From contig NZ_JAMHGA010000013.1 of assembly GCF_023660105.1 (NCBI RefSeq), forward strand, positions 1 through 64,000: 64,000 nt of DNA, written 5' to 3'. Positions 1 through 64,000 of the stretch are shown here, one piece after another. The first letter of the stretch is position 1, and every line of letters begins with the position of its first letter. This stretch comes from Desulfovibrio aminophilus. GTDB taxonomy: Bacteria; Desulfobacterota; Desulfovibrionia; Desulfovibrionales; Desulfovibrionaceae. Both the position numbers and the translations under genes were made by a program. The notes beneath the pieces are model-generated. The model was given only the letters and a program-made list of their open reading frames with translations, did no database searches and was not told the DNA's origin.

Positions 1-1
1 C

Positions 2-217
2 GCGGGCGCGCTGCCGATCGCGGCCGCCGGCGCGGCCCAAGTCGCCCCGGCGGTCATGACCACGGCCATGCGGCATCCCGACAAGGTGGCCGCTGCAACG
101 GACTTTGTTTCCGGCTTCTTTGATCCCGGCCCTCCTCCGCTCAATTGGAGCGGCGCGGCGGGATATAGCGCCAAAAAAGGGCTGGATAAGCTTGAGGGGC
201 AATGGAGGAAGAAATAG
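2..217 (+). CDS. C-terminal end of an unidentified protein (5' partial)
   Basis: An open frame enters from the left edge and ends at TAG 215-217, giving 71 residues: an Ala-rich segment, then a Pro-rich stretch (DPGPPPLNWSGAAGYSAKK) and a basic Lys/Arg end. No family can be named from this tail. Its stop overlaps the GTG start of the next gene by one base (TAGTG), so the two are probably translationally coupled. A large protein followed by a tiny coupled membrane protein resembles an effector/immunity arrangement, but that is conjecture because the body of the gene is outside the window. Confidence 0.5.
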   Translation, partial: AGALPIAAAGAAQVAPAVMTTAMRHPDKVAAATDFVSGFFDPGPPPLNWSGAAGYSAKKGLDKLEGQWRKK

Positions 218-444
218 TGAAACGAGTCAAATGGAGTGAGATAGGCATGGGGGCCCTCTTTTTCCTGGATGGGCTCTCGAGCTTAATCACCGGGGAGATG
301 TACAACCGGGGCGTGCCTGTTCTCTATCCCCGCTACTATGGCGCGGCGATCATGCTCTTTGGCGTCGCCATACCCATCATGGCCTGGTTCCTGCGCTCGC
401 CCTCGCGCAAGCGGAAAGACGAAGACCACGGCGACGGGGCATGA
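217..444 (+). CDS. Small two-helix membrane protein
   Basis: This is a 75-residue protein with two hydrophobic segments (about residues 9-27 and 41-58) separated by a short Tyr-rich loop and ending in a charged Arg/Lys/Asp tail. I chose the GTG at 217 rather than the in-frame ATG at 202, because GGAGG at 204-208 lies eight bases before the GTG while the ATG would sit inside that ribosome site. It overlaps the stop of the upstream gene by one base, so the two are likely co-translated. I do not recognise the family. An immunity or small accessory membrane protein is possible but unproven. Confidence 0.5.
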   Translation: MKRVKWSEIGMGALFFLDGLSSLITGEMYNRGVPVLYPRYYGAAIMLFGVAIPIMAWFLRSPSRKRKDEDHGDGA

Positions 445-568
445 AATCACGCTGAAGGACCTGCCGCCGCCCGGACGCGGCGAGCGGTCCCGCGCCCCGG
501 CTCCCGCCCCGATCTCCCCGCGCATGCGGCGCAAGCCGTTTTCCCGGCGGCGTTATTTTGTCGCCGAC

Positions 569-586
569 CACGGGCTTCGGCCCGCT
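569..586. other. GC hairpin in the 445-703 gap
   Basis: CGGGC and GCCCG pair around a TTCG loop at 571-584. There is no T run, so it is not a clear terminator. It resembles the TTC-loop hairpins that open the repeat family found later in the window. The rest of the 259-base gap shows only a weak TATAGAAT box near 619. Confidence 0.3.
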
Positions 587-703
587 CCGCGCCTGGACTC
601 CCCGCCCATGAACACGTATAGAATAGAGGCGTGTCCGCCGTGTCCGGCGGCGCGCGGGAACGTCTCCGCGCGTCGTCCGCCGGGCCCGGCCGAGGGGGAA
701 CGC

Positions 704-3199
704 ATGCCAGTGAACCATTTCCGCGCCGCGACGGTCCGAAGCGTCCTGTTCCGCGCCGCGCTCTGCCTCGCCCTGGCGCTCCTCCTCGCCTCGCGGGCCC
801 TCGCCGCCCCGACGTCCATCATCGTGGCCGACGACAAGGAGTATCCGCCCTTCGCCTTCCTGGACGACACGGGCGCGCCCCGGGGCGTCACCGTCGACAT
901 CTGGAACCTCTGGAGCAGGAAGACCGGCATCCCGGTGACGTTCCGGCTCATGGAGTGGGACGCGGCCCTGGCCGCCGTGCGCGAGGGCCGGGCCCAGGCC
1001 GTGGGCGGCCTGTTCCGCACCCCGGAACGCGAGGCGGCCTTCGACTTCACCGGCCCGTTCGCGGAGATCCCCACGGCCATCTTCTTCCACTCCTCCCTGG
1101 GCGGCATCCGGGGCCTCCAGGACCTCGCCGGGTTCGACATCGGCGTGGTCAAGGGCGACAGCGCCGAGGAGCTGGTCCGCGCGCGGCGCCCCTCGTACAC
1201 GGTCACGGCCTTTCCCAGCGCCCGCGAACTGGTGGCGGCCGCCGCCTCCGGCAGCATCAAGGTCTTCATCGCCGACACCCCCACCGCCGGGTTCTACCTG
1301 GCCCAGTTTCCCGAGGGGGCCGAGTTCCGCCAGGCCTCGGACCTCCTGAGAATCAACCCCCTGCACTCGGCCGTGCGCAAGGGCGACCGGGACACCCTGG
1401 CCGTGATCCAGGCCGGATTCGACCGCATCTCCCGGGACGAGATCAAGGCCATCGAGGAGAGCTGGGCGGGCCATACCCTGGCCCAGCGGTTCCCCTGGCG
1501 CTGGGTCGCGGGCGGCTCCGCGGCCCTGGCGGTCGTGCTCGGGGTGGTCTTCCTCTGGAACCTCGCCCTGCGCCGCCGGGTGAAGGCCCAGACCGCCGAG
1601 CTGGCCCGCTCCCTGCGCGACCTGAGCCGCAGCGAGGCCGACTACCGTCTGCTGGTGGAGAACCAGAGCGACCTGGTGGTCAAGGTGGACACCGAGGGCC
1701 GCTTCCTCTACGCCAGCCCCTCCTACTGCCGGACCTTCGGCAAGACCGAGGACGAGCTGCTGGGGGCCGCGTTCATGCCCCTGGTGCACGAGGAGGACCT
1801 GCCCGCCACCCTGGCGGCCATGAAGTCCCTCTTCGCGCCGCCGCACACGGCCTACATGGAGCAGCGCGCCATGACCGTGGACGGCTGGCGCTGGCTGGCC
1901 TGGAACGACTCCGCCGTCCCGGCCCCGGACGGGACCATCCGCGAGATCGTCGGCGTGGGCCGGGACATCACCGCGCGCAAGCAGGCCGAGGAGAAGCTGC
2001 GCCAGAGCGAGGAGAAGTTCGGCCAGCTCTTCCGGCTCTCCCCGGACAGCATCACCCTGGTGGACGCGGCCACGGGCAGGTTCCTGGACGTGAACGACGC
2101 CTTCAGCCGCTCCACGGGATACGCCCGCGAGGAGGCCGTGGGCCGCAGCGCCCTGGAGCTGAACCTGTTCGCCGACCCGGCGGACTACAAGGCCATGGTG
2201 GAGCGCACCGACCGCCGGGGCCGCATCGAGAACTTCGAGTTCACGGCCCTCTTCAAGGACGGAACCCAGGCCGTCTGCGCGCTCTCCTCCCAGCTGGTGG
2301 TCATCCGGGACGCGGGCTACCGCATCTCCATCATCCGCGACATCACGGCCATCAAGCATCTCCAGGAGATGATGATCCAGACCGAGAAGATGCTCTCCAT
2401 GGGCGGGATCGCGGCGGGCATCGCCCACGAAATCAACAACCCCCTGGGCATCATCCTCCAGACCGCCCAGAACCTGGCCCAGCGCACCCGGGCGGACTTC
2501 CGCAAGAACATCGAGACCGCCCGGTCCCTCGGCCTGGACATGGCCCTGTTCGAACAGTACGTGCGCGCCCGGGGCATCGACGTGTTCATCGAGGACATCC
2601 AGACCGCTGCCCGCCGCGCGGCGGGCATCATCCGCCACATGCTGGACTTCAGCCGTCCCGGCGCGGTCTCGCGCAAGACCTGCGACATCGGCTCCATCGT
2701 GGACCAGGCCGTGAGCCTCGCCTCCAGCGACTTCGACCTGCAGAAGGGCTACGACTTCCGGCAGGTGGCCATCGTCAAGGAGATCGAGGACTGCCTCCCG
2801 CCGGTCCTCTGCGCGGAGACCGAGATCGAGCAGGTGATCCTGAACATCCTGCGCAACGCGGCCCAGGCCATGGCCACGGCCTCCCCGCCCACGCCCAAGC
2901 CGAGCATCCGCATCCGGGTGGGCGCGGCCTCCGGGTTCGTGCGCATCGAGATCCGCGACAACGGGCCGGGCATGTCCCCGGAGATGTGCCGCCGGGTCTT
3001 CGAACCCTTCTTCACCACCAAGGCCCCGGGGCTGGGCACCGGGCTCGGGCTCTCGGTGGCCTACTTCATCGTGACCCGGGGGCACGGCGGGCGGATGTCC
3101 GTGGAGTCGGCCCCGGGCGAGGGAGCCGCGTTCATCGTCGAACTGCCCGCGTCGGGCCAGCCCCGGCTCAAGGAGGCCGCATGCGCCCCAGCGTCATGA
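704..3199 (+). CDS. Sensor histidine kinase with fused periplasmic binding domain
   Basis: This 831-residue protein should sense a small molecule in the periplasm and phosphorylate a response regulator. In order: signal peptide (1-35), bacterial extracellular solute-binding family 3 domain (about 36-262), one membrane helix (about 266-288), two PAS domains (about 310-430 and 436-550), a HisKA domain with phospho-acceptor His575 in AGIAHEINNPLG, and an ATPase domain with N box NILRNAAQAM, DNGPGM and GLGTGLGLS. The ATG at 704 follows a GAGGGGGA ribosome site; upstream in-frame codons would add a non-secretory extension. It overlaps the next gene by 19 bases, and the pair is a two-component system. 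The binding domain suggests amino-acid or organic-acid ligands; the true ligand cannot be read. Confidence 0.9.
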   Translation: MPVNHFRAATVRSVLFRAALCLALALLLASRALAAPTSIIVADDKEYPPFAFLDDTGAPRGVTVDIWNLWSRKTGIPVTFRLMEWDAALAAVREGRAQAVGGLFRTPEREAAFDFTGPFAEIPTAIFFHSSLGGIRGLQDLAGFDIGVVKGDSAEELVRARRPSYTVTAFPSARELVAAAASGSIKVFIADTPTAGFYLAQFPEGAEFRQASDLLRINPLHSAVRKGDRDTLAVIQAGFDRISRDEIKAIEESWAGHTLAQRFPWRWVAGGSAALAVVLGVVFLWNLALRRRVKAQTAELARSLRDLSRSEADYRLLVENQSDLVVKVDTEGRFLYASPSYCRTFGKTEDELLGAAFMPLVHEEDLPATLAAMKSLFAPPHTAYMEQRAMTVDGWRWLAWNDSAVPAPDGTIREIVGVGRDITARKQAEEKLRQSEEKFGQLFRLSPDSITLVDAATGRFLDVNDAFSRSTGYAREEAVGRSALELNLFADPADYKAMVERTDRRGRIENFEFTALFKDGTQAVCALSSQLVVIRDAGYRISIIRDITAIKHLQEMMIQTEKMLSMGGIAAGIAHEINNPLGIILQTAQNLAQRTRADFRKNIETARSLGLDMALFEQYVRARGIDVFIEDIQTAARRAAGIIRHMLDFSRPGAVSRKTCDIGSIVDQAVSLASSDFDLQKGYDFRQVAIVKEIEDCLPPVLCAETEIEQVILNILRNAAQAMATASPPTPKPSIRIRVGAASGFVRIEIRDNGPGMSPEMCRRVFEPFFTTKAPGLGTGLGLSVAYFIVTRGHGGRMSVESAPGEGAAFIVELPASGQPRLKEAACAPAS

Positions 3200-3564
3200 T
3201 CGTGGACGACGAGGCCCCCATCCGCAAGGCGCTCGTGGACTTCCTGGAGGACTACGACGAGTTCCGCCTGCGCGCGGCGGCCTCGGGCGAGGAGGCCCTG
3301 GAGAGCCTGCGGGCCGAGCCCGCCGACCTCTGCGTGGTGGACATGCGCCTGCCGGGCATGCGCGGCGAGGAGTTCATCGTGGCCGCGGCCGAAGGCGGAC
3401 TGTGCCGCCGCTTCGTCCTGCACACCGGCTCCGTCGGGCCGGTGCTGGGCGAGGCGCTCTCGGACCTGGGCCTGACCGAGGCGGACGTGTTCCGCAAGCC
3501 CTGCGACAGCACGGCCATCCTGGAACGCGCCCGCGTCCTGCTGTCGCGGACGGCCGAGGAATGA
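3181..3564 (+). CDS. Single-domain response regulator
   Basis: This is a 127-residue receiver domain with all canonical residues: acidic pair Asp9/Asp10, phospho-acceptor Asp54 in VVDMRLPG, Thr82 and Lys106 in FRKP. There is no output domain, so it acts by protein contact, like CheY or Spo0F, or passes phosphate onward. The start ATG lies inside the kinase gene, five bases after AAGGAGG, which ties its expression to the kinase. The stop is only seven bases from the convergent stop of the adaptor gene. Confidence 0.88.
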   Translation: MRPSVMIVDDEAPIRKALVDFLEDYDEFRLRAAASGEEALESLRAEPADLCVVDMRLPGMRGEEFIVAAAEGGLCRRFVLHTGSVGPVLGEALSDLGLTEADVFRKPCDSTAILERARVLLSRTAEE

Positions 3565-3571
3565 ACGAAGG

Positions 3572-4465
3572 TCACTTGTCCAGGACGACCTTGGCCCGCA
3601 CGCCCTCGTTGATGAAGAGGTCCTTGGCGTCGACCAGAAAATAGACCTCGTAGACCGAAAGCGCGGCAAAACCCTTGTCCACCGGGACAAGGGGAAGAAC
3701 AATCAAGGTGGCGGGGAAGACCCGGTCCGGGTACTGGGGGATGATCACCGTGGCCTTGTCGCCGACCTTGAGCCTGGCGTAGTCCTCGGCGTAGGCTTGG
3801 CACTTCACGGTCAGCGTCTTATAAGCGATTCGAAAACAGTTGAACTTCTTCTCCAGCTTCATTTCCGGGGCGATGTTCTGCTCGGCCACGATGCCCGCCT
3901 CGGGAGACGGCAGGGGAACCTCCCTCGGAATGCCGTCCCGGGACACGGCCGCTCCGCCCAACTCCTCGCGGATGCGGGCCCGCTCGTCCGCCAGACGGGA
4001 CGAGAGATTCTGGATCTCCTCCCCGGCCAGGCGGCGCTGGGTTTCCAGGAGCTCCAACTCGGCCGCGGCGACCTCCAGCCCGGCCGGGCTCTCCACTCCG
4101 GCCGCGACCGCCTCCCGCAACCCGTTCAGCTTGAGCCGGGATTCGGCCAGGCGGGCATCGAGCACCCGCGCCTCGGCCTGTTTCGCCCGCAGCGGCCCAT
4201 CGTCCAAAGCCTGCCGGATCGAGTCCCGGGCCTCCGTATCGAGCCGGTAGTATCCCAGCACTTCGCCTTTCCCGACGTCCTCGCCGTACTTCTTCAGCAC
4301 CCTGGAGCAGGTCCCGGCGTAGGCGTTCTGAACGTACAACGACCACGTGTAGGATGTCTTTCCCTCCAACTCCATGGCCCCCGCCTGCCCGGCCCAGGCC
4401 AGGCAGCAGAGCAGCCAGGGGAGGGCTCGCCAGATCACGGACCGCGCCGCAACCGCACTCCTCAT
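3572..4465 (-). CDS. Periplasmic adaptor (HlyD/RND-type membrane fusion protein)
   Basis: This 297-residue exported protein has a signal peptide (about 1-30), a region resembling a lipoyl half-motif (GEDVGKGEVLGYYRL), a helical hairpin rich in Glu, Arg and Leu (about 75-150), and a beta-rich C-terminal part ending VRAKVVLDK. Such adaptors bridge an inner-membrane ABC or RND pump to a TolC-like channel. The ATG at 4465 has AGGAGGA seven bases upstream. It is transcribed away from the ABC operon at 4717, which encodes its own adaptor (8340-9287), so the system may use two adaptors. At under 300 residues it is short for the family. Confidence 0.7.
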   Translation of the reverse strand: MRSAVAARSVIWRALPWLLCCLAWAGQAGAMELEGKTSYTWSLYVQNAYAGTCSRVLKKYGEDVGKGEVLGYYRLDTEARDSIRQALDDGPLRAKQAEARVLDARLAESRLKLNGLREAVAAGVESPAGLEVAAAELELLETQRRLAGEEIQNLSSRLADERARIREELGGAAVSRDGIPREVPLPSPEAGIVAEQNIAPEMKLEKKFNCFRIAYKTLTVKCQAYAEDYARLKVGDKATVIIPQYPDRVFPATLIVLPLVPVDKGFAALSVYEVYFLVDAKDLFINEGVRAKVVLDK

Positions 4466-4595
4466 CGCGTCCTCCTGTCGGTGACTCCGCCCGGCCGGAG
4501 CCGAACGACAACGAACTAGCAAACATGGCGGGGAAAACCAATCCCCACCCCGGACCGCGCCCGGTCCCCTCCGCCCCGGCGGAGAGGCGGGAGAC

Positions 4596-4624
4596 TTGAC
4601 AGCTTCCCCGCGTTCCAGCATGAC
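4596..4624 (+). promoter_or_regulatory. Possible promoter of the efflux operon
   Basis: A perfect TTGACA lies at 4596-4601 in the 251-base divergent gap, with a weak CATGAC box 17 bases on. The spacing is right and the -10 is poor. Confidence 0.3.
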
Positions 4625-4716
4625 CAGTCACAACCCAAACATGAAACAGTCCGCCTCCGCCGCGGCATCCCCGGCTCCGGGAACCGCGTTCCGGGGGAAG
4701 AACCCGAGATGGCCCA

Positions 4717-5902
4717 TTGACCTCGCCCCGCGACATCCTCATCCTCAGCACCCGCCAGGTCTTCCGGCAGAAGCGCCGCAATTTCGGCGTGGTCCTGGCC
4801 ATCGCCCTGGGCATCGCGGGGCTCATCGCGATCCTCTCCATGGGCGACGAGGTCAAGAAGAACCTCAACCGCGACCTGGACCTGCTGGGCGGGGTCACGC
4901 TCATCAAGATCAGCCTGGAGGAGGACAAGCATCCCGGCGTCCGGCCCGAGTCCTTCCTGCCCGAGACCCAGGAGGCCGTCCGCCGCCTGCCGGGAGTGGA
5001 GGTCGTCAGCGCCACGGCCAAGGAGATGCTCTGGCTGACCATCCTGCGCGACCAGACCAACGTTCCGCTGCCGGTGCACTCCGTGGACGCCGACTATTGG
5101 AGCGCGAACAACCTCGAATCCACGGCCGGCGCGCTCTTTTCCGAGCAGGACGTCCTCGGCCGGGAACGGGTCTGCGTCCTGGGCAAGGTCCTGGCCGAGT
5201 CCCTGGGCGGCGTTGACGCGGTGCTCGGGACCTATCTGCCCATCGGTTCGGACCCCTACCTCGTCATCGGGGTGGTGGACGGCCTGCAGATCGGCGACCG
5301 CAAGCGCTACGCCTTCGTGCCCCTGACCACGGCCATGGACCGCAACCTGGAGGACAGGATCCGGCCCAACCGCCTGTTCCTGCGCTGCAGGACCTGGGAC
5401 GACGTGCCCGCGGTGGCCGCGGCCGTCCCCGCGGCAATGGAGCGCCACCAGTCCATCCGCTATCTCAAGGTCGACGTGGCCTGGGACCAGCTCAAGCGCA
5501 TCATCTCCATCGTCTGGTGGGTGGAGCTGTTCATCTACCTCTCCATCGGCGCCACCCTCGTGCTCGGCGGCTTCGGCATCTGGAACGGCATGATGAGCTC
5601 GGTGACCGCCCGCACCCGGGAGATCGGCCTGAAGAAGGCCATGGGCGCGGAGGAGGCCGACATCATGCTCCAGATCCTCTGCGAGTCCGTGGTCCTGAGC
5701 TTCTGGGCCGCGATCCTGGGCGTCAGCCTGGGACTGTCGGCCGTGTTCGTCACCAGCCACTTCCTGGGCAGCACGCCGCCCCACCAGGTCATCCTGCGCT
5801 ACGGACTCATCAGCCTCGGCTTCTCCTGCCTGCTGGGCATGGCCGCCGGGCTCTACCCCTCGCTGCGCGCGGCCAGGATGGACGCCGTGGCGGCCATACG
5901 CT

Positions 5903-5910
<8 letters not shown>
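4717..5910 (+). CDS. ABC transporter permease, MacB/FtsX type
   Basis: This is a 397-residue inner-membrane permease. A first helix at about 22-42 is followed by a large periplasmic domain (about 45-255), then three helices at about 265-290, 320-345 and 360-382, the standard MacB_PCD plus FtsX layout. The coupling segment TREIGLKKAMGA between the second and third helices is typical. The start is a TTG with no strong ribosome site; no better in-frame start precedes it, so the exact N terminus is uncertain. It overlaps the ATPase gene by eight bases. With the ATPase, TolC-like protein and adaptor it forms a tripartite exporter; the substrate is unknown. Confidence 0.87.
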
Positions 5911-6619
<709 letters not shown>

Positions 6620-6679
6620 CATGAGCCGCTGGAATAAGCAGTAATCCCAAACGAAACCTCCGCAACCAACAGGCGCTTC

Positions 6680-8350
6680 ATGACGAACCCGACACGGCAC
6701 AGGACGGCCAGGACCCATGCCCTGCCCAAGGGCGCCCGACTCGTGGCGCTCCTCGGCGTCCTGCTCCTGCTCGTTTCGTCCTGCGCCGGAGTGGAGGAGC
6801 CCACCCCGGACCACGCCGCGGTTTCGGCCCGCTACGCGCACCAGAACCGCGACGGCCAGTCTCCCGAGACTCCGAAGACCGCCCCGGCCGCGACGGCGCG
6901 TCCCGTCCAGTCCCAGGCGGCTCCGGTCCAGTCCCAGACGCCGAAGGCCGCCGCGACGAAGCCGATGTCGCCCGCCCCGGCCCAGGCAGTTCCGGCCCCT
7001 CGGCCCGCCGAGCCCGCGCGCGCGCCGGCCGGGGCCGGGGAGACGCCGACTCCGACCGGGGCGAACCCGGCCGACGCTCCGGCCGCGCCCCCGGCGCCGC
7101 TGGACAACGCGCTCATGGACTTCGCGGGCTGCATCCGGCTGGCGGTGGAGCGCTCCCCCTACCTGAAGGGGCCGTCCCTGGAAATCCAGGTCAAGAAGCT
7201 GGACGAAAAGGACGCCTGGTACCACCTGTTCCCAAGCCTCTACTTCACCTTGATCTCGGACCGGAAGATCGCCGGCGCGGACGACCAGAACATGAAGGTG
7301 GGCGATTCCTCCCAGACTCTCGGCCTGACCTCGGGCAGCTACAATCCCATCGCGGCCTGGATCCAGCACGACGCCCAGAAGGACGTGACCCGCCTGACCA
7401 GGATGAGCGCGGTCCTGACGCTGCAGGAGCTCATCCAGCAGATCGCCACGGCCTTCATCGCCCTGGACACCCTGGACCGCCAGATATCCCTCCGCCGGGA
7501 GGTCATCGACCTCAACGAGCGGGCCCTGGTCTTCGCCACCAAGCTGGAGAACATCCACACCTCCCAGATCGACATCAAGATCGCCCTGCAGAAAAAGAAT
7601 CTCGCCCAAACCGAATACGACATGGCCGTGGTCCAGAAGACCCAGGTGCTCATGAGCCTGCGCGACATGCTCGGCCTGGGGCCCTATGACCTCATCAGGG
7701 TGGACGCCGACCAGTTCAACGCCATGCTCGCGGGCTACGACCCGGACGGATACCGCTACGAATACGCCGAAAAGAACAACATCCGCATGCAGATGCAGGA
7801 AGTGAAGAACATCCTGGCGGACAAGGACATCACGGCCCAGTGGATCAAGGTCCTGCCGACCTTCAGCTTCGGCGTGCGCCAGCCGGACAAGGTCAACACC
7901 CAGAATTCCAGTGGCGACGGAAAGGACTATTTCTTCACGGCCACCATGCAGCTCCCGCTCTGGCAGTGGGGGGAATCGACCCGGGCCTTCGAGCGGGCGG
8001 AGATCAAGAAGCGCCAGACGCAATACGCCAACGACGTGGAGCGCCTGCGCTTCAAGTCCGCCTGGATGATGCAGCAGATGCAGGCGCAGCAGCAGCGCTC
8101 CCTGCTGGAGCTGGCCCAGGGGGAGGCGGATCTGGCCGAACTCGCCCGGCAGAAGAGCCAAGTGGAATACGGCTCGGGCAAGATTCTCTACCGGCAGTTG
8201 CTGGATGCGGAACTGAACGTCATCAACGCCCGGATCAGGGCCAGCGAACTCAGGAAAAACTATTCCACATCCCTGCTCCAGATGGTCGGCGACACCGGGG
8301 ATCTCATGCGCCGCTACGTGAACATCGAGGATCTCCCCGATGCGCCCTAG
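6680..8350 (+). CDS. TolC-family outer membrane efflux lipoprotein
   Basis: This 556-residue protein begins with a basic stretch and a lipoprotein signal ending LLLLVSSC, placing the lipidated cysteine at residue 35. Residues about 45-145 are a low-complexity Pro/Ala/Thr/Gln linker. The rest is a long helical domain with two outer-membrane-efflux repeats (for example LTLQELIQQIATAFIALD and LRFKSAWMMQQMQAQQQ), as in TolC/OprM channels. It would form the outer-membrane duct of the ABC exporter. The extended proline-rich linker is unusual for TolC proteins. It overlaps the adaptor gene by 11 bases. The ribosome site before ATG 6680 is weak. Confidence 0.82.
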   Translation: MTNPTRHRTARTHALPKGARLVALLGVLLLLVSSCAGVEEPTPDHAAVSARYAHQNRDGQSPETPKTAPAATARPVQSQAAPVQSQTPKAAATKPMSPAPAQAVPAPRPAEPARAPAGAGETPTPTGANPADAPAAPPAPLDNALMDFAGCIRLAVERSPYLKGPSLEIQVKKLDEKDAWYHLFPSLYFTLISDRKIAGADDQNMKVGDSSQTLGLTSGSYNPIAAWIQHDAQKDVTRLTRMSAVLTLQELIQQIATAFIALDTLDRQISLRREVIDLNERALVFATKLENIHTSQIDIKIALQKKNLAQTEYDMAVVQKTQVLMSLRDMLGLGPYDLIRVDADQFNAMLAGYDPDGYRYEYAEKNNIRMQMQEVKNILADKDITAQWIKVLPTFSFGVRQPDKVNTQNSSGDGKDYFFTATMQLPLWQWGESTRAFERAEIKKRQTQYANDVERLRFKSAWMMQQMQAQQQRSLLELAQGEADLAELARQKSQVEYGSGKILYRQLLDAELNVINARIRASELRKNYSTSLLQMVGDTGDLMRRYVNIEDLPDAP

Positions 8351-9287
8351 GCTGCTCGTCCCCCTGCTGGCCTGCCTGCTCCTCGCGGGCGCGGCCCTTG
8401 CCCAGGACACCGGGCCGCAGGTGATCCAGCCCGTGGCCCAGCCCCATCCGCTCGTCTTTTCCGGCAAGATCTACAACTCCTCGTCCGTCCCGGTGATCAG
8501 CCCCTTTCCCGGCACCGTGGCCCGCGTCTTCCACGAACTCGGCGAGCCGGTGCGCAAGGGCGACCCGCTCATCGAGATCAAGCTGGAGCAGCAGATGGTC
8601 CTGGAGGTCAAGCGCAGGCTGGCCGTGGACGCGACCGTCAAGCGGACCGAGCTGGACATCGCCAGGACCGAGCTTGAGCTCAGGAATCTCACGGAAAAAC
8701 GGAACATGCTGGAAGTGCTGGTGCGCGACGGCATGGCCACCGCCAGGGACCTGCAGCTGACAGTGGACCAGATCGGCATCACGGAACAGTCGCTGGCCGC
8801 CATGCGCAACGCCCTGAAGCAGATCAGGGCCGACCAGGCGGACCAGATCAAGCTCTACAGCGAACAGTTCGGTCGGCCCGTGCGGCCGGGCAACGTGCCG
8901 TCCACCATCCTGGTGAGCGCGCCGACGGACGGCATCGTGCTCCAGGCCGTGCCGGAAGCCGAGCCGGGCATGCGCGTCAGCGGCCGTCTGTTCGTCATCG
9001 GCTGCATGAATCCCATGATCATCCGGGCCCAGGCGTTCGAAAGCGACGCGGCGCAGCTCAAGGTCGGCCAGGAAGCCACGGCGGAGGTGGAGGCCCTGGG
9101 CGGCACGCGCCTGCGGGCGAAGCTGACGAGCATCTCCTGGACCCCCACCAGCAACCAGCTCGAATCGCCCTCGTACTATCTCCTGGAGTTCTCCGTGGAC
9201 AACCCGGACAACACCCTGCGGGAAGGGTACAAGGTGCGCATCACGTTCCAGCCGAAACCCGATGGGCAAGCCGTTCCGGCGGGATGA
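8340..9287 (+). CDS. Periplasmic adaptor (HlyD-family membrane fusion protein)
   Basis: This 315-residue protein has a cleavable signal peptide (about 1-21), a biotinyl-lipoyl-like half motif (VISPFPGTVARVFHELGEPVRKGDPLIEI, about 49-77, key residues G56, G68 and G74), a coiled-coil hairpin (about 95-170), the returning lipoyl half (SAPTDGIVLQAV) and a beta-barrel C-terminal region. It should join the MacB-like pump to the TolC-like channel encoded beside it. It overlaps the TolC gene by 11 bases, showing that both belong to one transcript starting near 4717. Confidence 0.87.
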   Translation: MRPRLLVPLLACLLLAGAALAQDTGPQVIQPVAQPHPLVFSGKIYNSSSVPVISPFPGTVARVFHELGEPVRKGDPLIEIKLEQQMVLEVKRRLAVDATVKRTELDIARTELELRNLTEKRNMLEVLVRDGMATARDLQLTVDQIGITEQSLAAMRNALKQIRADQADQIKLYSEQFGRPVRPGNVPSTILVSAPTDGIVLQAVPEAEPGMRVSGRLFVIGCMNPMIIRAQAFESDAAQLKVGQEATAEVEALGGTRLRAKLTSISWTPTSNQLESPSYYLLEFSVDNPDNTLREGYKVRITFQPKPDGQAVPAG

Positions 9288-9349
9288 ACACGGCGGACCA
9301 TCCGGCCCAGGGACGAGCACGGCCGATTCACCGCGGGAGGAACAAGCGG

Positions 9350-9922
9350 ATGGCGGAATGGAATGACTTCACGACGATCTTGGCCGACAACCTCGCCCGG
9401 GTCGAGGCGGAAACCCATGGCCGCGTCCCCCTGGACATGGCGCGGGCCTTCGCCCTCTGGGTCGAATGGACCACCGCCACGCGCGCCCGTGGAGGCACGG
9501 CGTTCTTCGCCGGAAACGGCGCCAGCGCGTCCATGGCCTGCCATTTCTCCGCCGACTTGGCGAAAAACGCGCGCGTCCGCACCCAGGTCTTCACCGACCC
9601 CTCGCTGCTCACCGCCATCGGCAACGACCTCTGTTACGCCGACGTGTTCGCCGAACCCCTGAGATGGTACGGCCGGGAAAGCGACCTGCTCATCACCGTG
9701 AGCAGTTCCGGCAATTCGCCCAACGTGGTCCGCGCCCTGGAAGTCGCCCGCGAGAAAGGCCTGCGTTCAGTGGCCCTGTGCGCCATGCGCCCCGACAACG
9801 CCAGCCGCGATCTGGCCGACCTCTGCTTCTTCGTTCCCGCCGCCACCTATGGACAGGCGGAGACCGCCCACGGGGCGATCCTGCACCACTGGATGGACAT
9901 CATGGAGTCCCTGCCCCGCTAG
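9350..9922 (+). CDS. SIS-domain sugar isomerase, GmhA-like
   Basis: This 190-residue protein has the sugar isomerase fold of GmhA (sedoheptulose-7-phosphate isomerase): the phosphate-binding loop GNGASASMACHFSADL at 55-70 and VSSSGNSPNV at 118-127, and a C-terminal helix ending AHGAILHHWMDIMES. GmhA converts sedoheptulose 7-phosphate to D-glycero-D-manno-heptose 7-phosphate. I chose ATG 9350 because GGGAGG lies nine bases upstream and the resulting length equals that of GmhA; an ATG at 9284 overlaps the adaptor stop but has a poor ribosome site. Its convergent neighbour is a sugar operon containing an HldE-like enzyme, which supports a heptose role. Confidence 0.75.
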   Translation: MAEWNDFTTILADNLARVEAETHGRVPLDMARAFALWVEWTTATRARGGTAFFAGNGASASMACHFSADLAKNARVRTQVFTDPSLLTAIGNDLCYADVFAEPLRWYGRESDLLITVSSSGNSPNVVRALEVAREKGLRSVALCAMRPDNASRDLADLCFFVPAATYGQAETAHGAILHHWMDIMESLPR

Positions 9923-9934
9923 GGGCCGCGCGGC

Positions 9935-11770
9935 TCACCGAAGCGGACAACCGGGCGTGAAGCGCACCCGGCCATCAGCGTATTCATAGATCAGGCAGGT
10001 CGCGGTCGTGTCCGGGCCCTTTCGGCTGGTGACCGCGCGCAGTCCGCTCCCGCCGACGGAAGCCACGGCCCCCGCGTCATACCGCCCGCCGTCCAGCTCA
10101 AAATACGCGTAGCTCCCATCCCGGGCTTCCGCCGCGCTGAACGTGCGCGAGAGAAGCGCTCCGTCCGGACCGGAGAGACGCAGCTCCGCCTCTCCCGCGG
10201 CTTCCGGCTCCACCCTGAACAGCACGCCCAGCCGTTTCAGACCGCCAGGGTCGCGCCGGTGCGTTTCCGACATGGACAGGTCCAGGGAAGCCCCTTCCCC
10301 GAGCACGGGCCCCGGCCGCACGTTGTAGTCGTCGGGGCGGAAAAGGTAGTCGCTGTACCGCGAAGGCCGCTCGCTCAGCCAGTACCGCTCCAGGAGTTTC
10401 GGGAACATGGTCCCCACCGCGAGGACGGCCATGAGAAAGACGAGCAGCATCCCCGCGAGCGTCCGCCACGCCGGGAGCCTGCCGCCGAACAGGGCGAACC
10501 CCAGGAAGATGAGCAGGGGCGTGAAGTATCGGCCCTGCACCCCGTCGATCATGGTCAACGGATGCGGCAGGCAGACGAGGATGAGCACGAAGAGCGACAC
10601 GGTGGAGACCGCCACGCCCACGCCGAGCGCGACGCGCCCGGCCCTCGGGCGTGTGTCCCCGCCCCGCGTGAGGCAGACCGCAGCCATGAGCGCGAAAAGC
10701 ACGCCGAAGACCTTGTAGATGGCGGAATCCAGGGGAGCATCCAGCCAGCCGAGGATGCCCACGAACATGTTCCAGTAGTGCTTGAGCATGGCCCCGTTGC
10801 CCAGGGTGGCGGCCATGACCTGGAAGAACCGCGCCGGGTCCGTCAAATAGCCCCAGGCGACGGCCAGGGTCGAAGGCTCGCGCGGAAACATGCCCCGCAC
10901 GGTGAGCAGGGCGTAGAGGATCCAGGCCGTCGCGGCCGTGAACGCCGCCAGGGAGCCCACCAGGCAGAGCCGATCCTTCCGGCTCCCGTGGATGACCAGC
11001 GGCAGCAGCGTCAGGATGAGGAGATTCATCCGCGACGTCGCCAGGGTGAACAGGCAGAGGACGAGCAGGACCGCCATCGGCCGGGTGAAGGACCGCCGCG
11101 TGTCGGCCCCGCGCATGAACAGGGCGGCGGCCAGGACGCACATCCCGAAGGCCACGCCGTCCTGGCTCGCCGAGGCCAGCTGGAACAGGGTCATGGGCAG
11201 GACGAACAGGGCCGCGACGAACAGGGGGATTGGAAACAACAGGCACGCCGCGCCCAGCATGCCGAGGCAGGCCGACAGCGAGAAGATCCGCGCCATGTGG
11301 ACGCCGGCGTCCACCGTCAGGTCGAGGGCCCGGCCGAGAGCCAGGGCGGCCGCCTGGGGCGCGTAGATCAGGGGAAAATACAGGGCGGTGTTCGGAAAGG
11401 CCATGTGCGTGCCGGTTCCGCTCCAGCGGATGGAACGGGACAGGACCACGTCCGGGTTGGTCGCCTTCTTTTCCCTGTGGAAGGGAAACTCCTCGTAATG
11501 CTTCATGTAGGCCAGGAGGCCGTCATCAACCAGCGCGCCCGAGGGCTGGCCCGGACGGCTTTCCGGGAGGATCGCCCCCCGCGACAGGGCGTAGGCCCGG
11601 GCCACGTGGTTGAACTCGTCCGGGGACTGGAACGGGGGCGTCAGCCAGGAAACGGCCGAGGCCAGCAGAAACAGCGCGCAGAGGAACACCACGGCCGTGG
11701 CCGGCGTGTACCAGAACCCCCCGGGGCTGGTGCGCGGAAGCGCCATCCTCCCCGCCTGTCCGTCGCTCAT
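9935..11770 (-). CDS. DUF2142 polytopic membrane protein
   Basis: This is a 611-residue membrane protein with about ten hydrophobic helices. After the first helix it carries WLTPPFQSPDEFNHVARAY, a loop characteristic of DUF2142 proteins, which resemble GT-C glycosyltransferases; the acidic DE pair matches their proposed catalytic loop. The last about 150 residues are soluble and beta-rich. ATG 11770 has GGAGGAG six bases upstream. It is the last gene of the long minus-strand polysaccharide operon. A lipid-linked sugar transferase role is inferred from context. Confidence 0.75.
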   Translation of the reverse strand: MSDGQAGRMALPRTSPGGFWYTPATAVVFLCALFLLASAVSWLTPPFQSPDEFNHVARAYALSRGAILPESRPGQPSGALVDDGLLAYMKHYEEFPFHREKKATNPDVVLSRSIRWSGTGTHMAFPNTALYFPLIYAPQAAALALGRALDLTVDAGVHMARIFSLSACLGMLGAACLLFPIPLFVAALFVLPMTLFQLASASQDGVAFGMCVLAAALFMRGADTRRSFTRPMAVLLVLCLFTLATSRMNLLILTLLPLVIHGSRKDRLCLVGSLAAFTAATAWILYALLTVRGMFPREPSTLAVAWGYLTDPARFFQVMAATLGNGAMLKHYWNMFVGILGWLDAPLDSAIYKVFGVLFALMAAVCLTRGGDTRPRAGRVALGVGVAVSTVSLFVLILVCLPHPLTMIDGVQGRYFTPLLIFLGFALFGGRLPAWRTLAGMLLVFLMAVLAVGTMFPKLLERYWLSERPSRYSDYLFRPDDYNVRPGPVLGEGASLDLSMSETHRRDPGGLKRLGVLFRVEPEAAGEAELRLSGPDGALLSRTFSAAEARDGSYAYFELDGGRYDAGAVASVGGSGLRAVTSRKGPDTTATCLIYEYADGRVRFTPGCPLR

Positions 11771-11801
11771 GCCGTCTCCTCCGCCCGCGTTCCCCGGACC
11801 A

Positions 11802-12749
11802 TCACCCGGCGCGCCCCCCGCCGACGACACGGCGTGACAGCTTGCGCGCCAGGGCCCACGCCTGCCCGGCCAGCGCCGTGGGCAGGCAGAACGGATGGAA
11901 TTTCCAGGTGTACAACAGCCTGCTGCGCAACAGGATCAGCGCCTGGCCGAGGCCGCGCCCCCGCCCGCGCCGGTTGGAAACCCCGGTGGACAGCCCCTCG
12001 GCGTGGAGCACCTGGGCCCGGGGCGACCAGCACAGCTCCCAGCGGCCCGGGGACCGCGCGGCCCGCGCCGCCCAGTCCAGCTCCTCGCAATAGAGGAAAT
12101 AGGCCTCCTCCATGAGCCCCACGTGCAACAGGAATTCCCGCCGGATGAACACGCTGGCCCCGTTGACGTAGTCCAGCCGTCCGGGCGGGTCCTGGGGCTC
12201 CGCGCCCAGGGGCAGACGCGCGCCGTCGCCGTGCAGCCCGCCCCGGCCCCACAGGGGGGCGAACCAGCCGCCGCCGAAGCACTGCACCACCTCGGGGTCG
12301 TCCATGTAGCGCGTCAGCGCGCCGCACAGGCCGCAGCCTTCGTGCGCGGCCATGTGGTCCAGGAGCGCCGAGGCGGCGTCGGGAAAGACCGTGGTGTCGC
12401 TGTTCAGCAGCCAGACGTAGGGCGCGCCGGACGCCAGGGCCAGCCGGAGCCCGACGTTGTTCCCGCCCGCGTAGCCGAGATTGGCCCCGGTGTCGATGAG
12501 CACGATCCGTTCATCGCCGGACAACGCCCCGGCCTCGGCCTGGGTCCGGGAAAGGCGCAGCAGCCCTCCGCGTCCGGGGTCTTCCCCGGCCCAGCGCGCC
12601 AGGGCCTCCAGGGAATCGTCCGGCGAGCCGTTGTCGCAGATGACCAGCCGCTCCGGGGGCTCGCTGGAGGCAAGGAGGCTCTCGGCGCAGCGCACCGTGT
12701 CGCGCCGGCGTCCATAGTTGAGCACCAGGGCCCAGTAGGGCCGGTTCAT
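11802..12749 (-). CDS. Family 2 glycosyltransferase
   Basis: This 315-residue GT-A enzyme starts with ALVLNYGRRRDTVRCAESLL and ICDNGSPDDS, the nucleotide-sugar pocket of family 2, and has LLNSDTTVF as its DXD-type metal site (about 107-115). GGGNNVG-like and INGASVFIRREFL segments resemble rhamnosyltransferases of the WbbL type. A GGGGGAGG ribosome site precedes ATG 12749. It probably transfers a deoxyhexose or similar sugar at the cytoplasmic face. It lies in the sugar operon between the flippase-like gene and the DUF2142 gene. Confidence 0.87.
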   Translation of the reverse strand: MNRPYWALVLNYGRRRDTVRCAESLLASSEPPERLVICDNGSPDDSLEALARWAGEDPGRGGLLRLSRTQAEAGALSGDERIVLIDTGANLGYAGGNNVGLRLALASGAPYVWLLNSDTTVFPDAASALLDHMAAHEGCGLCGALTRYMDDPEVVQCFGGGWFAPLWGRGGLHGDGARLPLGAEPQDPPGRLDYVNGASVFIRREFLLHVGLMEEAYFLYCEELDWAARAARSPGRWELCWSPRAQVLHAEGLSTGVSNRRGRGRGLGQALILLRSRLLYTWKFHPFCLPTALAGQAWALARKLSRRVVGGGRAG

Positions 12750-12773
12750 GCCGCCTCCCCCTTCGGTTCCGTC

Positions 12774-13826
12774 TCAATTCCCCGGCCGGACCGGCGCCGC
12801 CTCCCGGCCGCGCCCGGCCGCGCTTCCGGCCCGGCGCATGCGCACCCACACGACCAGCCCGATGCAGCTCAGGCCCAGCACGAAGGCGTACTGCATGATG
12901 GCGATGCCCAGGGCCACGTCCTTGGAGACCCCGAGGGCGGCCAGAAACACGATGTGGGCCTTCTCGCGCACGCCGATGCCGTTGAAGGAGATGGGCAGGC
13001 TGGTGAGCAGCGTGACGACCGAAACCGAGCCGAACAGCTCCCAGAAGCCGGGAGATGCGGCGCCCGTCAGCCGGATGTACTCCATGTACATGACGGTCAG
13101 GCCCGCGAGCATGAGAAAGCCCACCACATAGGCCGCCAGAAAGACGCCGGGCGTGACGCAGGCCCGGAAGCCGGTCACCAGGGCCAGCAGGCCGTCCAAA
13201 AGCCGGGCGGCCCAGGGGCGGCCGCCCAGAAGCCAGTTCAGGACGCGCTTCATGGGGGCCAGCAGGGCCAGGAGTCCCAGGGCGAGGAGCAGGGCCGCGG
13301 CCAGGCACAGCCGTCCGGCGTGCAGCATTTCCGGCCCCGCGGCCGGGCCCAGGAACAGCGGCAGGCAGGAGAAGCTGGCGATGACGAGCAGGCCCAGGAC
13401 CTTGTCGAAGAGCACGGACACGCCCGCCCCGAGAAAGGTCGAATCGCGGCCGGTGTAGTAGATGCGCACCGCGTCCTGGCCCACCAGGGCGGGCATGAAG
13501 TTGTTGAACAGGAACCCCACGAAGGTGATCTTGAGCAGGGCCCAATAGGGCAGGCCGCTGCGCAGCACGCCCAGGACGAGCCACCAGCGGGACACCACCA
13601 GGAGCTGGATGGCCACGATGATCCCGAAGGAGAGCAGGATGAAGCCCAGGGGCAGCCCGGCCAGATGCCGCAGGGAGGCCCCCACGCTGGCGTCGGTGAG
13701 GGCGTAGCGCAGCAGGGCCAGGGACACGAGCACCTGGGCCGCGACCGCCAGAAGCTTGCCGGAGAGCCGGCGCGGGCGCAGCCGTCGCGCCGCCCGGCCG
13801 ATGCGCTCGCGGGCCTCAGTCCGCAC
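12774..13826 (-). CDS. Flippase-like LPG-synthase transmembrane domain protein
   Basis: This 350-residue protein has about eight hydrophobic helices and the family signature SFNGIGVREKAHIVF (near residue 270), plus FNNFMPALVGQDAVR, typical of the lysylphosphatidylglycerol synthase transmembrane family (UPF0104). Members without the soluble synthase domain occur in many glycolipid and polysaccharide operons and are suspected of moving or modifying lipid carriers. The start is GTG 13826, with GAGGTGG seven bases upstream, overlapping the end of the preceding glycosyltransferase by 11 bases. Confidence 0.8.
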   Translation of the reverse strand: MRTEARERIGRAARRLRPRRLSGKLLAVAAQVLVSLALLRYALTDASVGASLRHLAGLPLGFILLSFGIIVAIQLLVVSRWWLVLGVLRSGLPYWALLKITFVGFLFNNFMPALVGQDAVRIYYTGRDSTFLGAGVSVLFDKVLGLLVIASFSCLPLFLGPAAGPEMLHAGRLCLAAALLLALGLLALLAPMKRVLNWLLGGRPWAARLLDGLLALVTGFRACVTPGVFLAAYVVGFLMLAGLTVMYMEYIRLTGAASPGFWELFGSVSVVTLLTSLPISFNGIGVREKAHIVFLAALGVSKDVALGIAIMQYAFVLGLSCIGLVVWVRMRRAGSAAGRGREAAPVRPGN

Positions 13827-14601
13827 CGGCGTCCACCTCGCGTGCGCGCGGGTCGCGCGGGGGGTACACCGCGCGCCGCACCCGGCGGATGGCGATCTCC
13901 ACGAAGGAATGCATCACGGAGAGCAGGTTGCGCATGGTCAGGGCCGTGGCCTCCTTGCCCTTGCGGTCCGTGGCCCCCTTGTGCCGGATCTGCATGTAGG
14001 TGATGTCCTCGTCCAGGAGCCGGGTCACGATGTCCGCCTGGAACCCGAAGCCATAGGAGATGGGCGGATAGCGCATGACGTGGTAGCGCAGGAACACGGG
14101 CAGGGCGTTGTAGTACTTGATGTCGTTGCCGCTGATGCGGTTCACCAGCCAGGTGAAGAGCATGGAGATGCGCTTGCGCAGGGGCGACTTGCCGCCCACG
14201 TCACGCTGCACCTGATAGGGAATGACCATGTCCGCCGCGCCCGCGTGGCTGAAGATGTGCTTCAGGGCCTCGAAGGTCTCCGGGTTGTCGCCGCAGCACA
14301 GGCGGTAGTATCTGCCTGTTCCCAGGTACGCGCCCTCCACGAAGTTGTTCGCCAGGCCGCGGTTCTTCTCGTTGGGACAGAAGCGGATGTTCTTGCCCGG
14401 GCGCTCCGCCACGAAGGCGCGGATGATCTCGGCGGAACCGTCGCGCGAGCAGTCGTCGATGACGATGATCTCCCAGTCCTTGCCGGAGGCCTCCAGGGCC
14501 GCGGCCACGGTTTCGAGCGTCTGCCCGATGAACGCGGCCTCGTTGTAGCACGTGACCAGGATGGTCAGCTCGTGCTCGTGCTCCAGGGGATCCCTCACCA
14601 T
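13816..14601 (-). CDS. Family 2 glycosyltransferase (DPM-like)
   Basis: This 261-residue enzyme opens with LTILVTCYNEAAFIGQTLET and IIVIDDCSRDGSAEI, the nucleotide-sugar binding core of dolichyl-phosphate-mannose-synthase-like family 2 transferases, followed by NEKNRGLANNF. The usual DXD is replaced by CCGDNPE (about 101-107), which keeps one aspartate. A weak hydrophobic stretch near residues 145-175 may touch the membrane. It overlaps the flippase-like gene by 11 bases. The acceptor is probably a lipid carrier or the growing glycan. Confidence 0.83.
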   Translation of the reverse strand: MVRDPLEHEHELTILVTCYNEAAFIGQTLETVAAALEASGKDWEIIVIDDCSRDGSAEIIRAFVAERPGKNIRFCPNEKNRGLANNFVEGAYLGTGRYYRLCCGDNPETFEALKHIFSHAGAADMVIPYQVQRDVGGKSPLRKRISMLFTWLVNRISGNDIKYYNALPVFLRYHVMRYPPISYGFGFQADIVTRLLDEDITYMQIRHKGATDRKGKEATALTMRNLLSVMHSFVEIAIRRVRRAVYPPRDPRAREVDAGAD

Positions 14602-14619
14602 GACCAGCAGCCCGCCAAG

Positions 14620-15816
14620 CTAAAGCAGCCCGTCCCCGCGGGAGAACGAGAGGTAATGGTACGCGCTGCCCCACAGGTCGGCCAGCCCGCCGGCCTTCAC
14701 GGCCGCGCGGAAGGTTCCGGCGTCCTCGAGGGGCAGGGCCTCGTGCACGGCCTTCAGACAGGCGGCCAGGCCCGCGAGATTCTCGTCGCGCGCGGCCGCC
14801 AGCCACTCCGCCAGGGGCCCGCGCAGGGCCACGGCCTCCAGGCCGCGCACGCCGTCCGTGTAGTCCGAAATGGCCAAAGCCAGTTCCTCCAGCCCGGCCA
14901 CCACCTCGGGACCGGCCGCGCCGTCGGCCTCGAAGCCGGGGCGGGCGGGCTTGCCCGTGAGCATGCTGCCCAGGCGTCCGCGCCACTGCTCCAGGACCGC
15001 GGCGTTGCGGCCGCCGGGGGCGGGTACGTCCTTATACCAACGCATGGCCTCCTCGGCAAACCAGCGCGGCGAGGTGGAGAGGAACTCCGCTCCGGCGGAT
15101 TCGATGACCGGCAGCAGCTCGCCGTAGCTCCACAGGTAGCGGTCGGCGTAGAAGGGATTCACCAGCAGGTCCTTCCACCAGGCGGCGAAGGGACGGCTGG
15201 CCTTGATGCGGCCGAAGGCCTCCCCGAACAGCTCCTGGGCGATGCCCAGGGACTCCTCGGAGCGGAACCCGGCCCCGCTCAGCTCGCAGGCGCGGTACAG
15301 GGCCAGCCGCTTGTGCAGCTCGATGAGCCCGCCGAAGCGGCAGTTGAAGGAAATGACGCCGATGCCGCCGGGAGCCAGCAGACGGCAGATCTTGGCCGCC
15401 AGCTCGGCCTTGTTGGGCAGGGTGAACAGGAAGCCCTCGGCCAGCACGAGATTGAACTTGCCGTCCTCCGGGAAGTCGTCGATGCCCAGGGAGGAGACCT
15501 CGGCCAGCCGCCCGGTGAGGCCGAAGACCTCGAACACGTCGCGCAGCCGCTGATGGACCTGCTCGTTGGGCTCCACCAGGGTCAGCTCCGCGCCGCACAG
15601 GGCCAGGACCACGGCGTTCTCGCCGGAGTTGCAGCCGAACTCCAGCACCTTCTGGCCGGAGAGGAGCCCGAGGGGGATGCCCAGGTGCCCGGAATAGAGA
15701 TTGCGGCGCTTGGCCGCGTGCGAGGCCAGGGCCTCGGGCGTGGCCAGATCGATGGGCACGGGGTTGAAGTGGTTCTTGCGGTAGTAGTCCAGCAGGGATG
15801 CGGCCTGGTCGCTCAT
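14620..15816 (-). CDS. SAM-dependent methyltransferase, class I
   Basis: This 398-residue protein carries the class I SAM motif VLEFGCNSGENAVVLAL (about 52-68) with an acidic residue after the second strand (LTLVEPNEQ). The C-terminal about 180 residues are helical and not assignable. ATG 15816 has AGGAGG six bases upstream. It is one of four methyltransferases in this sugar operon and probably modifies the nucleotide sugar or the glycan. Position and substrate cannot be deduced. Confidence 0.8.
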   Translation of the reverse strand: MSDQAASLLDYYRKNHFNPVPIDLATPEALASHAAKRRNLYSGHLGIPLGLLSGQKVLEFGCNSGENAVVLALCGAELTLVEPNEQVHQRLRDVFEVFGLTGRLAEVSSLGIDDFPEDGKFNLVLAEGFLFTLPNKAELAAKICRLLAPGGIGVISFNCRFGGLIELHKRLALYRACELSGAGFRSEESLGIAQELFGEAFGRIKASRPFAAWWKDLLVNPFYADRYLWSYGELLPVIESAGAEFLSTSPRWFAEEAMRWYKDVPAPGGRNAAVLEQWRGRLGSMLTGKPARPGFEADGAAGPEVVAGLEELALAISDYTDGVRGLEAVALRGPLAEWLAAARDENLAGLAACLKAVHEALPLEDAGTFRAAVKAGGLADLWGSAYHYLSFSRGDGLL

Positions 15817-15860
15817 GGAAATCCTCCTGGACCGCGCGGCGGCGCGGCCCGGGCTTGCGT

Positions 15861-17045
15861 TCAATCGGTTCCGGCTCCGGGGACGAGAAGCGAGAGGCGG
15901 GGATGCAGCCCGGACAGGCGGCGGGCGATGTTCCGCGCCAGCTCCGGCGGGAAGCCCAGGAACACGGCCGAATCCCCGGGGGCGTCGGCCGGGCCGATGA
16001 TGGGCAGGCCCAGATGCGTCTTGCCCCAGCGCTGCGCGTCCTCGTCGACGAAGAAATCCACCTGCCCGGCCAGCACCTGGGCCAGCCAGGTTCCGGCGAT
16101 GGCCGTGCCGAACACGCCGAACCGGCCGCCGCGCGCGTGCAGGGCGGCGGCCTCGGCTCCGGCTTCGTCCGCGGCTCCGGCCAGCCAATCCAGGCCCCCG
16201 GAGGCCAGGGCCAAACCCCGGGCAGCGTCGCCCGCCCCGGAATCCGCCGGGCCGCCGGAACGGGGACGCGCGATGACGCCCACCTCCTTGGCCATCCAGG
16301 CCGGCCCCAGGGCCGCCACCTCGTACCCGGCCTGTTCCACGGCCCGGGTCAGGGTCTCGGCGAAGAAGTGACCGCAATGGTCCACCACGGCGAAATCGAA
16401 AAAGCTCTGGGCCAGGTCCGGCACCATGACCAGGAGCGCGCCGTCCGGCTTGAGCAGACGGCGGACCCGCGCCAGCTCGGCCACGGGATCGGGCATGTGC
16501 TCGAGCACGTAGATCATGCTCACCGCGTCGTAGACGCCCTGGACCTCGTCCAGCCCGCCGCAGTGGAAGGCGCGCACGCCGTCGCGGGCGAGGACCTCGC
16601 CGCGCCGCTGGGCGCAATGGTCCTGCCCGGCGAGGGTCCAGCCCGGCCGGGCCGCGTGGAAGGCGGAGAGAAAGGCCCCGCCGCCGCAGCCCACGTCCAG
16701 CAGGTCGCCGGTTTCCGGCAGGTCCACGCCCCCGGGGCCGAGCATGCCCCGGATGAGCCGGGACGTGCGCGGGGCCGGGCCGCCGGAGTCGAACACCACC
16801 TGCTCCGAGCCGTTGCTCAGGTGGTACATGACGTAGTCGGAGTAGACGGCCTCGGCGTCGGCCCGCCACTGGGCGTCCAGGCGCTTCTGCACGTGGCCGC
16901 AGACCTCGCAGCAGAGGATCGCGCCCATGCGCGGCCAGGGCTTCACGTCGCTGGTCACGCCGGGAAATTCCGAGAAGGGGGCTCCGGGCCGCACCTCGCG
17001 GGCCGCGCCGCCGCACAGCACGCAGCGATCAGTGGACGGACTCAT
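15861..17045 (-). CDS. Sugar C-methyltransferase with zinc-binding N terminus
   Basis: This 394-residue protein has the three-part layout of deoxysugar C-methyltransferases: an N-terminal putative zinc site (CVLCGG at about 8-13 and CCEVCGH at about 45-51), a central SAM domain (LLDVGCGGGAFLSAF, then YVLEHMPDP), and a C-terminal domain with a nucleotide-like fold (FGVFGTAIAGTWLAQVL). Related enzymes add a branch methyl to a keto-sugar nucleotide. HHC residues of the known active site are suggested by VVDHCGHFF. The start overlaps the stop of the preceding gene (ATGA). This gene is the strongest hint that the final sugar is branched. Confidence 0.78.
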   Translation of the reverse strand: MSPSTDRCVLCGGAAREVRPGAPFSEFPGVTSDVKPWPRMGAILCCEVCGHVQKRLDAQWRADAEAVYSDYVMYHLSNGSEQVVFDSGGPAPRTSRLIRGMLGPGGVDLPETGDLLDVGCGGGAFLSAFHAARPGWTLAGQDHCAQRRGEVLARDGVRAFHCGGLDEVQGVYDAVSMIYVLEHMPDPVAELARVRRLLKPDGALLVMVPDLAQSFFDFAVVDHCGHFFAETLTRAVEQAGYEVAALGPAWMAKEVGVIARPRSGGPADSGAGDAARGLALASGGLDWLAGAADEAGAEAAALHARGGRFGVFGTAIAGTWLAQVLAGQVDFFVDEDAQRWGKTHLGLPIIGPADAPGDSAVFLGFPPELARNIARRLSGLHPRLSLLVPGAGTD

Positions 17046-17905
17046 GGACGGGCCTCCCGCGAGGCTTCGGCGGCCAGCTCGAAGGCCCGGCGCACCACGA
17101 CCTCCGGCGCGGGGGCCGGGCCGGACATGGCCAGGGCCGTGTGGGCCGGGGCGAACAGCCCGCGCCCGGCGCAGGAGACGGGCCGGACCAGCGCGGGGTC
17201 AGCCCCCAGCGCTTCCGCCCCGATGCGGGCGGCCTCGAAATAGGTGATGTCGCGCGCGGCCGAAAGATGGAAAACCCCGGGCGCGCGGTCCCGGGCCGCT
17301 CCCAGCAGGGCGCGGGCGGCCTCGGCCTCGCTCACCGGGGCCATGCGCATGTCCTCGAAGGCCTCCACCGGCTGTCCGGCCAGCAGGTCCGAGGTCCAGC
17401 GGCGGATGAGCCCGTTCCCGCCGTCGAGCACCTTGGTGATGCGCAGCACGGCGGCTCCGCCGGGCAGCTCGCGCAGGAGCGCGGCCTCGGTCTCGGCCTT
17501 GAGCCCGCCGTAGACGGTCACGGGATTCGTCGGATCGCCGGGCGCGGGCATGGGGGCGGAGCCGTCGAAGACCTGGCTCGTGGAGGGGAAGACCACGAAG
17601 AATCCCCGTCCGGCCAGCAGCCGGGCCAGGGTCAGGGTGGCCTCCAGGTTGAGCCGCCGGGCCCGCGCCGGATCGGCCTCGCAGGCCGCAGTATCGGTCA
17701 GGGCCGCCAGGATCAGGGCCGCGCCGCCCGGCCCGGGGTCCGGCAGACGCCAGGAGCCGGGCGGCGTTTCCAGGTTCACGTAGTACGGGCCGGAGTCCTC
17801 GCGGCTGGTGGCCGTCAGGCCGTCCTCCCCGGCCGCCGCGGCGATGACCGCGTGGCCCAGGCAGCCTTCGGCCCCCACGAGCAGCGTCACGCGGCCCGGA
17901 CGCAT
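17042..17905 (-). CDS. NAD(P)-dependent sugar reductase/epimerase (RmlD-like SDR)
   Basis: This 287-residue extended short-chain dehydrogenase has a dinucleotide loop LLVGAEGCLG (8-17), a catalytic-type Ser/Thr cluster in FPSTSQVFD and YGGLK as the YXXXK pair. It most resembles RmlD, which reduces a 4-keto sugar nucleotide. It would fit after C-methylation of a keto intermediate by the neighbouring enzyme. The start shares one base with the upstream stop (TGATG) and the stop overlaps the next start, so translation is coupled on both sides. Confidence 0.75.
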   Translation of the reverse strand: MRPGRVTLLVGAEGCLGHAVIAAAAGEDGLTATSREDSGPYYVNLETPPGSWRLPDPGPGGAALILAALTDTAACEADPARARRLNLEATLTLARLLAGRGFFVVFPSTSQVFDGSAPMPAPGDPTNPVTVYGGLKAETEAALLRELPGGAAVLRITKVLDGGNGLIRRWTSDLLAGQPVEAFEDMRMAPVSEAEAARALLGAARDRAPGVFHLSAARDITYFEAARIGAEALGADPALVRPVSCAGRGLFAPAHTALAMSGPAPAPEVVVRRAFELAAEASREARP

Positions 17906-18594
17906 CACTTCGGCCCCACGCACAGCCCGATGAGGTAGTGGGCCATGGGATAGAACCCGGTGTGCACCACCTCGTCGTTCATGCTGAACAGGAACACGTT
18001 GTGGAAGAAGTCCCGCAGGAGCGCCCGGAAGGGCTTGTGGCTCATGCAGTTCACGTGGCCTTCCTTGCTGGCGGGCGAGGCGTAGGCCTGGCTTTCCAGG
18101 CTCGGCATGCCCACGATGAGCACGCCCTGGGGGGTCAGGCTCCCGGCCAGGTTGCCCACGAAGGTCCGCTCGTGGCGGGCCTCGATGTGCTCGATGACGT
18201 CCAGGGTGTAGGCCGCGTCGAACTTGCCGTCCGGCGCGCCGGAGACCACCGGCCCGGCGAGGATGTCGTGCTCGCGGCACTCCATGTCCCACTTGCCGGT
18301 GCAGCGTTCGCGCGCGTCCTCGATGAACACCGGATCGAAGTCCGTGCAGACCAGGCTGCCCACCTCGGCCCGCACGATGCGCGAGCCGAAGGCGTCGGCG
18401 CAACCCAGTTCCAGCACGCGGTTCTTGCCCGTGAGCATCTTGGCCACGAACTTGTAGCGCGAGAGCAGGAACACGAGGCGCTTGGGATCGTCGCGCCAGA
18501 CCTGGTTGCTCATCAGGCCGAAGCGCGCCAGCCCTTCACAGGCGGCGATCTCCAGCGTCTCCTGGTACTGCGGCTCGCGGGTCTTCTTTGTCAT
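17905..18594 (-). CDS. SAM-dependent methyltransferase, class I
   Basis: This 229-residue enzyme has the SAM loop VLELGCADAFGSRIV (about 53-67), a following acidic residue (CTDFDPVF) and the post-motif YTLDVIEHIEARHE. It looks like a small-molecule O- or N-methyltransferase. It is encoded between the RmlD-like reductase and the zinc dehydrogenase, so a sugar-nucleotide substrate is likely. An AGGTG ribosome site sits six bases before ATG 18594. Confidence 0.82.
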   Translation of the reverse strand: MTKKTREPQYQETLEIAACEGLARFGLMSNQVWRDDPKRLVFLLSRYKFVAKMLTGKNRVLELGCADAFGSRIVRAEVGSLVCTDFDPVFIEDARERCTGKWDMECREHDILAGPVVSGAPDGKFDAAYTLDVIEHIEARHERTFVGNLAGSLTPQGVLIVGMPSLESQAYASPASKEGHVNCMSHKPFRALLRDFFHNVFLFSMNDEVVHTGFYPMAHYLIGLCVGPK

Positions 18595-18602
18595 GCGGGC
18601 AC

Positions 18603-19649
18603 CTACATCTTGATGAGCACCCGGCCGGCCTGCCCGGTGCGCACCGTGTCCAGGGCGTCGTTGATGTCCTCCAGCGCGAACTCGTGGGTCACGAGCCCGT
18701 CCAGGCTCACCCGGCCCTGCTTGACCAGGTTGATCATGCGCGGGATGTCCAGCGCGGGCAGGCAGGAGCCGCCCTCCGAGCCCTTGAGCACCTTCTTGAA
18801 GTGCAGCGGCAGGGTGTAGATGTTCACCTTGTCGCCCTTGGTGGGCACGCCCACCAGGATGGTGCGGCCGTCGGCGTGGGTCAGGTCGTAGCACAGCTCG
18901 ATGATCCGCGCGTTGCCCGTGGTGTCGATGACCACGTCGGCCCCGGCCTCGCCCACGATCTTTTTGATCTCGGCGGCGATGTCGGCCACGTTCCTGGAGT
19001 TGAAGGCATGGGTGGCGCCGAACTTCCTGGCCATCTCGGCCTTCTCGTCGGAGAGGTCCACGCCGATGACCGGGTTGCCGCCCACCAGGGCCGCCAGCTG
19101 GACGATGTTCAGGCCCACGCCGCCCACGCCGAAGACGACCACGCTCTGGCCGATCTTCACCTGGGCGTCGTTGTTGATGACGCCCATGGCCGTGGTCACG
19201 GCGCAGCCCAGGAGCGGCACCAGGCGGGGATCGAAGTCCTCGGCCACGGGGGTCATGCGGTTCTCGCTGATGATCGCGTGGCGGCAGAAGGTGGTCACCC
19301 AGCCCGCGTTCACCACCTTGCCGTTCCAATCGTACTTGGGCGGCTCGCACTGCAGGCCGGTGCCCGGCCGCCAGTGCAGGCAGACACGCTGGCCGGGCTT
19401 GACCGTCTTCACGCCCGGGCCGATCTCCAGCACCTCGGCCACGGCCTCGTGGCCCAGCAGGTGCGGCAGGAACTTGTCCGGGCCCTTGGCGCCCGCGATC
19501 TCGTTGAGCTGCGCGCCGCAGATGCCGGAGTACATGATCTTCACCAGCACCTGGCCGAAGGACAGGCTCTCGGGCAGGCCGATCTCGGCCACGGCCAGGG
19601 GCTTCTTCTGCTCCACCAGGATGGCGGCGGTGGTCTTCTTCACTTGCAT
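18603..19649 (-). CDS. Zinc-type alcohol dehydrogenase (medium-chain)
   Basis: This 348-residue oxidoreductase shows the MDR layout: catalytic zinc ligands in YSGICGAQLNE (Cys44) and GHEAVAEV (His66-Glu67), a Rossmann loop GVGGVGLNIVQLAALVGG and an acidic NAD-selecting residue in IGVDLSDEK. The structural-zinc loop with four cysteines is missing; the corresponding part reads CLHWRPGTGLQCEPP, so only the catalytic zinc is expected. It may oxidise a hydroxyl of the activated sugar or polyol intermediate. GAGGAG precedes ATG 19649. Confidence 0.85.
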   Translation of the reverse strand: MQVKKTTAAILVEQKKPLAVAEIGLPESLSFGQVLVKIMYSGICGAQLNEIAGAKGPDKFLPHLLGHEAVAEVLEIGPGVKTVKPGQRVCLHWRPGTGLQCEPPKYDWNGKVVNAGWVTTFCRHAIISENRMTPVAEDFDPRLVPLLGCAVTTAMGVINNDAQVKIGQSVVVFGVGGVGLNIVQLAALVGGNPVIGVDLSDEKAEMARKFGATHAFNSRNVADIAAEIKKIVGEAGADVVIDTTGNARIIELCYDLTHADGRTILVGVPTKGDKVNIYTLPLHFKKVLKGSEGGSCLPALDIPRMINLVKQGRVSLDGLVTHEFALEDINDALDTVRTGQAGRVLIKM

Positions 19650-19667
19650 GACGGGCTCCTCGCGGTG

Positions 19668-20339
19668 CTATTCGAAGTAGATGAACTCGTAGTCGCCGGT
19701 GTAGCCGAAGTGGCGGTACAGCCAGATCCACTCCGCGGTGTCGAAGAAGCTCTCGCAGGTCAGCGCCCAGCACTGCACGTTGAACAGCTCCTGCTCGTTG
19801 CGGTAGCTCTCGAGCATCACATAGGCCTGCTTGCCCACGCGCTCGATCTCGGCCAGGGCGGTCTTCAGCTCGAAGATGCGCAGGTTGTGCAGGGTGGCCA
19901 GGGAGATGACCAGGTCGAAGGACTTGTCGCCGAAGGGGTAGGCGTCCTGGGCCCGGTAGCGGAACAGGGTGGCCTTCTCCTTCACCTCGTCGGTGTTGGA
20001 GGCCAGGCCGTGGTTGGAGATGTCGAAGCCGACGATCTCAAGGCCGGGCTCGAGGAGCAGCATCTCGTGCAGCAGGAAGCCCTTGCCGCAGCCCACGTCG
20101 AGCACGCGGGAACCGGCCTTCAGGCCGTAGGTCTCGATCATGGCCTTGGCCACGGGGGCCCAGCGGCCGGGCATGTAGCGGTAGCCGCCGTAGCCGAAGC
20201 GGCGGTCGCCGTCCCAGTAGTCGAACTCGTATTCCTTGGCCTTGAGCATGCACGTCACCTTGTCGTCGACCATGCGGCCGATGTAGTCGCGCTTGGTGGC
20301 CTTGTGCAGCGGGGTCACGAAGTTGCGAAGCTGTCCCAT
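19668..20339 (-). CDS. SAM-dependent methyltransferase, class I
   Basis: This 223-residue protein has the SAM loop VLDVGCGKGFLLHEML (about 79-94), acidic residue in IVGFDISNHG and the post-motif FDLVISLATLHNL. The N-terminal about 60 residues are Tyr/Gly/Arg-rich (GYGGYRYMPGR). A GGAGGA ribosome site precedes ATG 20339. As with its neighbours, a role in decorating the operon's sugar is inferred from position only. Confidence 0.82.
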   Translation of the reverse strand: MGQLRNFVTPLHKATKRDYIGRMVDDKVTCMLKAKEYEFDYWDGDRRFGYGGYRYMPGRWAPVAKAMIETYGLKAGSRVLDVGCGKGFLLHEMLLLEPGLEIVGFDISNHGLASNTDEVKEKATLFRYRAQDAYPFGDKSFDLVISLATLHNLRIFELKTALAEIERVGKQAYVMLESYRNEQELFNVQCWALTCESFFDTAEWIWLYRHFGYTGDYEFIYFE

Positions 20340-20377
20340 GTGTTCCTCCGAAGTTTGCAGGGAATAGTGTTTCCGCG

Positions 20378-21301
20378 TCAGGCCAACAGGCCCTTCACGG
20401 CCTCCGCCACGGCCTTCTGATCGATGCCGAAACGGCTCATGAGCTGGTTCTGGGCGCCGTACTTGTCGGGGAAAACGTCCGGGATGCCCAGACGCTTGAA
20501 ACGCGGCTGCCGCGCGAAGGGCGTCTCGGCCAGCAGTTCGGCCGCGGCGCCGCCCAGGCCGCCCACGACCGTGTGCTCCTCCACGCTGACCACGGCGCGC
20601 ACCCCCCCGGCCATGTCCAGGAAGAGTTCCGAGTCGAAGGGCTTCACCGTGTGCATGTGCAGGATGGAGCAGGAAATCCCCTCCCCGGCCAGTTCGTCGG
20701 CTGCGGCCTTGGCCGGGCCCAGGGTCACGCCGGTGCAGAGGATGAGCGCGTCGGTCCCTCGGCGGATCTCCATGCCCTTGCCGAGCACGAAGGGGATGGC
20801 CGGGTCGGAGACGATGGGGTCGTAGCCCTTGGCCAGCCGGATGTAGAGCGGCCCCGGCCAGTCCACGGTCTGGGGCATCATGCGCTCCATCTCCTCGGCG
20901 TCGGCCACGGCCACGATGGCCATGTTCGGCAGGGCCCGGAAGATGGCGATGTCCTCGATGGCCAGGTGCGTGGAGCCCAGCGGGGCGTACACCAGGCCGC
21001 CGCCGTTGCCGATGAGCCGCACGTCGGCCTTGTGCAGGCAGAGGTCCAGCGCCACCTGCTCGAAGCAGCGCCGGGTCAGGAAGGTGGCGATGGTGTTCAC
21101 GTAGACGATGCGCCCGTCGAAGGCCAGCCCGGCGGCCATGCCGATGGCGTGGGCCTCGTTGATGCCCTCCATGATGAAGCGCTCGGGCAGCTCCTCGCGG
21201 AACTTCTTCAGGGTGCCGAAGCCCAGGTCCGAGCCCAGGAAGACGATGCGCTCGTCCTTGCGGGCCAGCTCATGGACCATGTTGAGACACTTGCCGCGCA
21301 T
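20378..21301 (-). CDS. Transketolase-like subunit, C-terminal half
   Basis: This 307-residue protein equals the pyrimidine-binding and C-terminal domains of transketolase. MEGINEAHAIGMAAGLAF contains the conserved glutamate that activates thiamine diphosphate (IxE), and LCTGVTLGPAKAA and VVSVEEHTVVGGLGGA belong to the C-terminal domain. It works with the separately encoded N-terminal half. ATG 21301 is favoured over an in-frame GTG at 21310 because AGGAGGG lies ten bases before the ATG but would abut the GTG. Split transketolases in sugar clusters probably supply or consume ketose phosphates. Confidence 0.85.
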   Translation of the reverse strand: MRGKCLNMVHELARKDERIVFLGSDLGFGTLKKFREELPERFIMEGINEAHAIGMAAGLAFDGRIVYVNTIATFLTRRCFEQVALDLCLHKADVRLIGNGGGLVYAPLGSTHLAIEDIAIFRALPNMAIVAVADAEEMERMMPQTVDWPGPLYIRLAKGYDPIVSDPAIPFVLGKGMEIRRGTDALILCTGVTLGPAKAAADELAGEGISCSILHMHTVKPFDSELFLDMAGGVRAVVSVEEHTVVGGLGGAAAELLAETPFARQPRFKRLGIPDVFPDKYGAQNQLMSRFGIDQKAVAEAVKGLLA

Positions 21302-21302
21302 C

Positions 21303-22160
21303 CTACGCACCCTCCTTCAGCGGGAAGGCCGCGCGCAGCCCGGCCATGTCCTCGTCGGTGAACTTGCTCTTGTGGTGCCAGGTGAGGTTGTTCTCCGAGG
21401 GAACGTAGCCCTTGCCCTTCACCGTGTGGCAGATGACGCAGGAGGGCTTGCCGGGCTCCAGGGGCTTCTTGAACGCCTCGCGCAGGGCGCGGAGGTCGTG
21501 CCCGTCCACCTCGGTCACGGCGAAGCCGAAGGCCCGCCACTTGTCGGCCAGGGGCTCCAGGTTCTGCACCTCGAAGGTGGTGTCGTAGGACTGCTGCTTG
21601 TTGTAGTCCACGATGGCCCAGAGGTTGTCGAGCTTGCGGTTTCCGGCGGAGAGCGCCGCCTCCCACACGCTGCCCTCGTTGATCTCGCCGTCGCCCATGG
21701 CCACGTACACGCGGCTGTCGCGGCGGTCGAGACGGGCGGAGACGGCCATGCCCACGCCGATGGACAGGCCGTGGCCCAGGGCCCCGGTGCTGGCCTCCAC
21801 GCCGGGCACCTTGCCCGCCTCCGGGTGGCCGCCCAGAATGCCGTCGTAGGCGCAGAAGCGGCACAGCTCGTCGGCCGGGAAGAAGCCCTTGTCGGCCAGG
21901 ACCACGTACAGCGCCAGGCAGCCGTGCCCCTTGCTCAGGATGAAGCGGTCGCGCTTGGGATCCCTGGGGTTCTTCGGGTCGATGCGCAGGATGTCGTCAT
22001 AGAGCACCCGCACGATCTCGATGAGCGAGAACGTGCTGCCCACGTGCCCGCGCCGGGAATGTTCGAAAATCTCCACCACGTCCCGGCGCAGCTTCCTGCC
22101 CCGATCGTCCAGGGGCGTCAGCCCGCCGGGCTGGGTCTCAATGCACACCGTCTGTCGCAT
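21303..22160 (-). CDS. Transketolase-like subunit, N-terminal half
   Basis: This 285-residue protein carries the diphosphate-binding domain of transketolase: SKGHGCLALYVVLA, GALGHGLSIGVGMA and the thiamine-diphosphate/Mg motif GDGEINEGSVWEA followed by the asparagine in VDYNKQQ. It should form a heterotetramer with the C-terminal half encoded immediately downstream, with a stop-to-start gap of one base. The start lies within the end of the HAD-phosphotransferase gene (23-base overlap). It may make sedoheptulose phosphate for the GmhA/HldE-like steps, or transfer a two-carbon branch to a sugar. Confidence 0.87.
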   Translation of the reverse strand: MRQTVCIETQPGGLTPLDDRGRKLRRDVVEIFEHSRRGHVGSTFSLIEIVRVLYDDILRIDPKNPRDPKRDRFILSKGHGCLALYVVLADKGFFPADELCRFCAYDGILGGHPEAGKVPGVEASTGALGHGLSIGVGMAVSARLDRRDSRVYVAMGDGEINEGSVWEAALSAGNRKLDNLWAIVDYNKQQSYDTTFEVQNLEPLADKWRAFGFAVTEVDGHDLRALREAFKKPLEPGKPSCVICHTVKGKGYVPSENNLTWHHKSKFTDEDMAGLRAAFPLKEGA

Positions 22161-23856
22161 CCATGATCCTCGCTTGCTCCAACATGGCGCGGGCCTTGGC
22201 CAGCTGCGCCCCGCGCCGGGCCGAATCGTCGTCCGCGCAGGCCGAGCCCGCCGCGAAACGCCGCCGGGCGTCCGCGCCGCGCAGAAACTCGTTCAACAGG
22301 ATGAGGCACCATTTGATCCCGTACAGGGGATACACCGCGCCGACGCGGTCCCGCAAGCCGGAATCCTCCCGGCCGAAACGCTCCAGGAACCCCGAGGCGA
22401 AACGCCGCCGCAGGTCCCGGGGCAGGTTCATGGCCGGGTGCAGCACGAAATCGCAGAGGGTCTTGGCCGGGTCGTCCCAGCCGAAATACTCGAAGTCCAC
22501 GAAGCGCAGCCCCTCGCCGGAACGCAGGGCGTTGTGCAGGCCGAAGTCCGAAGGCGAGAGCGTGCGCAGCGCCGACGGCAACTCACGCGACGGGTCGCCT
22601 GACATGTCTTCCGCCCGGGCCAAACTCTCCGCCATGAAGGGCGTCAGCGCGCCGGAGAGGTATTCCGCGAGTTCGCGGCCCAGGCAGGCGTCCTCCGGCA
22701 CGGCCTGGAGCGCGGCCAGCCGCTTGCGCAGGTTGGCGGCCAGGGCGGCCAGGGAGAAGCAGGCCTCGGAGGCGGCCGGAACCTCCGCCGCCTTCGCCTC
22801 CGGCAGCTCACGCGCCAGGCGGCGCAGGCCGCACAGGAACTCCAGGCAGGCGTCCATGTCGGCCCCGGAGGCGGGCGTCAGGCCGGCCTGGGAGCCGTCG
22901 AGAAAGGTGTACAGGGCCATGCCCCGGGAGGCGTCCCGGGCCACGGGCCGGGCCACGAAGGGGGCCAGGTCCGGCCGACCGGACAGGAGCGAGAGCGCCC
23001 GCCACTCCGCGCCCAGCCGGTCGCGGGGGTCGTCGCGGTGCCGGTGGTAGTGCTTGCCCGCGTACTCCCGGCCGGAGACCGTACGCACCTGATAGACGCG
23101 GGAGTTGCGGCCGCCATAAATACGCTCACAGGCGGCCAGGGGCTCGCCCGCCAGGGCCCCGAAGTCCGGCGGAACCGCGCCTTCGAGTTCCGCCAGCAGG
23201 ACGTCGGCGATCTCGTCCCAGGAGCCCAGGCGGCGCACGCCCTCCTGGGCCGCCGCGTCGGCCGCCGGGTCGTAGAGGATGCGCGTGACGCCCCGGGGAA
23301 AGGCGGGCTCCGCGAAGGTCTCCTCCAGGTCGTCCACGAAGTGCGTGCAGCCGAGGGCCGCGATGCGCGCCACCTTGGCCTCGCGCGTGGGCTCGAAGAA
23401 GACCCGGCCGGGCTCCAGCCCCGTGCCCGGGGCGAAGAAGCCCTGGGCCTCGAGGAACGCCAGCGCGGCCAGGTGGAAGTCCGCGCCGTCGGAGTAGTTG
23501 TTGGCCACGCGGGTCTTGTGGCTCACGATGTGGAGCGAAAACACCGCGCCCGCCGCGCGCAGGGCCGAGACGCGGGAAAGGAAGCGGTCCACCCCGGGCA
23601 TGAGCCGGGCGCGGGGCATGTGCGTGCCGTAGACCAGGGCCTGGAGCCTGCGCCACTCCTGCTCGCCCTGGTCGCCCTTGGCGCGCAGGCGGTCGCGCAG
23701 GGCGCGCTTGCCCAGGCCCGGCGAACCCGGCGGCGCCGGAGGGAGGTAGCCCTCCGACACCGCCAGATCACAAAGCAGCTCGTCGTAGCCGACAAGCGTG
23801 TTGTCCAGGTCCAGCCCGATGACCGGGCCCCCCCCGATCTCGGAAGCGGGACTCAT
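22138..23856 (-). CDS. HAD phosphatase - APH-type phosphotransferase fusion
   Basis: This 572-residue protein joins two enzymes. Residues 1-225 are a HAD-type domain with nucleophile motif GLDLDNT (Asp16, Asp18), a HIVSHKT segment and FVDDLEETF as the metal-binding acidic motif. Residues 240-545 are an aminoglycoside-phosphotransferase/choline-kinase-like domain with YGGRNSRVYQV as nucleotide loop, YAGKHYHR with the ATP lysine, catalytic Asp437 in SPSDFGLHN and metal ligand Asp454 in FVDFEYFGWDDP. It could phosphorylate one position of a sugar and dephosphorylate another, as the kinase and phosphatase steps do in activated-heptose routes. It is coupled to the transketolase pair. Confidence 0.78.
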   Translation of the reverse strand: MSPASEIGGGPVIGLDLDNTLVGYDELLCDLAVSEGYLPPAPPGSPGLGKRALRDRLRAKGDQGEQEWRRLQALVYGTHMPRARLMPGVDRFLSRVSALRAAGAVFSLHIVSHKTRVANNYSDGADFHLAALAFLEAQGFFAPGTGLEPGRVFFEPTREAKVARIAALGCTHFVDDLEETFAEPAFPRGVTRILYDPAADAAAQEGVRRLGSWDEIADVLLAELEGAVPPDFGALAGEPLAACERIYGGRNSRVYQVRTVSGREYAGKHYHRHRDDPRDRLGAEWRALSLLSGRPDLAPFVARPVARDASRGMALYTFLDGSQAGLTPASGADMDACLEFLCGLRRLARELPEAKAAEVPAASEACFSLAALAANLRKRLAALQAVPEDACLGRELAEYLSGALTPFMAESLARAEDMSGDPSRELPSALRTLSPSDFGLHNALRSGEGLRFVDFEYFGWDDPAKTLCDFVLHPAMNLPRDLRRRFASGFLERFGREDSGLRDRVGAVYPLYGIKWCLILLNEFLRGADARRRFAAGSACADDDSARRGAQLAKARAMLEQARIMDATDGVH

Positions 23857-23873
23857 CTCAGTCTGTCTTCCGG

Positions 23874-24878
23874 CTACTTCAGCTTCACGGCCTGCATGAG
23901 CTTCACGTTGAAGTAGCGGATGTCGTCCATGCTGTTGGGCAGCTTGCCCGCCCCGAAGGCGTTCTTCAGGTCCAGGATGGCCTCCTGGATGGTGTGCGTG
24001 GGCTCGAAGCCGAGCTCATCCCTGATCTTGCGGCTGGACACGTGGTAGCTGCGGTTGTCGTTGGTGGGGGTGGTCTCCACCGGGATGTCGCCGCCCAGGG
24101 TCTCGCGCACCATCTGCGCGATCTCCTTGACCTTGTAGTTCTCGTAGCCCACGTTGTAGATCTTCTTCTGGATCTTCTCGGGGTCCTGCTTGAGCATGAA
24201 CAGGTACACGTCGCACATGTCCTGGATATGCAGGTTGGGGCGCTTCTGCTCGCCGCCGAAGACCGTGATCTTGCCCTTGTTGATGGCGTGGTTGGTCAGG
24301 ATGTTCACGGTCAGGTCCAGGCGCATGCGCGGGGAGTAGCCGCACACGGTGCTGGGCCGGATGGTGGTGACGATGAAGTCGTCGGTGGCGGCCTTGTTCA
24401 GGTATTCCTCGCACATGGCCTTGTACTTGGAGTAGTCGGTCAGCGGCTCGAGCGGCAGGTCCTCGGTGACCTCGGGGTCGTCCTTCAGGCCGTACACGCT
24501 GGAGCTGGAGGCGTAGATGAAACGCTTCACCCCGCTCTTCTTGGAGATGTCCACCAGGGGCAGGAAGGCGTCGTAGTTGATGGAGCGGGCCAGGTTGGGG
24601 TCCAGCTCGTAGCTCGGGTCGTTGGAGATGCAGGCCAGGTGGATGACCGCGTCGCAGCCGGGGATGTGCTTTTCGAGCAGGGAGGCGTCGCGCAGGTCGC
24701 CCTTGATCTCGATGAGGTTCGGGTGGCCCTTGCCGCCCAGGATCACGTCGTCGCCGTAGAGGTACAGGTCCAGGACCTTCACCTTGTAGCCCGCGTCCAG
24801 CAGCTGGGGGACCAGCAGGGCGCCCACGTAGCCCGCGCCGCCGGTGACGAAGATGGTCTTGATTTCGCTCATGCTCAT
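23874..24878 (-). CDS. NAD-dependent sugar-nucleotide epimerase/dehydratase
   Basis: This 334-residue extended SDR has the GXXGXXG loop TGGAGYVG (13-20), an acidic coenzyme selector in VLDLYLYGDD, the active-site serines in YASSSSVYG and the YXXXK pair in TDYSKYKAM. It resembles GalE/WcaG-like enzymes acting on sugar nucleotides (LHIQDMCDVY is the usual substrate-side motif). The first ATG (24878) is preceded by AGGACGG; a second ATG is six bases on. It is the third gene of the sugar operon. Confidence 0.85.
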   Translation of the reverse strand: MSMSEIKTIFVTGGAGYVGALLVPQLLDAGYKVKVLDLYLYGDDVILGGKGHPNLIEIKGDLRDASLLEKHIPGCDAVIHLACISNDPSYELDPNLARSINYDAFLPLVDISKKSGVKRFIYASSSSVYGLKDDPEVTEDLPLEPLTDYSKYKAMCEEYLNKAATDDFIVTTIRPSTVCGYSPRMRLDLTVNILTNHAINKGKITVFGGEQKRPNLHIQDMCDVYLFMLKQDPEKIQKKIYNVGYENYKVKEIAQMVRETLGGDIPVETTPTNDNRSYHVSSRKIRDELGFEPTHTIQEAILDLKNAFGAGKLPNSMDDIRYFNVKLMQAVKLK

Positions 24879-24976
24879 TCACCCGTCCTGTTTGGTTGAA
24901 GGCCGGAAAATTCCCCGGCCCTGTTCACGTTCCTCGGCAAAATCACCGCCGAAATCCGCGCGGCTCGCGGAGGGGC

Positions 24977-25951
24977 CTACACGCCCTGGAGCGCGGTCCA
25001 CAGTTCCGGCACGCTCTCGTCGTGCCGGGCCCGACAGTAGAAGCTCTCGCCGCCGTCGGCGACCGTGCGCACGAGCATGGTCTTCCAGGGGCGGAAATAA
25101 TAGGCCGCGCTGCCCTTGGGGGCCTCGGCCCGGGTGTCCTCCGGCAGGTCGTGCAGGTCGCAGACCAGGGAGGTGAACCGGCGTATCTCCCGCCCCTCGC
25201 GGGCGGCGACGTTGCGCGCCATGGCCAGGGCCTTGAGGTAGACCTCCGGGGCCATGACCGCGCTGCCCAGGTTCATGACCACGCCGCCCTCCAGGCCCTC
25301 GACCTCGGCGGCGTAGATGAGGAAATCCCGGTGGCTGGCCGAACCGAAGGCCGCGCCGCTGAAATTCGGATGCTGGTGGATGATGTCCTGGCCGATGCCC
25401 ACGTGCACGGTCACGGGGATTCCCAGCTCCCAGGCTCGGGCCAGCAGCGAGAGGTCCTTGTACGGATACGCGCCCCGGGCGATCTCCCGGCCCACGGCCT
25501 CGCCCAGGCCCAGGCCCTCGGCGTCCCCGGCGGTCACGATGTCGTTGATCCGCCCGGTCTCCTTCCAAAGCCCGAACTCGCCGGCCTTGATGTAGCGGGC
25601 CACGCTCTCCGTGGTGGCGCCGATGAGCGCCAGCTCGAAGTCGTGGATCACGCAGGCTCCGTTCACCGCCACCAGGCTCACGAAGCCCTGGCGCAGGAGG
25701 TCGAAGAGATAGGGCTGCACCCCGCTGCGCAGCACGTGCGCGCCCATCATGAGCACCCGCGCCGCGCCGCGCTCCCGCGCCGCCGCCAGACGGGCGGCCA
25801 CGGTGGTCAGCGCGGGCCTTACGGAAGCCGCCGGGACCGGAGCCGTCCGCGCCCGGCAGGAGGCCGGGGCGAAGTCCAGGTCGTGGGCGCGGTCCGCCAG
25901 GGGCTGGAGCTTCAGCCGGGTCAGGTCGAAGAGTCTGTGGCGCGTGGGCAT
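24977..25951 (-). CDS. Unassigned protein resembling deoxyhypusine synthase
   Basis: This 324-residue cytoplasmic protein has no signal or membrane segment. The stretch MMGAHVLRSGVQPYLFDLL, then VAVNGACVIHDFELA and GATTESVARYIKAG, recalls deoxyhypusine synthase, whose NAD site has a similar glycine loop followed by a His-Asp pair; HVGIGQDIIHQHPNF is also conserved-looking. Hypusine is not made in bacteria, so if the likeness is real the enzyme must do another NAD-dependent transfer, perhaps in the sugar pathway. It sits between the HldE-like enzyme (three-base gap) and the epimerase. I am confident it is a gene but not of its function. Confidence 0.5.
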   Translation of the reverse strand: MPTRHRLFDLTRLKLQPLADRAHDLDFAPASCRARTAPVPAASVRPALTTVAARLAAARERGAARVLMMGAHVLRSGVQPYLFDLLRQGFVSLVAVNGACVIHDFELALIGATTESVARYIKAGEFGLWKETGRINDIVTAGDAEGLGLGEAVGREIARGAYPYKDLSLLARAWELGIPVTVHVGIGQDIIHQHPNFSGAAFGSASHRDFLIYAAEVEGLEGGVVMNLGSAVMAPEVYLKALAMARNVAAREGREIRRFTSLVCDLHDLPEDTRAEAPKGSAAYYFRPWKTMLVRTVADGGESFYCRARHDESVPELWTALQGV

Positions 25952-25954
25952 GGC

Positions 25955-27478
25955 CTACTTCAGAAGCGAGGTCAGGTATTTCTGGGTGCTCTGGCGGTCG
26001 ATGGCCTTCTTGTTGCCGATGACCCCCACGGCCAGGCCGCCCACCACGTTGCCGAGGAGCGCGATGATCTCCGCGGGCGCGTTCAGCGCGGCGGCGAGCG
26101 CGGTGACGGAGAAAAAGGCGTCGCCGGAGCCGATGCGGTCCACGACCTTGGTGGCGAAGGCGGGCACCTCCACGAAGCCGCCGCCCGGCGTGAAGACCAT
26201 GCAGCCGCGCTTGCCGCGCGTCACGGCCAGGGACCGGCAGCCGAGGCGCTCCGCCGCCTGGAGCATCAGGGGCATGAGCGGCCCGGAAAGATCCCGGTCC
26301 TCCAGGCGCATCTCCGGCTCCGCCAGGCTCACGTAGTCCGCGCGCTGGTAGCGGCCGATGGTGTGGTAGCCCCGGTTGCCCGCGTTGGCCTGGGTGTTCA
26401 CGGCCAGGAACCGCGCCTTGCGCTCGAGCATGCGCCGCATGGCCGGGGAGATGGTCCCGTGGCCGAAGTCCGCCGCGATGACCAGGTCGTAGTCGGCCGC
26501 CTCGGCCTCCAGCGCGGCGACGAACTCGGCGTCGTCGTCGGCGGGCAGGCCGGAGTCGTCCATGTGGTAGATCTCAAGGAGCTTGTTGAAGGTGTAGCCT
26601 TCCAGGTAGCGCCGCTTCTCGATGGTGGGCGCGCCCCTGTGCAGGGCCAGGTGCGGCCGCACCGAGGGAGCCAGGCTCTCGCGGATGAAGCCCTCGCGGC
26701 CGCCCAGCTCGCCCATGACGGAGAACAGCCGGACGTCGGCGACATAGCTCGACAGGTGGTTGGCCACCGCCAGCACGCCGCCCGCGAACAGGTCGCTGGA
26801 GCCGTGCTTGAGCGCCAGCACCGGCTCCTTGCTGGAGGAGCCGATGACGCTGCAATAGTGGTAGTCATCCAGGATGGTGTCGCCGATGACCAGGACCTTG
26901 AGCTTTCGCATGGCGTCCAGGACGCCCTGCACGTCGGCCTCGGAGTAGCGGCGGCGGAACAGGCCCAGGTAGTCCTGGACCTCCTCGGGGAAGGAGGAGA
27001 GGAAGCGGTTGATGAGGTTCGTGGAGCTGAAGACCACGTCCTTGCTGAAGGCCATTTCCGCGCCCACCTCGTGGGCCACGCGCTCCTCGGCCTGGAGCTT
27101 GCCCGTGGGATCGCTCTGGGCGTCCTTGAAGTCGGAGCCCTTGCAGTACACGTTCGGCCGCACCAGCCGGAGCGTCTCCTCGGCCGTGGGGAACTCGTTG
27201 ATGGCGACGTAGTCCACGCAGTCCAGGCTGGCGATGGCCTCGGCGCGCAGGGCCTCGGTGAAGGCCGGACGGTGCGGCCCCTTGTCCACGAAGCGGTCCG
27301 GGCTGATGGTCACCACGAGCATGTCGCCCATGGCCCGGGCCTGGCGCAGATAGCGGATGTGGCCGATGTGCAGAAGATCGAAACAGCCGTGGCAGAGGAC
27401 GATCCTCCTGCTCTCCCTGAGAGGCTTCAAGGCCTCCACAAGCCGCCCGAGGGTGAGAATCTTGGAATGCGCGGTCAT
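25955..27478 (-). CDS. Bifunctional nucleotidyltransferase-PfkB kinase (HldE-like, reversed order)
   Basis: This 507-residue protein has an N-terminal cytidylyltransferase-type domain (HGCFDLLHIGH at 30-40, with HXGH at 37-40; YCKGSDFKD later) and a C-terminal PfkB sugar kinase (VIGDTILDDY near 196, IGSGDAFF with catalytic-type Asp453). HldE of enterobacteria has the same two activities, heptose 7-phosphate kinase and heptose 1-phosphate adenylyltransferase, but in the opposite order. ATG 27478 has AAGGA eight bases upstream. As the first gene of the operon it suggests that a heptose or similar sugar is activated to a nucleotide form. Confidence 0.85.
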   Translation of the reverse strand: MTAHSKILTLGRLVEALKPLRESRRIVLCHGCFDLLHIGHIRYLRQARAMGDMLVVTISPDRFVDKGPHRPAFTEALRAEAIASLDCVDYVAINEFPTAEETLRLVRPNVYCKGSDFKDAQSDPTGKLQAEERVAHEVGAEMAFSKDVVFSSTNLINRFLSSFPEEVQDYLGLFRRRYSEADVQGVLDAMRKLKVLVIGDTILDDYHYCSVIGSSSKEPVLALKHGSSDLFAGGVLAVANHLSSYVADVRLFSVMGELGGREGFIRESLAPSVRPHLALHRGAPTIEKRRYLEGYTFNKLLEIYHMDDSGLPADDDAEFVAALEAEAADYDLVIAADFGHGTISPAMRRMLERKARFLAVNTQANAGNRGYHTIGRYQRADYVSLAEPEMRLEDRDLSGPLMPLMLQAAERLGCRSLAVTRGKRGCMVFTPGGGFVEVPAFATKVVDRIGSGDAFFSVTALAAALNAPAEIIALLGNVVGGLAVGVIGNKKAIDRQSTQKYLTSLLK

Positions 27479-27661
27479 GCTTGCGTCCTTGGGAAAAAGA
27501 TGGCGCGGGTTTCCCCGCGGCCGGCCCAGGAGAAGCCGGCAGGCCGGCTCCCCCGCCAAGAGGGCTCGTGGAACGAACTCCGCCCCGTGAAGGGCGCTGG
27601 GCCTCCGGCCGAGCTTGAGGGGGGCGGGCCCGCGGATCGGCCATCAGTCAGGGACAGCCGG

Positions 27662-27690
27662 AATATGTCCGTCTTTAAACAGTCGAACAA
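27662..27690 (-). promoter_or_regulatory. Candidate promoter of the sugar operon
   Basis: Read on the minus strand, TTGTTC (27690-27685) and CATATT (27667-27662) are 17 bases apart. Transcription would start near 27655 and leave a leader of about 175 bases containing the 27534-27549 hairpin. Confidence 0.35.
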
Positions 27691-27988
27691 GCCTTTAGCT
27701 GATTGCCTATGGTTTCGCAACTCCGCCCCAAACACTCTGAGGGAGAACGAGAAATCCCCAGATGACGCGGCTCTCAGCAAGAGAGAAATCCCCTTCCAGG
27801 CGGGTGGGGGCTCACGCATCTCTTTCCCATGATTCGATCGGGGCAGGAGGACCGGATACCGGGGTTGCGGAGCGCGCACAGCCGCTTCACCAGGCCGGTT
27901 CCGCCCAGATGGGCACCCTCAATACGGAACCGCACGAAACGCCGGCCTCATCATGAATTTGACGAAACGGGCCCCATGCCGTACTGCC

Positions 27989-28018
27989 TGGACAACAAAA
28001 AAACTTGGTAAGTATAGC
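27989..28018 (+). promoter_or_regulatory. Candidate promoter of the 28157 gene
   Basis: TGGACA (27989-27994) and TATAGC (28013-28018) are separated by 18 bases in an AT-rich pocket about 140 bases before the start codon. Confidence 0.35.
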
Positions 28019-28156
28019 GCGTCGCCCAATCCCCGCAAGCGGCACCAGACTGCGTCCGCGTCCCCGGGCAGGCACCACCTGAAACAGGCGACCGCCACAA
28101 AACCGAAAGACGCCGCAGCCAGCTTCGAATCCGAGACGGTTTGAAACAGGTCACAC

Positions 28157-30613
28157 ATGGAATATGCTCCTGATGGCTCAACGGCATCTTCTCCATGCCC
28201 GGCGTCGGGCCAACGCCAGCCAAGGGCGGTAAAGAACACCGCCGCGCATCTTCTCTGGACTGCGGCGGCGGGCCTCGTGCTGCTGGCCGCGTTCGCGGCC
28301 ACGGCCGCCTTCTTCAGTTCCGCCGACGTCTACCATCAGAACTTCTTCTCCATCGACCGGCCACTCGCCCTGGCCTATAACGCCGCCCGCCTGGGCCTGG
28401 CCCTGCTCCTGCTCTGGAGCTGTCTCGGCCTGGGCCTGCTCGTCCTGGACGCAGTATTCCCGATCCCGTCCGGGCCCGGACGGGACGCTCCCCGCGGCCT
28501 GGACCGGATGATCCTGGGTTTCTTCATCGGCGCGGCCCAGCTGGGATTGCTCTGGTACGCCCTGGGATTGTTCAGCCTCCTGAAAAAACCTGTTGCCTTG
28601 GGCATACACGCAGGCGTTCTCCTCCTCACCGCGCCCGTGCTCGGCCGGTTGTTGCGCCGCGCGGCGGACCGCCCCCCAGAAACCCTCGCCAAATGCGGGC
28701 AGATCCTCTCCGGGGGCCCATGGACCCTGGCCGGCGCCCTCTCCCTCTGGGCCATGGTCCTGCTGGCCCTGGGGGCAACCCTGGCCGACTTCGGGTTCAA
28801 CGCCCTTGTGCCGGGCGGCACCCACGACGTCTACTCGCACTACTTCCCCTACATGGTGCAGGTGTTGCAAAACGGCACGACCCTGCCCCGGTCCGGCAGC
28901 GACGCCTGGTATCACTTCTACTACACCAAGAGCCAGGGGCTGTTCTTCGCCGCCGGGCTGCTCTCCGGCCCCCTGGCCCCGCAGATCGTGTCCGGCGTCT
29001 TCCTGGCGATGGCCGGGTTCTGCGTTTATGCCCTGCTGCGTACGCCCCTTCTGCCCCGGCACCTCGCCCTGGCCGGGGTCGTCGCCCTCCATCTGGCCTT
29101 TCTCACCAACGACGAATTCGCCTCGCACCAAAAAAACCACATCGTCATGCTGGGCAACCTGACCTGCCTGCTCTGGCTCTGCACGAGCCTGTGGCGGCGC
29201 GCGCCAGGCTTCGCCCAAGGCTGGAAGGATTGGCGGATGCCCGCGCTGTGCGCCGTGCTGGGCTTCGCCTGCGTCATGAACGCCCCCTCCGCCTTTTCCA
29301 TCGCCCTGCCCTTCGCCGGGGGCCTGACCGGCATGGCCCTGGCCGTCCGCTCCCGCCGCCCGGCGGCATCGAGTTTCGCGGCTCTCGCGGCCGGGCTTGG
29401 CTGCGGCCTGCTGGCGACCTTCGCCATCAATTACGGGCTCACCGGCATGGCCGAGATCAACCCCTTCCGGTTCTTCTGGGAGCACGCCAACCTCGCGCGC
29501 TTCTCCAAATGGGTGAGCCCCTATCTCATGGTGACGCTGGATCAGGGGTCCAACTCCGAAATGGGCACTGTGGCCGCCCTGAGCCTAAAGAGTCTGTTCA
29601 AGGCGCGCTTCTACGCGAACATTTTCAAGTTCAAATACGCGGGTGGGCTCTTCGCGCTCACGCCCATCCTCGCGGGAGCCCTGGCAGGGGCGATCTGCCT
29701 GCGTCCCCGAGACGCTTCCCTGAATGCCGTATTCCGCGGCTTGCGGGAAACAACCACCCCCTGCCTGCTTTTTTCCGCCCTCATCGTGGGCCTGGGCCTG
29801 GTCACCCGTCAGGAGGTGAGCTACGCCCGCTTCACCTGCTTCGCCCTGGTCCCGTTGGTCATCCTGGCCGTGTCGTCCTGGCAGTTCCTGCTCAGCGTTC
29901 CGCTGCTCCACCCCCGGCGCGGGGCGGCCCTGGCCGGAGCCTTCGCCTTGGCCCTGGCCGCCAGTTGCTTCTCCCAGGCGCAGGCCCGCATGGGAGACGA
30001 CGCCCTCACGGCGGCGGGCGACTTTCTCTCCGGCCGCATGAGCATCGGCGGGCAATACCAGCGGCTTTCCGTTCTCTGGCCTGCGGCCACGGAGATCCGT
30101 GAAATCATTCCCAGCGACGCCCGGGTGCGGGTGATGCATATCGGCATGGACACCGAGTCCATGGCTCCGTTCGCCCCGCTGGAGACGGAAATCAGCTTCG
30201 CGTTGCGGGGCCGCTGGCACACGGCCATGTTCGCCCCACCGGAACAGGCCCGGGCCTGCCTGGAAGCCCAGGGACTGCGCTTTTTCATGTTGGACGCGTC
30301 CAAGCCGTTTTTCGATCTGCTGGTTTTTTCCCCACTCTTCCAACCAGCCTCGTTGGAACGCAATTTCACGGTGCTCTGGCGCAAGGGCGACGCCTTTCTG
30401 CTCACCTTCGCCCCCCCCAACAAGACAGGCGTTCCATCGCAGGACATGCGGGAGCTGCTGGCGAGATGGAAGGACCTCCTGGCCTTCAGCCAAAGGAGAA
30501 AACCCCTCCGCGGCCTGTACGAGCGAGTCCGGCTGATATATGAGGCGAACGGGGACTCGCCCACGGCCATCCGCATCCCACCGGACCTGCCGCCCGCCCA
30601 GGGCTGGCAATAG
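28157..30613 (+). CDS. Large polytopic membrane protein of the polysaccharide region
   Basis: This 818-residue protein has about 12-14 hydrophobic helices between residues 30 and 620 and a soluble C-terminal domain of about 190 residues. The layout (loop with GGTHDVYSHYFPYMVQVLQNG after early helices, long periplasmic tail) is like GT-C glycosyltransferases or O-antigen processing proteins, but I cannot name a family. Base use is somewhat less GC-biased than in the neighbours. The ribosome site (ACAGGTC) is weak. It is divergent from the sugar operon and probably acts on the same glycan. Confidence 0.7.
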   Translation: MEYAPDGSTASSPCPASGQRQPRAVKNTAAHLLWTAAAGLVLLAAFAATAAFFSSADVYHQNFFSIDRPLALAYNAARLGLALLLLWSCLGLGLLVLDAVFPIPSGPGRDAPRGLDRMILGFFIGAAQLGLLWYALGLFSLLKKPVALGIHAGVLLLTAPVLGRLLRRAADRPPETLAKCGQILSGGPWTLAGALSLWAMVLLALGATLADFGFNALVPGGTHDVYSHYFPYMVQVLQNGTTLPRSGSDAWYHFYYTKSQGLFFAAGLLSGPLAPQIVSGVFLAMAGFCVYALLRTPLLPRHLALAGVVALHLAFLTNDEFASHQKNHIVMLGNLTCLLWLCTSLWRRAPGFAQGWKDWRMPALCAVLGFACVMNAPSAFSIALPFAGGLTGMALAVRSRRPAASSFAALAAGLGCGLLATFAINYGLTGMAEINPFRFFWEHANLARFSKWVSPYLMVTLDQGSNSEMGTVAALSLKSLFKARFYANIFKFKYAGGLFALTPILAGALAGAICLRPRDASLNAVFRGLRETTTPCLLFSALIVGLGLVTRQEVSYARFTCFALVPLVILAVSSWQFLLSVPLLHPRRGAALAGAFALALAASCFSQAQARMGDDALTAAGDFLSGRMSIGGQYQRLSVLWPAATEIREIIPSDARVRVMHIGMDTESMAPFAPLETEISFALRGRWHTAMFAPPEQARACLEAQGLRFFMLDASKPFFDLLVFSPLFQPASLERNFTVLWRKGDAFLLTFAPPNKTGVPSQDMRELLARWKDLLAFSQRRKPLRGLYERVRLIYEANGDSPTAIRIPPDLPPAQGWQ

Positions 30614-30645
30614 CCGCATCCCCACGACACCAAGGAGACTCAGCC

Positions 30646-31203
30646 ATGTACACCCCCGACGATCCCAAGGGCGGCGCGGCGCAGACCGAGGAAAAATTGA
30701 CGGCTCTCCTGGCCGCGCCCTGCGAGGTGCGCATGCGTCAAGAAAACGGGCGCTATATCCTCTTTCTCGCGGACTTGGGGCTCTCGGCCCAGCATGAGGA
30801 CCTCGCCGCCGCGCACGCCGAGCTCATGAAACTGCGCGAGACCCGGCTGCGCCAATTCGCGCAAGAGGGCGTCTTGCACTGGCTGGCGGAGCCCCGTAGG
30901 CAGGAAACGCCCCCTTCCGGCCTGCTGGCCCAGCTCAAGCCCTTCCTCGTCAAATCCGCGGTGACGGCGCTGCTCATCGTGGGAACGCTGGTCCTCATCG
31001 GCCGTGGATTGGACACGGCGGGCAAACAATTGGAAAAAAACATCCGGGGCGTAGGCTCGTGGTCTCCCGAAAAAATCGAGCAGGAACGCCAACGGGCCCA
31101 GGCCTTCGCTGAAAAGATGGGGCCCGTGGCGCGGGAACTGATGGGCATGTTCAGCAGCGTCCCGGGGAACCAGACCCCGGCCGAGACTCCCGGCAAACAA
31201 TAG
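30646..31203 (+). CDS. Hypothetical single-pass membrane protein
   Basis: This 185-residue protein has a soluble N-terminal part (about 1-95), one membrane helix (SAVTALLIVGTLVLIGRGL, about 104-122) and a charged C-terminal tail with a possible amphipathic helix (about 140-165). ATG 30646 has AAGGAG upstream, and the gene follows the large membrane protein by 32 bases, so they form an operon. No family is recognised. Perhaps it regulates or anchors the polysaccharide machinery. Its third-position GC is lower than in most genes here. Confidence 0.65.
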   Translation: MYTPDDPKGGAAQTEEKLTALLAAPCEVRMRQENGRYILFLADLGLSAQHEDLAAAHAELMKLRETRLRQFAQEGVLHWLAEPRRQETPPSGLLAQLKPFLVKSAVTALLIVGTLVLIGRGLDTAGKQLEKNIRGVGSWSPEKIEQERQRAQAFAEKMGPVARELMGMFSSVPGNQTPAETPGKQ

Positions 31204-31281
31204 CCACGCCGCGCCCGACTCAGGCGTGCCGCCCGTGGACGCGCGGGCTGGGAGCCTGTATGCAGGCTTCACGGAGGGCAC

Positions 31282-32433
31282 ATGCGCGCCGCGGACGCGA
31301 GCCTGATCACCTGCACCTTCAACGACGGGCATTTCGTGAACGGCCTGCTGGCCGGGCTGGCGGAATGGAGCCTCCCGCCCCGGGAGGTGGTTGTGCTCGA
31401 CGACGGCTCGGACCGGCCCTACGCGCCCCCGGCCTGTCCCGCGCCGGTGCGCCTCCTGCGTCACGAAACCAACCGGGGCATCCCGACGGCCAAGCACGCG
31501 GCCATCTCGGCCGGAACCTCCCCCCTGCTCCTGTTCATGGACTGCGACACCCGCGTGGAGCCCGGCTGGCTGGAGGCCTGCCTGCCCCACGCCGCGCGGC
31601 CCGAGGTGGGCATGGTCTCCGGGCCGGTGGGCTACGTCTCGGGCGAGGACCTCGTGTCCCGCTTCCAGCGCTGCTTCGGGGACAACCACAACCAGGACCG
31701 CTCCGGGGCCGTGGAGTTCATCCCGGGCAACGCCTTCCTCCTGCGCCGCGAGACCTGGGAGGCCTGCGGCGGCCTGGCCGACTTCCGGGGCGAGGTCTGC
31801 GAGGACCACTTCCTCTGCGCCAAGCTGCGGCGGGCGGGCCTGCTGCTCTGGGTGGAGGAGCGGGCCCGGGCGCGCCAGATCCGGCGCATCAACCGCGCGG
31901 CCATGCTCAAGCGCTACTGGAAGTGGTGCCACACCGCGCTCAAGGAGCAGGCCCTGACCGTGGACGACCCGGTGGCCTATGTCTTCTCGGCCCTGGCCAT
32001 GCCCCACGCCCAGCGCGTGGAGACGGCCATCGCCCGGGAGGAGCCGCTGTTCCTCTACCTGGAGGCCGCCTACCTGAGCTTCGCGGTCCTGGACCTCCTG
32101 GACCACCTCGCGGCCCGGGACCGAGTCCATCCGGGCCTGAAGGCCGCCTGGTGGGCGCGGCTGGACCGCCTCTTCGGCCGCCTGCCGGTGTTGCGCGCCG
32201 TGCTGCGCGCGGACCTGGCCCGCCTGGGCCAGACCCCTCCCCCGGCCGCCGGGGCCCCGCCGGGCGATCCCTGGGAGCCCTGCTTCGCGGGCCTGGACGC
32301 CCTGGCCGGAAGCGGGGTCTACGAATGGCTGAACCGCGCGGGCGTCCCGGCCATGCTGGAGGAGGAGAAGGCCCTCTCCTACGATTTCTCCTTCTACGAG
32401 AACGTGTCCCTGGATTCCGGCCCCAAGGCCTAG
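31282..32433 (+). CDS. Family 2 glycosyltransferase
   Basis: This 383-residue GT-A enzyme begins ASLITCTFNDGHFVNGLLAG, with VVVLDDGSD for nucleotide binding and LLFMDCDTRVEPGWL as the DXD metal site (about 87-101). EFIPGNAFLLRRETWEACGG and CEDHFLCAKLRRAG match the acceptor-side motif, including the ED catalytic pair. The C-terminal about 130 residues are helical and of unknown role. A GGAGG site precedes ATG 31282. It belongs to the polysaccharide region and is followed by a signalling cluster. Confidence 0.85.
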   Translation: MRAADASLITCTFNDGHFVNGLLAGLAEWSLPPREVVVLDDGSDRPYAPPACPAPVRLLRHETNRGIPTAKHAAISAGTSPLLLFMDCDTRVEPGWLEACLPHAARPEVGMVSGPVGYVSGEDLVSRFQRCFGDNHNQDRSGAVEFIPGNAFLLRRETWEACGGLADFRGEVCEDHFLCAKLRRAGLLLWVEERARARQIRRINRAAMLKRYWKWCHTALKEQALTVDDPVAYVFSALAMPHAQRVETAIAREEPLFLYLEAAYLSFAVLDLLDHLAARDRVHPGLKAAWWARLDRLFGRLPVLRAVLRADLARLGQTPPPAAGAPPGDPWEPCFAGLDALAGSGVYEWLNRAGVPAMLEEEKALSYDFSFYENVSLDSGPKA

Positions 32434-32448
32434 CCCGCCCCCCCCTCG

Positions 32449-32463
32449 CGCCCCTTCGGGGCG
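32449..32463. repeat. TTC-loop hairpin, degenerate repeat half
   Basis: CGCCCC and GGGGCG pair around a TTC loop 16 bases after the glycosyltransferase stop and are followed by GAAGGCAAGAGGGG, which recalls the core of the intergenic repeat family. No T run follows. Confidence 0.35.
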
Positions 32464-32587
32464 AAGGCAAGAGGGGCGTATCCTCCTTCCCCATTGAGCA
32501 CCAGCCCGCTTCTCGTGTATGGTGCCATAAGGGGGGAATACGCGGCGGAATCGGCCCGAGGGATCCGGGACCATCGCGGACACGAAC

Positions 32588-33738
32588 ATGCGAACCACAC
32601 GCGACGACCCACACCGACACGCCCGGGGGCTTCTCCTGGGCCTGGCCTCGGCCCTGCTCGGCCTGTTCCTGGCGGCCTGCTCCGACTCGCCCATTGTCGT
32701 TGGCTTCTCGGGCCAGCTCACCGGGCCGCGCTCGGACCTCGGCGTGCAGGGCCGCAATGGGGCCCTGCTGGCCGTGGAGCGGATCAACGCGGACGGCGGC
32801 GTGCGCGGGCGGCCCCTGCTCCTGGTGGCTGTGGACGACGGCGACGAGCCGGACGCGGCCGTGCGCGCGGACATCGGTCTGCTGGAACGCGGCGCGGTGG
32901 CCATCATCGGCCACATGACCACCTCCCAGACCCTGGCCGCCCTGCCCGCGGTGCGGGCGCGCGGCGGCATCCTCATCTCGCCCACCACCTCCACGCCCGA
33001 GCTGGACGGCCTGGACGACGCCTTCTTCCGGGTCATGCCCTCCAACGCGGTCTGGGCCCGGGCCCTGGCGGCCCACGCCCGCCATTCCGGCCTGGAGACG
33101 GTGGCCGTGCTCGGCGACTCGGACAACGCGGGCTACACCGACACCTTCGACAACGTGTTCATGGAGACCTTCCAGGCCCTCGGCGGCCGCGTGGTCCTGC
33201 AACAAGGCTTCTCCTCCAAGGCGGGCCCGCCCTGGGAGCGCATCCTGGACGACCTGGCCCGGACCCGGCCCGGGGGCGTGCTCATCTCGGCCTCGGCCCG
33301 CGACGTGGCGGCCCTGGCCCAGCGCCTGCGCCGCGCGCTCCCCGGCATGCGCATCCTCTGCTCCCCCTGGGCCGCCACCCGGGAGCTCATCCAGACCGGC
33401 GGCCACGCCGTGGAGGGCGTGGAGACCTCCTTCGCCTTCAACGAGGACAACGACGCCCCCTCCTTCCAGCGCTTCCAGGCGGAATACGCCGCGCGCTTCG
33501 GCTTCAAGCCCAATTTCGCCGCGGCCTACGCCTACGAGGCCGTGAGCGTGCTGGCCTCGGCCCTGGAGCGCACGGGCGGCCGCGCCGAGGGCCTGCGCGC
33601 GGCCCTGGCCGCCGACGTGGAGCACGCGGGCGTCATCGGCCCCTTCCGCATGGACCCGGACGGCGACGTGCGGCGGCCGACCTTCATCGTCGCGGTGCAA
33701 AACGGCCGACTCGTCACCCTGGGCAGGGAGGCCGCGCC

Positions 33739-33742
<4 letters not shown>
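32588..33742 (+). CDS. Periplasmic binding lipoprotein (Leu/Ile/Val-type, Peripla_BP_6)
   Basis: This 384-residue protein has a lipoprotein signal ending LGLFLAAC (lipidated Cys31) and then a type I periplasmic binding fold: VVGFSGQLTGPRSDLGVQG, GRPLLLVAVDD, AIIGHMTTSQTLA and TVAVLGDSDNAGYTDTF. Such proteins usually feed branched-chain amino-acid ABC transporters, but no transporter genes are nearby. Instead its stop overlaps the GTG of a hybrid kinase by four bases, so it probably serves as the ligand sensor for that kinase. Ligand unknown. Confidence 0.87.
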
Positions 33743-37038
<3,296 letters not shown>

Positions 37039-37068
<30 letters not shown>

Positions 37069-37150
37069 AGGGACAGCGCCTTTCCCGTCGGATTCCAGGG
37101 ACCACGGAGGAACAGCGTCTTTTGGCCTTTCCATGACGGGGCGAAGCCCC
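37039..37150. repeat. Intergenic palindromic repeat, copy A
   Basis: This 112-base element has hairpin CCCCC-TTC-GGGGG (37039-37051), arm CATGGAAAGCC (37054-37064), two internal copies of a GAGGRACAGCGYCTTT core, arm GGCCTTTCCATG (37124-37135) and hairpin GGGGC-GAA-GCCCC (37138-37150). The kinase stop codon lies in the first arm. It is nearly identical to copy B. Confidence 0.85.
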
Positions 37151-37217
37151 CCCCCCGGGCGGCAGGAAATCATTGCCAGGCCCCGGCGCGGCGATTAGGT
37201 TCCCGCCGGGGGGATTC

Positions 37218-38366
37218 ATGGAGCTCATCGATTCGTTCAGTGAAAGCAGGGCCTACCGTCATTTCCGCCATGTGGCCGTGGTCACGGCCAACAAGATCCA
37301 CGCCAAGCGCGACGCCCAGCAGATGAAGTGCTTCGCCCCGGAACGGGTGACGTTTTTCGAGAACGCGGGCGAGGCGGTCCGTTCCCTGGCGCGCGACCGC
37401 GCGGACCTGATCCTCCTGGACTCCACCCTGGCCGACATGGACGGCCTGGACTTCCTGCGCCTGCTGCGCGGCGACAGAAGCCTCAAGGGCCTGCCCGCGA
37501 TCATGATCACCCTGGAGAACAGCCGCGACTACATCCTGGACGCCATCAGCGCGGGTTGCGCCGGCTACATCCTGCGGCCGTATTCCCTGAAGACCCTGGA
37601 GCAGTATCTCCTGGCCGCCCGGCACCTGGAGAGCTACCTGGAGATCGAGGACGAGCAGCTGCGCGACGCCCGCGAGGCCCTCGCCGCGGGCGACCCGGAC
37701 GAGGCCATCGAGGCCTTCGAGGAGATCGTGGGCGTCCGCGACGATGCCCAGCACTACTACGACCTGGGCTGCGGCTACCTGCTGGAGAACAAGTTCGGCA
37801 AGGCCATCCTCTCGTTCAAGAAGGCCGTGAAGCTCAACGAGCTCTTCGCCGAGGCCTACAAGGGCCTGGCCGAGGCCTTCAAGGCCAAGGGCGACAGTTC
37901 AAGATACCTGGAGTTCATGGAGCGCGCCGCCCAGACCTTCGCCGAGACGGACCGGCTGGAGGAGGCCAAGCAGACCTTCATCGAGGTGCTCAAGCACGAC
38001 AAGGACGTGCCCAACCCCTTCAACACCCTGGGCATCAAACTCCGCAAGCAGGGCGACTTCGAGGGCGCGCTGCACGCCTACATGAAGGCCGTGACGCTCA
38101 CCCCGGACGACGAGAACGTCTACTTCAACATCGCCAAGGCCTACCACCTCACCGCCCGTTTCGACGAGGCCGGGGAGTACGCGAAAAAGGCCCTGGCCAT
38201 CAATCCCCACTTCGGCGAGGCCCGCGCCCTGCACAAGCGCATCTTCGGGACCGAGTTCGCGGCCCCGGCCGGAACCGCCGTCCTGCTCCCCCCGTCCGGC
38301 GACAACCGCCCCGCCGCCATGGACTCCGACTCCCCCGGCTTCGCCGCCCCCTTCGGGGGTTCATAG
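37218..38366 (+). CDS. Degenerate receiver domain with TPR repeats
   Basis: This 382-residue protein has an N-terminal receiver-like domain (about 15-132) and at least four tetratricopeptide repeats (about 140-350). The receiver keeps the phospho-acceptor position (Asp68 in LILLDST) and a Thr98, but the acidic pair near the N terminus is absent (VAVVTANKI) and the conserved Lys is Arg120 (ILRPYS), so phosphorylation is doubtful. TPRs suggest a scaffold role. I start at ATG 37218, after a G-rich ribosome site and the repeat. The end (FGGS) and the stop lie in repeat copy B. Confidence 0.85.
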   Translation: MELIDSFSESRAYRHFRHVAVVTANKIHAKRDAQQMKCFAPERVTFFENAGEAVRSLARDRADLILLDSTLADMDGLDFLRLLRGDRSLKGLPAIMITLENSRDYILDAISAGCAGYILRPYSLKTLEQYLLAARHLESYLEIEDEQLRDAREALAAGDPDEAIEAFEEIVGVRDDAQHYYDLGCGYLLENKFGKAILSFKKAVKLNELFAEAYKGLAEAFKAKGDSSRYLEFMERAAQTFAETDRLEEAKQTFIEVLKHDKDVPNPFNTLGIKLRKQGDFEGALHAYMKAVTLTPDDENVYFNIAKAYHLTARFDEAGEYAKKALAINPHFGEARALHKRIFGTEFAAPAGTAVLLPPSGDNRPAAMDSDSPGFAAPFGGS

Positions 38367-38458
38367 AAAGCCATAGAGGGACAGCGCCTTTCCCGTCGGA
38401 TTCTAGAGACCACGGAGGAACAGCGTCTTTTGGCCTTTCTATGACGGGGCGAAGCCCC
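38347..38458. repeat. Intergenic palindromic repeat, copy B
   Basis: This element has the same length and plan as copy A. The arms read CATAGAAAGCC (38362-38372) and GGCCTTTCTATG (38432-38443): relative to copy A a G-C pair has become A-T on both sides, a compensatory change. It contains the stop of the receiver-TPR gene on the plus strand and the stop of the DUF188 gene on the minus strand. Confidence 0.85.
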
Positions 38459-38918
38459 GCCCGAGGAGCTGGTCCAGGTGGTTGGCGAAGGTGTTGCGGT
38501 CGCGGGCCGAGAGCGGCGCGGGTCCGCCGGTGTTCACCCCGCTCTCGCGCAGTTCGTAGAGCAGGTCGCGCACGGCCAGGCGGCCCCGGATGTTCTCCGG
38601 GGTGTAGATTTCGCCCCTGGGGTTGAGGCCCAGCGCGCCCTTGTCCACGATCCGCGCGGCCAGGGGGATGTCGGCGGTGATGACCAGGTCGCCGGGGGCC
38701 ACGCTCTCGGCGATGACGTCGTCCACCACGTCGAAGCCCTTCCGCACCCGCAGGGCGTGCAGGTACTCCGACTCCGGCGGATGCAGGGCCTTGTTGGCCA
38801 CCATGGTGAGATGAATCTTCAGCCGCCGGGCCGCGCGGTAGAGGATCTCCGCGATGGGGCCCGGGCAGGCGTCGGCGTCCACCCAGATGCGCCGGGCGCG
38901 GCCCTCGCCGCCGCTCAT
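38439..38918 (-). CDS. DUF188/UPF0178 (YaiI/YqxD) family protein
   Basis: This 159-residue protein shows the family pattern: IWVDADACPGPIAEILYRAA near the N terminus, VVDDVIAESVAPGDLVITADIPLAARIVDKGA in the middle and a C-terminal FANHLDQLLGRG. The family has a PIN-like fold with conserved aspartates and may be a nuclease; its role is unknown. The last residues (GFAPS) and the stop are encoded by repeat copy B. The start overlaps the end of the YwbE-like gene by four bases. Confidence 0.88.
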   Translation of the reverse strand: MSGGEGRARRIWVDADACPGPIAEILYRAARRLKIHLTMVANKALHPPESEYLHALRVRKGFDVVDDVIAESVAPGDLVITADIPLAARIVDKGALGLNPRGEIYTPENIRGRLAVRDLLYELRESGVNTGGPAPLSARDRNTFANHLDQLLGRGFAPS

Positions 38919-39136
38919 TCCCGGCCGCCCAGGATTTCCCGCACCCGGCCCACCTCGCCGCTGGTCAGGCGGACCTTGATGCCCCGCGTGTGCACGGCCG
39001 CGCTGGTCAGGATGTCGCGGACCACGCCTTCGGTGGTCTTGCCGCTGCGCTGGTCCTGCTTGCGGACCACGAGCACGCGCAGGCCCGGAACGATGTTCTT
39101 GCGGAGCGTTCCGCTGGAGGAATCCGTCTGGTTCAT
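38915..39136 (-). CDS. YwbE-family small protein (DUF2196)
   Basis: This 73-residue protein carries VPGLRVLVVRKQDQRSGKTTEGVVRDILT and a second half with HTRGIKVRLTSGEVGRV, the whole-length pattern of YwbE-like proteins of unknown function. ATG 39136 was chosen to match the usual family length; an in-frame extension to 39172 would lack a ribosome site. It is coupled to the DUF188 gene. Confidence 0.82.
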   Translation of the reverse strand: MNQTDSSSGTLRKNIVPGLRVLVVRKQDQRSGKTTEGVVRDILTSAAVHTRGIKVRLTSGEVGRVREILGGRE

Positions 39137-39184
39137 GGACCTCGACCTACGAACCAAAAGCCCCGCCGTCAACCGACTTCGCCG

Positions 39185-39282
39185 CCGGCTTCGCCGGTTT
39201 ATAGAAAACCGGGGAGGGGCTACGGCTTAACAGCCGAAGAGGAACAGTGTCTTTCCGGCTTTCTGAAAAGGGTCGAAGACCC
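39185..39282. repeat. Intergenic palindromic repeat, copy C
   Basis: Hairpin CCGGC-TTC-GCCGG (39185-39197), arm TATAGAAAACCGG (39200-39212), core GAGGAACAGTGTCTTT (39239-39254), arm CCGGCTTTCTG and hairpin GGGTC-GAA-GACCC (39270-39282). It is more diverged than A and B, but the TTC and GAA loops are kept. It fills much of the 219-base gap 39137-39355. Confidence 0.7.
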
Positions 39283-39355
39283 CCGGCGGCGGCCGGGGGT
39301 CTTTGACTTGCCGCCCTTGGAGGAATGGCGGCTTCCCATGGGGGGGGAATTTGGA

Positions 39356-40066
39356 TCAGTGCAGGAAGAGGCTGATGAGCGGGGCGGCCAGCACGTTGCA
39401 AAGGCCCGCCAGGATCATGACCAGGCTGGCCACGGCGGCTTCCTCGCCGCCCACCAGCCGGGCCTGGGCCACGCCCGCGCCGTGGGCGCCCATGCCGAAG
39501 AGCGCGCCCCGGGCCAGGCTCGTGCGCAGGGGCAGGAGGTGCAGGAGCGCCTCGCCCAGGGCCGCGCCGAACACGCCCGTGAGCACCACGAACACGGCCG
39601 TGAGGTCGGGGATTCCGCCGATGTCGCCGGACACGGTCATGGCGAAGGGCGTGCTCACCGAGCGCGGCATGAGGCTCAGGCGCACGCTCTCGGACAGGCC
39701 CAGGAGGGAGGCCAGACCCCAGGCGGTGAGCATGGCGATGGCGCTGCCCGCGAGCACGCCCACGGCCAGCACGGGCCAGTGGCGGCGGATGAGCGCGCGC
39801 TGCTCGAAGATGGGCAGGGCGAAGGCCACGGTCACGGGGCCGAGCATGGTCAGCAGCCAGCGGGTGCCCCGGTTGTATTCCTCGTAGCCCTCGTGCAGGG
39901 CCAGGGCCAGGCCCACGATGAGGACCGGGGCCAGGGCCAGCGGCGAGGTCCACCAGCCGGGCCGCAGGCGGTGAACGCGGCGGGCCGCGCAGTAGAGGGC
40001 CACGGTGGCGGCGGACCAGAACAGGCCCGCCGCCAGGGGGGAGTGGATCAGGCTAGCGGCCGTCAT
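39356..40066 (-). CDS. lrgB: LrgB-family membrane protein
   Basis: This 236-residue protein has about seven hydrophobic helices and the LrgB signatures LGPVTVAFALPIFEQRALIRRHW, MPRSVSTPFAM and GMGAHGAGVAQARL. LrgB partners LrgA; in other bacteria the pair affects murein hydrolase export, pyruvate or glycolate movement and cell death. The start overlaps the end of the LrgA gene by 14 bases. Confidence 0.9.
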   Translation of the reverse strand: MTAASLIHSPLAAGLFWSAATVALYCAARRVHRLRPGWWTSPLALAPVLIVGLALALHEGYEEYNRGTRWLLTMLGPVTVAFALPIFEQRALIRRHWPVLAVGVLAGSAIAMLTAWGLASLLGLSESVRLSLMPRSVSTPFAMTVSGDIGGIPDLTAVFVVLTGVFGAALGEALLHLLPLRTSLARGALFGMGAHGAGVAQARLVGGEEAAVASLVMILAGLCNVLAAPLISLFLH

Positions 40067-40457
40067 GGCGGACCAGCCTGCAACAGAGGTCGACGGTCAG
40101 GGCCGTGCCGCCCATGACGAGCAGGGTTCCGGCGAGCACGGCGGCCAGGAGCTTGAGCCCCAGGACGCCCAGGAACTCCCGGTGGTCGAGCACGGCGGGC
40201 ACGGCGGGAATGAAGAAGAGCAGCATCTCGGCCAGGAGCCAGTCGGCTCCCCGCCGAAGGCTGGCGGCGTGCAGGCGTCCTGTGACAAGGAGGAGCAGGA
40301 CCAGGACCAGACCCAGCACGCCGCCTGGGATGGGAAGACGGGCGGCCCGGGCGATGAGTTCGCCCAGGGCCCAGAAACCGGCCAGAAGGCCGATCTGGAG
40401 AAGTCGACTGTGGCGCACGGCCAAACGGAAGGAAAGCAGCAGCTTGCGCAGAAACAT
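40053..40457 (-). CDS. lrgA: LrgA/CidA-family holin-like membrane protein
   Basis: This 134-residue protein has four hydrophobic helices and the family pattern ARLPIPGGVLGLVLVLLLL and FFIPAVPAVLDHREFLG. It is the partner of the LrgB protein encoded downstream. ATG 40457 has GAGGAG seven bases upstream. A divergently transcribed LysR regulator (40566) is the likely controller, as CidR is for cidAB. Confidence 0.88.
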   Translation of the reverse strand: MFLRKLLLSFRLAVRHSRLLQIGLLAGFWALGELIARAARLPIPGGVLGLVLVLLLLVTGRLHAASLRRGADWLLAEMLLFFIPAVPAVLDHREFLGVLGLKLLAAVLAGTLLVMGGTALTVDLCCRLVRHDGR

Positions 40458-40529
40458 CTGGACACTCCTCGGCGCGATCCCCGCGCGACACCTTCCGTCT
40501 AGCCACAGCCCCAGCATATGTAAAATGAA

Positions 40530-40565
40530 TTGACAGCATACGATCCATTCCAATACGGAATGGGC
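40530..40565. promoter_or_regulatory. Promoter and LysR operator between lrgA and the regulator
   Basis: TTGACA (40530-40535) and TACGGA (40554-40559) are 18 bases apart and would start transcription at about the A of ATG 40566. A perfect inverted repeat, CCATTCC-N5-GGAATGG (40545-40563), overlaps the -10 box and ends two bases before that ATG. It is the likely binding site for the LysR protein controlling itself and lrgAB. Confidence 0.5.
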
Positions 40566-41456
40566 ATGGAACTGCGCACCCTGCGGGCATTGGTGGAGGT
40601 GGTGCGCCGGGGCGGCTTTTCCCCGGCGGCCGAGGCCCTGTTCACCACCCAGCCGAACGTGAGCAAGGCGGTCCGCCGCCTGGAAGACGAGCTGGGGGTG
40701 CCGCTGCTGGAGCGGCTCGGGCACCAGAGCAAGCTGACGGACGCTGGACGGATCGTTTATCAGCGCGCCCGACGAATGCTTGCCGAGACAGACGATATGC
40801 TGGCCGAGCTGGACGAGCTGCGCGGGCTCCAGCGCGGCACCCTGCGCCTGGGCCTGCCCCTGTTCGGCAGCAGCGTGCTCTTCGCGCCCATCTTCGCCCT
40901 GTTCCGGGTCCGCTACCCCGGGGTGGAGATCAAGCTCGTGGAGCACGGCAGCAAGCGCCTGGAGGAACTGCTGCGCGCGGGCGAGGTGGACCTGGCCGCC
41001 TCGCTCCTGCCCGTGTCCGAGGAGTTCCAGTGGCAGGACGTGCGGGCCGAGCCCCTGGTGGCCCTGCTGCCCGAGGCCCACGCCCTGGCCGGGCGCGCCT
41101 CCCTGACCCTCCCGGACCTGGCCCGCGAGCCGTTCATCCTCTTCGAGGAGGGCTTCCTGCTCAACCAGGTCATCCTGGACGCCTGCTCGCGCCGGGGGTT
41201 CCGGCCGCTGGTCGCCGCGCGCAGCGGCCAGATCGACTTCATCGTCAGCCTGGTCAAGGCCGGACTGGGCATCGCGCTCCTGCCCCGGCTCATGGCCGAA
41301 CGGCGACGCCAGGAAGGCGTGCCGCACGTGCTCCTGGACGAGCCGGGCACGCTCTGGCACATGGCCCTGCTCTGGCGACGCGGCGGCTACCTGTCCCACG
41401 CCGCCCGCGCCTGGCTCGACCTCTGCCGCGAGGCCCACGCCGGGGCGGGGCGCTGA
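40566..41456 (+). CDS. LysR-family transcriptional regulator (CidR-like)
   Basis: This 296-residue protein starts MELRTLRALVEVVRRGGFSPAAEALFTTQPNVSKAVRRLE, a winged helix-turn-helix, and continues with a LysR effector domain (GTLRLGLPLFGSSVLFAP; VKAGLGIALLPRL). I place the start at ATG 40566, since ATG 40560 lies inside the operator palindrome. No ribosome site precedes either, and the predicted transcript would be leaderless. It is divergent from lrgAB and likely regulates it. Its last codons share 27 identical bases with 47720-47746. Confidence 0.88.
   Translation: MELRTLRALVEVVRRGGFSPAAEALFTTQPNVSKAVRRLEDELGVPLLERLGHQSKLTDAGRIVYQRARRMLAETDDMLAELDELRGLQRGTLRLGLPLFGSSVLFAPIFALFRVRYPGVEIKLVEHGSKRLEELLRAGEVDLAASLLPVSEEFQWQDVRAEPLVALLPEAHALAGRASLTLPDLAREPFILFEEGFLLNQVILDACSRRGFRPLVAARSGQIDFIVSLVKAGLGIALLPRLMAERRRQEGVPHVLLDEPGTLWHMALLWRRGGYLSHAARAWLDLCREAHAGAGR
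41413..41439 (+). repeat. 27-base direct repeat, left copy (inside LysR gene)
   Basis: These bases encode the LDLCREAH part of the regulator's C terminus and recur identically, in the same orientation and frame, at 47720-47746. Confidence 0.75.
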
Positions 41457-41491
41457 GGAGAAGAAACGGGGGTATGTTCCGCAAACGCTGA

Positions 41492-41506
41492 CGGGAGTAA
41501 TTCCCG
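41492..41506. promoter_or_regulatory. Small inverted repeat before the AraC gene
   Basis: CGGGA-N5-TCCCG lies 70 bases before the AraC start, in the 119-base gap after the LysR gene. It may be an operator, but the signal is short. Confidence 0.25.
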
Positions 41507-41575
41507 CAGACGAAAAAGACTTCCCTTCGCGGAGACGAACGGATAGGCTCGGGTCAACCTGCGGGAAGGAACCGC

Positions 41576-42634
41576 TTGCCGCCCGACATGCCGACACCGA
41601 CGCCCGACATCCGGGTCCCGATCAAGATTTTCCCCACCATCCGCGCCACCGCCGTGCTCGGACTCTTCGAGCTGGTGGAAAGCACCAAGCAGCTGGATTT
41701 CATCTTCCGCAAGTCCGGGGTCAATCCCCGCCAGGTGCGCGACCGGCAGCAGGAGATCCCCCTGTCGAGCTTCCTGCTCATCCTGGCCAACGCGGCCCAG
41801 TCCACGGACGACGGCGCGCTCGGCCTGCACCTGGGGCTCAAGAGCCAGCTCCCGGACCTCGGCCTGCTGGGCTACATCATGCTCAACGCGCCCAACGTCT
41901 ACGAGGCCCTGCGGCAGATGGTGCGCCACTACAACTACCACCAGCGCGGCGCGGAACTGACGCTGGAGCCCTCGGGCGACACCGTGCGCCTCGTCTACGG
42001 CCTCTCATCCCGGACCGAGCACCTCGGACGGCGGGAGGACGCGGAGATGAGCCTGGCGAGCTACTTCTCGTTCATCAAGGACATGGTGGGCATGCCGACC
42101 TTCCCCGCCGAGGTCCACTTCGAGCATCCGGAACCGCCCTACGGCGGCGAGCACATGCGCCTGTTCCGCTGCCCGGTCTGGTTCTGCCGCCCGGAGAACG
42201 CTCTCGTCTACAAGAAGACCAGCCTGTTCCGGCCAGTGGCCAGGGCGGACAACGAACTCTTCAAGGTGCTCCTGGACTACATGGCCCGGCTGGCCAGCGA
42301 ACGCCCGCGCGAGGAGGACCTGGTGGGCCACGTGCAGTTCCACCTGGCCAAGATGCTGCGCAACGGCAGCCTCGACTTCGAACGCCTGGCCTCCATCCTC
42401 GGGGTTTCGAGCCGGACCCTGCGGCGCAGGCTGGCCCGGGAGGGCGTCCGCTTCCACGAACTGGTGGGGCGGACCCGCCTGGAACTGGCCCGGGACTACC
42501 TGACCCAGCCGAGCATGACCGTCACGGAGGTGGCCTATCTGCTCGGCTACACCTCCCCCTCCTCGTTCTCCCGCGCGCTGCGCAGGCAGACGAACATGAC
42601 GCCGAGCGAGTTCCGCCGCAAATTCAACCGCTGA
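41576..42634 (+). CDS. AraC-family transcriptional regulator
   Basis: This 352-residue regulator has an N-terminal arabinose-binding-like domain of the OruR/ArgR type (about 15-200; LGYIMLNAPNVYEALRQMVRHY) and a C-terminal pair of helix-turn-helices (SLDFERLASILGVSSRTLRRRL and MTVTEVAYLLGYTSPSSFSRALRR, with the typical end MTPSEFRRKF). The TTG at 41576 lies five bases after GGAAGGAA; an ATG at 41588 is the alternative. It is convergent with the agmatine operon and is the natural candidate for its regulator; relatives respond to ornithine or arginine. Confidence 0.87.
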   Translation: MPPDMPTPTPDIRVPIKIFPTIRATAVLGLFELVESTKQLDFIFRKSGVNPRQVRDRQQEIPLSSFLLILANAAQSTDDGALGLHLGLKSQLPDLGLLGYIMLNAPNVYEALRQMVRHYNYHQRGAELTLEPSGDTVRLVYGLSSRTEHLGRREDAEMSLASYFSFIKDMVGMPTFPAEVHFEHPEPPYGGEHMRLFRCPVWFCRPENALVYKKTSLFRPVARADNELFKVLLDYMARLASERPREEDLVGHVQFHLAKMLRNGSLDFERLASILGVSSRTLRRRLAREGVRFHELVGRTRLELARDYLTQPSMTVTEVAYLLGYTSPSSFSRALRRQTNMTPSEFRRKFNR

Positions 42635-42652
42635 GGCCCAGAAAACAGGAAA

Positions 42653-42676
42653 GGGGAGACGCCGGAACGTCTCCCC
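42653..42676 (-). terminator. Terminator of the agmatine operon
   Basis: A perfect nine-base stem (GGGGAGACG/CGTCTCCCC) with a six-base loop lies between the AraC stop and the carbamate kinase stop. On the minus strand it is followed by TTTCCTGTTTT, so it should end the agu transcript. Confidence 0.75.
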
Positions 42677-42707
42677 TCGGGCGGGGGGTATGGAGAAGGA
42701 ACCGGCT

Positions 42708-43643
42708 CTAGGCCGGGTACCACTCCAGGCCTTGGGCGGCGCGGTCCACGCGGGTCCCGGCCGAGCCGTCCAGGATGTCGTCCAGATGATCCAGGGAGCC
42801 GATGACCGCCGTGTTGCCGGTGGCCTCCACGAACTCGCAGGCCGCCTCGATCTTCGGGGCCATGGAGCCGCCGGCGAAGCCGTAGCCGCAGAGGGCCTCG
42901 GGCGCGGCGCGCCGCAGGGGCGTGGCGCCCTCCTCGCCCCAGTTGGTGTACACCCCATCCACGTCGGTGAGGATGACGAGCATGTCGGCCTTGAGCTCCC
43001 GGGCCAGCAGGGAGCTGACCCGGTCCTTGTCGATGACCGCCTCCACGCCGTGAAGCCGTCCGTCCTCGCCGTACATGGTGGGGATTCCGCCGCCGCCGGA
43101 GCAGATCACGATGATGCCGTGCTCCAGCAGGAGGCGCACGCTGTTGACCTCGAAGATGCGCTTGGGCGAGGGCGAGGCCACGACCCGCCGCCAGTAGGCG
43201 TTGTCCGGGGCGATGGTCCAGCCGTGCAACCCGGCCAGGCGCTCGGCCTCGGCCTTGTCGTAGACCGGGCCGATGGGTTTGGTGGGCTTGTCGAAGGCCG
43301 GGTCGGCCGGGTCGACCTCCACCTGGGTGAGCAGGGTGGCGAAGCCCCGGTCGGGCAGTTCGTTGCCCATCTCCTGTTCCACGAGATAGCCGATCATGCC
43401 CTCGCTCTGGGCTCCGAGCACGTCCAGGGGCCAGGCGCGGGGGTCGGCGCCCCCGGCGCTGGCCTGCAGGGCCAGGAGCCCGACCTGCGGGCCGTTGCCG
43501 TGACTGATGACCAGCTCGTGCTTCCGGGCCACGCGGGCCAGGGCCTTGGCGGCCCGGGCCATGTTGTGGCGCTGGTTCTCGGTGTTCATCGGCTCGCCGC
43601 GGCGCAGCAGCGCGTTGCCGCCCAGTGCTATGACGATGCGCAT
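42708..43643 (-). CDS. aguC: Carbamate kinase
   Basis: This 311-residue enzyme makes ATP from carbamoyl phosphate and ADP, giving ammonia and CO2. It shows [11 protein letters not shown] at the N terminus, [15 protein letters not shown] for carbamoyl-phosphate binding, [10 protein letters not shown] and VDGVYTNWG, then [13 protein letters not shown]. The length is typical. It is the last gene of a four-gene operon in the order of enterococcal aguBDAC, so the agmatine pathway rather than arginine deiminase is the likely supplier; arcC would be the name in the latter case. Confidence 0.92.
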
Positions 43644-43659
43644 CGCTTCGTGCTCCCGT

Positions 43660-44760
43660 CTAGCCCCGGTGCGCGGGCACCTGCTGGGTGATGCAGTGGA
43701 TGTTGCCGCCGCCGAGCAGGATCTCGCGCGCGTCCACGCCGACCACCTCGCGCTCCGGGAAGAGCGCGCCCAGGGTTTCCCGGGCCTGATCGTCGTAGCG
43801 CGCGTCCAGGAGCGGGAAGACGATCCGGTCGCGGGCGATGTAGAAGTTGACGTAGGACCCGGCCAGCCGGTCCCCGGGCAGGCGGGAGAGGGTGCCGTCC
43901 ACGGCGTCCACGCCCCGCGACTCCTCGTCGCTGATGAAGATGGGGCCGGGCTGGTGGATCTTGTGGATCTTCAGCTTGCGGCCCCGGGCGTCCACGGCCT
44001 GGGTGAGGACCCGCTGGGCCTCCGAGGAGATGGCGTACTGCGGGTCGCTCTCGTCGTCGGTCCAGGAGAGGAGCACCTCGCCGGGGCGGACGAAGCAGCA
44101 GAGGTTGTCCACGTGGCCGTCGGTCTCGTCGTTGTAGACCCCCTTGGGCAGCCAGATCACGGTCTGCACGTTCAGATAGGCCTTGAGCACGTCCTCGATC
44201 TCCCCCTGGGACAACTCGGGATTGCGGTTCTTGTTCAGCAGGCACTGGGCCGTGACGAGCAGGGTGCCCTCGCCGTCCACATGGATGGAGCCGCCCTCCA
44301 GGACGATGGGCGCGCGGTAGCGGTCGCAGCCCTCGATCTCGATGACCTTGCGGGCCACCTGATCGTCCTTGTCCCAGGGGAAGTAGAGGCCGCCCTCCAG
44401 GCCGCCCCAGGCGTTGAACTTCCAGTCCACGCCCCGCATGCCGCCGTCGCCGTCCACCACGAAGGTCGGGCCGCAATCGCGCATCCAGGCGTCGTTGTTG
44501 CTCATCTCCACCACCCGCACCCGGCTGTCGAGCAGCTGGCGGGCGTTCTGGAACTGTTCGGCCGAGACGGCCATGTTCACGGGTTCGCTTGCCGCGATGG
44601 CCGCGGCCACGTCCGCGAAGGCCTGCTGGGCGGGCTTGGCGCCCCAGCGCCAGTTGTCCGCGCGTTCCGGCCAGATCATCCAGCAACCGTCGTGATCCTC
44701 GAATTCAGCGGGCATCCGGAACCCGTCGTCGCGGGGAGTGCCGGAGAGCGTCTTGCACAT
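43660..44760 (-). CDS. aguA: Agmatine deiminase
   Basis: This 366-residue enzyme hydrolyses agmatine to N-carbamoylputrescine and ammonia. The guanidino-group-modifying fold is shown by [31 protein letters not shown] (Glu-Gly-Gly), [10 protein letters not shown] with the catalytic His, and [11 protein letters not shown] with catalytic Cys356. ATG 44760 has AAGGAG eight bases upstream; upstream in-frame codons would lie in the gap. It is encoded between the antiporter and carbamate kinase. Confidence 0.94.
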
Positions 44761-44788
44761 GGTCTTTCTCCTTTCCTCTGGCCGCCGC

Positions 44789-46201
44789 TCAGGCGGCGCG
44801 GACACGCGGCTCGGCCTCGGCCGCCGCGTGGTTCTTGTTCTTCACGGCCCGGCGCACCATGACCTCGCCCGCCGCCAGGGTCAGGACGATGCCGATGAGC
44901 ACGGGCAGGCTGTAGCTCCACTCGATCTCGCCGGTGGCCGCCTTGGGGAAGATGAACAGGATCACGGCCTGGATCACGAAGATCGTGGGGATCACGGCCG
45001 CGATCAGGGCCAGGGCGGGACCGCCGGGCACGCGGAAGGGCCGGTGCTCGGCCGGGGCGATGCGGCGCAGCCGCAGGAAGGCGGGGAACATGAACAGGTA
45101 CGGCAGCAGGAAGATGCAGGAAGAGAAGGCGAACAGGGTCCAGAACAGCTCGTCGTTGCTCCCGGCGATGACGCCGTAGAGCACGATCACCGTGGTCGAG
45201 ACCATGCCGGTGACGAGGTTCGCGCCCCTGGGCGCCCCGGTCTTCGGATCCACCTTGCCGAACAGGGCGGGCAGCTCGCCCTCGGCCGCGGCCTCGGCCG
45301 CGGCGCGGTTGGCGCCCATGCACCAGGTGACCATGTTGGTCACGAAGGTGAACAGGGCGAAGACGCCGAGGACCACGACAGCGGCCGACTCCTCGCCGAA
45401 GAGCATGCGGAAGGCCTCGACGATGCCGCTGACCAGGCCGATCTTGTCCACCGGCAGGGCCAGAAGGAGGCCGATGGTCCCCAGGATGTAGAGCAGGGTC
45501 ACCGTGACGGCGGCCGTGAAGATGGACTTCGGCACGTCCCGGTGCGGGTCGCGGATCGCCCCGCCCATGCAGGAGACCAGCTCGAACCCGAGGAGGTTGA
45601 AGATGATGGCCGGCAGGAAGGCCAGTCCGGAATCCAGCGAGGGAATCATCGTCGCCGGGGTGATCTCGTTGGCCACGCCCTTGGTGGCGGCCAGATAGAA
45701 TCCGCCGCCGCCCAGGGCCACGATGATGACCACCTTGGCCAGGGCCCCGAGGTTGGGCACGAGCTTGCCCTGGTCCACGGAGATGTCGCAGATGCCCACG
45801 GTGATCCAGGTCAGGACCACGCCGATGGCGATCTGGGCCCAGAGGTTCAGCTCGGGGAAGAAGAGCTGGCTGAACATGCCCGCGAAGAGGATGAAGACCG
45901 CGGGCATCCAGAGGGCCACGTTGATCCAGTAGTACCAGGTGGTGCGCACGGCCCAGCGGTAGCCGAAGGCGCGCTTGATCCAGTCGTAGATCCCGCCCTC
46001 GCCGGGCCAGGTGGTGCCCAGCTCCGAGGCGATCATGCCGTAGGGGACCACGAAGAAGACGAGCGTCAGGCACCACCAGGTGATGGAGGAGGGCCCGATG
46101 CGCGCGGAAGCGGTCAGCGTGTCGATGACCAGGACCGCGCAGACGCTGAACAGCGTCAGGTCCACGGCGCCCATCCCCTTGGTCTTGCTTTCCTTGGACA
46201 T
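44789..46201 (-). CDS. aguD: APC-family amino acid antiporter (agmatine/putrescine)
   Basis: This 470-residue membrane protein has about 12 helices. [20 protein letters not shown] and [27 protein letters not shown] are signatures of the amino acid-polyamine-organocation family. From its place in the operon it should exchange external agmatine for internal putrescine. I start at ATG 46201, six bases after AAGGAG; the ATG at 46216 lies before that site. The cytoplasmic C terminus is basic. Confidence 0.88.
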
Positions 46202-46256
46202 GGCAGACTCCTTCATGCCGCGGGGGGGCGCGTGATGCGCCCCGGCCGCGTGCGTG

Positions 46257-47276
46257 TTAGTTGTCCCAGCCCCGGGAGCGGAGGAACGCCCTGGTCTGGT
46301 CCGCGTAGTACTGCCCGAGGGCCCCGTCGGCCCTCTTCAGCGTGGGGGCGACAAGCCAGGCCAGGATGCCCTTCTCGGCGTGCAGACGGTTCTCGGCCTG
46401 GTCGAAGATGATCGAGCGCGGGGAATCCAGGATCTCGTCGGTGGCCTCCACGCCCCGCGAGGCGGGCAGGCAGTGCATGAGCTTGCAGTGCGCCGGGGCC
46501 CTGGAGAAGAGCTGCCCGTTCACCTGGTAGCGGGGCATGAAGGCCTTGCGCCGGTCCGGAATCTCGGCCTCCTGGCCGCACCACCACCAGAGGTCGGTGT
46601 AGATGATGTCCGCCTCCTGCACCGCCTCCTCCACGTTCTCGGTGATGGTCACGCTGCCGCCGTACCTGGCGACGTTGGCCCGCCCGATCTCGACCCAGGC
46701 CTTGGGGGCCTGGTAGGCCTTGGGCGCGGCCTGCGTGAAATCCATGCCCATGAGCGTGGTGGCGAAGAGGGTCGAACTGCAGACGTTGGTGGCGTCGCCG
46801 ATGAAGGTGACCTTCAGGTCGTGGATGGTCTTGCCCGCGGGCAGGTGCTCCCGCATGGTGAACAGGTCGCACAGGGCCTGGGTCGGATGGTTGTAGTCCG
46901 TGAGGCCGTTGATCACCGGCACCGTGCTGTGCTTGGCCAGCCCGAGGATGGTCTCGTGCTTCCAGCAGCGCGCCACGATGACGTCGCACATGCGCGAGAG
47001 GACCCGCGCGGTGTCGGCCAGGGATTCGCGCTCGCCGAGGTGGATCTCGCCGGGCTTGAGGTAGAGGGCGTGTCCGCCGAGCTTGGTCGCGGCCACCTCG
47101 AAGGAAACGCGGGTGCGCGTGGACGGTTCCTCGAAGATCATTCCAAGAGAGGCGCCGTCGAGCAGACGAGGGGTGCGGCCGCCCTTGTCGGCGACCTTGA
47201 GGAGCCGGATCAGCTCCAGGACGTCCAGGATCTCCTCCTGGGAGAAATCGTAGACATGGATGAAGTTCTTGGGCAT
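46257..47276 (-). CDS. aguB: Putrescine carbamoyltransferase
   Basis: This 339-residue transcarbamylase phosphorolyses carbamoylputrescine to putrescine and carbamoyl phosphate. FEEPSTRTRVSFEVAA binds carbamoyl phosphate, DYNHPTQALCDLFTM follows, and the ornithine-side loops differ from ornithine carbamoyltransferase: YQVNGQLF and HCLPASRGVEATDEI, as in putrescine enzymes. The start ATG 47276 has AAGGA nine bases upstream and gives the usual length. It is the first gene of the operon. Ornithine carbamoyltransferase is the alternative, disfavoured by the neighbours. Confidence 0.88.
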   Translation of the reverse strand: MPKNFIHVYDFSQEEILDVLELIRLLKVADKGGRTPRLLDGASLGMIFEEPSTRTRVSFEVAATKLGGHALYLKPGEIHLGERESLADTARVLSRMCDVIVARCWKHETILGLAKHSTVPVINGLTDYNHPTQALCDLFTMREHLPAGKTIHDLKVTFIGDATNVCSSTLFATTLMGMDFTQAAPKAYQAPKAWVEIGRANVARYGGSVTITENVEEAVQEADIIYTDLWWWCGQEAEIPDRRKAFMPRYQVNGQLFSRAPAHCKLMHCLPASRGVEATDEILDSPRSIIFDQAENRLHAEKGILAWLVAPTLKRADGALGQYYADQTRAFLRSRGWDN

Positions 47277-47332
47277 ACTCGTGCGTCCTTGCGCCACCGG
47301 CGCATGTTTCGATGGTTGCGTTTCTCCGTGCC

Positions 47333-47348
47333 TGTGAAACCATGCACA
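47333..47348. promoter_or_regulatory. CRP/FNR-type binding site upstream of aguB
   Basis: TGTGA-N6-GCACA lies 57 bases before the aguB start and differs from the CRP consensus TGTGA-N6-TCACA by one base. CRP/FNR relatives are common in this type of organism, so catabolite or stress control of agmatine use is plausible. Confidence 0.45.
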
Positions 47349-47489
47349 ACGCGTCCGGACGCATGTTCACTCCAGGCCACGATTCTGGTCTGACCGAATT
47401 CGCGCGGGGATTCTTGGCATCTCCGGCCACATGATTGTCATTTCCGGCCAAACGCGGGCGTCGCGAATCGGGATGCCGTGCGACGCAAA

Positions 47490-47515
47490 AAGGCTCCGAC
47501 GGGAGCCGGAGCCTT
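47490..47515 (-). terminator. Terminator-like hairpin, minus strand
   Basis: AAGGCTCC and GGAGCCTT pair around a ten-base loop, and on the minus strand the stem runs into TTTTTGCG. No minus-strand gene lies just upstream, so it may be a relic or part of a long agu leader. Confidence 0.5.
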
Positions 47516-47719
47516 CTCTCGCGGGGAGGATCGCTCCCCCGTCCAAAAAAACGAAGCCGTTCGCCTCTCTTCAGCCTTCCAGGCGATCATCCATCTTCAT
47601 CCGCCCCCGGACGGAGGCCGCCATGGACCTCAAGCCTCCGCATGCGGTGCGCTCCGCCGCCGCGCGCCACCGGCCTGATCCGCACCAGCAACGGCTGCGC
47701 GATCAGCGTGAGCGTGCCC

Positions 47720-47746
47720 GGCTCGACCTCTGCCGCGAGGCCCACG
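47720..47746 (+). repeat. 27-base direct repeat, right copy (LysR 3' fragment)
   Basis: This stretch is identical to 41413-41439 within the LysR gene and keeps the same reading frame (LDLCREAH), continuing to a TGA at 47779-47781. It looks like the remnant of a LysR gene end or a scar of duplication; the two copies bracket the AraC gene and the whole agu operon. Confidence 0.6.
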
Positions 47747-47830
47747 GCTGGGCAGAGGACTGGACGCTTCAGGCCCAGTGAACCTATCGGGCCGATGCGC
47801 TGTTTTTTTCAAAAACGCCCTTCCCGTTTT

Positions 47831-47853
47831 ATCCAAGACACGATATATTGGAT
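47831..47853. promoter_or_regulatory. Palindromic operator before the peptide gene
   Basis: ATCCAA-N11-TTGGAT is a perfect inverted repeat around CGATATATTGG, which contains a possible -10 box (TATATT). It is 54 bases before the peptide start, in an AT-rich pocket. Confidence 0.4.
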
Positions 47854-47906
47854 TTCAAATAGCGTCCGCCCCCCCAGCGGCCGCCCAAGCAAATGGGAGG
47901 TGACCC

Positions 47907-48176
47907 ATGCCCGCCAAAGGATTCAAGCTTGTGTCGGTAGCCGGCGACCTCGGCGTTTGTCACGGCCACGGCCACTATCACACCAGCGCCACGGTCGTGC
48001 TCAAGGACGTCCACAAACTGATCGATGGCCTCACCGCCAAGGCGGCCTCCACGGAAGAAAAGCAGGACATCGCCAACCAGGCGCGGACCCTGCTGCAAAC
48101 CATTGAGGGAGTGGAGCATATCGAGGCGATGAGGGCGCTCTCCAATGCGCTCCGAGAGAAGATCGCCAAGCTGTGA
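47907..48176 (+). CDS. Small Cys/His peptide, candidate radical-SAM substrate
   Basis: This 89-residue protein has a single cysteine in a compact motif, CHGHGHYH at residues 18-25, followed by a helix-forming, Lys/Glu/Ala-rich part (about 34-89) with no further Cys. ATG 47907 has GGGAGGTG upstream. It ends 64 bases before a radical SAM/SPASM gene, so it is probably the substrate peptide; the modified segment would be near the N terminus, unlike most ribosomal peptides in which the leader comes first. It recalls the annotated CbpA/CbpB peptide-maturase pairs, but I cannot verify this. A small metal-binding protein is the alternative. Confidence 0.65.
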   Translation: MPAKGFKLVSVAGDLGVCHGHGHYHTSATVVLKDVHKLIDGLTAKAASTEEKQDIANQARTLLQTIEGVEHIEAMRALSNALREKIAKL

Positions 48177-48240
48177 GGAGTCGGCCGACGGCGGGGGGCC
48201 AGCCGCCTCCCGCCCGACCGCTGGTAACGACGCCCTCGCC

Positions 48241-49596
48241 ATGACCTCGACGGACAGTTCCCGAGACACCTATCTCCGGCCCCTGCGGGACGGCGCTGTC
48301 CTGATTCACGCTCCCAGCGTCACCTGGGCCGTCTCCCCCGATCCGGCCGAGTTGGAAGACCTCGCTTTCGACGAGGTGGACCTGCTCCGCGCCCGCGAAA
48401 ATATTTTGCGGGACAGAAGGACCAACCGCATCGACCAGGTGGAGCTCCACCTCACCGACCGTTGCAACATGCGTTGCCGCTATTGCTACGTCCCGCTGGA
48501 GATGCGGTCACGCGCACCCGACCTCGCATACGCGGACGTCCGAAAAATCCTCGCGGACGCCCGCGCGCTGGGCGCCCGCCAAGGGGTGTCGCCGGTCATC
48601 CACTTCCACGGGGGAGAGCCCGGCCTCGCGGCCCCGCTCATGCGCCACATCGTCGAGGAACACCATCGCGAGTTCACCTTCGTGGTCCAGACCAACGGCA
48701 CCGTGCTCACGGATGAGGACATCGCCTTCCTGCTCGGATATGGGGTGGAGATCGGCCTGTCGCTCGACGCGCTCGGCGAAACCGACGCCGACATACGCCG
48801 GGGAATCAGCAAGTCACGCGTTCTTCAAAGCCTCCAGACCATCCGCCGCATCAAGGGAACCGCGCCGAACGTGATCGTCACGGCCAGTTCGGCCAATGTC
48901 CCCACCCTGCCCGACACCGTGAGGGGGTTGCACGGACTCGGCGTCTCCAGCCTAACGATCAACCCCGTCCTGCCCTATGTCCCTCTGCCGGAAGACATCA
49001 TCCCGGAGCAAACGGAACTCACCCGCGCCTATCTCGAATGTGTGGATTTCGCCCTCGGAACCGTGGCGGACCGGAGCCGCCCGCTCTTCATCAACAACAT
49101 GGAGTCATTCGCCATCTCCATTCTCACCAGCCGATCCTCCAGCTATTGCGAAATGAGCCCTTGCGGGGCTGGGCGCATGATTCTCGTGGTGGATTCCCAG
49201 GGCCGGGTTTTCCCCTGCTCCGGCCTCATGGCCAATCAGGAATTCTGCTGCGGGAGCGCCCTCGATCCCCGGACATCCCTCGCCGACCTGCTCGACTCGC
49301 ACCCGATCAAAGTCCTGCAAACCAGGCGATGCGCCGAATTCTCCCCCTGCAGCAACTGCCCCTACCGCGAAATCTGCGGAGCCAACTGCCCGATTCCGGA
49401 CATCAACGCGCGCGGGGACACGGCGAAGCCCTCTCCCTGGTGCGGCCTGCGCCAAGCCCTCATCGACACCATCTTCAACCATGCAATCCAACGGCCAGAC
49501 GCGATTCTCGACTTCATCAGCCACGAGACCCAGGCAAGCCTCCTCGGAGCAGAACTGAAGCCCGCCGTTTTCCGCTCCCCCTCCCCGGCCCATTGA
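48241..49596 (+). CDS. Radical SAM/SPASM peptide-modifying enzyme
   Basis: This 451-residue enzyme has the radical SAM cluster CNMRCRYC (Cys75, Cys79, Cys82), the SAM-binding HFHGGEPGL, and a C-terminal SPASM domain holding extra iron-sulfur clusters: CEMSPCGAG (303, 308), GRVFPC (326), and a CX2CX5CX3C run (CSNCPYREICGANC, about 370-383) with a final WCGL. The N-terminal about 65 residues may bind a peptide. SPASM enzymes of this design install thioether or other links in ribosomal peptides. ATG 48241 lacks a clear ribosome site. Codon use is less GC-biased than in neighbours, hinting at transfer. Confidence 0.88.
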   Translation: MTSTDSSRDTYLRPLRDGAVLIHAPSVTWAVSPDPAELEDLAFDEVDLLRARENILRDRRTNRIDQVELHLTDRCNMRCRYCYVPLEMRSRAPDLAYADVRKILADARALGARQGVSPVIHFHGGEPGLAAPLMRHIVEEHHREFTFVVQTNGTVLTDEDIAFLLGYGVEIGLSLDALGETDADIRRGISKSRVLQSLQTIRRIKGTAPNVIVTASSANVPTLPDTVRGLHGLGVSSLTINPVLPYVPLPEDIIPEQTELTRAYLECVDFALGTVADRSRPLFINNMESFAISILTSRSSSYCEMSPCGAGRMILVVDSQGRVFPCSGLMANQEFCCGSALDPRTSLADLLDSHPIKVLQTRRCAEFSPCSNCPYREICGANCPIPDINARGDTAKPSPWCGLRQALIDTIFNHAIQRPDAILDFISHETQASLLGAELKPAVFRSPSPAH

Positions 49597-49668
49597 CTTG
49601 CCCGCCCGCGACGCCTACCTTCGGACATCTCCCGGAATCCCCGGCAACCATAGGCCCACGCGGACATC

Positions 49669-50823
49669 ATGCCCAATCTTCTGCTCATCGTGCTTCTGGC
49701 CGCCTTCCCGGCCCTGTCCACGGACATGTACCTGCCCGCCCTGCCCACGCTGCAGCGGCTCTGGGGCGCGTCCCTGGCCGAGGTGAACCTCTCCCTGCTG
49801 TTCTTCTTCCTCTGCTTCAGCCTCTTCCTGCTCGTCCACGGCCCGCTCTCCGACCGCTGCGGCCGCAAGCCCGTGCTCATCGCGGGCATCCTGCTCTTCA
49901 TGGCCGGAAGCCTGCTCTGCGCCGCCTCCCAGTCCATCACCCAGCTCGTGCTGGCCCGCATGGTCCAGGCCACGGGCGCGGCCGCCGCCTCGGCCCTGTC
50001 CCTGGCCCTGGCCAAGGACCTCTACTCCGGCATCCAGCGCCAGAAGATCCTGGCCTACATCGGGGTCATCGTGCCCCTGTGCCCCATGCTCGCGCCCATG
50101 CTCGGCGGCCTGCTCCTGGGCGTGGCCTCCTGGCGGGCCATCTTCCTGGTCCAGTGCGTCCTGGCCCTGCCCGCGTTCTACGGCTGCCTGCGGCTCCGGG
50201 AGCCCGCGTTCGAGCGCACCTCCGGCGGCCCCCTGGCCATGCTCCGGCGCTACGGCGTGCTCCTGCGCAACCGGCGCTACCTCGTCCTGACCCTGTCCTT
50301 CTCGCTCATGTCCGCCGGATTCTTCGCCTATATCGGCGGCTCGGCGGACATCTTCATCACCGGCTTCGGCCTGGGCGAACGGACCTACGCCCTGTTCTTC
50401 GGCTTCAACGCCCTGGGCCTCATGGCCGGATCGCTCCTGGCCTCGCGGCTCTGCGTGGGCCTGTCCTCGGCCGGCCTGCTCAACGCCTCCCTGGCCGGGC
50501 TGGCCGGGGGCGGCGCGGCCATGCTCGCCGCCGGAGGCCACGGGCCCTGGGGCTTCGCCCTGCCCATGTTCGCGGTCTCGCTCTTCCTGGGCATGAACCG
50601 GCCCATCAGCAACAACATGATCCTGGACGCGGTGGAGCGCGACGTGGGCGCGGCCTCGGCCGTGATGACCTTCGCCAACTTCCTCGTGGGCGGCCTGTGC
50701 ATGGAGGTCGTCTCCCTGGACCTGCTGCCCAAGCCCCTGTTCATCGGGGCCCTGACCCTGGCCGGGACCCTCGTGCCCCTGGCCGCGCTGTTCCTCCTGG
50801 GCCGCCCGCGCCGGAGGACCTGA
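49669..50823 (+). CDS. MFS exporter, Bcr/CflA type
   Basis: This 384-residue membrane protein has about 12 helices; STDMYLPALPTLQ in the first helix and GPLSDRCGRKPVLIAG between helices 2 and 3 are typical of the Bcr/CflA drug-resistance group. It would export small molecules by proton antiport. It begins 72 bases after the radical SAM gene in the same direction, so export of a modified peptide product is conceivable, though these pumps usually move small drugs. Confidence 0.9.
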   Translation: MPNLLLIVLLAAFPALSTDMYLPALPTLQRLWGASLAEVNLSLLFFFLCFSLFLLVHGPLSDRCGRKPVLIAGILLFMAGSLLCAASQSITQLVLARMVQATGAAAASALSLALAKDLYSGIQRQKILAYIGVIVPLCPMLAPMLGGLLLGVASWRAIFLVQCVLALPAFYGCLRLREPAFERTSGGPLAMLRRYGVLLRNRRYLVLTLSFSLMSAGFFAYIGGSADIFITGFGLGERTYALFFGFNALGLMAGSLLASRLCVGLSSAGLLNASLAGLAGGGAAMLAAGGHGPWGFALPMFAVSLFLGMNRPISNNMILDAVERDVGAASAVMTFANFLVGGLCMEVVSLDLLPKPLFIGALTLAGTLVPLAALFLLGRPRRRT

Positions 50824-50902
50824 GCCCGCCTCCGCGATTGCGCGCTTCACTGGCGGCGTGCTAGGCTGCGTGGTCGCCGGGCCATCCGGCCCGGTCCACC
50901 CC

Positions 50903-52564
50903 ATGAACGAACGCGAAGCCGCCCTCCTCCGGCTCCACGGCGACCGCACCAGCTCCCTGGCCGCCCTGGGCCCCCTGTTCCAGAGCCATGTCCCGCCGGA
51001 CCTGGAGGGAGTGGTGCGTTTCCTGAAGACCTCCGGGGCCCTGGTCGCGGCGAACGAGCCTCTCTGCGCCCCGGAGCACCGCGCCCGGGCCCTGGCCTCC
51101 CTGGCCGGACGCGCCAGGGAACAAGGCAGGCGCTTTCTGGCCATGCCCCTGGGCGCAAGCCTGGCCTCCGAATTGAAGGCCCTGGGCTTCACGGTCTGGA
51201 GGATCGGCGCGGAGCCGGTGTTCGACCTGGAGCGCCATTTCGCCCTGGCCCCGGACCCCCTGCTCCAGTTTCCCCTGGCCCGGGCCCTGGCCCGGCGCGG
51301 GGCCGAGGTGCGCGAACTGCGGCCCGAAGACCTGGCCGACGCCGCGCTCCGGGACGAAATGGAGCGGGTGGCGCGGCTCTGGCTGGCGGACAAGGACTGC
51401 CCGCCCCTGGGTTTCCTGATCCGGTCCGCGCCCCTGGAATCGGCCGGGGCGAAGCGTTTCTTCACCCTGCGCGTGCGCGGGGAGCTGCAGGCCTTCCTGG
51501 CCGCCGCGCCGTTCTTCCGCCGGGGCGAAACGCTCGGCTTCTACCTCCAGGACATCCCCCGCCTGCCCCAGGCGCGGGCCGGAGCCTGCGACCTGCTCGT
51601 GCTGGAGGCCATGCGCCTGCTGCGCGCCGACGGGACGGCCGAGGTCCGGCTGGGGCTCGCGCCCCTGGCCCGCATCCCCGGCGACGCGCCGGGCGGGCGG
51701 CTGCTCGGCCTGCTCTTCCGCCACTGGACCCTGGGCTACAACTTCCGCTCGCTCCACGACTTCAAGGAGAAGTTCCACCCCACCCGCTGGGATCCGCTGT
51801 ACCTGGCCTCAAGCAGCCCCTCGCTGGTCCGGGCCCTGGCCGACGCCGTGGCCGCCCACCTGCCGGACGGCGCGGGCCGCGCCCTGGCCCAGGCCCTGCT
51901 CCGGCCACTGGCCCCTGCCCTGGAGACGCGGCCCGAGGCCCCGGCCCCCCGCCCCTGCCCCCGCGACCTCGGGGAATACCTCCGGCGCACCCGGCTGACC
52001 ACGCTCTGCGTGCTCCTGTTCACCGGCCTGCACCTCCTGCGGCTCGCCTGGCCGCCGCTGGACGCGCTCTTCACCTCCTCGGCCTACGCGCCCGGGGACG
52101 TGACCTGGCGCGGCCTGCTGCTGGGGCCGCTGTTCCACAACCACTGGTTCCATCTCACGGGAGACCAGCTCTCGTTCTACGCCTTCGGCTGCATCGTGGA
52201 GATATTCCTCGGCCCTGCGGCCTTTCTCCTGCTCACCGCCGGGGGGCTCTGGCTCTCCAACCCCCTGACCCAGGCCCTCCTGGCGGCGGTGCTGCCCTGG
52301 GCCGCGCCCGGGGCCTGGGCCGCCACCCTGGGCGAAAGGGACTACGGCTCCAGCAACGCGGTCTTCGCCCTGGCCGGGGCCGCGTCCGCCATCCTGGTCC
52401 GGGGCCGCCTCCTGCTCGTGCCCTTCGCGCTCTACGGCCTGTTCATCTGCCTGGCGCGCCAAAGCTGGCTGGCCCTGCACCATCTGGTGACCCTCGGCGC
52501 GGGCTGGCTGGCCCTGCGGCTGGTCAGCTCCCGAAGGCCTCGCGGGCCGCGTCCAGGCCGTTGA
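50903..52564 (+). CDS. DUF2156 acyltransferase-like domain fused to rhomboid-like domain
   Basis: This 553-residue protein has an N-terminal DUF2156 domain (about 5-300; LKALGFTVWRIGAEPVFDLE, GFYLQDIPRLPQARAGACDLLVLEAM, GYNFRSLHDFKEKFHPTRWDPLYLA), as in the C-terminal part of lysyl-phosphatidylglycerol synthases, which are GNAT-fold transferases. Residues 385-540 form five or six helices with rhomboid features: HNHWFHLTGDQLSFYAFGCIVE, YGSSNAVFAL (GXS serine Ser484) and LALHHLVTLGAG (His526/527). The start is uncertain: ATG 50903 or GTG 50858, both without strong ribosome sites. The 3' end overlaps the convergent gene by 41 bases. Confidence 0.75.
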   Translation: MNEREAALLRLHGDRTSSLAALGPLFQSHVPPDLEGVVRFLKTSGALVAANEPLCAPEHRARALASLAGRAREQGRRFLAMPLGASLASELKALGFTVWRIGAEPVFDLERHFALAPDPLLQFPLARALARRGAEVRELRPEDLADAALRDEMERVARLWLADKDCPPLGFLIRSAPLESAGAKRFFTLRVRGELQAFLAAAPFFRRGETLGFYLQDIPRLPQARAGACDLLVLEAMRLLRADGTAEVRLGLAPLARIPGDAPGGRLLGLLFRHWTLGYNFRSLHDFKEKFHPTRWDPLYLASSSPSLVRALADAVAAHLPDGAGRALAQALLRPLAPALETRPEAPAPRPCPRDLGEYLRRTRLTTLCVLLFTGLHLLRLAWPPLDALFTSSAYAPGDVTWRGLLLGPLFHNHWFHLTGDQLSFYAFGCIVEIFLGPAAFLLLTAGGLWLSNPLTQALLAAVLPWAAPGAWAATLGERDYGSSNAVFALAGAASAILVRGRLLLVPFALYGLFICLARQSWLALHHLVTLGAGWLALRLVSSRRPRGPRPGR

Positions 52565-53366
52565 GCGCCGCCGGGAACCCGGCGTAGGCCGCCATCTGCA
52601 CGATGACCTCCACGATCTCCTCGCGGCTCAGGCCCACGTTCAGCCCGGCGCGGATGTGCACCACGAGTTGCGGCCGCATGGTTCCGCGCGCCGTGGCCGC
52701 CGCGATCATGGCGATCTCCTTGAGCCCCGGCTCCAGGCCCGGGCGGCAGAACACCTCGCCGTAGGAGAAGTCCAGGATGAAGCGGCCCATGTCCGGGGCG
52801 ATGTCCTTCAGGGAGTCCAGCACGGCCTGGCCCGTGCCCTTGCTCGAGGCCGCCAGCGCGGCCAGGCCCCGCTCCCGGGGCGTGCCGGACGGTTCCGGCG
52901 CGGCCGTGGGCGCGACGCCGCGCTCCGCGAACACGGTCCGGACCTCGGACAGGGCGTTCAGCCCGGCCGGGAACCCGGCGAAGACCGTGGTCACGTAGAT
53001 GATCTCCACGACCTCCTCGGGCGAGAGCCCGGCGGCGAGTCCCGCGCCGACGTGGAAGCGCAGTTGCGGCGCGGCGTTGCCCAGGGCGGCCAGGGCCGCG
53101 ACAGTGGCGGTCTGGCGCTGCCGCATGGTCAGGCCCGGCCGGGAATAGAGTTCGCCGTAGCCGAACTCCACCACGTAGCGGACCATGTCCGGGGCGATTC
53201 CCTCCAGGGACGCGCGCACCTGCTCGAAGGCCCCGGGATTGAGCCGGTCCAGCAGGGCCCGGCCCCGGCGGCAGGTTTCGCCCTCGGACTCCCCGGCGGC
53301 CCGGGCCGGAATCACGGACAGCGCCAGGACGGCGCAGACGCAGCAGATCGACAACAGAACGTGCAT
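52524..53366 (-). CDS. Exported tandem carboxymuconolactone-decarboxylase-like protein
   Basis: This 280-residue protein has a signal peptide (about 1-23) and two similar domains of the carboxymuconolactone decarboxylase/AhpD fold (about 35-140 and 165-275): each has DMVRYVVEFGYGELYSRPGL-like and GLSPEEVVEIIYVTTVFAGFPAGLNAL-like segments. The peroxidase CXXC of AhpD is absent, so it is not an AhpD reductase. Related domains act on lactones and keto-acids. AGGAGG precedes ATG 53366. It is divergent from a LysR gene that probably controls it. Periplasmic location is unusual for this family. Confidence 0.82.
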   Translation of the reverse strand: MHVLLSICCVCAVLALSVIPARAAGESEGETCRRGRALLDRLNPGAFEQVRASLEGIAPDMVRYVVEFGYGELYSRPGLTMRQRQTATVAALAALGNAAPQLRFHVGAGLAAGLSPEEVVEIIYVTTVFAGFPAGLNALSEVRTVFAERGVAPTAAPEPSGTPRERGLAALAASSKGTGQAVLDSLKDIAPDMGRFILDFSYGEVFCRPGLEPGLKEIAMIAAATARGTMRPQLVVHIRAGLNVGLSREEIVEVIVQMAAYAGFPAALNGLDAAREAFGS

Positions 53367-53416
53367 GGTGTCCTCCTTGGTTGAGGACAGCCTGCCCGCG
53401 CCCATTCAAGATGTGA

Positions 53417-53459
53417 AATATATATTTACATCGAGATTGATATGCAGCACATATCAACA
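53417..53459. promoter_or_regulatory. LysR operator and divergent promoter region
   Basis: A 12-base AT palindrome (AAATATATATTT, 53417-53428) is followed by a perfect inverted repeat TTGATATG-N5-CATATCAA (53437-53457) that ends two bases before ATG 53460. Possible promoter boxes are TTTACA (53425) and CATATC (53450). Confidence 0.55.
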
Positions 53460-54389
53460 ATGGAACTGCGGCATCTGCGCTATTTCACGGCCGTGGCCGA
53501 GGAGCTGCATTTCGGCCGGGCCGCCGCGCGCCTGCACCTGGCCCAGCCGCCGCTGAGCCAGCAGATCCGCGCCCTGGAAGCCGAGGTCGGGGCGGAGCTG
53601 TTCGCCCGCACGAGCCGCAAGGTGGCCCTGACCCCGGCGGGCGAGGCCTTCCTGGAACATGCCCGGGCCGCGCTGGAGCGGGCGGACGCGGCCCTGAACG
53701 CGGCCCGTTCCGTGGCCCACGGCCGGGCCGGGCGCCTGGACCTGGGCTTCGTCAACCCGGCCATGGACGGTTTTCTCTCCCAGGTGGTGGCGGACTTCCG
53801 GCGCGGCCATCCCGGCGTGGCCCTGAGCCTGCGCGAGATGACCAGCCAGGCGCAGGTGGACGGGCTGCGGGCCGGAACCCTGCACGCGGGCTTCATCCGC
53901 TACGCCGGGCAGGATCTGCGCGGCCTGGAGTTCCGGGTGATGCACCGCGAACCCTATGTGGCCGCCCTGCCTCCGGACCATCCCCTGGCCCGGCGCAAAC
54001 GCGTGCCCATGGAGACCCTGGCCCGCGAGCCGCTCATCCTCTACCCGCGCGAACTCATGCCCCGGCTCCACGACGCCATGCTCGCCGCGCTGCGCGCCAC
54101 GGGCCGCGAACCCAACGTGGCCCAAGAGGCCCTGTCCAAGCACACCACCCTCTCCCTGGTGGCGGCCCGGCTGGGCCTGGCCCTGGTCCCGGCGTCCTGC
54201 GCTGTGTGGCGGCGGCAGGGCGTGGTCCTGCGCGAGGTGGAGGGCGAACTGCCGGTCATCGAACTGGCCCTGGCCTGCCCGGCCGGAACCCTGGCCGCCC
54301 CCCCCCAGCCCCTCCTCTCCTTCCTTCGGGGGGCCTTCGGCCCGTTATGGAAAGGCAAAAAGGCGCTGTCCCTCTTCGGTTTTCTATAA
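53460..54389 (+). CDS. LysR-family transcriptional regulator
   Basis: This 309-residue protein begins MELRHLRYFTAVAEELHFGRAAARLHLAQPPLSQQIRALE, a classic LysR helix-turn-helix, then has an effector domain (GRLDLGFVNPAMDGFL; SLVAARLGLALVP). ATG 53460 is favoured over ATG 53442, which lies within the operator palindrome; no ribosome site is visible. The last about 18 residues (GAFGPLWKGKKALSLFGFL) are encoded by an intergenic repeat and are not part of the LysR fold. The likely target is the divergent exported protein gene. Confidence 0.88.
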   Translation: MELRHLRYFTAVAEELHFGRAAARLHLAQPPLSQQIRALEAEVGAELFARTSRKVALTPAGEAFLEHARAALERADAALNAARSVAHGRAGRLDLGFVNPAMDGFLSQVVADFRRGHPGVALSLREMTSQAQVDGLRAGTLHAGFIRYAGQDLRGLEFRVMHREPYVAALPPDHPLARRKRVPMETLAREPLILYPRELMPRLHDAMLAALRATGREPNVAQEALSKHTTLSLVAARLGLALVPASCAVWRRQGVVLREVEGELPVIELALACPAGTLAAPPQPLLSFLRGAFGPLWKGKKALSLFGFL

Positions 54390-54402
54390 ACCGACGAAGT
54401 CG
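54331..54402. repeat. Intergenic palindromic repeat, copy D
   Basis: Hairpin GGGCC-TTC-GGCCC (54331-54343), arm TTATGGAAAGGC, a single core in reverse orientation (AAAGGCGCTGTCCCTC), arm TTTTCTATAA and hairpin CGAC-GAA-GTCG (54392-54402). It contains the stops of both convergent genes (LysR and Ldh2). Confidence 0.75.
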
Positions 54403-55340
54403 TGGCCGGGCAGGGTGACGCCTTCGCGGAGGGCCCGTTCGCGGGCGGCGTGGCGGCGGTCGCCGGGCAGGCGCACGCCGGGCTGGGCCAGCATGTGGCT
54501 GAAAAGCGTCTCCACGCGTTCGGAGAAGCCCGGGGTCAGGGTCTGGGGGTCGATGAGGAAGAAGAACTGGCCCAGCCCCAGGGGGTCGCCCTCGGCCTGG
54601 AACATGGTCGTGGTTTCGAAGGCCAGGATTTCGACCATGAGGGCCAGGGCCGCGCCCTTGGCCCCGCCCAGGGGGGTGAGCGTGCCGGTGGTGCCCGCGC
54701 CCGGGTCGGTGGTGGGGCGGCCCTCGGCGTCCAGGGCCCAGCCCTCGGGGATGGTCTCGCCGCGCTTGGCCGCGGCCAGGACCCGGCCGCGCGTGACCGT
54801 GCTCAGGGACAGGTCGATGACCAGGGGCGGACGGCCGGAGCGGGGACAGGCGAAGGCCAGGGGGTTGGTGCCGAAACTCGGAGCCCGGCCGCCCCAGGGC
54901 GCGATGTTGGCGGCGGTGTTGGAGCACATGAAGGCCACGAGGCCTTGTTCCGCGACGCGCTCCACATGGTGCCCGGCCACGCCGCAGTGGTGGGAACGGG
55001 TGATGCCGAGCACGGCGCAGCCCTGCTCCCGGGCCACCGGCACCGCGACGTCCAGGCCCGCCGCGATGGCCGGAAATGCGAAGCCGTCACAGGCGTCCAC
55101 CCGGACCACGGCGGGCCGGGGCCGCGTCACCACTGGCCGGGCATCCGCCCGCACCCTGCCGTGGCGCACGTGGTCCGCATAGAACGGCAGACGCGAAAAA
55201 CCATGCGTGGGCAGGCCGTCGCACTCCGCCAGCACGAGGGCTTCGACCACCAGGGCCGCCACATCCTCGGGCGCGCCCGCGCGGACCAGGGCCGCCGTGC
55301 CCAACCTCCGCAATTCCTCGATGCTCAGGGTCACGCTCAT
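54384..55340 (-). CDS. Malate/lactate dehydrogenase family 2 (Ldh2) oxidoreductase
   Basis: This 318-residue enzyme belongs to the Ldh2/YlbC/ComC family of NAD(P)-dependent 2-hydroxyacid dehydrogenases: DGLPTHGFSRLPFY near the N terminus, ITRSHHCGVAGHHVE with the conserved histidines, IAPWGGRAPSFGTNPLAF for the coenzyme, and LTPLGGAKGAALALMVEIL. Substrates in the family include malate, sulfolactate, ureidoglycolate and delta-piperideine-2-carboxylate. AAGGAGG precedes ATG 55340. Its last residues (DFVGL) and stop lie in repeat copy D; it overlaps the LysR gene end by six bases. Confidence 0.88.
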   Translation of the reverse strand: MSVTLSIEELRRLGTAALVRAGAPEDVAALVVEALVLAECDGLPTHGFSRLPFYADHVRHGRVRADARPVVTRPRPAVVRVDACDGFAFPAIAAGLDVAVPVAREQGCAVLGITRSHHCGVAGHHVERVAEQGLVAFMCSNTAANIAPWGGRAPSFGTNPLAFACPRSGRPPLVIDLSLSTVTRGRVLAAAKRGETIPEGWALDAEGRPTTDPGAGTTGTLTPLGGAKGAALALMVEILAFETTTMFQAEGDPLGLGQFFFLIDPQTLTPGFSERVETLFSHMLAQPGVRLPGDRRHAARERALREGVTLPGHDFVGL

Positions 55341-55395
55341 GGGCCCGCCTCCTTCGACGATGCGGCGAACCTCGCGCAATCCCCAACGAAAAGCA

Positions 55396-55466
55396 ACCGG
55401 CTTCGCCGGTTTTCAAAAGAGAGGGAATGGGAGCCTTTTCGCCTTTCCATGCACCCTCGAAGGGGG
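55396..55466. repeat. Intergenic palindromic repeat, copy E1
   Basis: Hairpin ACCGGC-TTC-GCCGGT (55396-55410), a GAGGGAATGGGAGCCTTTT core variant, arm CGCCTTTCCATG and hairpin CCCTC-GAA-GGGGG (55454-55466). It lies in the 187-base gap before the diguanylate cyclase stop. Confidence 0.65.
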
Positions 55467-55471
55467 CGGCG

Positions 55472-55561
55472 AAGCCGGCTTCGGCCCGCTCCAGAAAGGC
55501 AAAAAGGCGCTGTTCCTCTCTGGCTTGCTATTCTTCGCTTTCCATAGCGCGCCGAAGGCGC
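55472..55561. repeat. Intergenic palindromic repeat, copy E2
   Basis: It directly follows E1: GCCGGCTTCGGC, arm CCAGAAAGGC, a reverse core AAAGGCGCTGTTCCTC, CTCTGG, TTTCCATAG, and hairpin GCGCC-GAA-GGCGC (55549-55561). The second hairpin lies inside the 3' end of the diguanylate cyclase gene and encodes part of its tail. Confidence 0.65.
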
Positions 55562-56673
55562 ACGCGGTCGCGGCCCTGGGCCTTGGCCTGATACATGGCC
55601 AGGTCGCTTTCGCGGAGCAGGTCGTCCAGGGTGGAGTGTTCGCCGAGGACGGCCACGCCGATGCTCACGGTGTAGGCGGGCAGGCCGTGGAAGGGTTCGC
55701 GCGGCATGGCCGCGCGGATGCGCTCGGCCACGGCCAGGGCCGCCCTGGCTCCGGTGGCCGGGAGCAGGATGCAGAACTCCTCGCCGCCGTAGCGGCCGAA
55801 AAGGTCATAGGGCCGCAGCCGGGCGCGCACGCGGGCGGAGAAGTCGCGCAGCACGCCGTCGCCCACGGCGTGGCCGTGGGTGTCGTTCACGGCCTTGAAG
55901 TGGTCCAGGTCGAGCATGAGCAGGGACAGGGCCCCGCCGGTGCGGGCGGCCATGGCCACGAGTTCCTCGGCCCGGGCCAGAAAGGTGACCCGGTTCAAGG
56001 CCTGGGTCAGGCCGTCCACCGTGGCCGCGCGCCGCAGCTCGGCGTCGGCCCGCTCCTTGTTCAGGAGGACGAAGCCCACGCTGCCGACGAGCATGACCAG
56101 ATAGAGCAGCAGCCCGGCGAGGGTCTGGTCGATGCCCTGGGTGTAGACGTCGCCGGTCGCGCGGACCAGGAGGAACACGGCCGCATTGGCCAGCAGCGCC
56201 CCGGCGCAGGCCAGGTAGGCCGCGCCCATGAACCGGCGCAGGGCCGTGCCGCCTGGGGTCAGGGCCAGCAGGAATCCCGGCCGGGCGAGGCAGAGGGCCA
56301 GGGCCAGCCCGCCGAGGCTCTGGCGGAGGTAGGGCCAGTCGAAGGCCGCGGCCTGGGCGATGACGGCGCCGCAGACCACCAGGGTCAGGAACCGCCGTGA
56401 CCAAAGTCCGAGATGGCCGAAAAACCGCAGCAGGCCCGCCGATTCCAGGGCGAATCCGCCATAGAGCAGGGCATTGGCGGGCAGAATGACGGCCATGTCC
56501 GCGTCGATCCCGCGCAGGCCCATGCCCAGCCAACCCACGGCCTGGGACACCCGGCCGAGCAGGAACAGCCGCATGCCCCGGCCCCGCTCGTCCACGCCGT
56601 GGACGAGCAGCACGGCGGCTGCGCAGAAGTCGCCGAAGGCGAGGAGAAGCATGGCGGTGCGGGCGTCGAACAT
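55528..56673 (-). CDS. Membrane-bound diguanylate cyclase (GGDEF)
   Basis: This 381-residue protein has about six hydrophobic helices (1-205) and a C-terminal GGDEF domain that makes cyclic di-GMP. The active-site motif is intact as GGEEF (296-300), with DLDHFKAVNDTHGHAVGD upstream and an inhibitory I site RPYD five residues before the motif, so product inhibition is expected. ATG 56673 is chosen because the best promoter (56701-56729) would leave the ATG at 56721 upstream of the transcript start. No strong ribosome site is seen. The tail is encoded by repeat E2. Confidence 0.9.
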   Translation of the reverse strand: MFDARTAMLLLAFGDFCAAAVLLVHGVDERGRGMRLFLLGRVSQAVGWLGMGLRGIDADMAVILPANALLYGGFALESAGLLRFFGHLGLWSRRFLTLVVCGAVIAQAAAFDWPYLRQSLGGLALALCLARPGFLLALTPGGTALRRFMGAAYLACAGALLANAAVFLLVRATGDVYTQGIDQTLAGLLLYLVMLVGSVGFVLLNKERADAELRRAATVDGLTQALNRVTFLARAEELVAMAARTGGALSLLMLDLDHFKAVNDTHGHAVGDGVLRDFSARVRARLRPYDLFGRYGGEEFCILLPATGARAALAVAERIRAAMPREPFHGLPAYTVSIGVAVLGEHSTLDDLLRESDLAMYQAKAQGRDRVRLRRAMESEE

Positions 56674-56700
56674 GGGGGTCTCGCGGATACCGGGTGGGAC

Positions 56701-56729
56701 GATATAGCCGATGCGGGACATAAAGACAA
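56701..56729 (-). promoter_or_regulatory. Promoter of the diguanylate cyclase gene
   Basis: On the minus strand TTGTCT (56729-56724) and TATATC (56706-56701) are 17 bases apart, placing the transcript start near 56694, about 20 bases before ATG 56673. Confidence 0.6.
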
Positions 56730-56855
56730 GATATCCCGGCTTGTTTTCACACTTCTTCAGCTTGACTGAAGCCCTTGCCGGGCGGCCCCTTCCGGCCGGG
56801 CCCGGCATCGGACCACGGCCCGGGCCGCTTCGCGGCGGGCGAAAAAGCGTGACGG

Positions 56856-57473
56856 TCAGCGGGCGGAGGTCGCGGCGGCGGATTCCAGGAAGCGTTCCCT
56901 GGCCCGGGCCGCTGCCAGGGAGGCCACCCGGGACAGGCGCGGATCGCGGGCCAGGACATAGACCCCGATCTCGCCGTCGGCGTAGAACGCGGCCACCAGT
57001 CCGCCGAAGGACTCCAGGGCCTCGGCGTGGCTCCAGTCGTCCTTGACGTGGGCCTCGAAGGCGTTGCCGTGCACGGCCTCCTGGGGATAATGGCGGATGG
57101 GCAGGGACACGGCCAGCAGGCCGCTGTGCGCCAGGATGCGGCCGACCAGGGCCAGGGCCTCCTCCTTGGTCATGTGCTCCAGCACGTCTCCGGCCACGGC
57201 CAGGTCGAAGGGCCCCAGCAGGCCGTAATCCACGTAGCGGGCGTCGGCCACCACCACGCGGTCGTACTTGGCCGCCAGGCCGAAGCGCTCCACGTAGGGG
57301 CCCCAGACCTCCACTCCGGTCCAGTGCACGTCCGGGAAGGCCCCGCGCAGCAGGTCCGCGTATGCGCCCCGGCCCGGGCCGATGTCCAGCACCCGGCGCA
57401 ACAGGCCGTGCTCGTGCAGGGTGGCGTAGAAGAAGGCGAACCATTCCTTTCCGTTGGGCGCGCTGTCGGGCAT
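56856..57473 (-). CDS. SAM-dependent methyltransferase, class I
   Basis: This 205-residue enzyme has the SAM loop VLDIGPGRGAYADLLRG (about 28-44), the acidic residue region WTGVEVWGPYVERF and FDLAVAGDVLEHMTKEEAL, with the late strand SLPIRHYPQEAVHGN. ATG 57473 has AGGAGG six bases upstream. It is divergent from the EamA exporter and lies 182 bases upstream of the cyclase. Substrate unknown; related proteins act on small metabolites or glycans. Confidence 0.82.
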   Translation of the reverse strand: MPDSAPNGKEWFAFFYATLHEHGLLRRVLDIGPGRGAYADLLRGAFPDVHWTGVEVWGPYVERFGLAAKYDRVVVADARYVDYGLLGPFDLAVAGDVLEHMTKEEALALVGRILAHSGLLAVSLPIRHYPQEAVHGNAFEAHVKDDWSHAEALESFGGLVAAFYADGEIGVYVLARDPRLSRVASLAAARARERFLESAAATSAR

Positions 57474-57567
57474 TCTTTTCCTCCTGCCGGTCCGGGGCGG
57501 ATGGAAGCAAGAGCCGTTCCAGGAATCCTCTTGCCTCCCGGGCGGTTTGGGCCCACAATGCGCCGCC

Positions 57568-58398
57568 ATGCGCGACAACAAGGCACTTTTCGTCCTGGCC
57601 CTGGTGGCCGTGCTCTGGAGCAGCGGCGGGCTGGCCATCAAGCTGGTGGAGGCCCACCCCCTGGCCATCGCCGGGCTGCGCAGCGCCCTGGCCCTGCTGA
57701 CCCTGCTGGCCATCACGCGCTTCCGGCCCGGGCTCACCTGGTCGCGCACCCAGATCCTGGGCGGGGTCTGCTACATGATCCTGCTCGTCACCGGGGTCAC
57801 GGCCACCCGCCTGACCACGGCGGCCAACGCCATCCTCCTGGCCTACACCGCGCCGGTCTACGTGGCCCTGATCGCGCCGAGGCTCCTGGGCGAACCCACG
57901 CGCCGCGCGGACTGGATCATGATCGCCGCGGTCCTGGGCGGCATGACCCTGTTCTTCATGGACCGGCTCTCCGCCGGGGGATTCTGGGGCAACGTGCTGG
58001 CCGTGGGCACGGGCGCGGGCTACGCGGGCTTCACCCTCTGCATGCGGGCCCAGAAGGACGCCTCGCCCCTGGGCACGGCCTGCCTGGGCCACGGCTTCTC
58101 CGCGATCCTGGGCCTGCCCTTTCTCCTGGCCGCGCCCTGGCCGGACGCGGCCTCCTGGGCCGGATTCCTCTACCTGGGCGTGATCCAGCAGGGCGTGTCC
58201 CTGGCGCTCTACTCCTGGTCCATCCGCCGCCTGAACGCGCTCACGGCCATCATCGTCATGACCCTGGAACCGATCCTCAACCCGGTCTGGGTGGCCATCG
58301 GCGTGGGCGAGACGCCCGGCCCCTTCGCCCTGGCGGGCGGAATCGTGGTGCTCACGGCCGTGACCGTCCGGGGCCTGCGCAGCGCCCGGGGCGCATAG
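57568..58398 (+). CDS. EamA/RhaT-family (DMT) transporter
   Basis: This 276-residue membrane protein has ten helices arranged as two EamA halves; LVAVLWSSGGLAIKLVEAHPLAIAGLRSALAL opens the first, and ALTAIIVMTLEPILNPVWVAIGVGE is the usual end of the second. Family members export metabolites such as amino acids. ATG 57568 starts the first helix; a longer reading from 57454 would add a sequence of shadow character. No ribosome site is strong. Confidence 0.87.
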   Translation: MRDNKALFVLALVAVLWSSGGLAIKLVEAHPLAIAGLRSALALLTLLAITRFRPGLTWSRTQILGGVCYMILLVTGVTATRLTTAANAILLAYTAPVYVALIAPRLLGEPTRRADWIMIAAVLGGMTLFFMDRLSAGGFWGNVLAVGTGAGYAGFTLCMRAQKDASPLGTACLGHGFSAILGLPFLLAAPWPDAASWAGFLYLGVIQQGVSLALYSWSIRRLNALTAIIVMTLEPILNPVWVAIGVGETPGPFALAGGIVVLTAVTVRGLRSARGA

Positions 58399-58413
58399 CC
58401 CGGCTCCGCCGGG
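58399..58413. repeat. GC hairpin and partial repeat after the EamA gene
   Basis: CCCGGC-TCC-GCCGGG follows the EamA stop directly and is followed by CACGGAAAGGCTGGGAGGG, resembling the first arm and core of the repeat family; the second half is missing. The following 90 bases are AT-rich with two T/A runs. Confidence 0.4.
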
Positions 58414-58503
58414 TCACGGAAAGGCTGGGAGGGATGGGTGAAGTCTTAATGAAATAAATCGCATTTTTTCAGCAAGATACATTCACAAAAAACTCTCGCC
58501 TTT

Positions 58504-59661
58504 TTACTCGCCGTCCTCATCCGTCTCCTGGTTGAGGAACAGCCCATAGTATTTCTTGAAGAAAAACAATCGGTTTCTTTTCCGCCCCGTGATCTCGACG
58601 ACAAGTCCCAGGCGGAGAAACTCCCGAAACAGGGCGTTCACCGTGGGGATGGACAGGTCGAGGGCCGCCGCGACCTGTTGAACGGTGACGAAGGGATTCA
58701 GGTAGAGTTGCTCCAGCAGGCGCGTGCCGTTTGGCGCGCGCCCCCCCAGGCCCATGACCTGGCCCTGGCTCTCTTCCCGCAGGCTCATGATGGCCTGGAA
58801 GGTCCGCACGCCCGTCCGCGCCGTCTCCCGGACGGCCCGAAGGAAGAACCGCACCCAATGTCCGATGTCGTTGGAGGCCCGGACCACGGTGAGGGCGTCA
58901 TAATAGGCCCCCTTGTGGCGCTCGATGTAGGCCGAAAGGTACAGCGACGGCTTCTTCAGCAGCCCCTTGCCGATGAGATAGAGCGTGATGAGCAGGCGGC
59001 CGATCCGGCCGTTGCCGTCGAGAAACGGATGGATCGTCTCGAACTGATAGTGGCTGATGGCGATGCGGATGAGGTCCGGGACCTGGATGGTCTCGTTGTG
59101 CCAAAACTGCTCCAGGTCGCCCATGAGCGCGGGCACCTCGTCGTGGTGCGGGGGGATGAACACCGCGTCCTGGAGCGAGGCCCCGCCGATCCAGTTCTGG
59201 GACCGGCGGAATTCCCCCGGAGTCTTGTGTTCCCCGCGAACCCCGCGCAGAAGCGTGGCGTGGGTCTGGCGCAGCAGCCGATTGGAGAGCGGCAACCGCT
59301 CCAGTTCGCTGATCGCCGCGTTCATGGCCTCGATGTAGTTCCGCACCTCCTGCCGGTCGTCCCTCTTCTCCTCGGCCACGAACTCCGCATCGAGCAGGAC
59401 GTCCTCCATTTCCGTGCGCGTCCCCTCAATCCGGCTGGAGGTGTTGGCCTCCTTGACCACGTGCATGGAGATGAAGCGGTCGACGTCGGGCACGAAGAGC
59501 GAAAAGGCGTTCAGCTCGGCAAGCGCCGCGGCCGCCTGCTCCAGCAAGGTATGGATGCGGGCGTCCTCCCAGGTCCACTCGTGGTTGACGGGGGACGGGG
59601 CGAAACTCTTGTATTGATATTGCCGCACGAAGCTGCCCGAGACATAATCCTCGAAGCGCAT
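58504..59661 (-). CDS. Fic-family protein with C-terminal winged helix
   Basis: This 385-residue protein transfers AMP or a similar group from a nucleotide to target proteins. The Fic core has HPFLDGNGRIGR (211-222), and an inhibitory helix with SXXXEG (Ser75, Glu79, Gly80) precedes it, as in class II Fic proteins held inactive until released. The N-terminal FicN region is present, and a C-terminal HTH (VTVQQVAAALDLSIPTVNALFREFLRLGLVVE) could bind DNA. ATG 59661 has GGAGGAAGG five bases upstream. AT-rich repeats just upstream may be its operator. Confidence 0.9.
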   Translation of the reverse strand: MRFEDYVSGSFVRQYQYKSFAPSPVNHEWTWEDARIHTLLEQAAAALAELNAFSLFVPDVDRFISMHVVKEANTSSRIEGTRTEMEDVLLDAEFVAEEKRDDRQEVRNYIEAMNAAISELERLPLSNRLLRQTHATLLRGVRGEHKTPGEFRRSQNWIGGASLQDAVFIPPHHDEVPALMGDLEQFWHNETIQVPDLIRIAISHYQFETIHPFLDGNGRIGRLLITLYLIGKGLLKKPSLYLSAYIERHKGAYYDALTVVRASNDIGHWVRFFLRAVRETARTGVRTFQAIMSLREESQGQVMGLGGRAPNGTRLLEQLYLNPFVTVQQVAAALDLSIPTVNALFREFLRLGLVVEITGRKRNRLFFFKKYYGLFLNQETDEDGE

Positions 59662-59713
59662 GTCCCTTCCTCCCCGATTTGTCCGGGCGCCCGGATTTTT
59701 CATACCGAACAAG

Positions 59714-59786
59714 TTAATTAAATTTTTAACCATTTATTTAATTAAAGACAATAGAAAATTAAAAACTCGAGGTGGGATTTAATTAA
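59714..59786. promoter_or_regulatory. AT-rich region with three TTAATTAA boxes
   Basis: TTAATTAA occurs at 59714-59721, 59738-59745 and 59779-59786, upstream of the Fic gene on the minus strand. An eight-base AT palindrome should be very rare at this base composition, so three in 73 bases point to a promoter-operator. Confidence 0.5.
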
Positions 59787-59800
59787 TCTTCCCTGAAATG

Positions 59801-59830
59801 AAAAAAGGCGGGAGGTTTCTCCCGCCTTTT
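59801..59830. terminator. Bidirectional intrinsic terminator
   Basis: GGCGGGAG and CTCCCGCC form a perfect eight-base stem with a GTTT loop, preceded by six A and followed by four T. It probably ends the DJ-1/PfpI transcript on the minus strand. Confidence 0.8.
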
Positions 59831-59842
59831 GTTTTCCGTAAC

Positions 59843-59929
59843 GGAGCGAAGCTCCCCCGCCTTCGGCGGTCTTCGGAGCCGCTGAAAGGCGAGAGTCTCC
59901 CTTGCCTTTCCGTAAACCCCCGAAGGGGG
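59843..59929. repeat. Intergenic palindromic repeat, copy F
   Basis: GGAGC-GAA-GCTCC (59843-59855) is followed by CCGCC-TTC-GGCGG (59857-59869), arm GAAAGGCGAGAG, arm TTGCCTTTCCG and hairpin CCCCC-GAA-GGGGG (59917-59929), which abuts the DJ-1/PfpI stop. The first hairpin looks like the end of another partial copy. Confidence 0.6.
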
Positions 59930-60517
59930 TTAGGGGTTGATGGTGGAGCCCAGGACCTGGAGGAACTTGCGCATCCATTCGGGATGGGCGGGCCAGGCCG
60001 GGGCGGTGACGAGGTTGCCGTCGACCACCGCGTTGCTGAAGGTGGCGTTGGGGCCGACGTAGGCGCAGCCCGAGCCCTCGATGTCCGGCTGCACGGCCGG
60101 GTAGGCCATGCAGGTCCGGCCCTTGATCACGCCCGCGCTCACGAGCACCTGCTGGCCGTGGCAGATGGCGGCGATGGGCTTGTCGGCGGCGGCCATCTTC
60201 CTCACGATGTCGATGACCTTGGGGTCCAGGCGGATGTACTCCGGGGCGCGGCCGCCGGGGACGACCAGGGCGTCGTAGTCCTCGGGCTTCACCGCGTCGA
60301 AGTCCGCGTTCAGGACGAAGTTGTGGCCCGGCTTCTCGCTGTAGGTCTGGTGGCCCTCGAAGTCGTGCACCGCCGTGGCCACCTTGTCCCCGGCCTTCTT
60401 GCCCGGACAGACGGCGTGGACCTCGTGGCCCACCATGAGCAGCATCTGGAAGGGCACCATGACCTCGTAATCCTCCACGAAGTCGCCCACGAGCATGAGA
60501 ATCTTCTTCACAGCCAT
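59930..60517 (-). CDS. DJ-1/PfpI-family protein
   Basis: This 195-residue protein has the DJ-1/PfpI fold: [22 protein letters not shown] with the conserved acidic residues, [14 protein letters not shown], and the nucleophile elbow [10 protein letters not shown] with Cys119 followed by His120. Members are proteases, glyoxalases, deglycases or stress chaperones; which one applies cannot be told. AAGGAG precedes ATG 60517. It is divergent from the DksA/TraR-type gene. Confidence 0.9.
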
Positions 60518-60654
60518 CGGCTTGTCTCCTTGTTCTGGGGGTTTCGCCAATGCTCCGGGTATAGCCCGAGGGCGGGGGCCGCGTCCAGTCCGTGGACCGG
60601 GAATCCGCGCGGGGCAACGATTTGTGACAAAAATGCAACTTCCCGTGCCGAAAC

Positions 60655-60683
60655 TTGACGGGACGCCTGGTCGTGCGTATATC
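60655..60683 (+). promoter_or_regulatory. Promoter of the DksA/TraR-type gene
   Basis: TTGACG (60655-60660) and TATATC (60678-60683) are separated by exactly 17 bases. The transcript would start near 60690 and carry a leader of about 100 bases. Confidence 0.65.
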
Positions 60684-60689
60684 CCGCCG

Positions 60690-60773
60690 CTCCCGGCCGG
60701 GGCCGGGAGGAGAGAGAGCCACACCTTGGGACCGGGATCACCCGGCCCTTTTCGTTCCCGGACCCGAACCGGG
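60690..60773 (+). promoter_or_regulatory. Structured leader with competing hairpins
   Basis: Three hairpins follow the promoter: CTCCCGGC/GCCGGGAG (60690-60709), CCGGG/CCCGG then CCCTTTT (60732-60752, terminator-like) and CCCGG/CCGGG (60757-60773). The GGGCCGGG in the first 3' arm (60700-60707) is complementary to CCCGGCCC of the second (60741-60748), so the first two could be mutually exclusive, as in an attenuator. Confidence 0.4.
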
Positions 60774-60788
60774 GGCAAGGAGGTTGTC

Positions 60789-61007
60789 ATGGCCGACGAA
60801 GTCGATATGGCCCAACAGGTCCACGAGCGCGAGGTGGCCGCCGCCATCTCCCTGATCGTCCACCGCCGCGAGGACGAAGGCCCGGAATACGTGGACGGCG
60901 TTCCCTGCTGCCGCGACTGCGGCGATCCCATTCCGGCCAAGAGGCTGGCCGCCCTGCCCGGCATCGGGCGCTGCGTGGCCTGCCAGGAACTCGCCGACCG
61001 GGAGTAG
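60789..61007 (+). CDS. Small DksA/TraR-type zinc-finger protein
   Basis: This 72-residue protein has an N-terminal helix (about 5-27) and a four-cysteine zinc finger, [18 protein letters not shown] followed by CVACQ, as in TraR and phage homologues of DksA. Such proteins enter the RNA polymerase secondary channel and change promoter choice without needing ppGpp. AAGGAGG lies five bases before ATG 60789. It lacks the long coiled coil of DksA itself. The structured leader suggests regulated expression. Confidence 0.88.
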
Positions 61008-61020
61008 ACCGGCCCCCGCC

Positions 61021-61065
61021 TTGCGTCACAGGACATAGACGGCTATATACGGCGCACGTTGCGCC
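61021..61065 (+). promoter_or_regulatory. Promoter and palindromic operator of the second efflux operon
   Basis: TTGCGT (61021-61026) and TATATA (61044-61049) are 17 bases apart. A perfect inverted repeat GGCGCA-CGT-TGCGCC (61051-61065) covers the expected transcript start, where a repressor would block initiation. Confidence 0.55.
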
Positions 61066-61116
61066 GGTCGGCCGTCTTCCCGACGCCCTGCCCGGCGGAC
61101 GCAAACGGGGCCCGGC

Positions 61117-62321
61117 ATGTCCGAAACCGACCTCTCCAAGCTGAGCATCGACAAGAGCGCCTGGAACGTCCCCGGCAAACGGAGGCGTTTCCCGCGCCGG
61201 CTGCTTGTCCTGCTCCTGCTGGCCGGGGCCGGGCTGGCGGCCTATCTCGTGCTGCCCCTGTCCACGACGGTGGAGACCACGTCCGTGACGCGGGTGGCGC
61301 CCTCCCTGGGCCTCACGGTGCTCAACTCCAGCGGCTACGTCACGGCCCAGCGCAAGGCCTCGGTGGCCTCCAAGACCACGGCCGTGCTCACCTGGCTCGG
61401 CGTGGAGGAGGGCAGCCGCGTGCGCGAGGGCGAGGTCATCGCCCGGCTGGAGCACGAGGACGTGCAGGCGGCCAAGGCCCGCGCCACGGCCGAGCTGCAC
61501 GCCGCCGAGGCCGCCGTGGAAGCCGCCCGCGCCGAACTGGCCGACGCCACCCTGAACTACAAGCGGCTGCACGCCCTGGTGGACAAGAAGCTCGTGGCCC
61601 AGGCCGACTTCGACGCGGCCCGGGCCCGCTTCCTCAAGGCCCAGGCCGACGTGAACTCGGCCCAGGCCAATGTCCGCTCCGCCCACGCCGCCCTGGGCCA
61701 GGCCGAGGCCAACCTGGGCTACACCCTGCTGCGCGCGCCCTTCGACGCCGTGGTCCTGACCAAGAACGCGGACATCGGCGACATCATCACCCCCCTGGGC
61801 GCGGCCGCCAACGCCAAGGCCAGCGTGGTCACCATCGCGGACATGTCCTCGCTCCTGGTGGAGACGGACGTGTCCGAATCCAGCGTGGGCAAGGTCCACA
61901 CCGGCCAGCCCTGCGAAATCCTCCTGGACGCCGTGCCGGGCGAGCGCTTCCTCGGCTTCGTGCACATGATCGTGCCCACCGCCGACCGGAGCAAGGCCTC
62001 GGTCATGGTCAAGGTGGCCTTCGACCACCTGGACCCGCGCATGCTGCCGGAGATGAGCGCCAAGGTGGCCTTCCTCTCCCGGCCCCTGGCCGAGAACGAG
62101 CGGGAGCTCCGCCCGGCGGTCCCGGCCGCGGCCCTGGCCCGGCGCGGCGACCGCGACGTGGTCTTCGTGGTGGCCGACGGCGTGGCCCGCGCGACGCAGG
62201 TGGAGCCCGGCGAGCGCCTGGGCGACTTCGTGGAGCTGCGGAAGGGTCCGGCCGAGGACGTCCGGCTCGTGCTGAATCCCCCGGACTCCCTCGCCGACGG
62301 GGCCAAGGTGACGGTGCGCTG

Positions 62322-62322
<1 letters not shown>
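61117..62322 (+). CDS. Membrane-anchored adaptor (MacA/HlyD-type)
   Basis: This 401-residue protein has a short cytoplasmic N terminus, one membrane helix (about 28-48), a lipoyl-like half (WLGVEEGSRVREGEVIARLE, about 89-108), an Ala-rich coiled-coil hairpin (about 112-205), the second lipoyl half (TLLRAPFDAVVL) and beta-barrel and membrane-proximal domains. It should link the MacB-like pump encoded next to an outer-membrane channel. Its stop shares a base with the ATPase start (TGATG). No TolC gene follows within the window. Confidence 0.9.
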
Positions 62323-63000
<678 letters not shown>

Positions 63001-63026
<26 letters not shown>

Positions 63027-64000
63027 GAACCTGGCGCGGCACAAGCTGCGCAACGCCCTGACCGTGATCGGCGTGGCCGTCTCGGTGCTGGCCTTCGGCC
63101 TGCTGCGCACCACGGTGGACGCCTGGTACGCCGGGGTCGCGGCCTCCTCCTCCACCCGCCTCGTGACCCGCAACGCCGTCTCGATCATCTACACCCTGCC
63201 CATCTCCTACGGCGAGCGCATCCGGGCCGTGGACGGCGTGACCCTGGTCTCGGCCGGGAACTGGTTCGGCGGGGTCTACCTGGACGAGAAGAACTTCTTC
63301 CCCAACTTCGCGGTCCAGGCCCGCCCCTACCTGACGCTCTATCCCGAGATCATCCTGGACCAGGCCCAGAAGGAGGCCTTCCTGCGCGACCGCAAGGGCT
63401 GCCTCATCGGCCGCAAGCTGGCCGCCCGCTTCGGCTGGAAGGTCGGCGACCCGGTCACGCTCCGGGGGACCATCTACCCCGGCGACTGGCCCATGACCGT
63501 GCGGGCCGTCTACCGGGGCCGCGACACGGGCGTGGACGAGACCCAGTTCCTCTTCCACTGGGAATACCTCAACGAGTCCCTGCGCAAGACCACTCCGGCC
63601 CTCGTGGACCAGGCCGGATTCTTCCTCCTGGGCGTCCGCGCGCCGGAGCTGGCGGCCTCCGCCTCCCGGGCCGTGGACGCGATCTTCGCCAACTCCCTGG
63701 CCGAAACCCTCACCGAGACCGAGCAGGCCTTCCAGATGGGCTTCGTGGCCATGAGCGAGGCCATCATCACCGCCATCCAGCTCATCTCCGTGCTCGTCAT
63801 CCTGATCATCCTGGCCGTGGCCGCCAACACCATGGCCATGACCGCCCGCGAGCGGAGCCGCGAGTTCGCCGCCCTCAAGGCCCTGGGCTTCGGCCCCGGC
63901 TACCTGGCCCTGCTCATCTTCGGCGAGTCCCTGGCCCTCTCGATCCTGGGCACGGGCCTGGGCTGCGGCCTGACCTTCCCGGCCGCCGCGGCCTTCGGCG
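63001..64000 (+). CDS. ABC transporter permease, MacB/FtsX type (3' partial)
   Basis: The frame opens at ATG 63001 (MLTLRYILRNLARHKLRNALT) and stays open for 333 codons to the window edge. It has a first helix (about 20-40), a large periplasmic domain (about 42-245) with GRKLAARFGWKVGDPVTLRG, and two C-terminal helices (about 258-282 and from 305), with TARERSREFAALKALGF as the coupling segment between them. It pairs with the ATPase and adaptor just upstream. The third C-terminal helix and stop lie outside. Confidence 0.9.

Follow-up and report, generated by a model that had tools for sequence, protein, structure and literature searches.

The stretch of Desulfovibrio aminophilus DNA analysed here, the first 64,000 nucleotides of contig NZ_JAMHGA010000013.1 (hereafter the window), carries a gene for an 89-residue protein which is followed on the same strand by a gene for a radical SAM/SPASM enzyme. 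The features of this locus are:

47831..47853, no strand: palindrome ATCCAA-N11-TTGGAT, an exact match, unsupported as a regulon operator
47895..47903, plus strand: ribosome-binding site GGGAGGTGA of the putative substrate gene, recognised in the sequence before the ATG
47907..48176, plus strand: putative substrate gene, an ORF of 89 aa with a relative that is 42% identical
47958-47960, plus strand: codon of Cys18, which is Ala in the relative
47961..47984, plus strand: codons of HGHGHYHT (residues 19-26), identical in both known members
48241..49596, plus strand: putative radical SAM/SPASM maturase, placed as a sister of CbpB by TIGR04163 score, tree and 11 Fe-S cysteines

The single cysteine of the 89-residue protein is located at position 18, inside the sequence CHGHGHYH, and 64 bases separate the stop codon of its gene from the ATG at 48241, the best start of the enzyme gene. 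Pfam analysis of the enzyme identified Radical_SAM (75.9 bits) and SPASM (22.7 bits) domains, both above their gathering scores, and, counting from Met48241, the CX3CX2C motif is formed by C75, C79 and C82 and the SPASM set by C303, C308, C326, C370, C373, C379, C383 and C401. An initial annotation of this DNA had described both the small protein with its one cysteine and the enzyme with CX3CX2C and a full SPASM cysteine set 64 bases downstream; the ORFs, the sequence, the cysteine positions and the Pfam matches agree with this description, and overall its observations on the window were partly confirmed and its interpretation of the pair partly supported. The CX3CX2C motif and SPASM cysteines together with an adjoining small gene are the general marks of a radical SAM/SPASM peptide maturase, and all of them are present here. 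An N-terminal RRE is common, though not universal, in such maturases; no RRE or PqqD-type domain was matched in the enzyme by Pfam at E<=1, and the AF2 model of the enzyme was poor (47.9).

A second pair was found in a genome of another genus (G264), where the window enzyme as query gives 365 bits over residues 14-442, with 40% identity, and where the enzyme gene is preceded, across a gap of 38 bases, by a gene for an 88-residue protein that is 42% identical to the window protein, the order and orientation of the two genes being the same. The 89-residue ORF is a real gene, given a relative that comes with the same partner. When the window's family was searched with the enzyme, 14 of 288 genomes gave matches, namely the window's own, G264 and 12 CbpB-like matches at 134-172 bits and 29-33% identity, so that an enzyme at the level of the pair is present in 2 of the 288; order-wide, 2 of 348 genomes were at this level, with no third, and 12 more were at CbpB level. 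A profile of the two small proteins matched 10 of 285 family genomes, two of them convincingly (171 bits), and these are the two pair genomes. The remaining eight matches, at 18-23 bits (G004, G046, G259, G260, G278, G161, G213, G235), were taken as chance: the six with a locus (L160-L165) lie inside longer frames, those of L160-L163 on the strand opposite one long conserved gene, presumably encoding prolyl-tRNA synthetase, with a start that is alike in all four, and those of G213 and G278 were dropped by score alone. Five of the eight come from the genus of G264, yet kinship was rejected as the matches that were fetched sit in longer frames. Each gene of the pair was thus found only where the other is present (2/288 and 2/285, n = 2 loci), and this, with the same gene order in another genus, favours the substrate-maturase pair that had been proposed at the outset, although two genomes that share a pair of rare genes make weak statistics.

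The distribution of the pair is patchy. Neither gene was found in two genus-mates of the window genome (G028 and G060), and five other genomes of the genus of G264 gave no enzyme at E<=1e-30. Larger collections were searched with general patterns or in samples of the window's phylum. In a phylum sample of 395 genomes the enzyme reached E<=1e-35 in 35, of which every one except the window's own genome was at CbpB level (1e-51 to 1e-62), and the small protein matched two, the second (G430, 18 bits) being a chance match in a 298-codon frame. At class level, samples comprising 42 and 55 genomes yielded enzyme matches at E<=1e-60 that were all CbpB-level, and a third sample, with 29 genomes, had no enzyme match at E<=1e-63. 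Plasmids yielded one CbpB with the enzyme and nothing with the small protein, phages only enzymes at 22-26% identity, and viral contigs no relatives. A search of genome contigs with the small protein found no relatives, and the corresponding search with the enzyme alignment used two very general patterns that gathered at least 80 loci of mixed radical SAM enzymes and says little on rarity; a six-frame check of the loci gathered by then revealed no further HGHGHYHT-type gene. Third-position GC in the window is 0.80 and 0.81 for the pair as against 0.89-0.97 for seven neighbouring genes, and in G264 it is 0.66 and 0.66 as against 0.67-0.83 for seven genes. By eye, from ORF lists, G028 has the genes left of this spot and the downstream MFS gene in the same order with the 41.6-49.6 kb segment absent, and its DNA homology with the window resumes at 49588, the end of the enzyme gene. 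Acquisition of the pair by sideways transfer would fit the patchy distribution, the GC contrast and the segment missing from G028. Left of the pair, at 41576-47297, lie an AraC-type regulator gene and then, on the minus strand, genes for an amino-acid-kinase (carbamate-kinase-like), an agmatine-deiminase-like protein (PAD_porph), an amino-acid antiporter and a putrescine/ornithine carbamoyltransferase, which together resemble an agmatine fermentation operon; by eye, these genes are also absent from the matching spot in G028.

Downstream of the enzyme gene lie a Bcr/CflA-type MFS efflux gene (49669-50823) and, close behind it, a gene (50858-52564) for a 568-residue protein with an LPG_synthase_C match of 104.5 bits and a rhomboid-like second half (18.2 bits, below the gathering score of 22.6). 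Such an arrangement might suggest a secreted antimicrobial RiPP which is cut and then exported by the MFS protein, with the LPG-synthase/rhomboid-like protein as a tailoring enzyme or protease. The MFS gene, however, is present in G028 and G060 (86% and 70% identical), where the pair was not found, homology with G028 begins right at the end of the enzyme gene, the MFS homologue of G264 is on a different contig from its pair, and at the G028 spot there is no counterpart of the 50858 gene, all of which makes this the least probable of the explanations considered. Both genes were rejected as parts of the system on comparison with G028, and neither exporter nor protease is counted in it because the MFS gene is resident in the genus-mates and off-contig in G264. 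Inspection of the G264 locus by eye, with Pfam analysis of five neighbours, found no protease or exporter beside the pair; as the MFS gene is in addition a resident one, nothing points to cleavage or export. Nothing but the pair itself was seen to be shared between the neighbourhoods of the two loci.

The palindrome at 47831-47853, which had been read as an operator, is present as described, and its role as an operator is less secure: it is unique in the genome when up to one mismatch is allowed, and no similar palindrome was seen by eye before the gene of the G264 relative. Three inverted repeats, each 6+6 or longer, occur in the 125-base stretch that contains it, and among 2000 simulated sequences 38% had at least one such repeat and 7% at least three, while among 511 tiles of the window itself 286 had at least one and 80 at least three. 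An operator of a regulon was rejected in view of the unique site and the near-chance frequency; a local operator is conceivable but unsupported. A promoter scan found no sigma-70-like site, and the four terminator-like sites detected are all on the minus strand.

Among NCBIfam families TIGR04163 (CbpB) matches both enzymes best, at 220.1 bits for the window enzyme and 193.5 bits for that of G264; the cut-off is 375, and 711.9 bits were obtained for a true CbpB. True CbpBs above the cut-off are present in 10 of 149 genomes of the window's family, at 667-712 bits. The nearest other relatives of the enzyme, at 28-33% identity, are also CbpB-type and are peptide maturases by NCBI's name. In a tree of 47 radical SAM/SPASM enzymes the two pair enzymes group together (support 100/100) outside the clade of 22 CbpBs (100/100), as a separate sister group of it (88/85), a placing that is only moderate because long branches meet at this node, as was flagged by the tree program. 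Comparison with 40 CbpB loci (L004-L013, L114, L118, L125-L148, L155-L158), picked by enzyme similarity, showed that the 11 Fe-S cysteines invariant (95% or more) in the 40 CbpBs are all present in the window enzyme and that both pair enzymes retain the residue of 51 columns fixed in at least 95% of the CbpBs but share another residue in 26 such columns, as would be expected for a changed substrate. A CbpA-type peptide (GLSHY or a close variant) is located beside the enzyme at all 40 loci (33 of 36 by pattern and 3 by eye as SHF or AHY, then 3 by pattern and 1 annotated), a count which leaves out the CbpB-level matches in G233, G235 and nine phylum-sample genomes; TIGR04164 confirmed both of the two CbpA peptides scanned. 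As the nearest relatives are CbpB-type and have CbpA beside them at all 40 loci examined, acting on an adjacent small product looks ancestral.

The pair resembles CbpA/CbpB in that a small gene lies directly before a radical SAM/SPASM enzyme with the same 11 Fe-S cysteines, and in that the conserved part of the substrate has His-Tyr shortly after Gly (GLSHY as against GHGHYH), a shared feature which is only suggestive. A strongly diverged yet ordinary CbpA/CbpB system would account for these likenesses and for the sister position in the tree, but the pair enzymes remain far below the CbpB cut-off, and neither small protein matched any NCBIfam family at E<=10, TIGR04164 included. When the CbpA profile was set against that of the small protein, 3 columns were aligned at a probability of 0.2%, and homology of the two was rejected on this basis. 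The substrates also differ in size and composition, as those of the pair have 88-89 residues with HGHGHYHT, a helical tail and, in one of the two, no cysteine in the motif, whereas CbpAs have 29-50 residues (21 aligned), a cysteine and GTGLSHYI; the conserved block of the pair substrate, strand and core together, is about the length of a whole CbpA. A cobalamin riboswitch, a trait seen in these loci that is outside NCBI's definition of Cbp, was detected at 37 of the 40 CbpB loci (8/9, 15/16 and 14/15) as against 0 of 2 pair loci even at a relaxed threshold, the latter giving only sub-threshold matches of other families, which suggests that regulation of the pair, and its substrate too, probably differ from those of Cbp. 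We therefore regard a diverged Cbp system as quite improbable, and of the initial assignment to CbpA/CbpB-type pairs the nearest named family stands while membership does not, given an enzyme below the cut-off and the lack of CbpA and of a cobalamin riboswitch. Among the matches listed in a literature search there was no study of Cbp chemistry, and TIGR04163 was in no paper text searched.

In a two-row alignment of the window protein with its G264 relative, HGHGHYHT is an exact match whereas Cys18, directly before it, is Ala in the relative with all eight following residues kept. Cysteine chemistry is consequently not a conserved feature, contrary to the stress that had been placed on this residue. 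The conserved donor cysteine of sacti- and ranthipeptides is thus missing, and although one cysteine does adjoin the His run of the window protein and PapB (NF047865) is among the better-scoring families of the enzyme (109.2 bits, below the cut-off of 340), a thioether peptide formed through Cys18 is very improbable; PapB is likewise a radical SAM/SPASM enzyme, but its thioether cysteine is unconserved in the pair substrate. HxsB (TIGR03978), the second-best family, matched at 113.8 bits for the window and 119.2 bits for G264, short of its cut-off of 370. HxsB and HxsC of the His-Xaa-Ser system are mentioned in an excerpt of PMC9062424, and from that excerpt the likeness consists of a SPASM-type maturase and a His-containing substrate motif, whereas the pair substrate has HG repeats and no HxS repeats. 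The window enzyme scored 58.5 bits against QhpD (TIGR03906; cut-off 453), which, according to an excerpt of PMC8326336, is the radical SAM enzyme of quinohaemoprotein amine dehydrogenase that crosslinks a non-RiPP protein; the likeness is by analogy only, in a radical SAM enzyme that acts on a non-RiPP protein, while QhpD forms thioethers from Cys and no dehydrogenase genes were seen beside the pair. HGHGHY was in no paper text searched, and no such text joins radical SAM, Desulfovibrio, RiPP and precursor peptide.

Conservation between the two small proteins is concentrated towards the N-terminus, with 17 of 22 columns identical in residues 5-26 as compared to 19 of 63 in residues 27-89 (Fisher p 1.6e-4, with the boundary picked after seeing the data), and the maximum-window conservation statistic was equalled in 17 of 2000 shuffles of the two proteins. 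The tail after residue 26 is helical and more variable. The initial annotation had seen an odd order here, with a recognition segment following the core; the pattern of conservation, highest over the first 26 residues, gives this order no support and makes it likelier that a recognition strand precedes the core. In an excerpt of PMC8326336 the leader of CteA is described as binding the RRE of CteB as a beta strand, and by analogy GFKLVS could be a strand bound by the pair enzyme, albeit with no RRE detected in that of the window. The AF2 model of the 89-residue protein (mean pLDDT 69.5, two-row alignment) predicts a hairpin (6-11/14-19) and helices at 28-45, 49-67 and 73-88, which suggests a folded three-helix protein, and places HGHGHYHT between the hairpin and the first helix, at the same weak confidence. 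Pfam gave nothing better than E 0.23 for this protein, and when the two-row profile was compared with PDB sequences no match rose above chance level (best E 0.19). With the model as query, Foldseek gave a best E of 1.2 and none below 0.001, a result from which a new fold should not be deduced. The best match in a VIA fold search was the C-Ala domain of alanyl-tRNA synthetase (Z 7.1), followed by 14-3-3, BAG and designed bundles, matches that may merely reflect a common arrangement of helical bundles.

The HGHGHYHT loop is likely a modified or a metal-binding site. Were it the latter, the small protein could be a metal- or cofactor-binding partner or carrier that delivers a metal or an intermediate while the enzyme acts on a small molecule or another protein. 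The alternating His motif, which to us looks like a metal site, and the predicted three-helix fold would be in keeping with such a role, as would a tungsten-cofactor maturase among the family matches of the window enzyme (80.8 bits). At the G264 locus (L123:4490-9239) the pair is convergent with a gene for a sigma-54 response regulator, behind which lie genes for a histidine kinase, DUF4405 and Metal_resist, a possible hint of a metal link at this one locus. Such metal-related neighbours are, however, found at one of the two loci only, and the enzyme's nearest family by far consists of peptide maturases that have a peptide encoded beside them, for which reasons we consider a carrier unlikely.

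The explanation that we favour, with a probability of roughly 0.6, is that of a dedicated substrate-maturase pair, sister to Cbp, in which the enzyme modifies the HGHGHYHT loop without recourse to cysteine and the product is likely intracellular. The SPASM enzyme would recognise the N-terminal strand (GFKLVS...) of the 89-residue protein and, using a 5'-deoxyadenosyl radical and its auxiliary Fe-S clusters, would modify the loop that follows, with Tyr24 or one of the His and Thr residues next to it as the most likely site. Genes for cleavage or export do not accompany the pair, and for this reason the product is most likely retained in the cell, where it would be a small helical protein whose modified His/Tyr cluster, on display, would serve in metal or redox function; such intracellular metal or redox work is the favoured role of the loop and at the same time the weakest step of the proposal. 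Points against the explanation are that two loci are known, that neither an RRE/PqqD domain nor CbpA homology was detected, that the AF2 models scored 69.5 and 47.9, and that long branches are joined in the tree. If it is right, the pair presents a new type of SPASM maturase substrate, in which a small folded protein that lacks a conserved cysteine is targeted at its His/Tyr loop, and a testable sister to CbpA/CbpB, and a comparison of CbpB acting on GTGLSHYI with the sister enzyme acting on HGHGHYHT could reveal shared chemistry. A more far-reaching proposal, which we find doubtful, is that of a new class in which a radical SAM enzyme places a cysteine-independent link or oxidation in the His/Tyr loop of a small folded protein and so gives a ribosomally made intracellular metal/redox cofactor-protein, for example one whose metal site holds a His-Tyr crosslink; this class would stand apart from Cbp, Hxs and secreted RiPPs.

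The Cbp loci themselves provided some further observations. Control of the Cbp system by B12 is supported by the riboswitch at 37 of 40 loci and by the gene upstream at two of the other three (L130 and L131), where cbiC (precorrin-8X methylmutase) lies just before cbpA. In the window's own genome two neighbouring stretches (L002 and L003, contig C1, at about 49.7-52.5 kb) match the CbpB model weakly, at 49.5 and 46 bits, and are probably two additional radical SAM genes. A Methylovirgula plasmid carries one of the CbpB loci (L158), in the vicinity of pqq genes.
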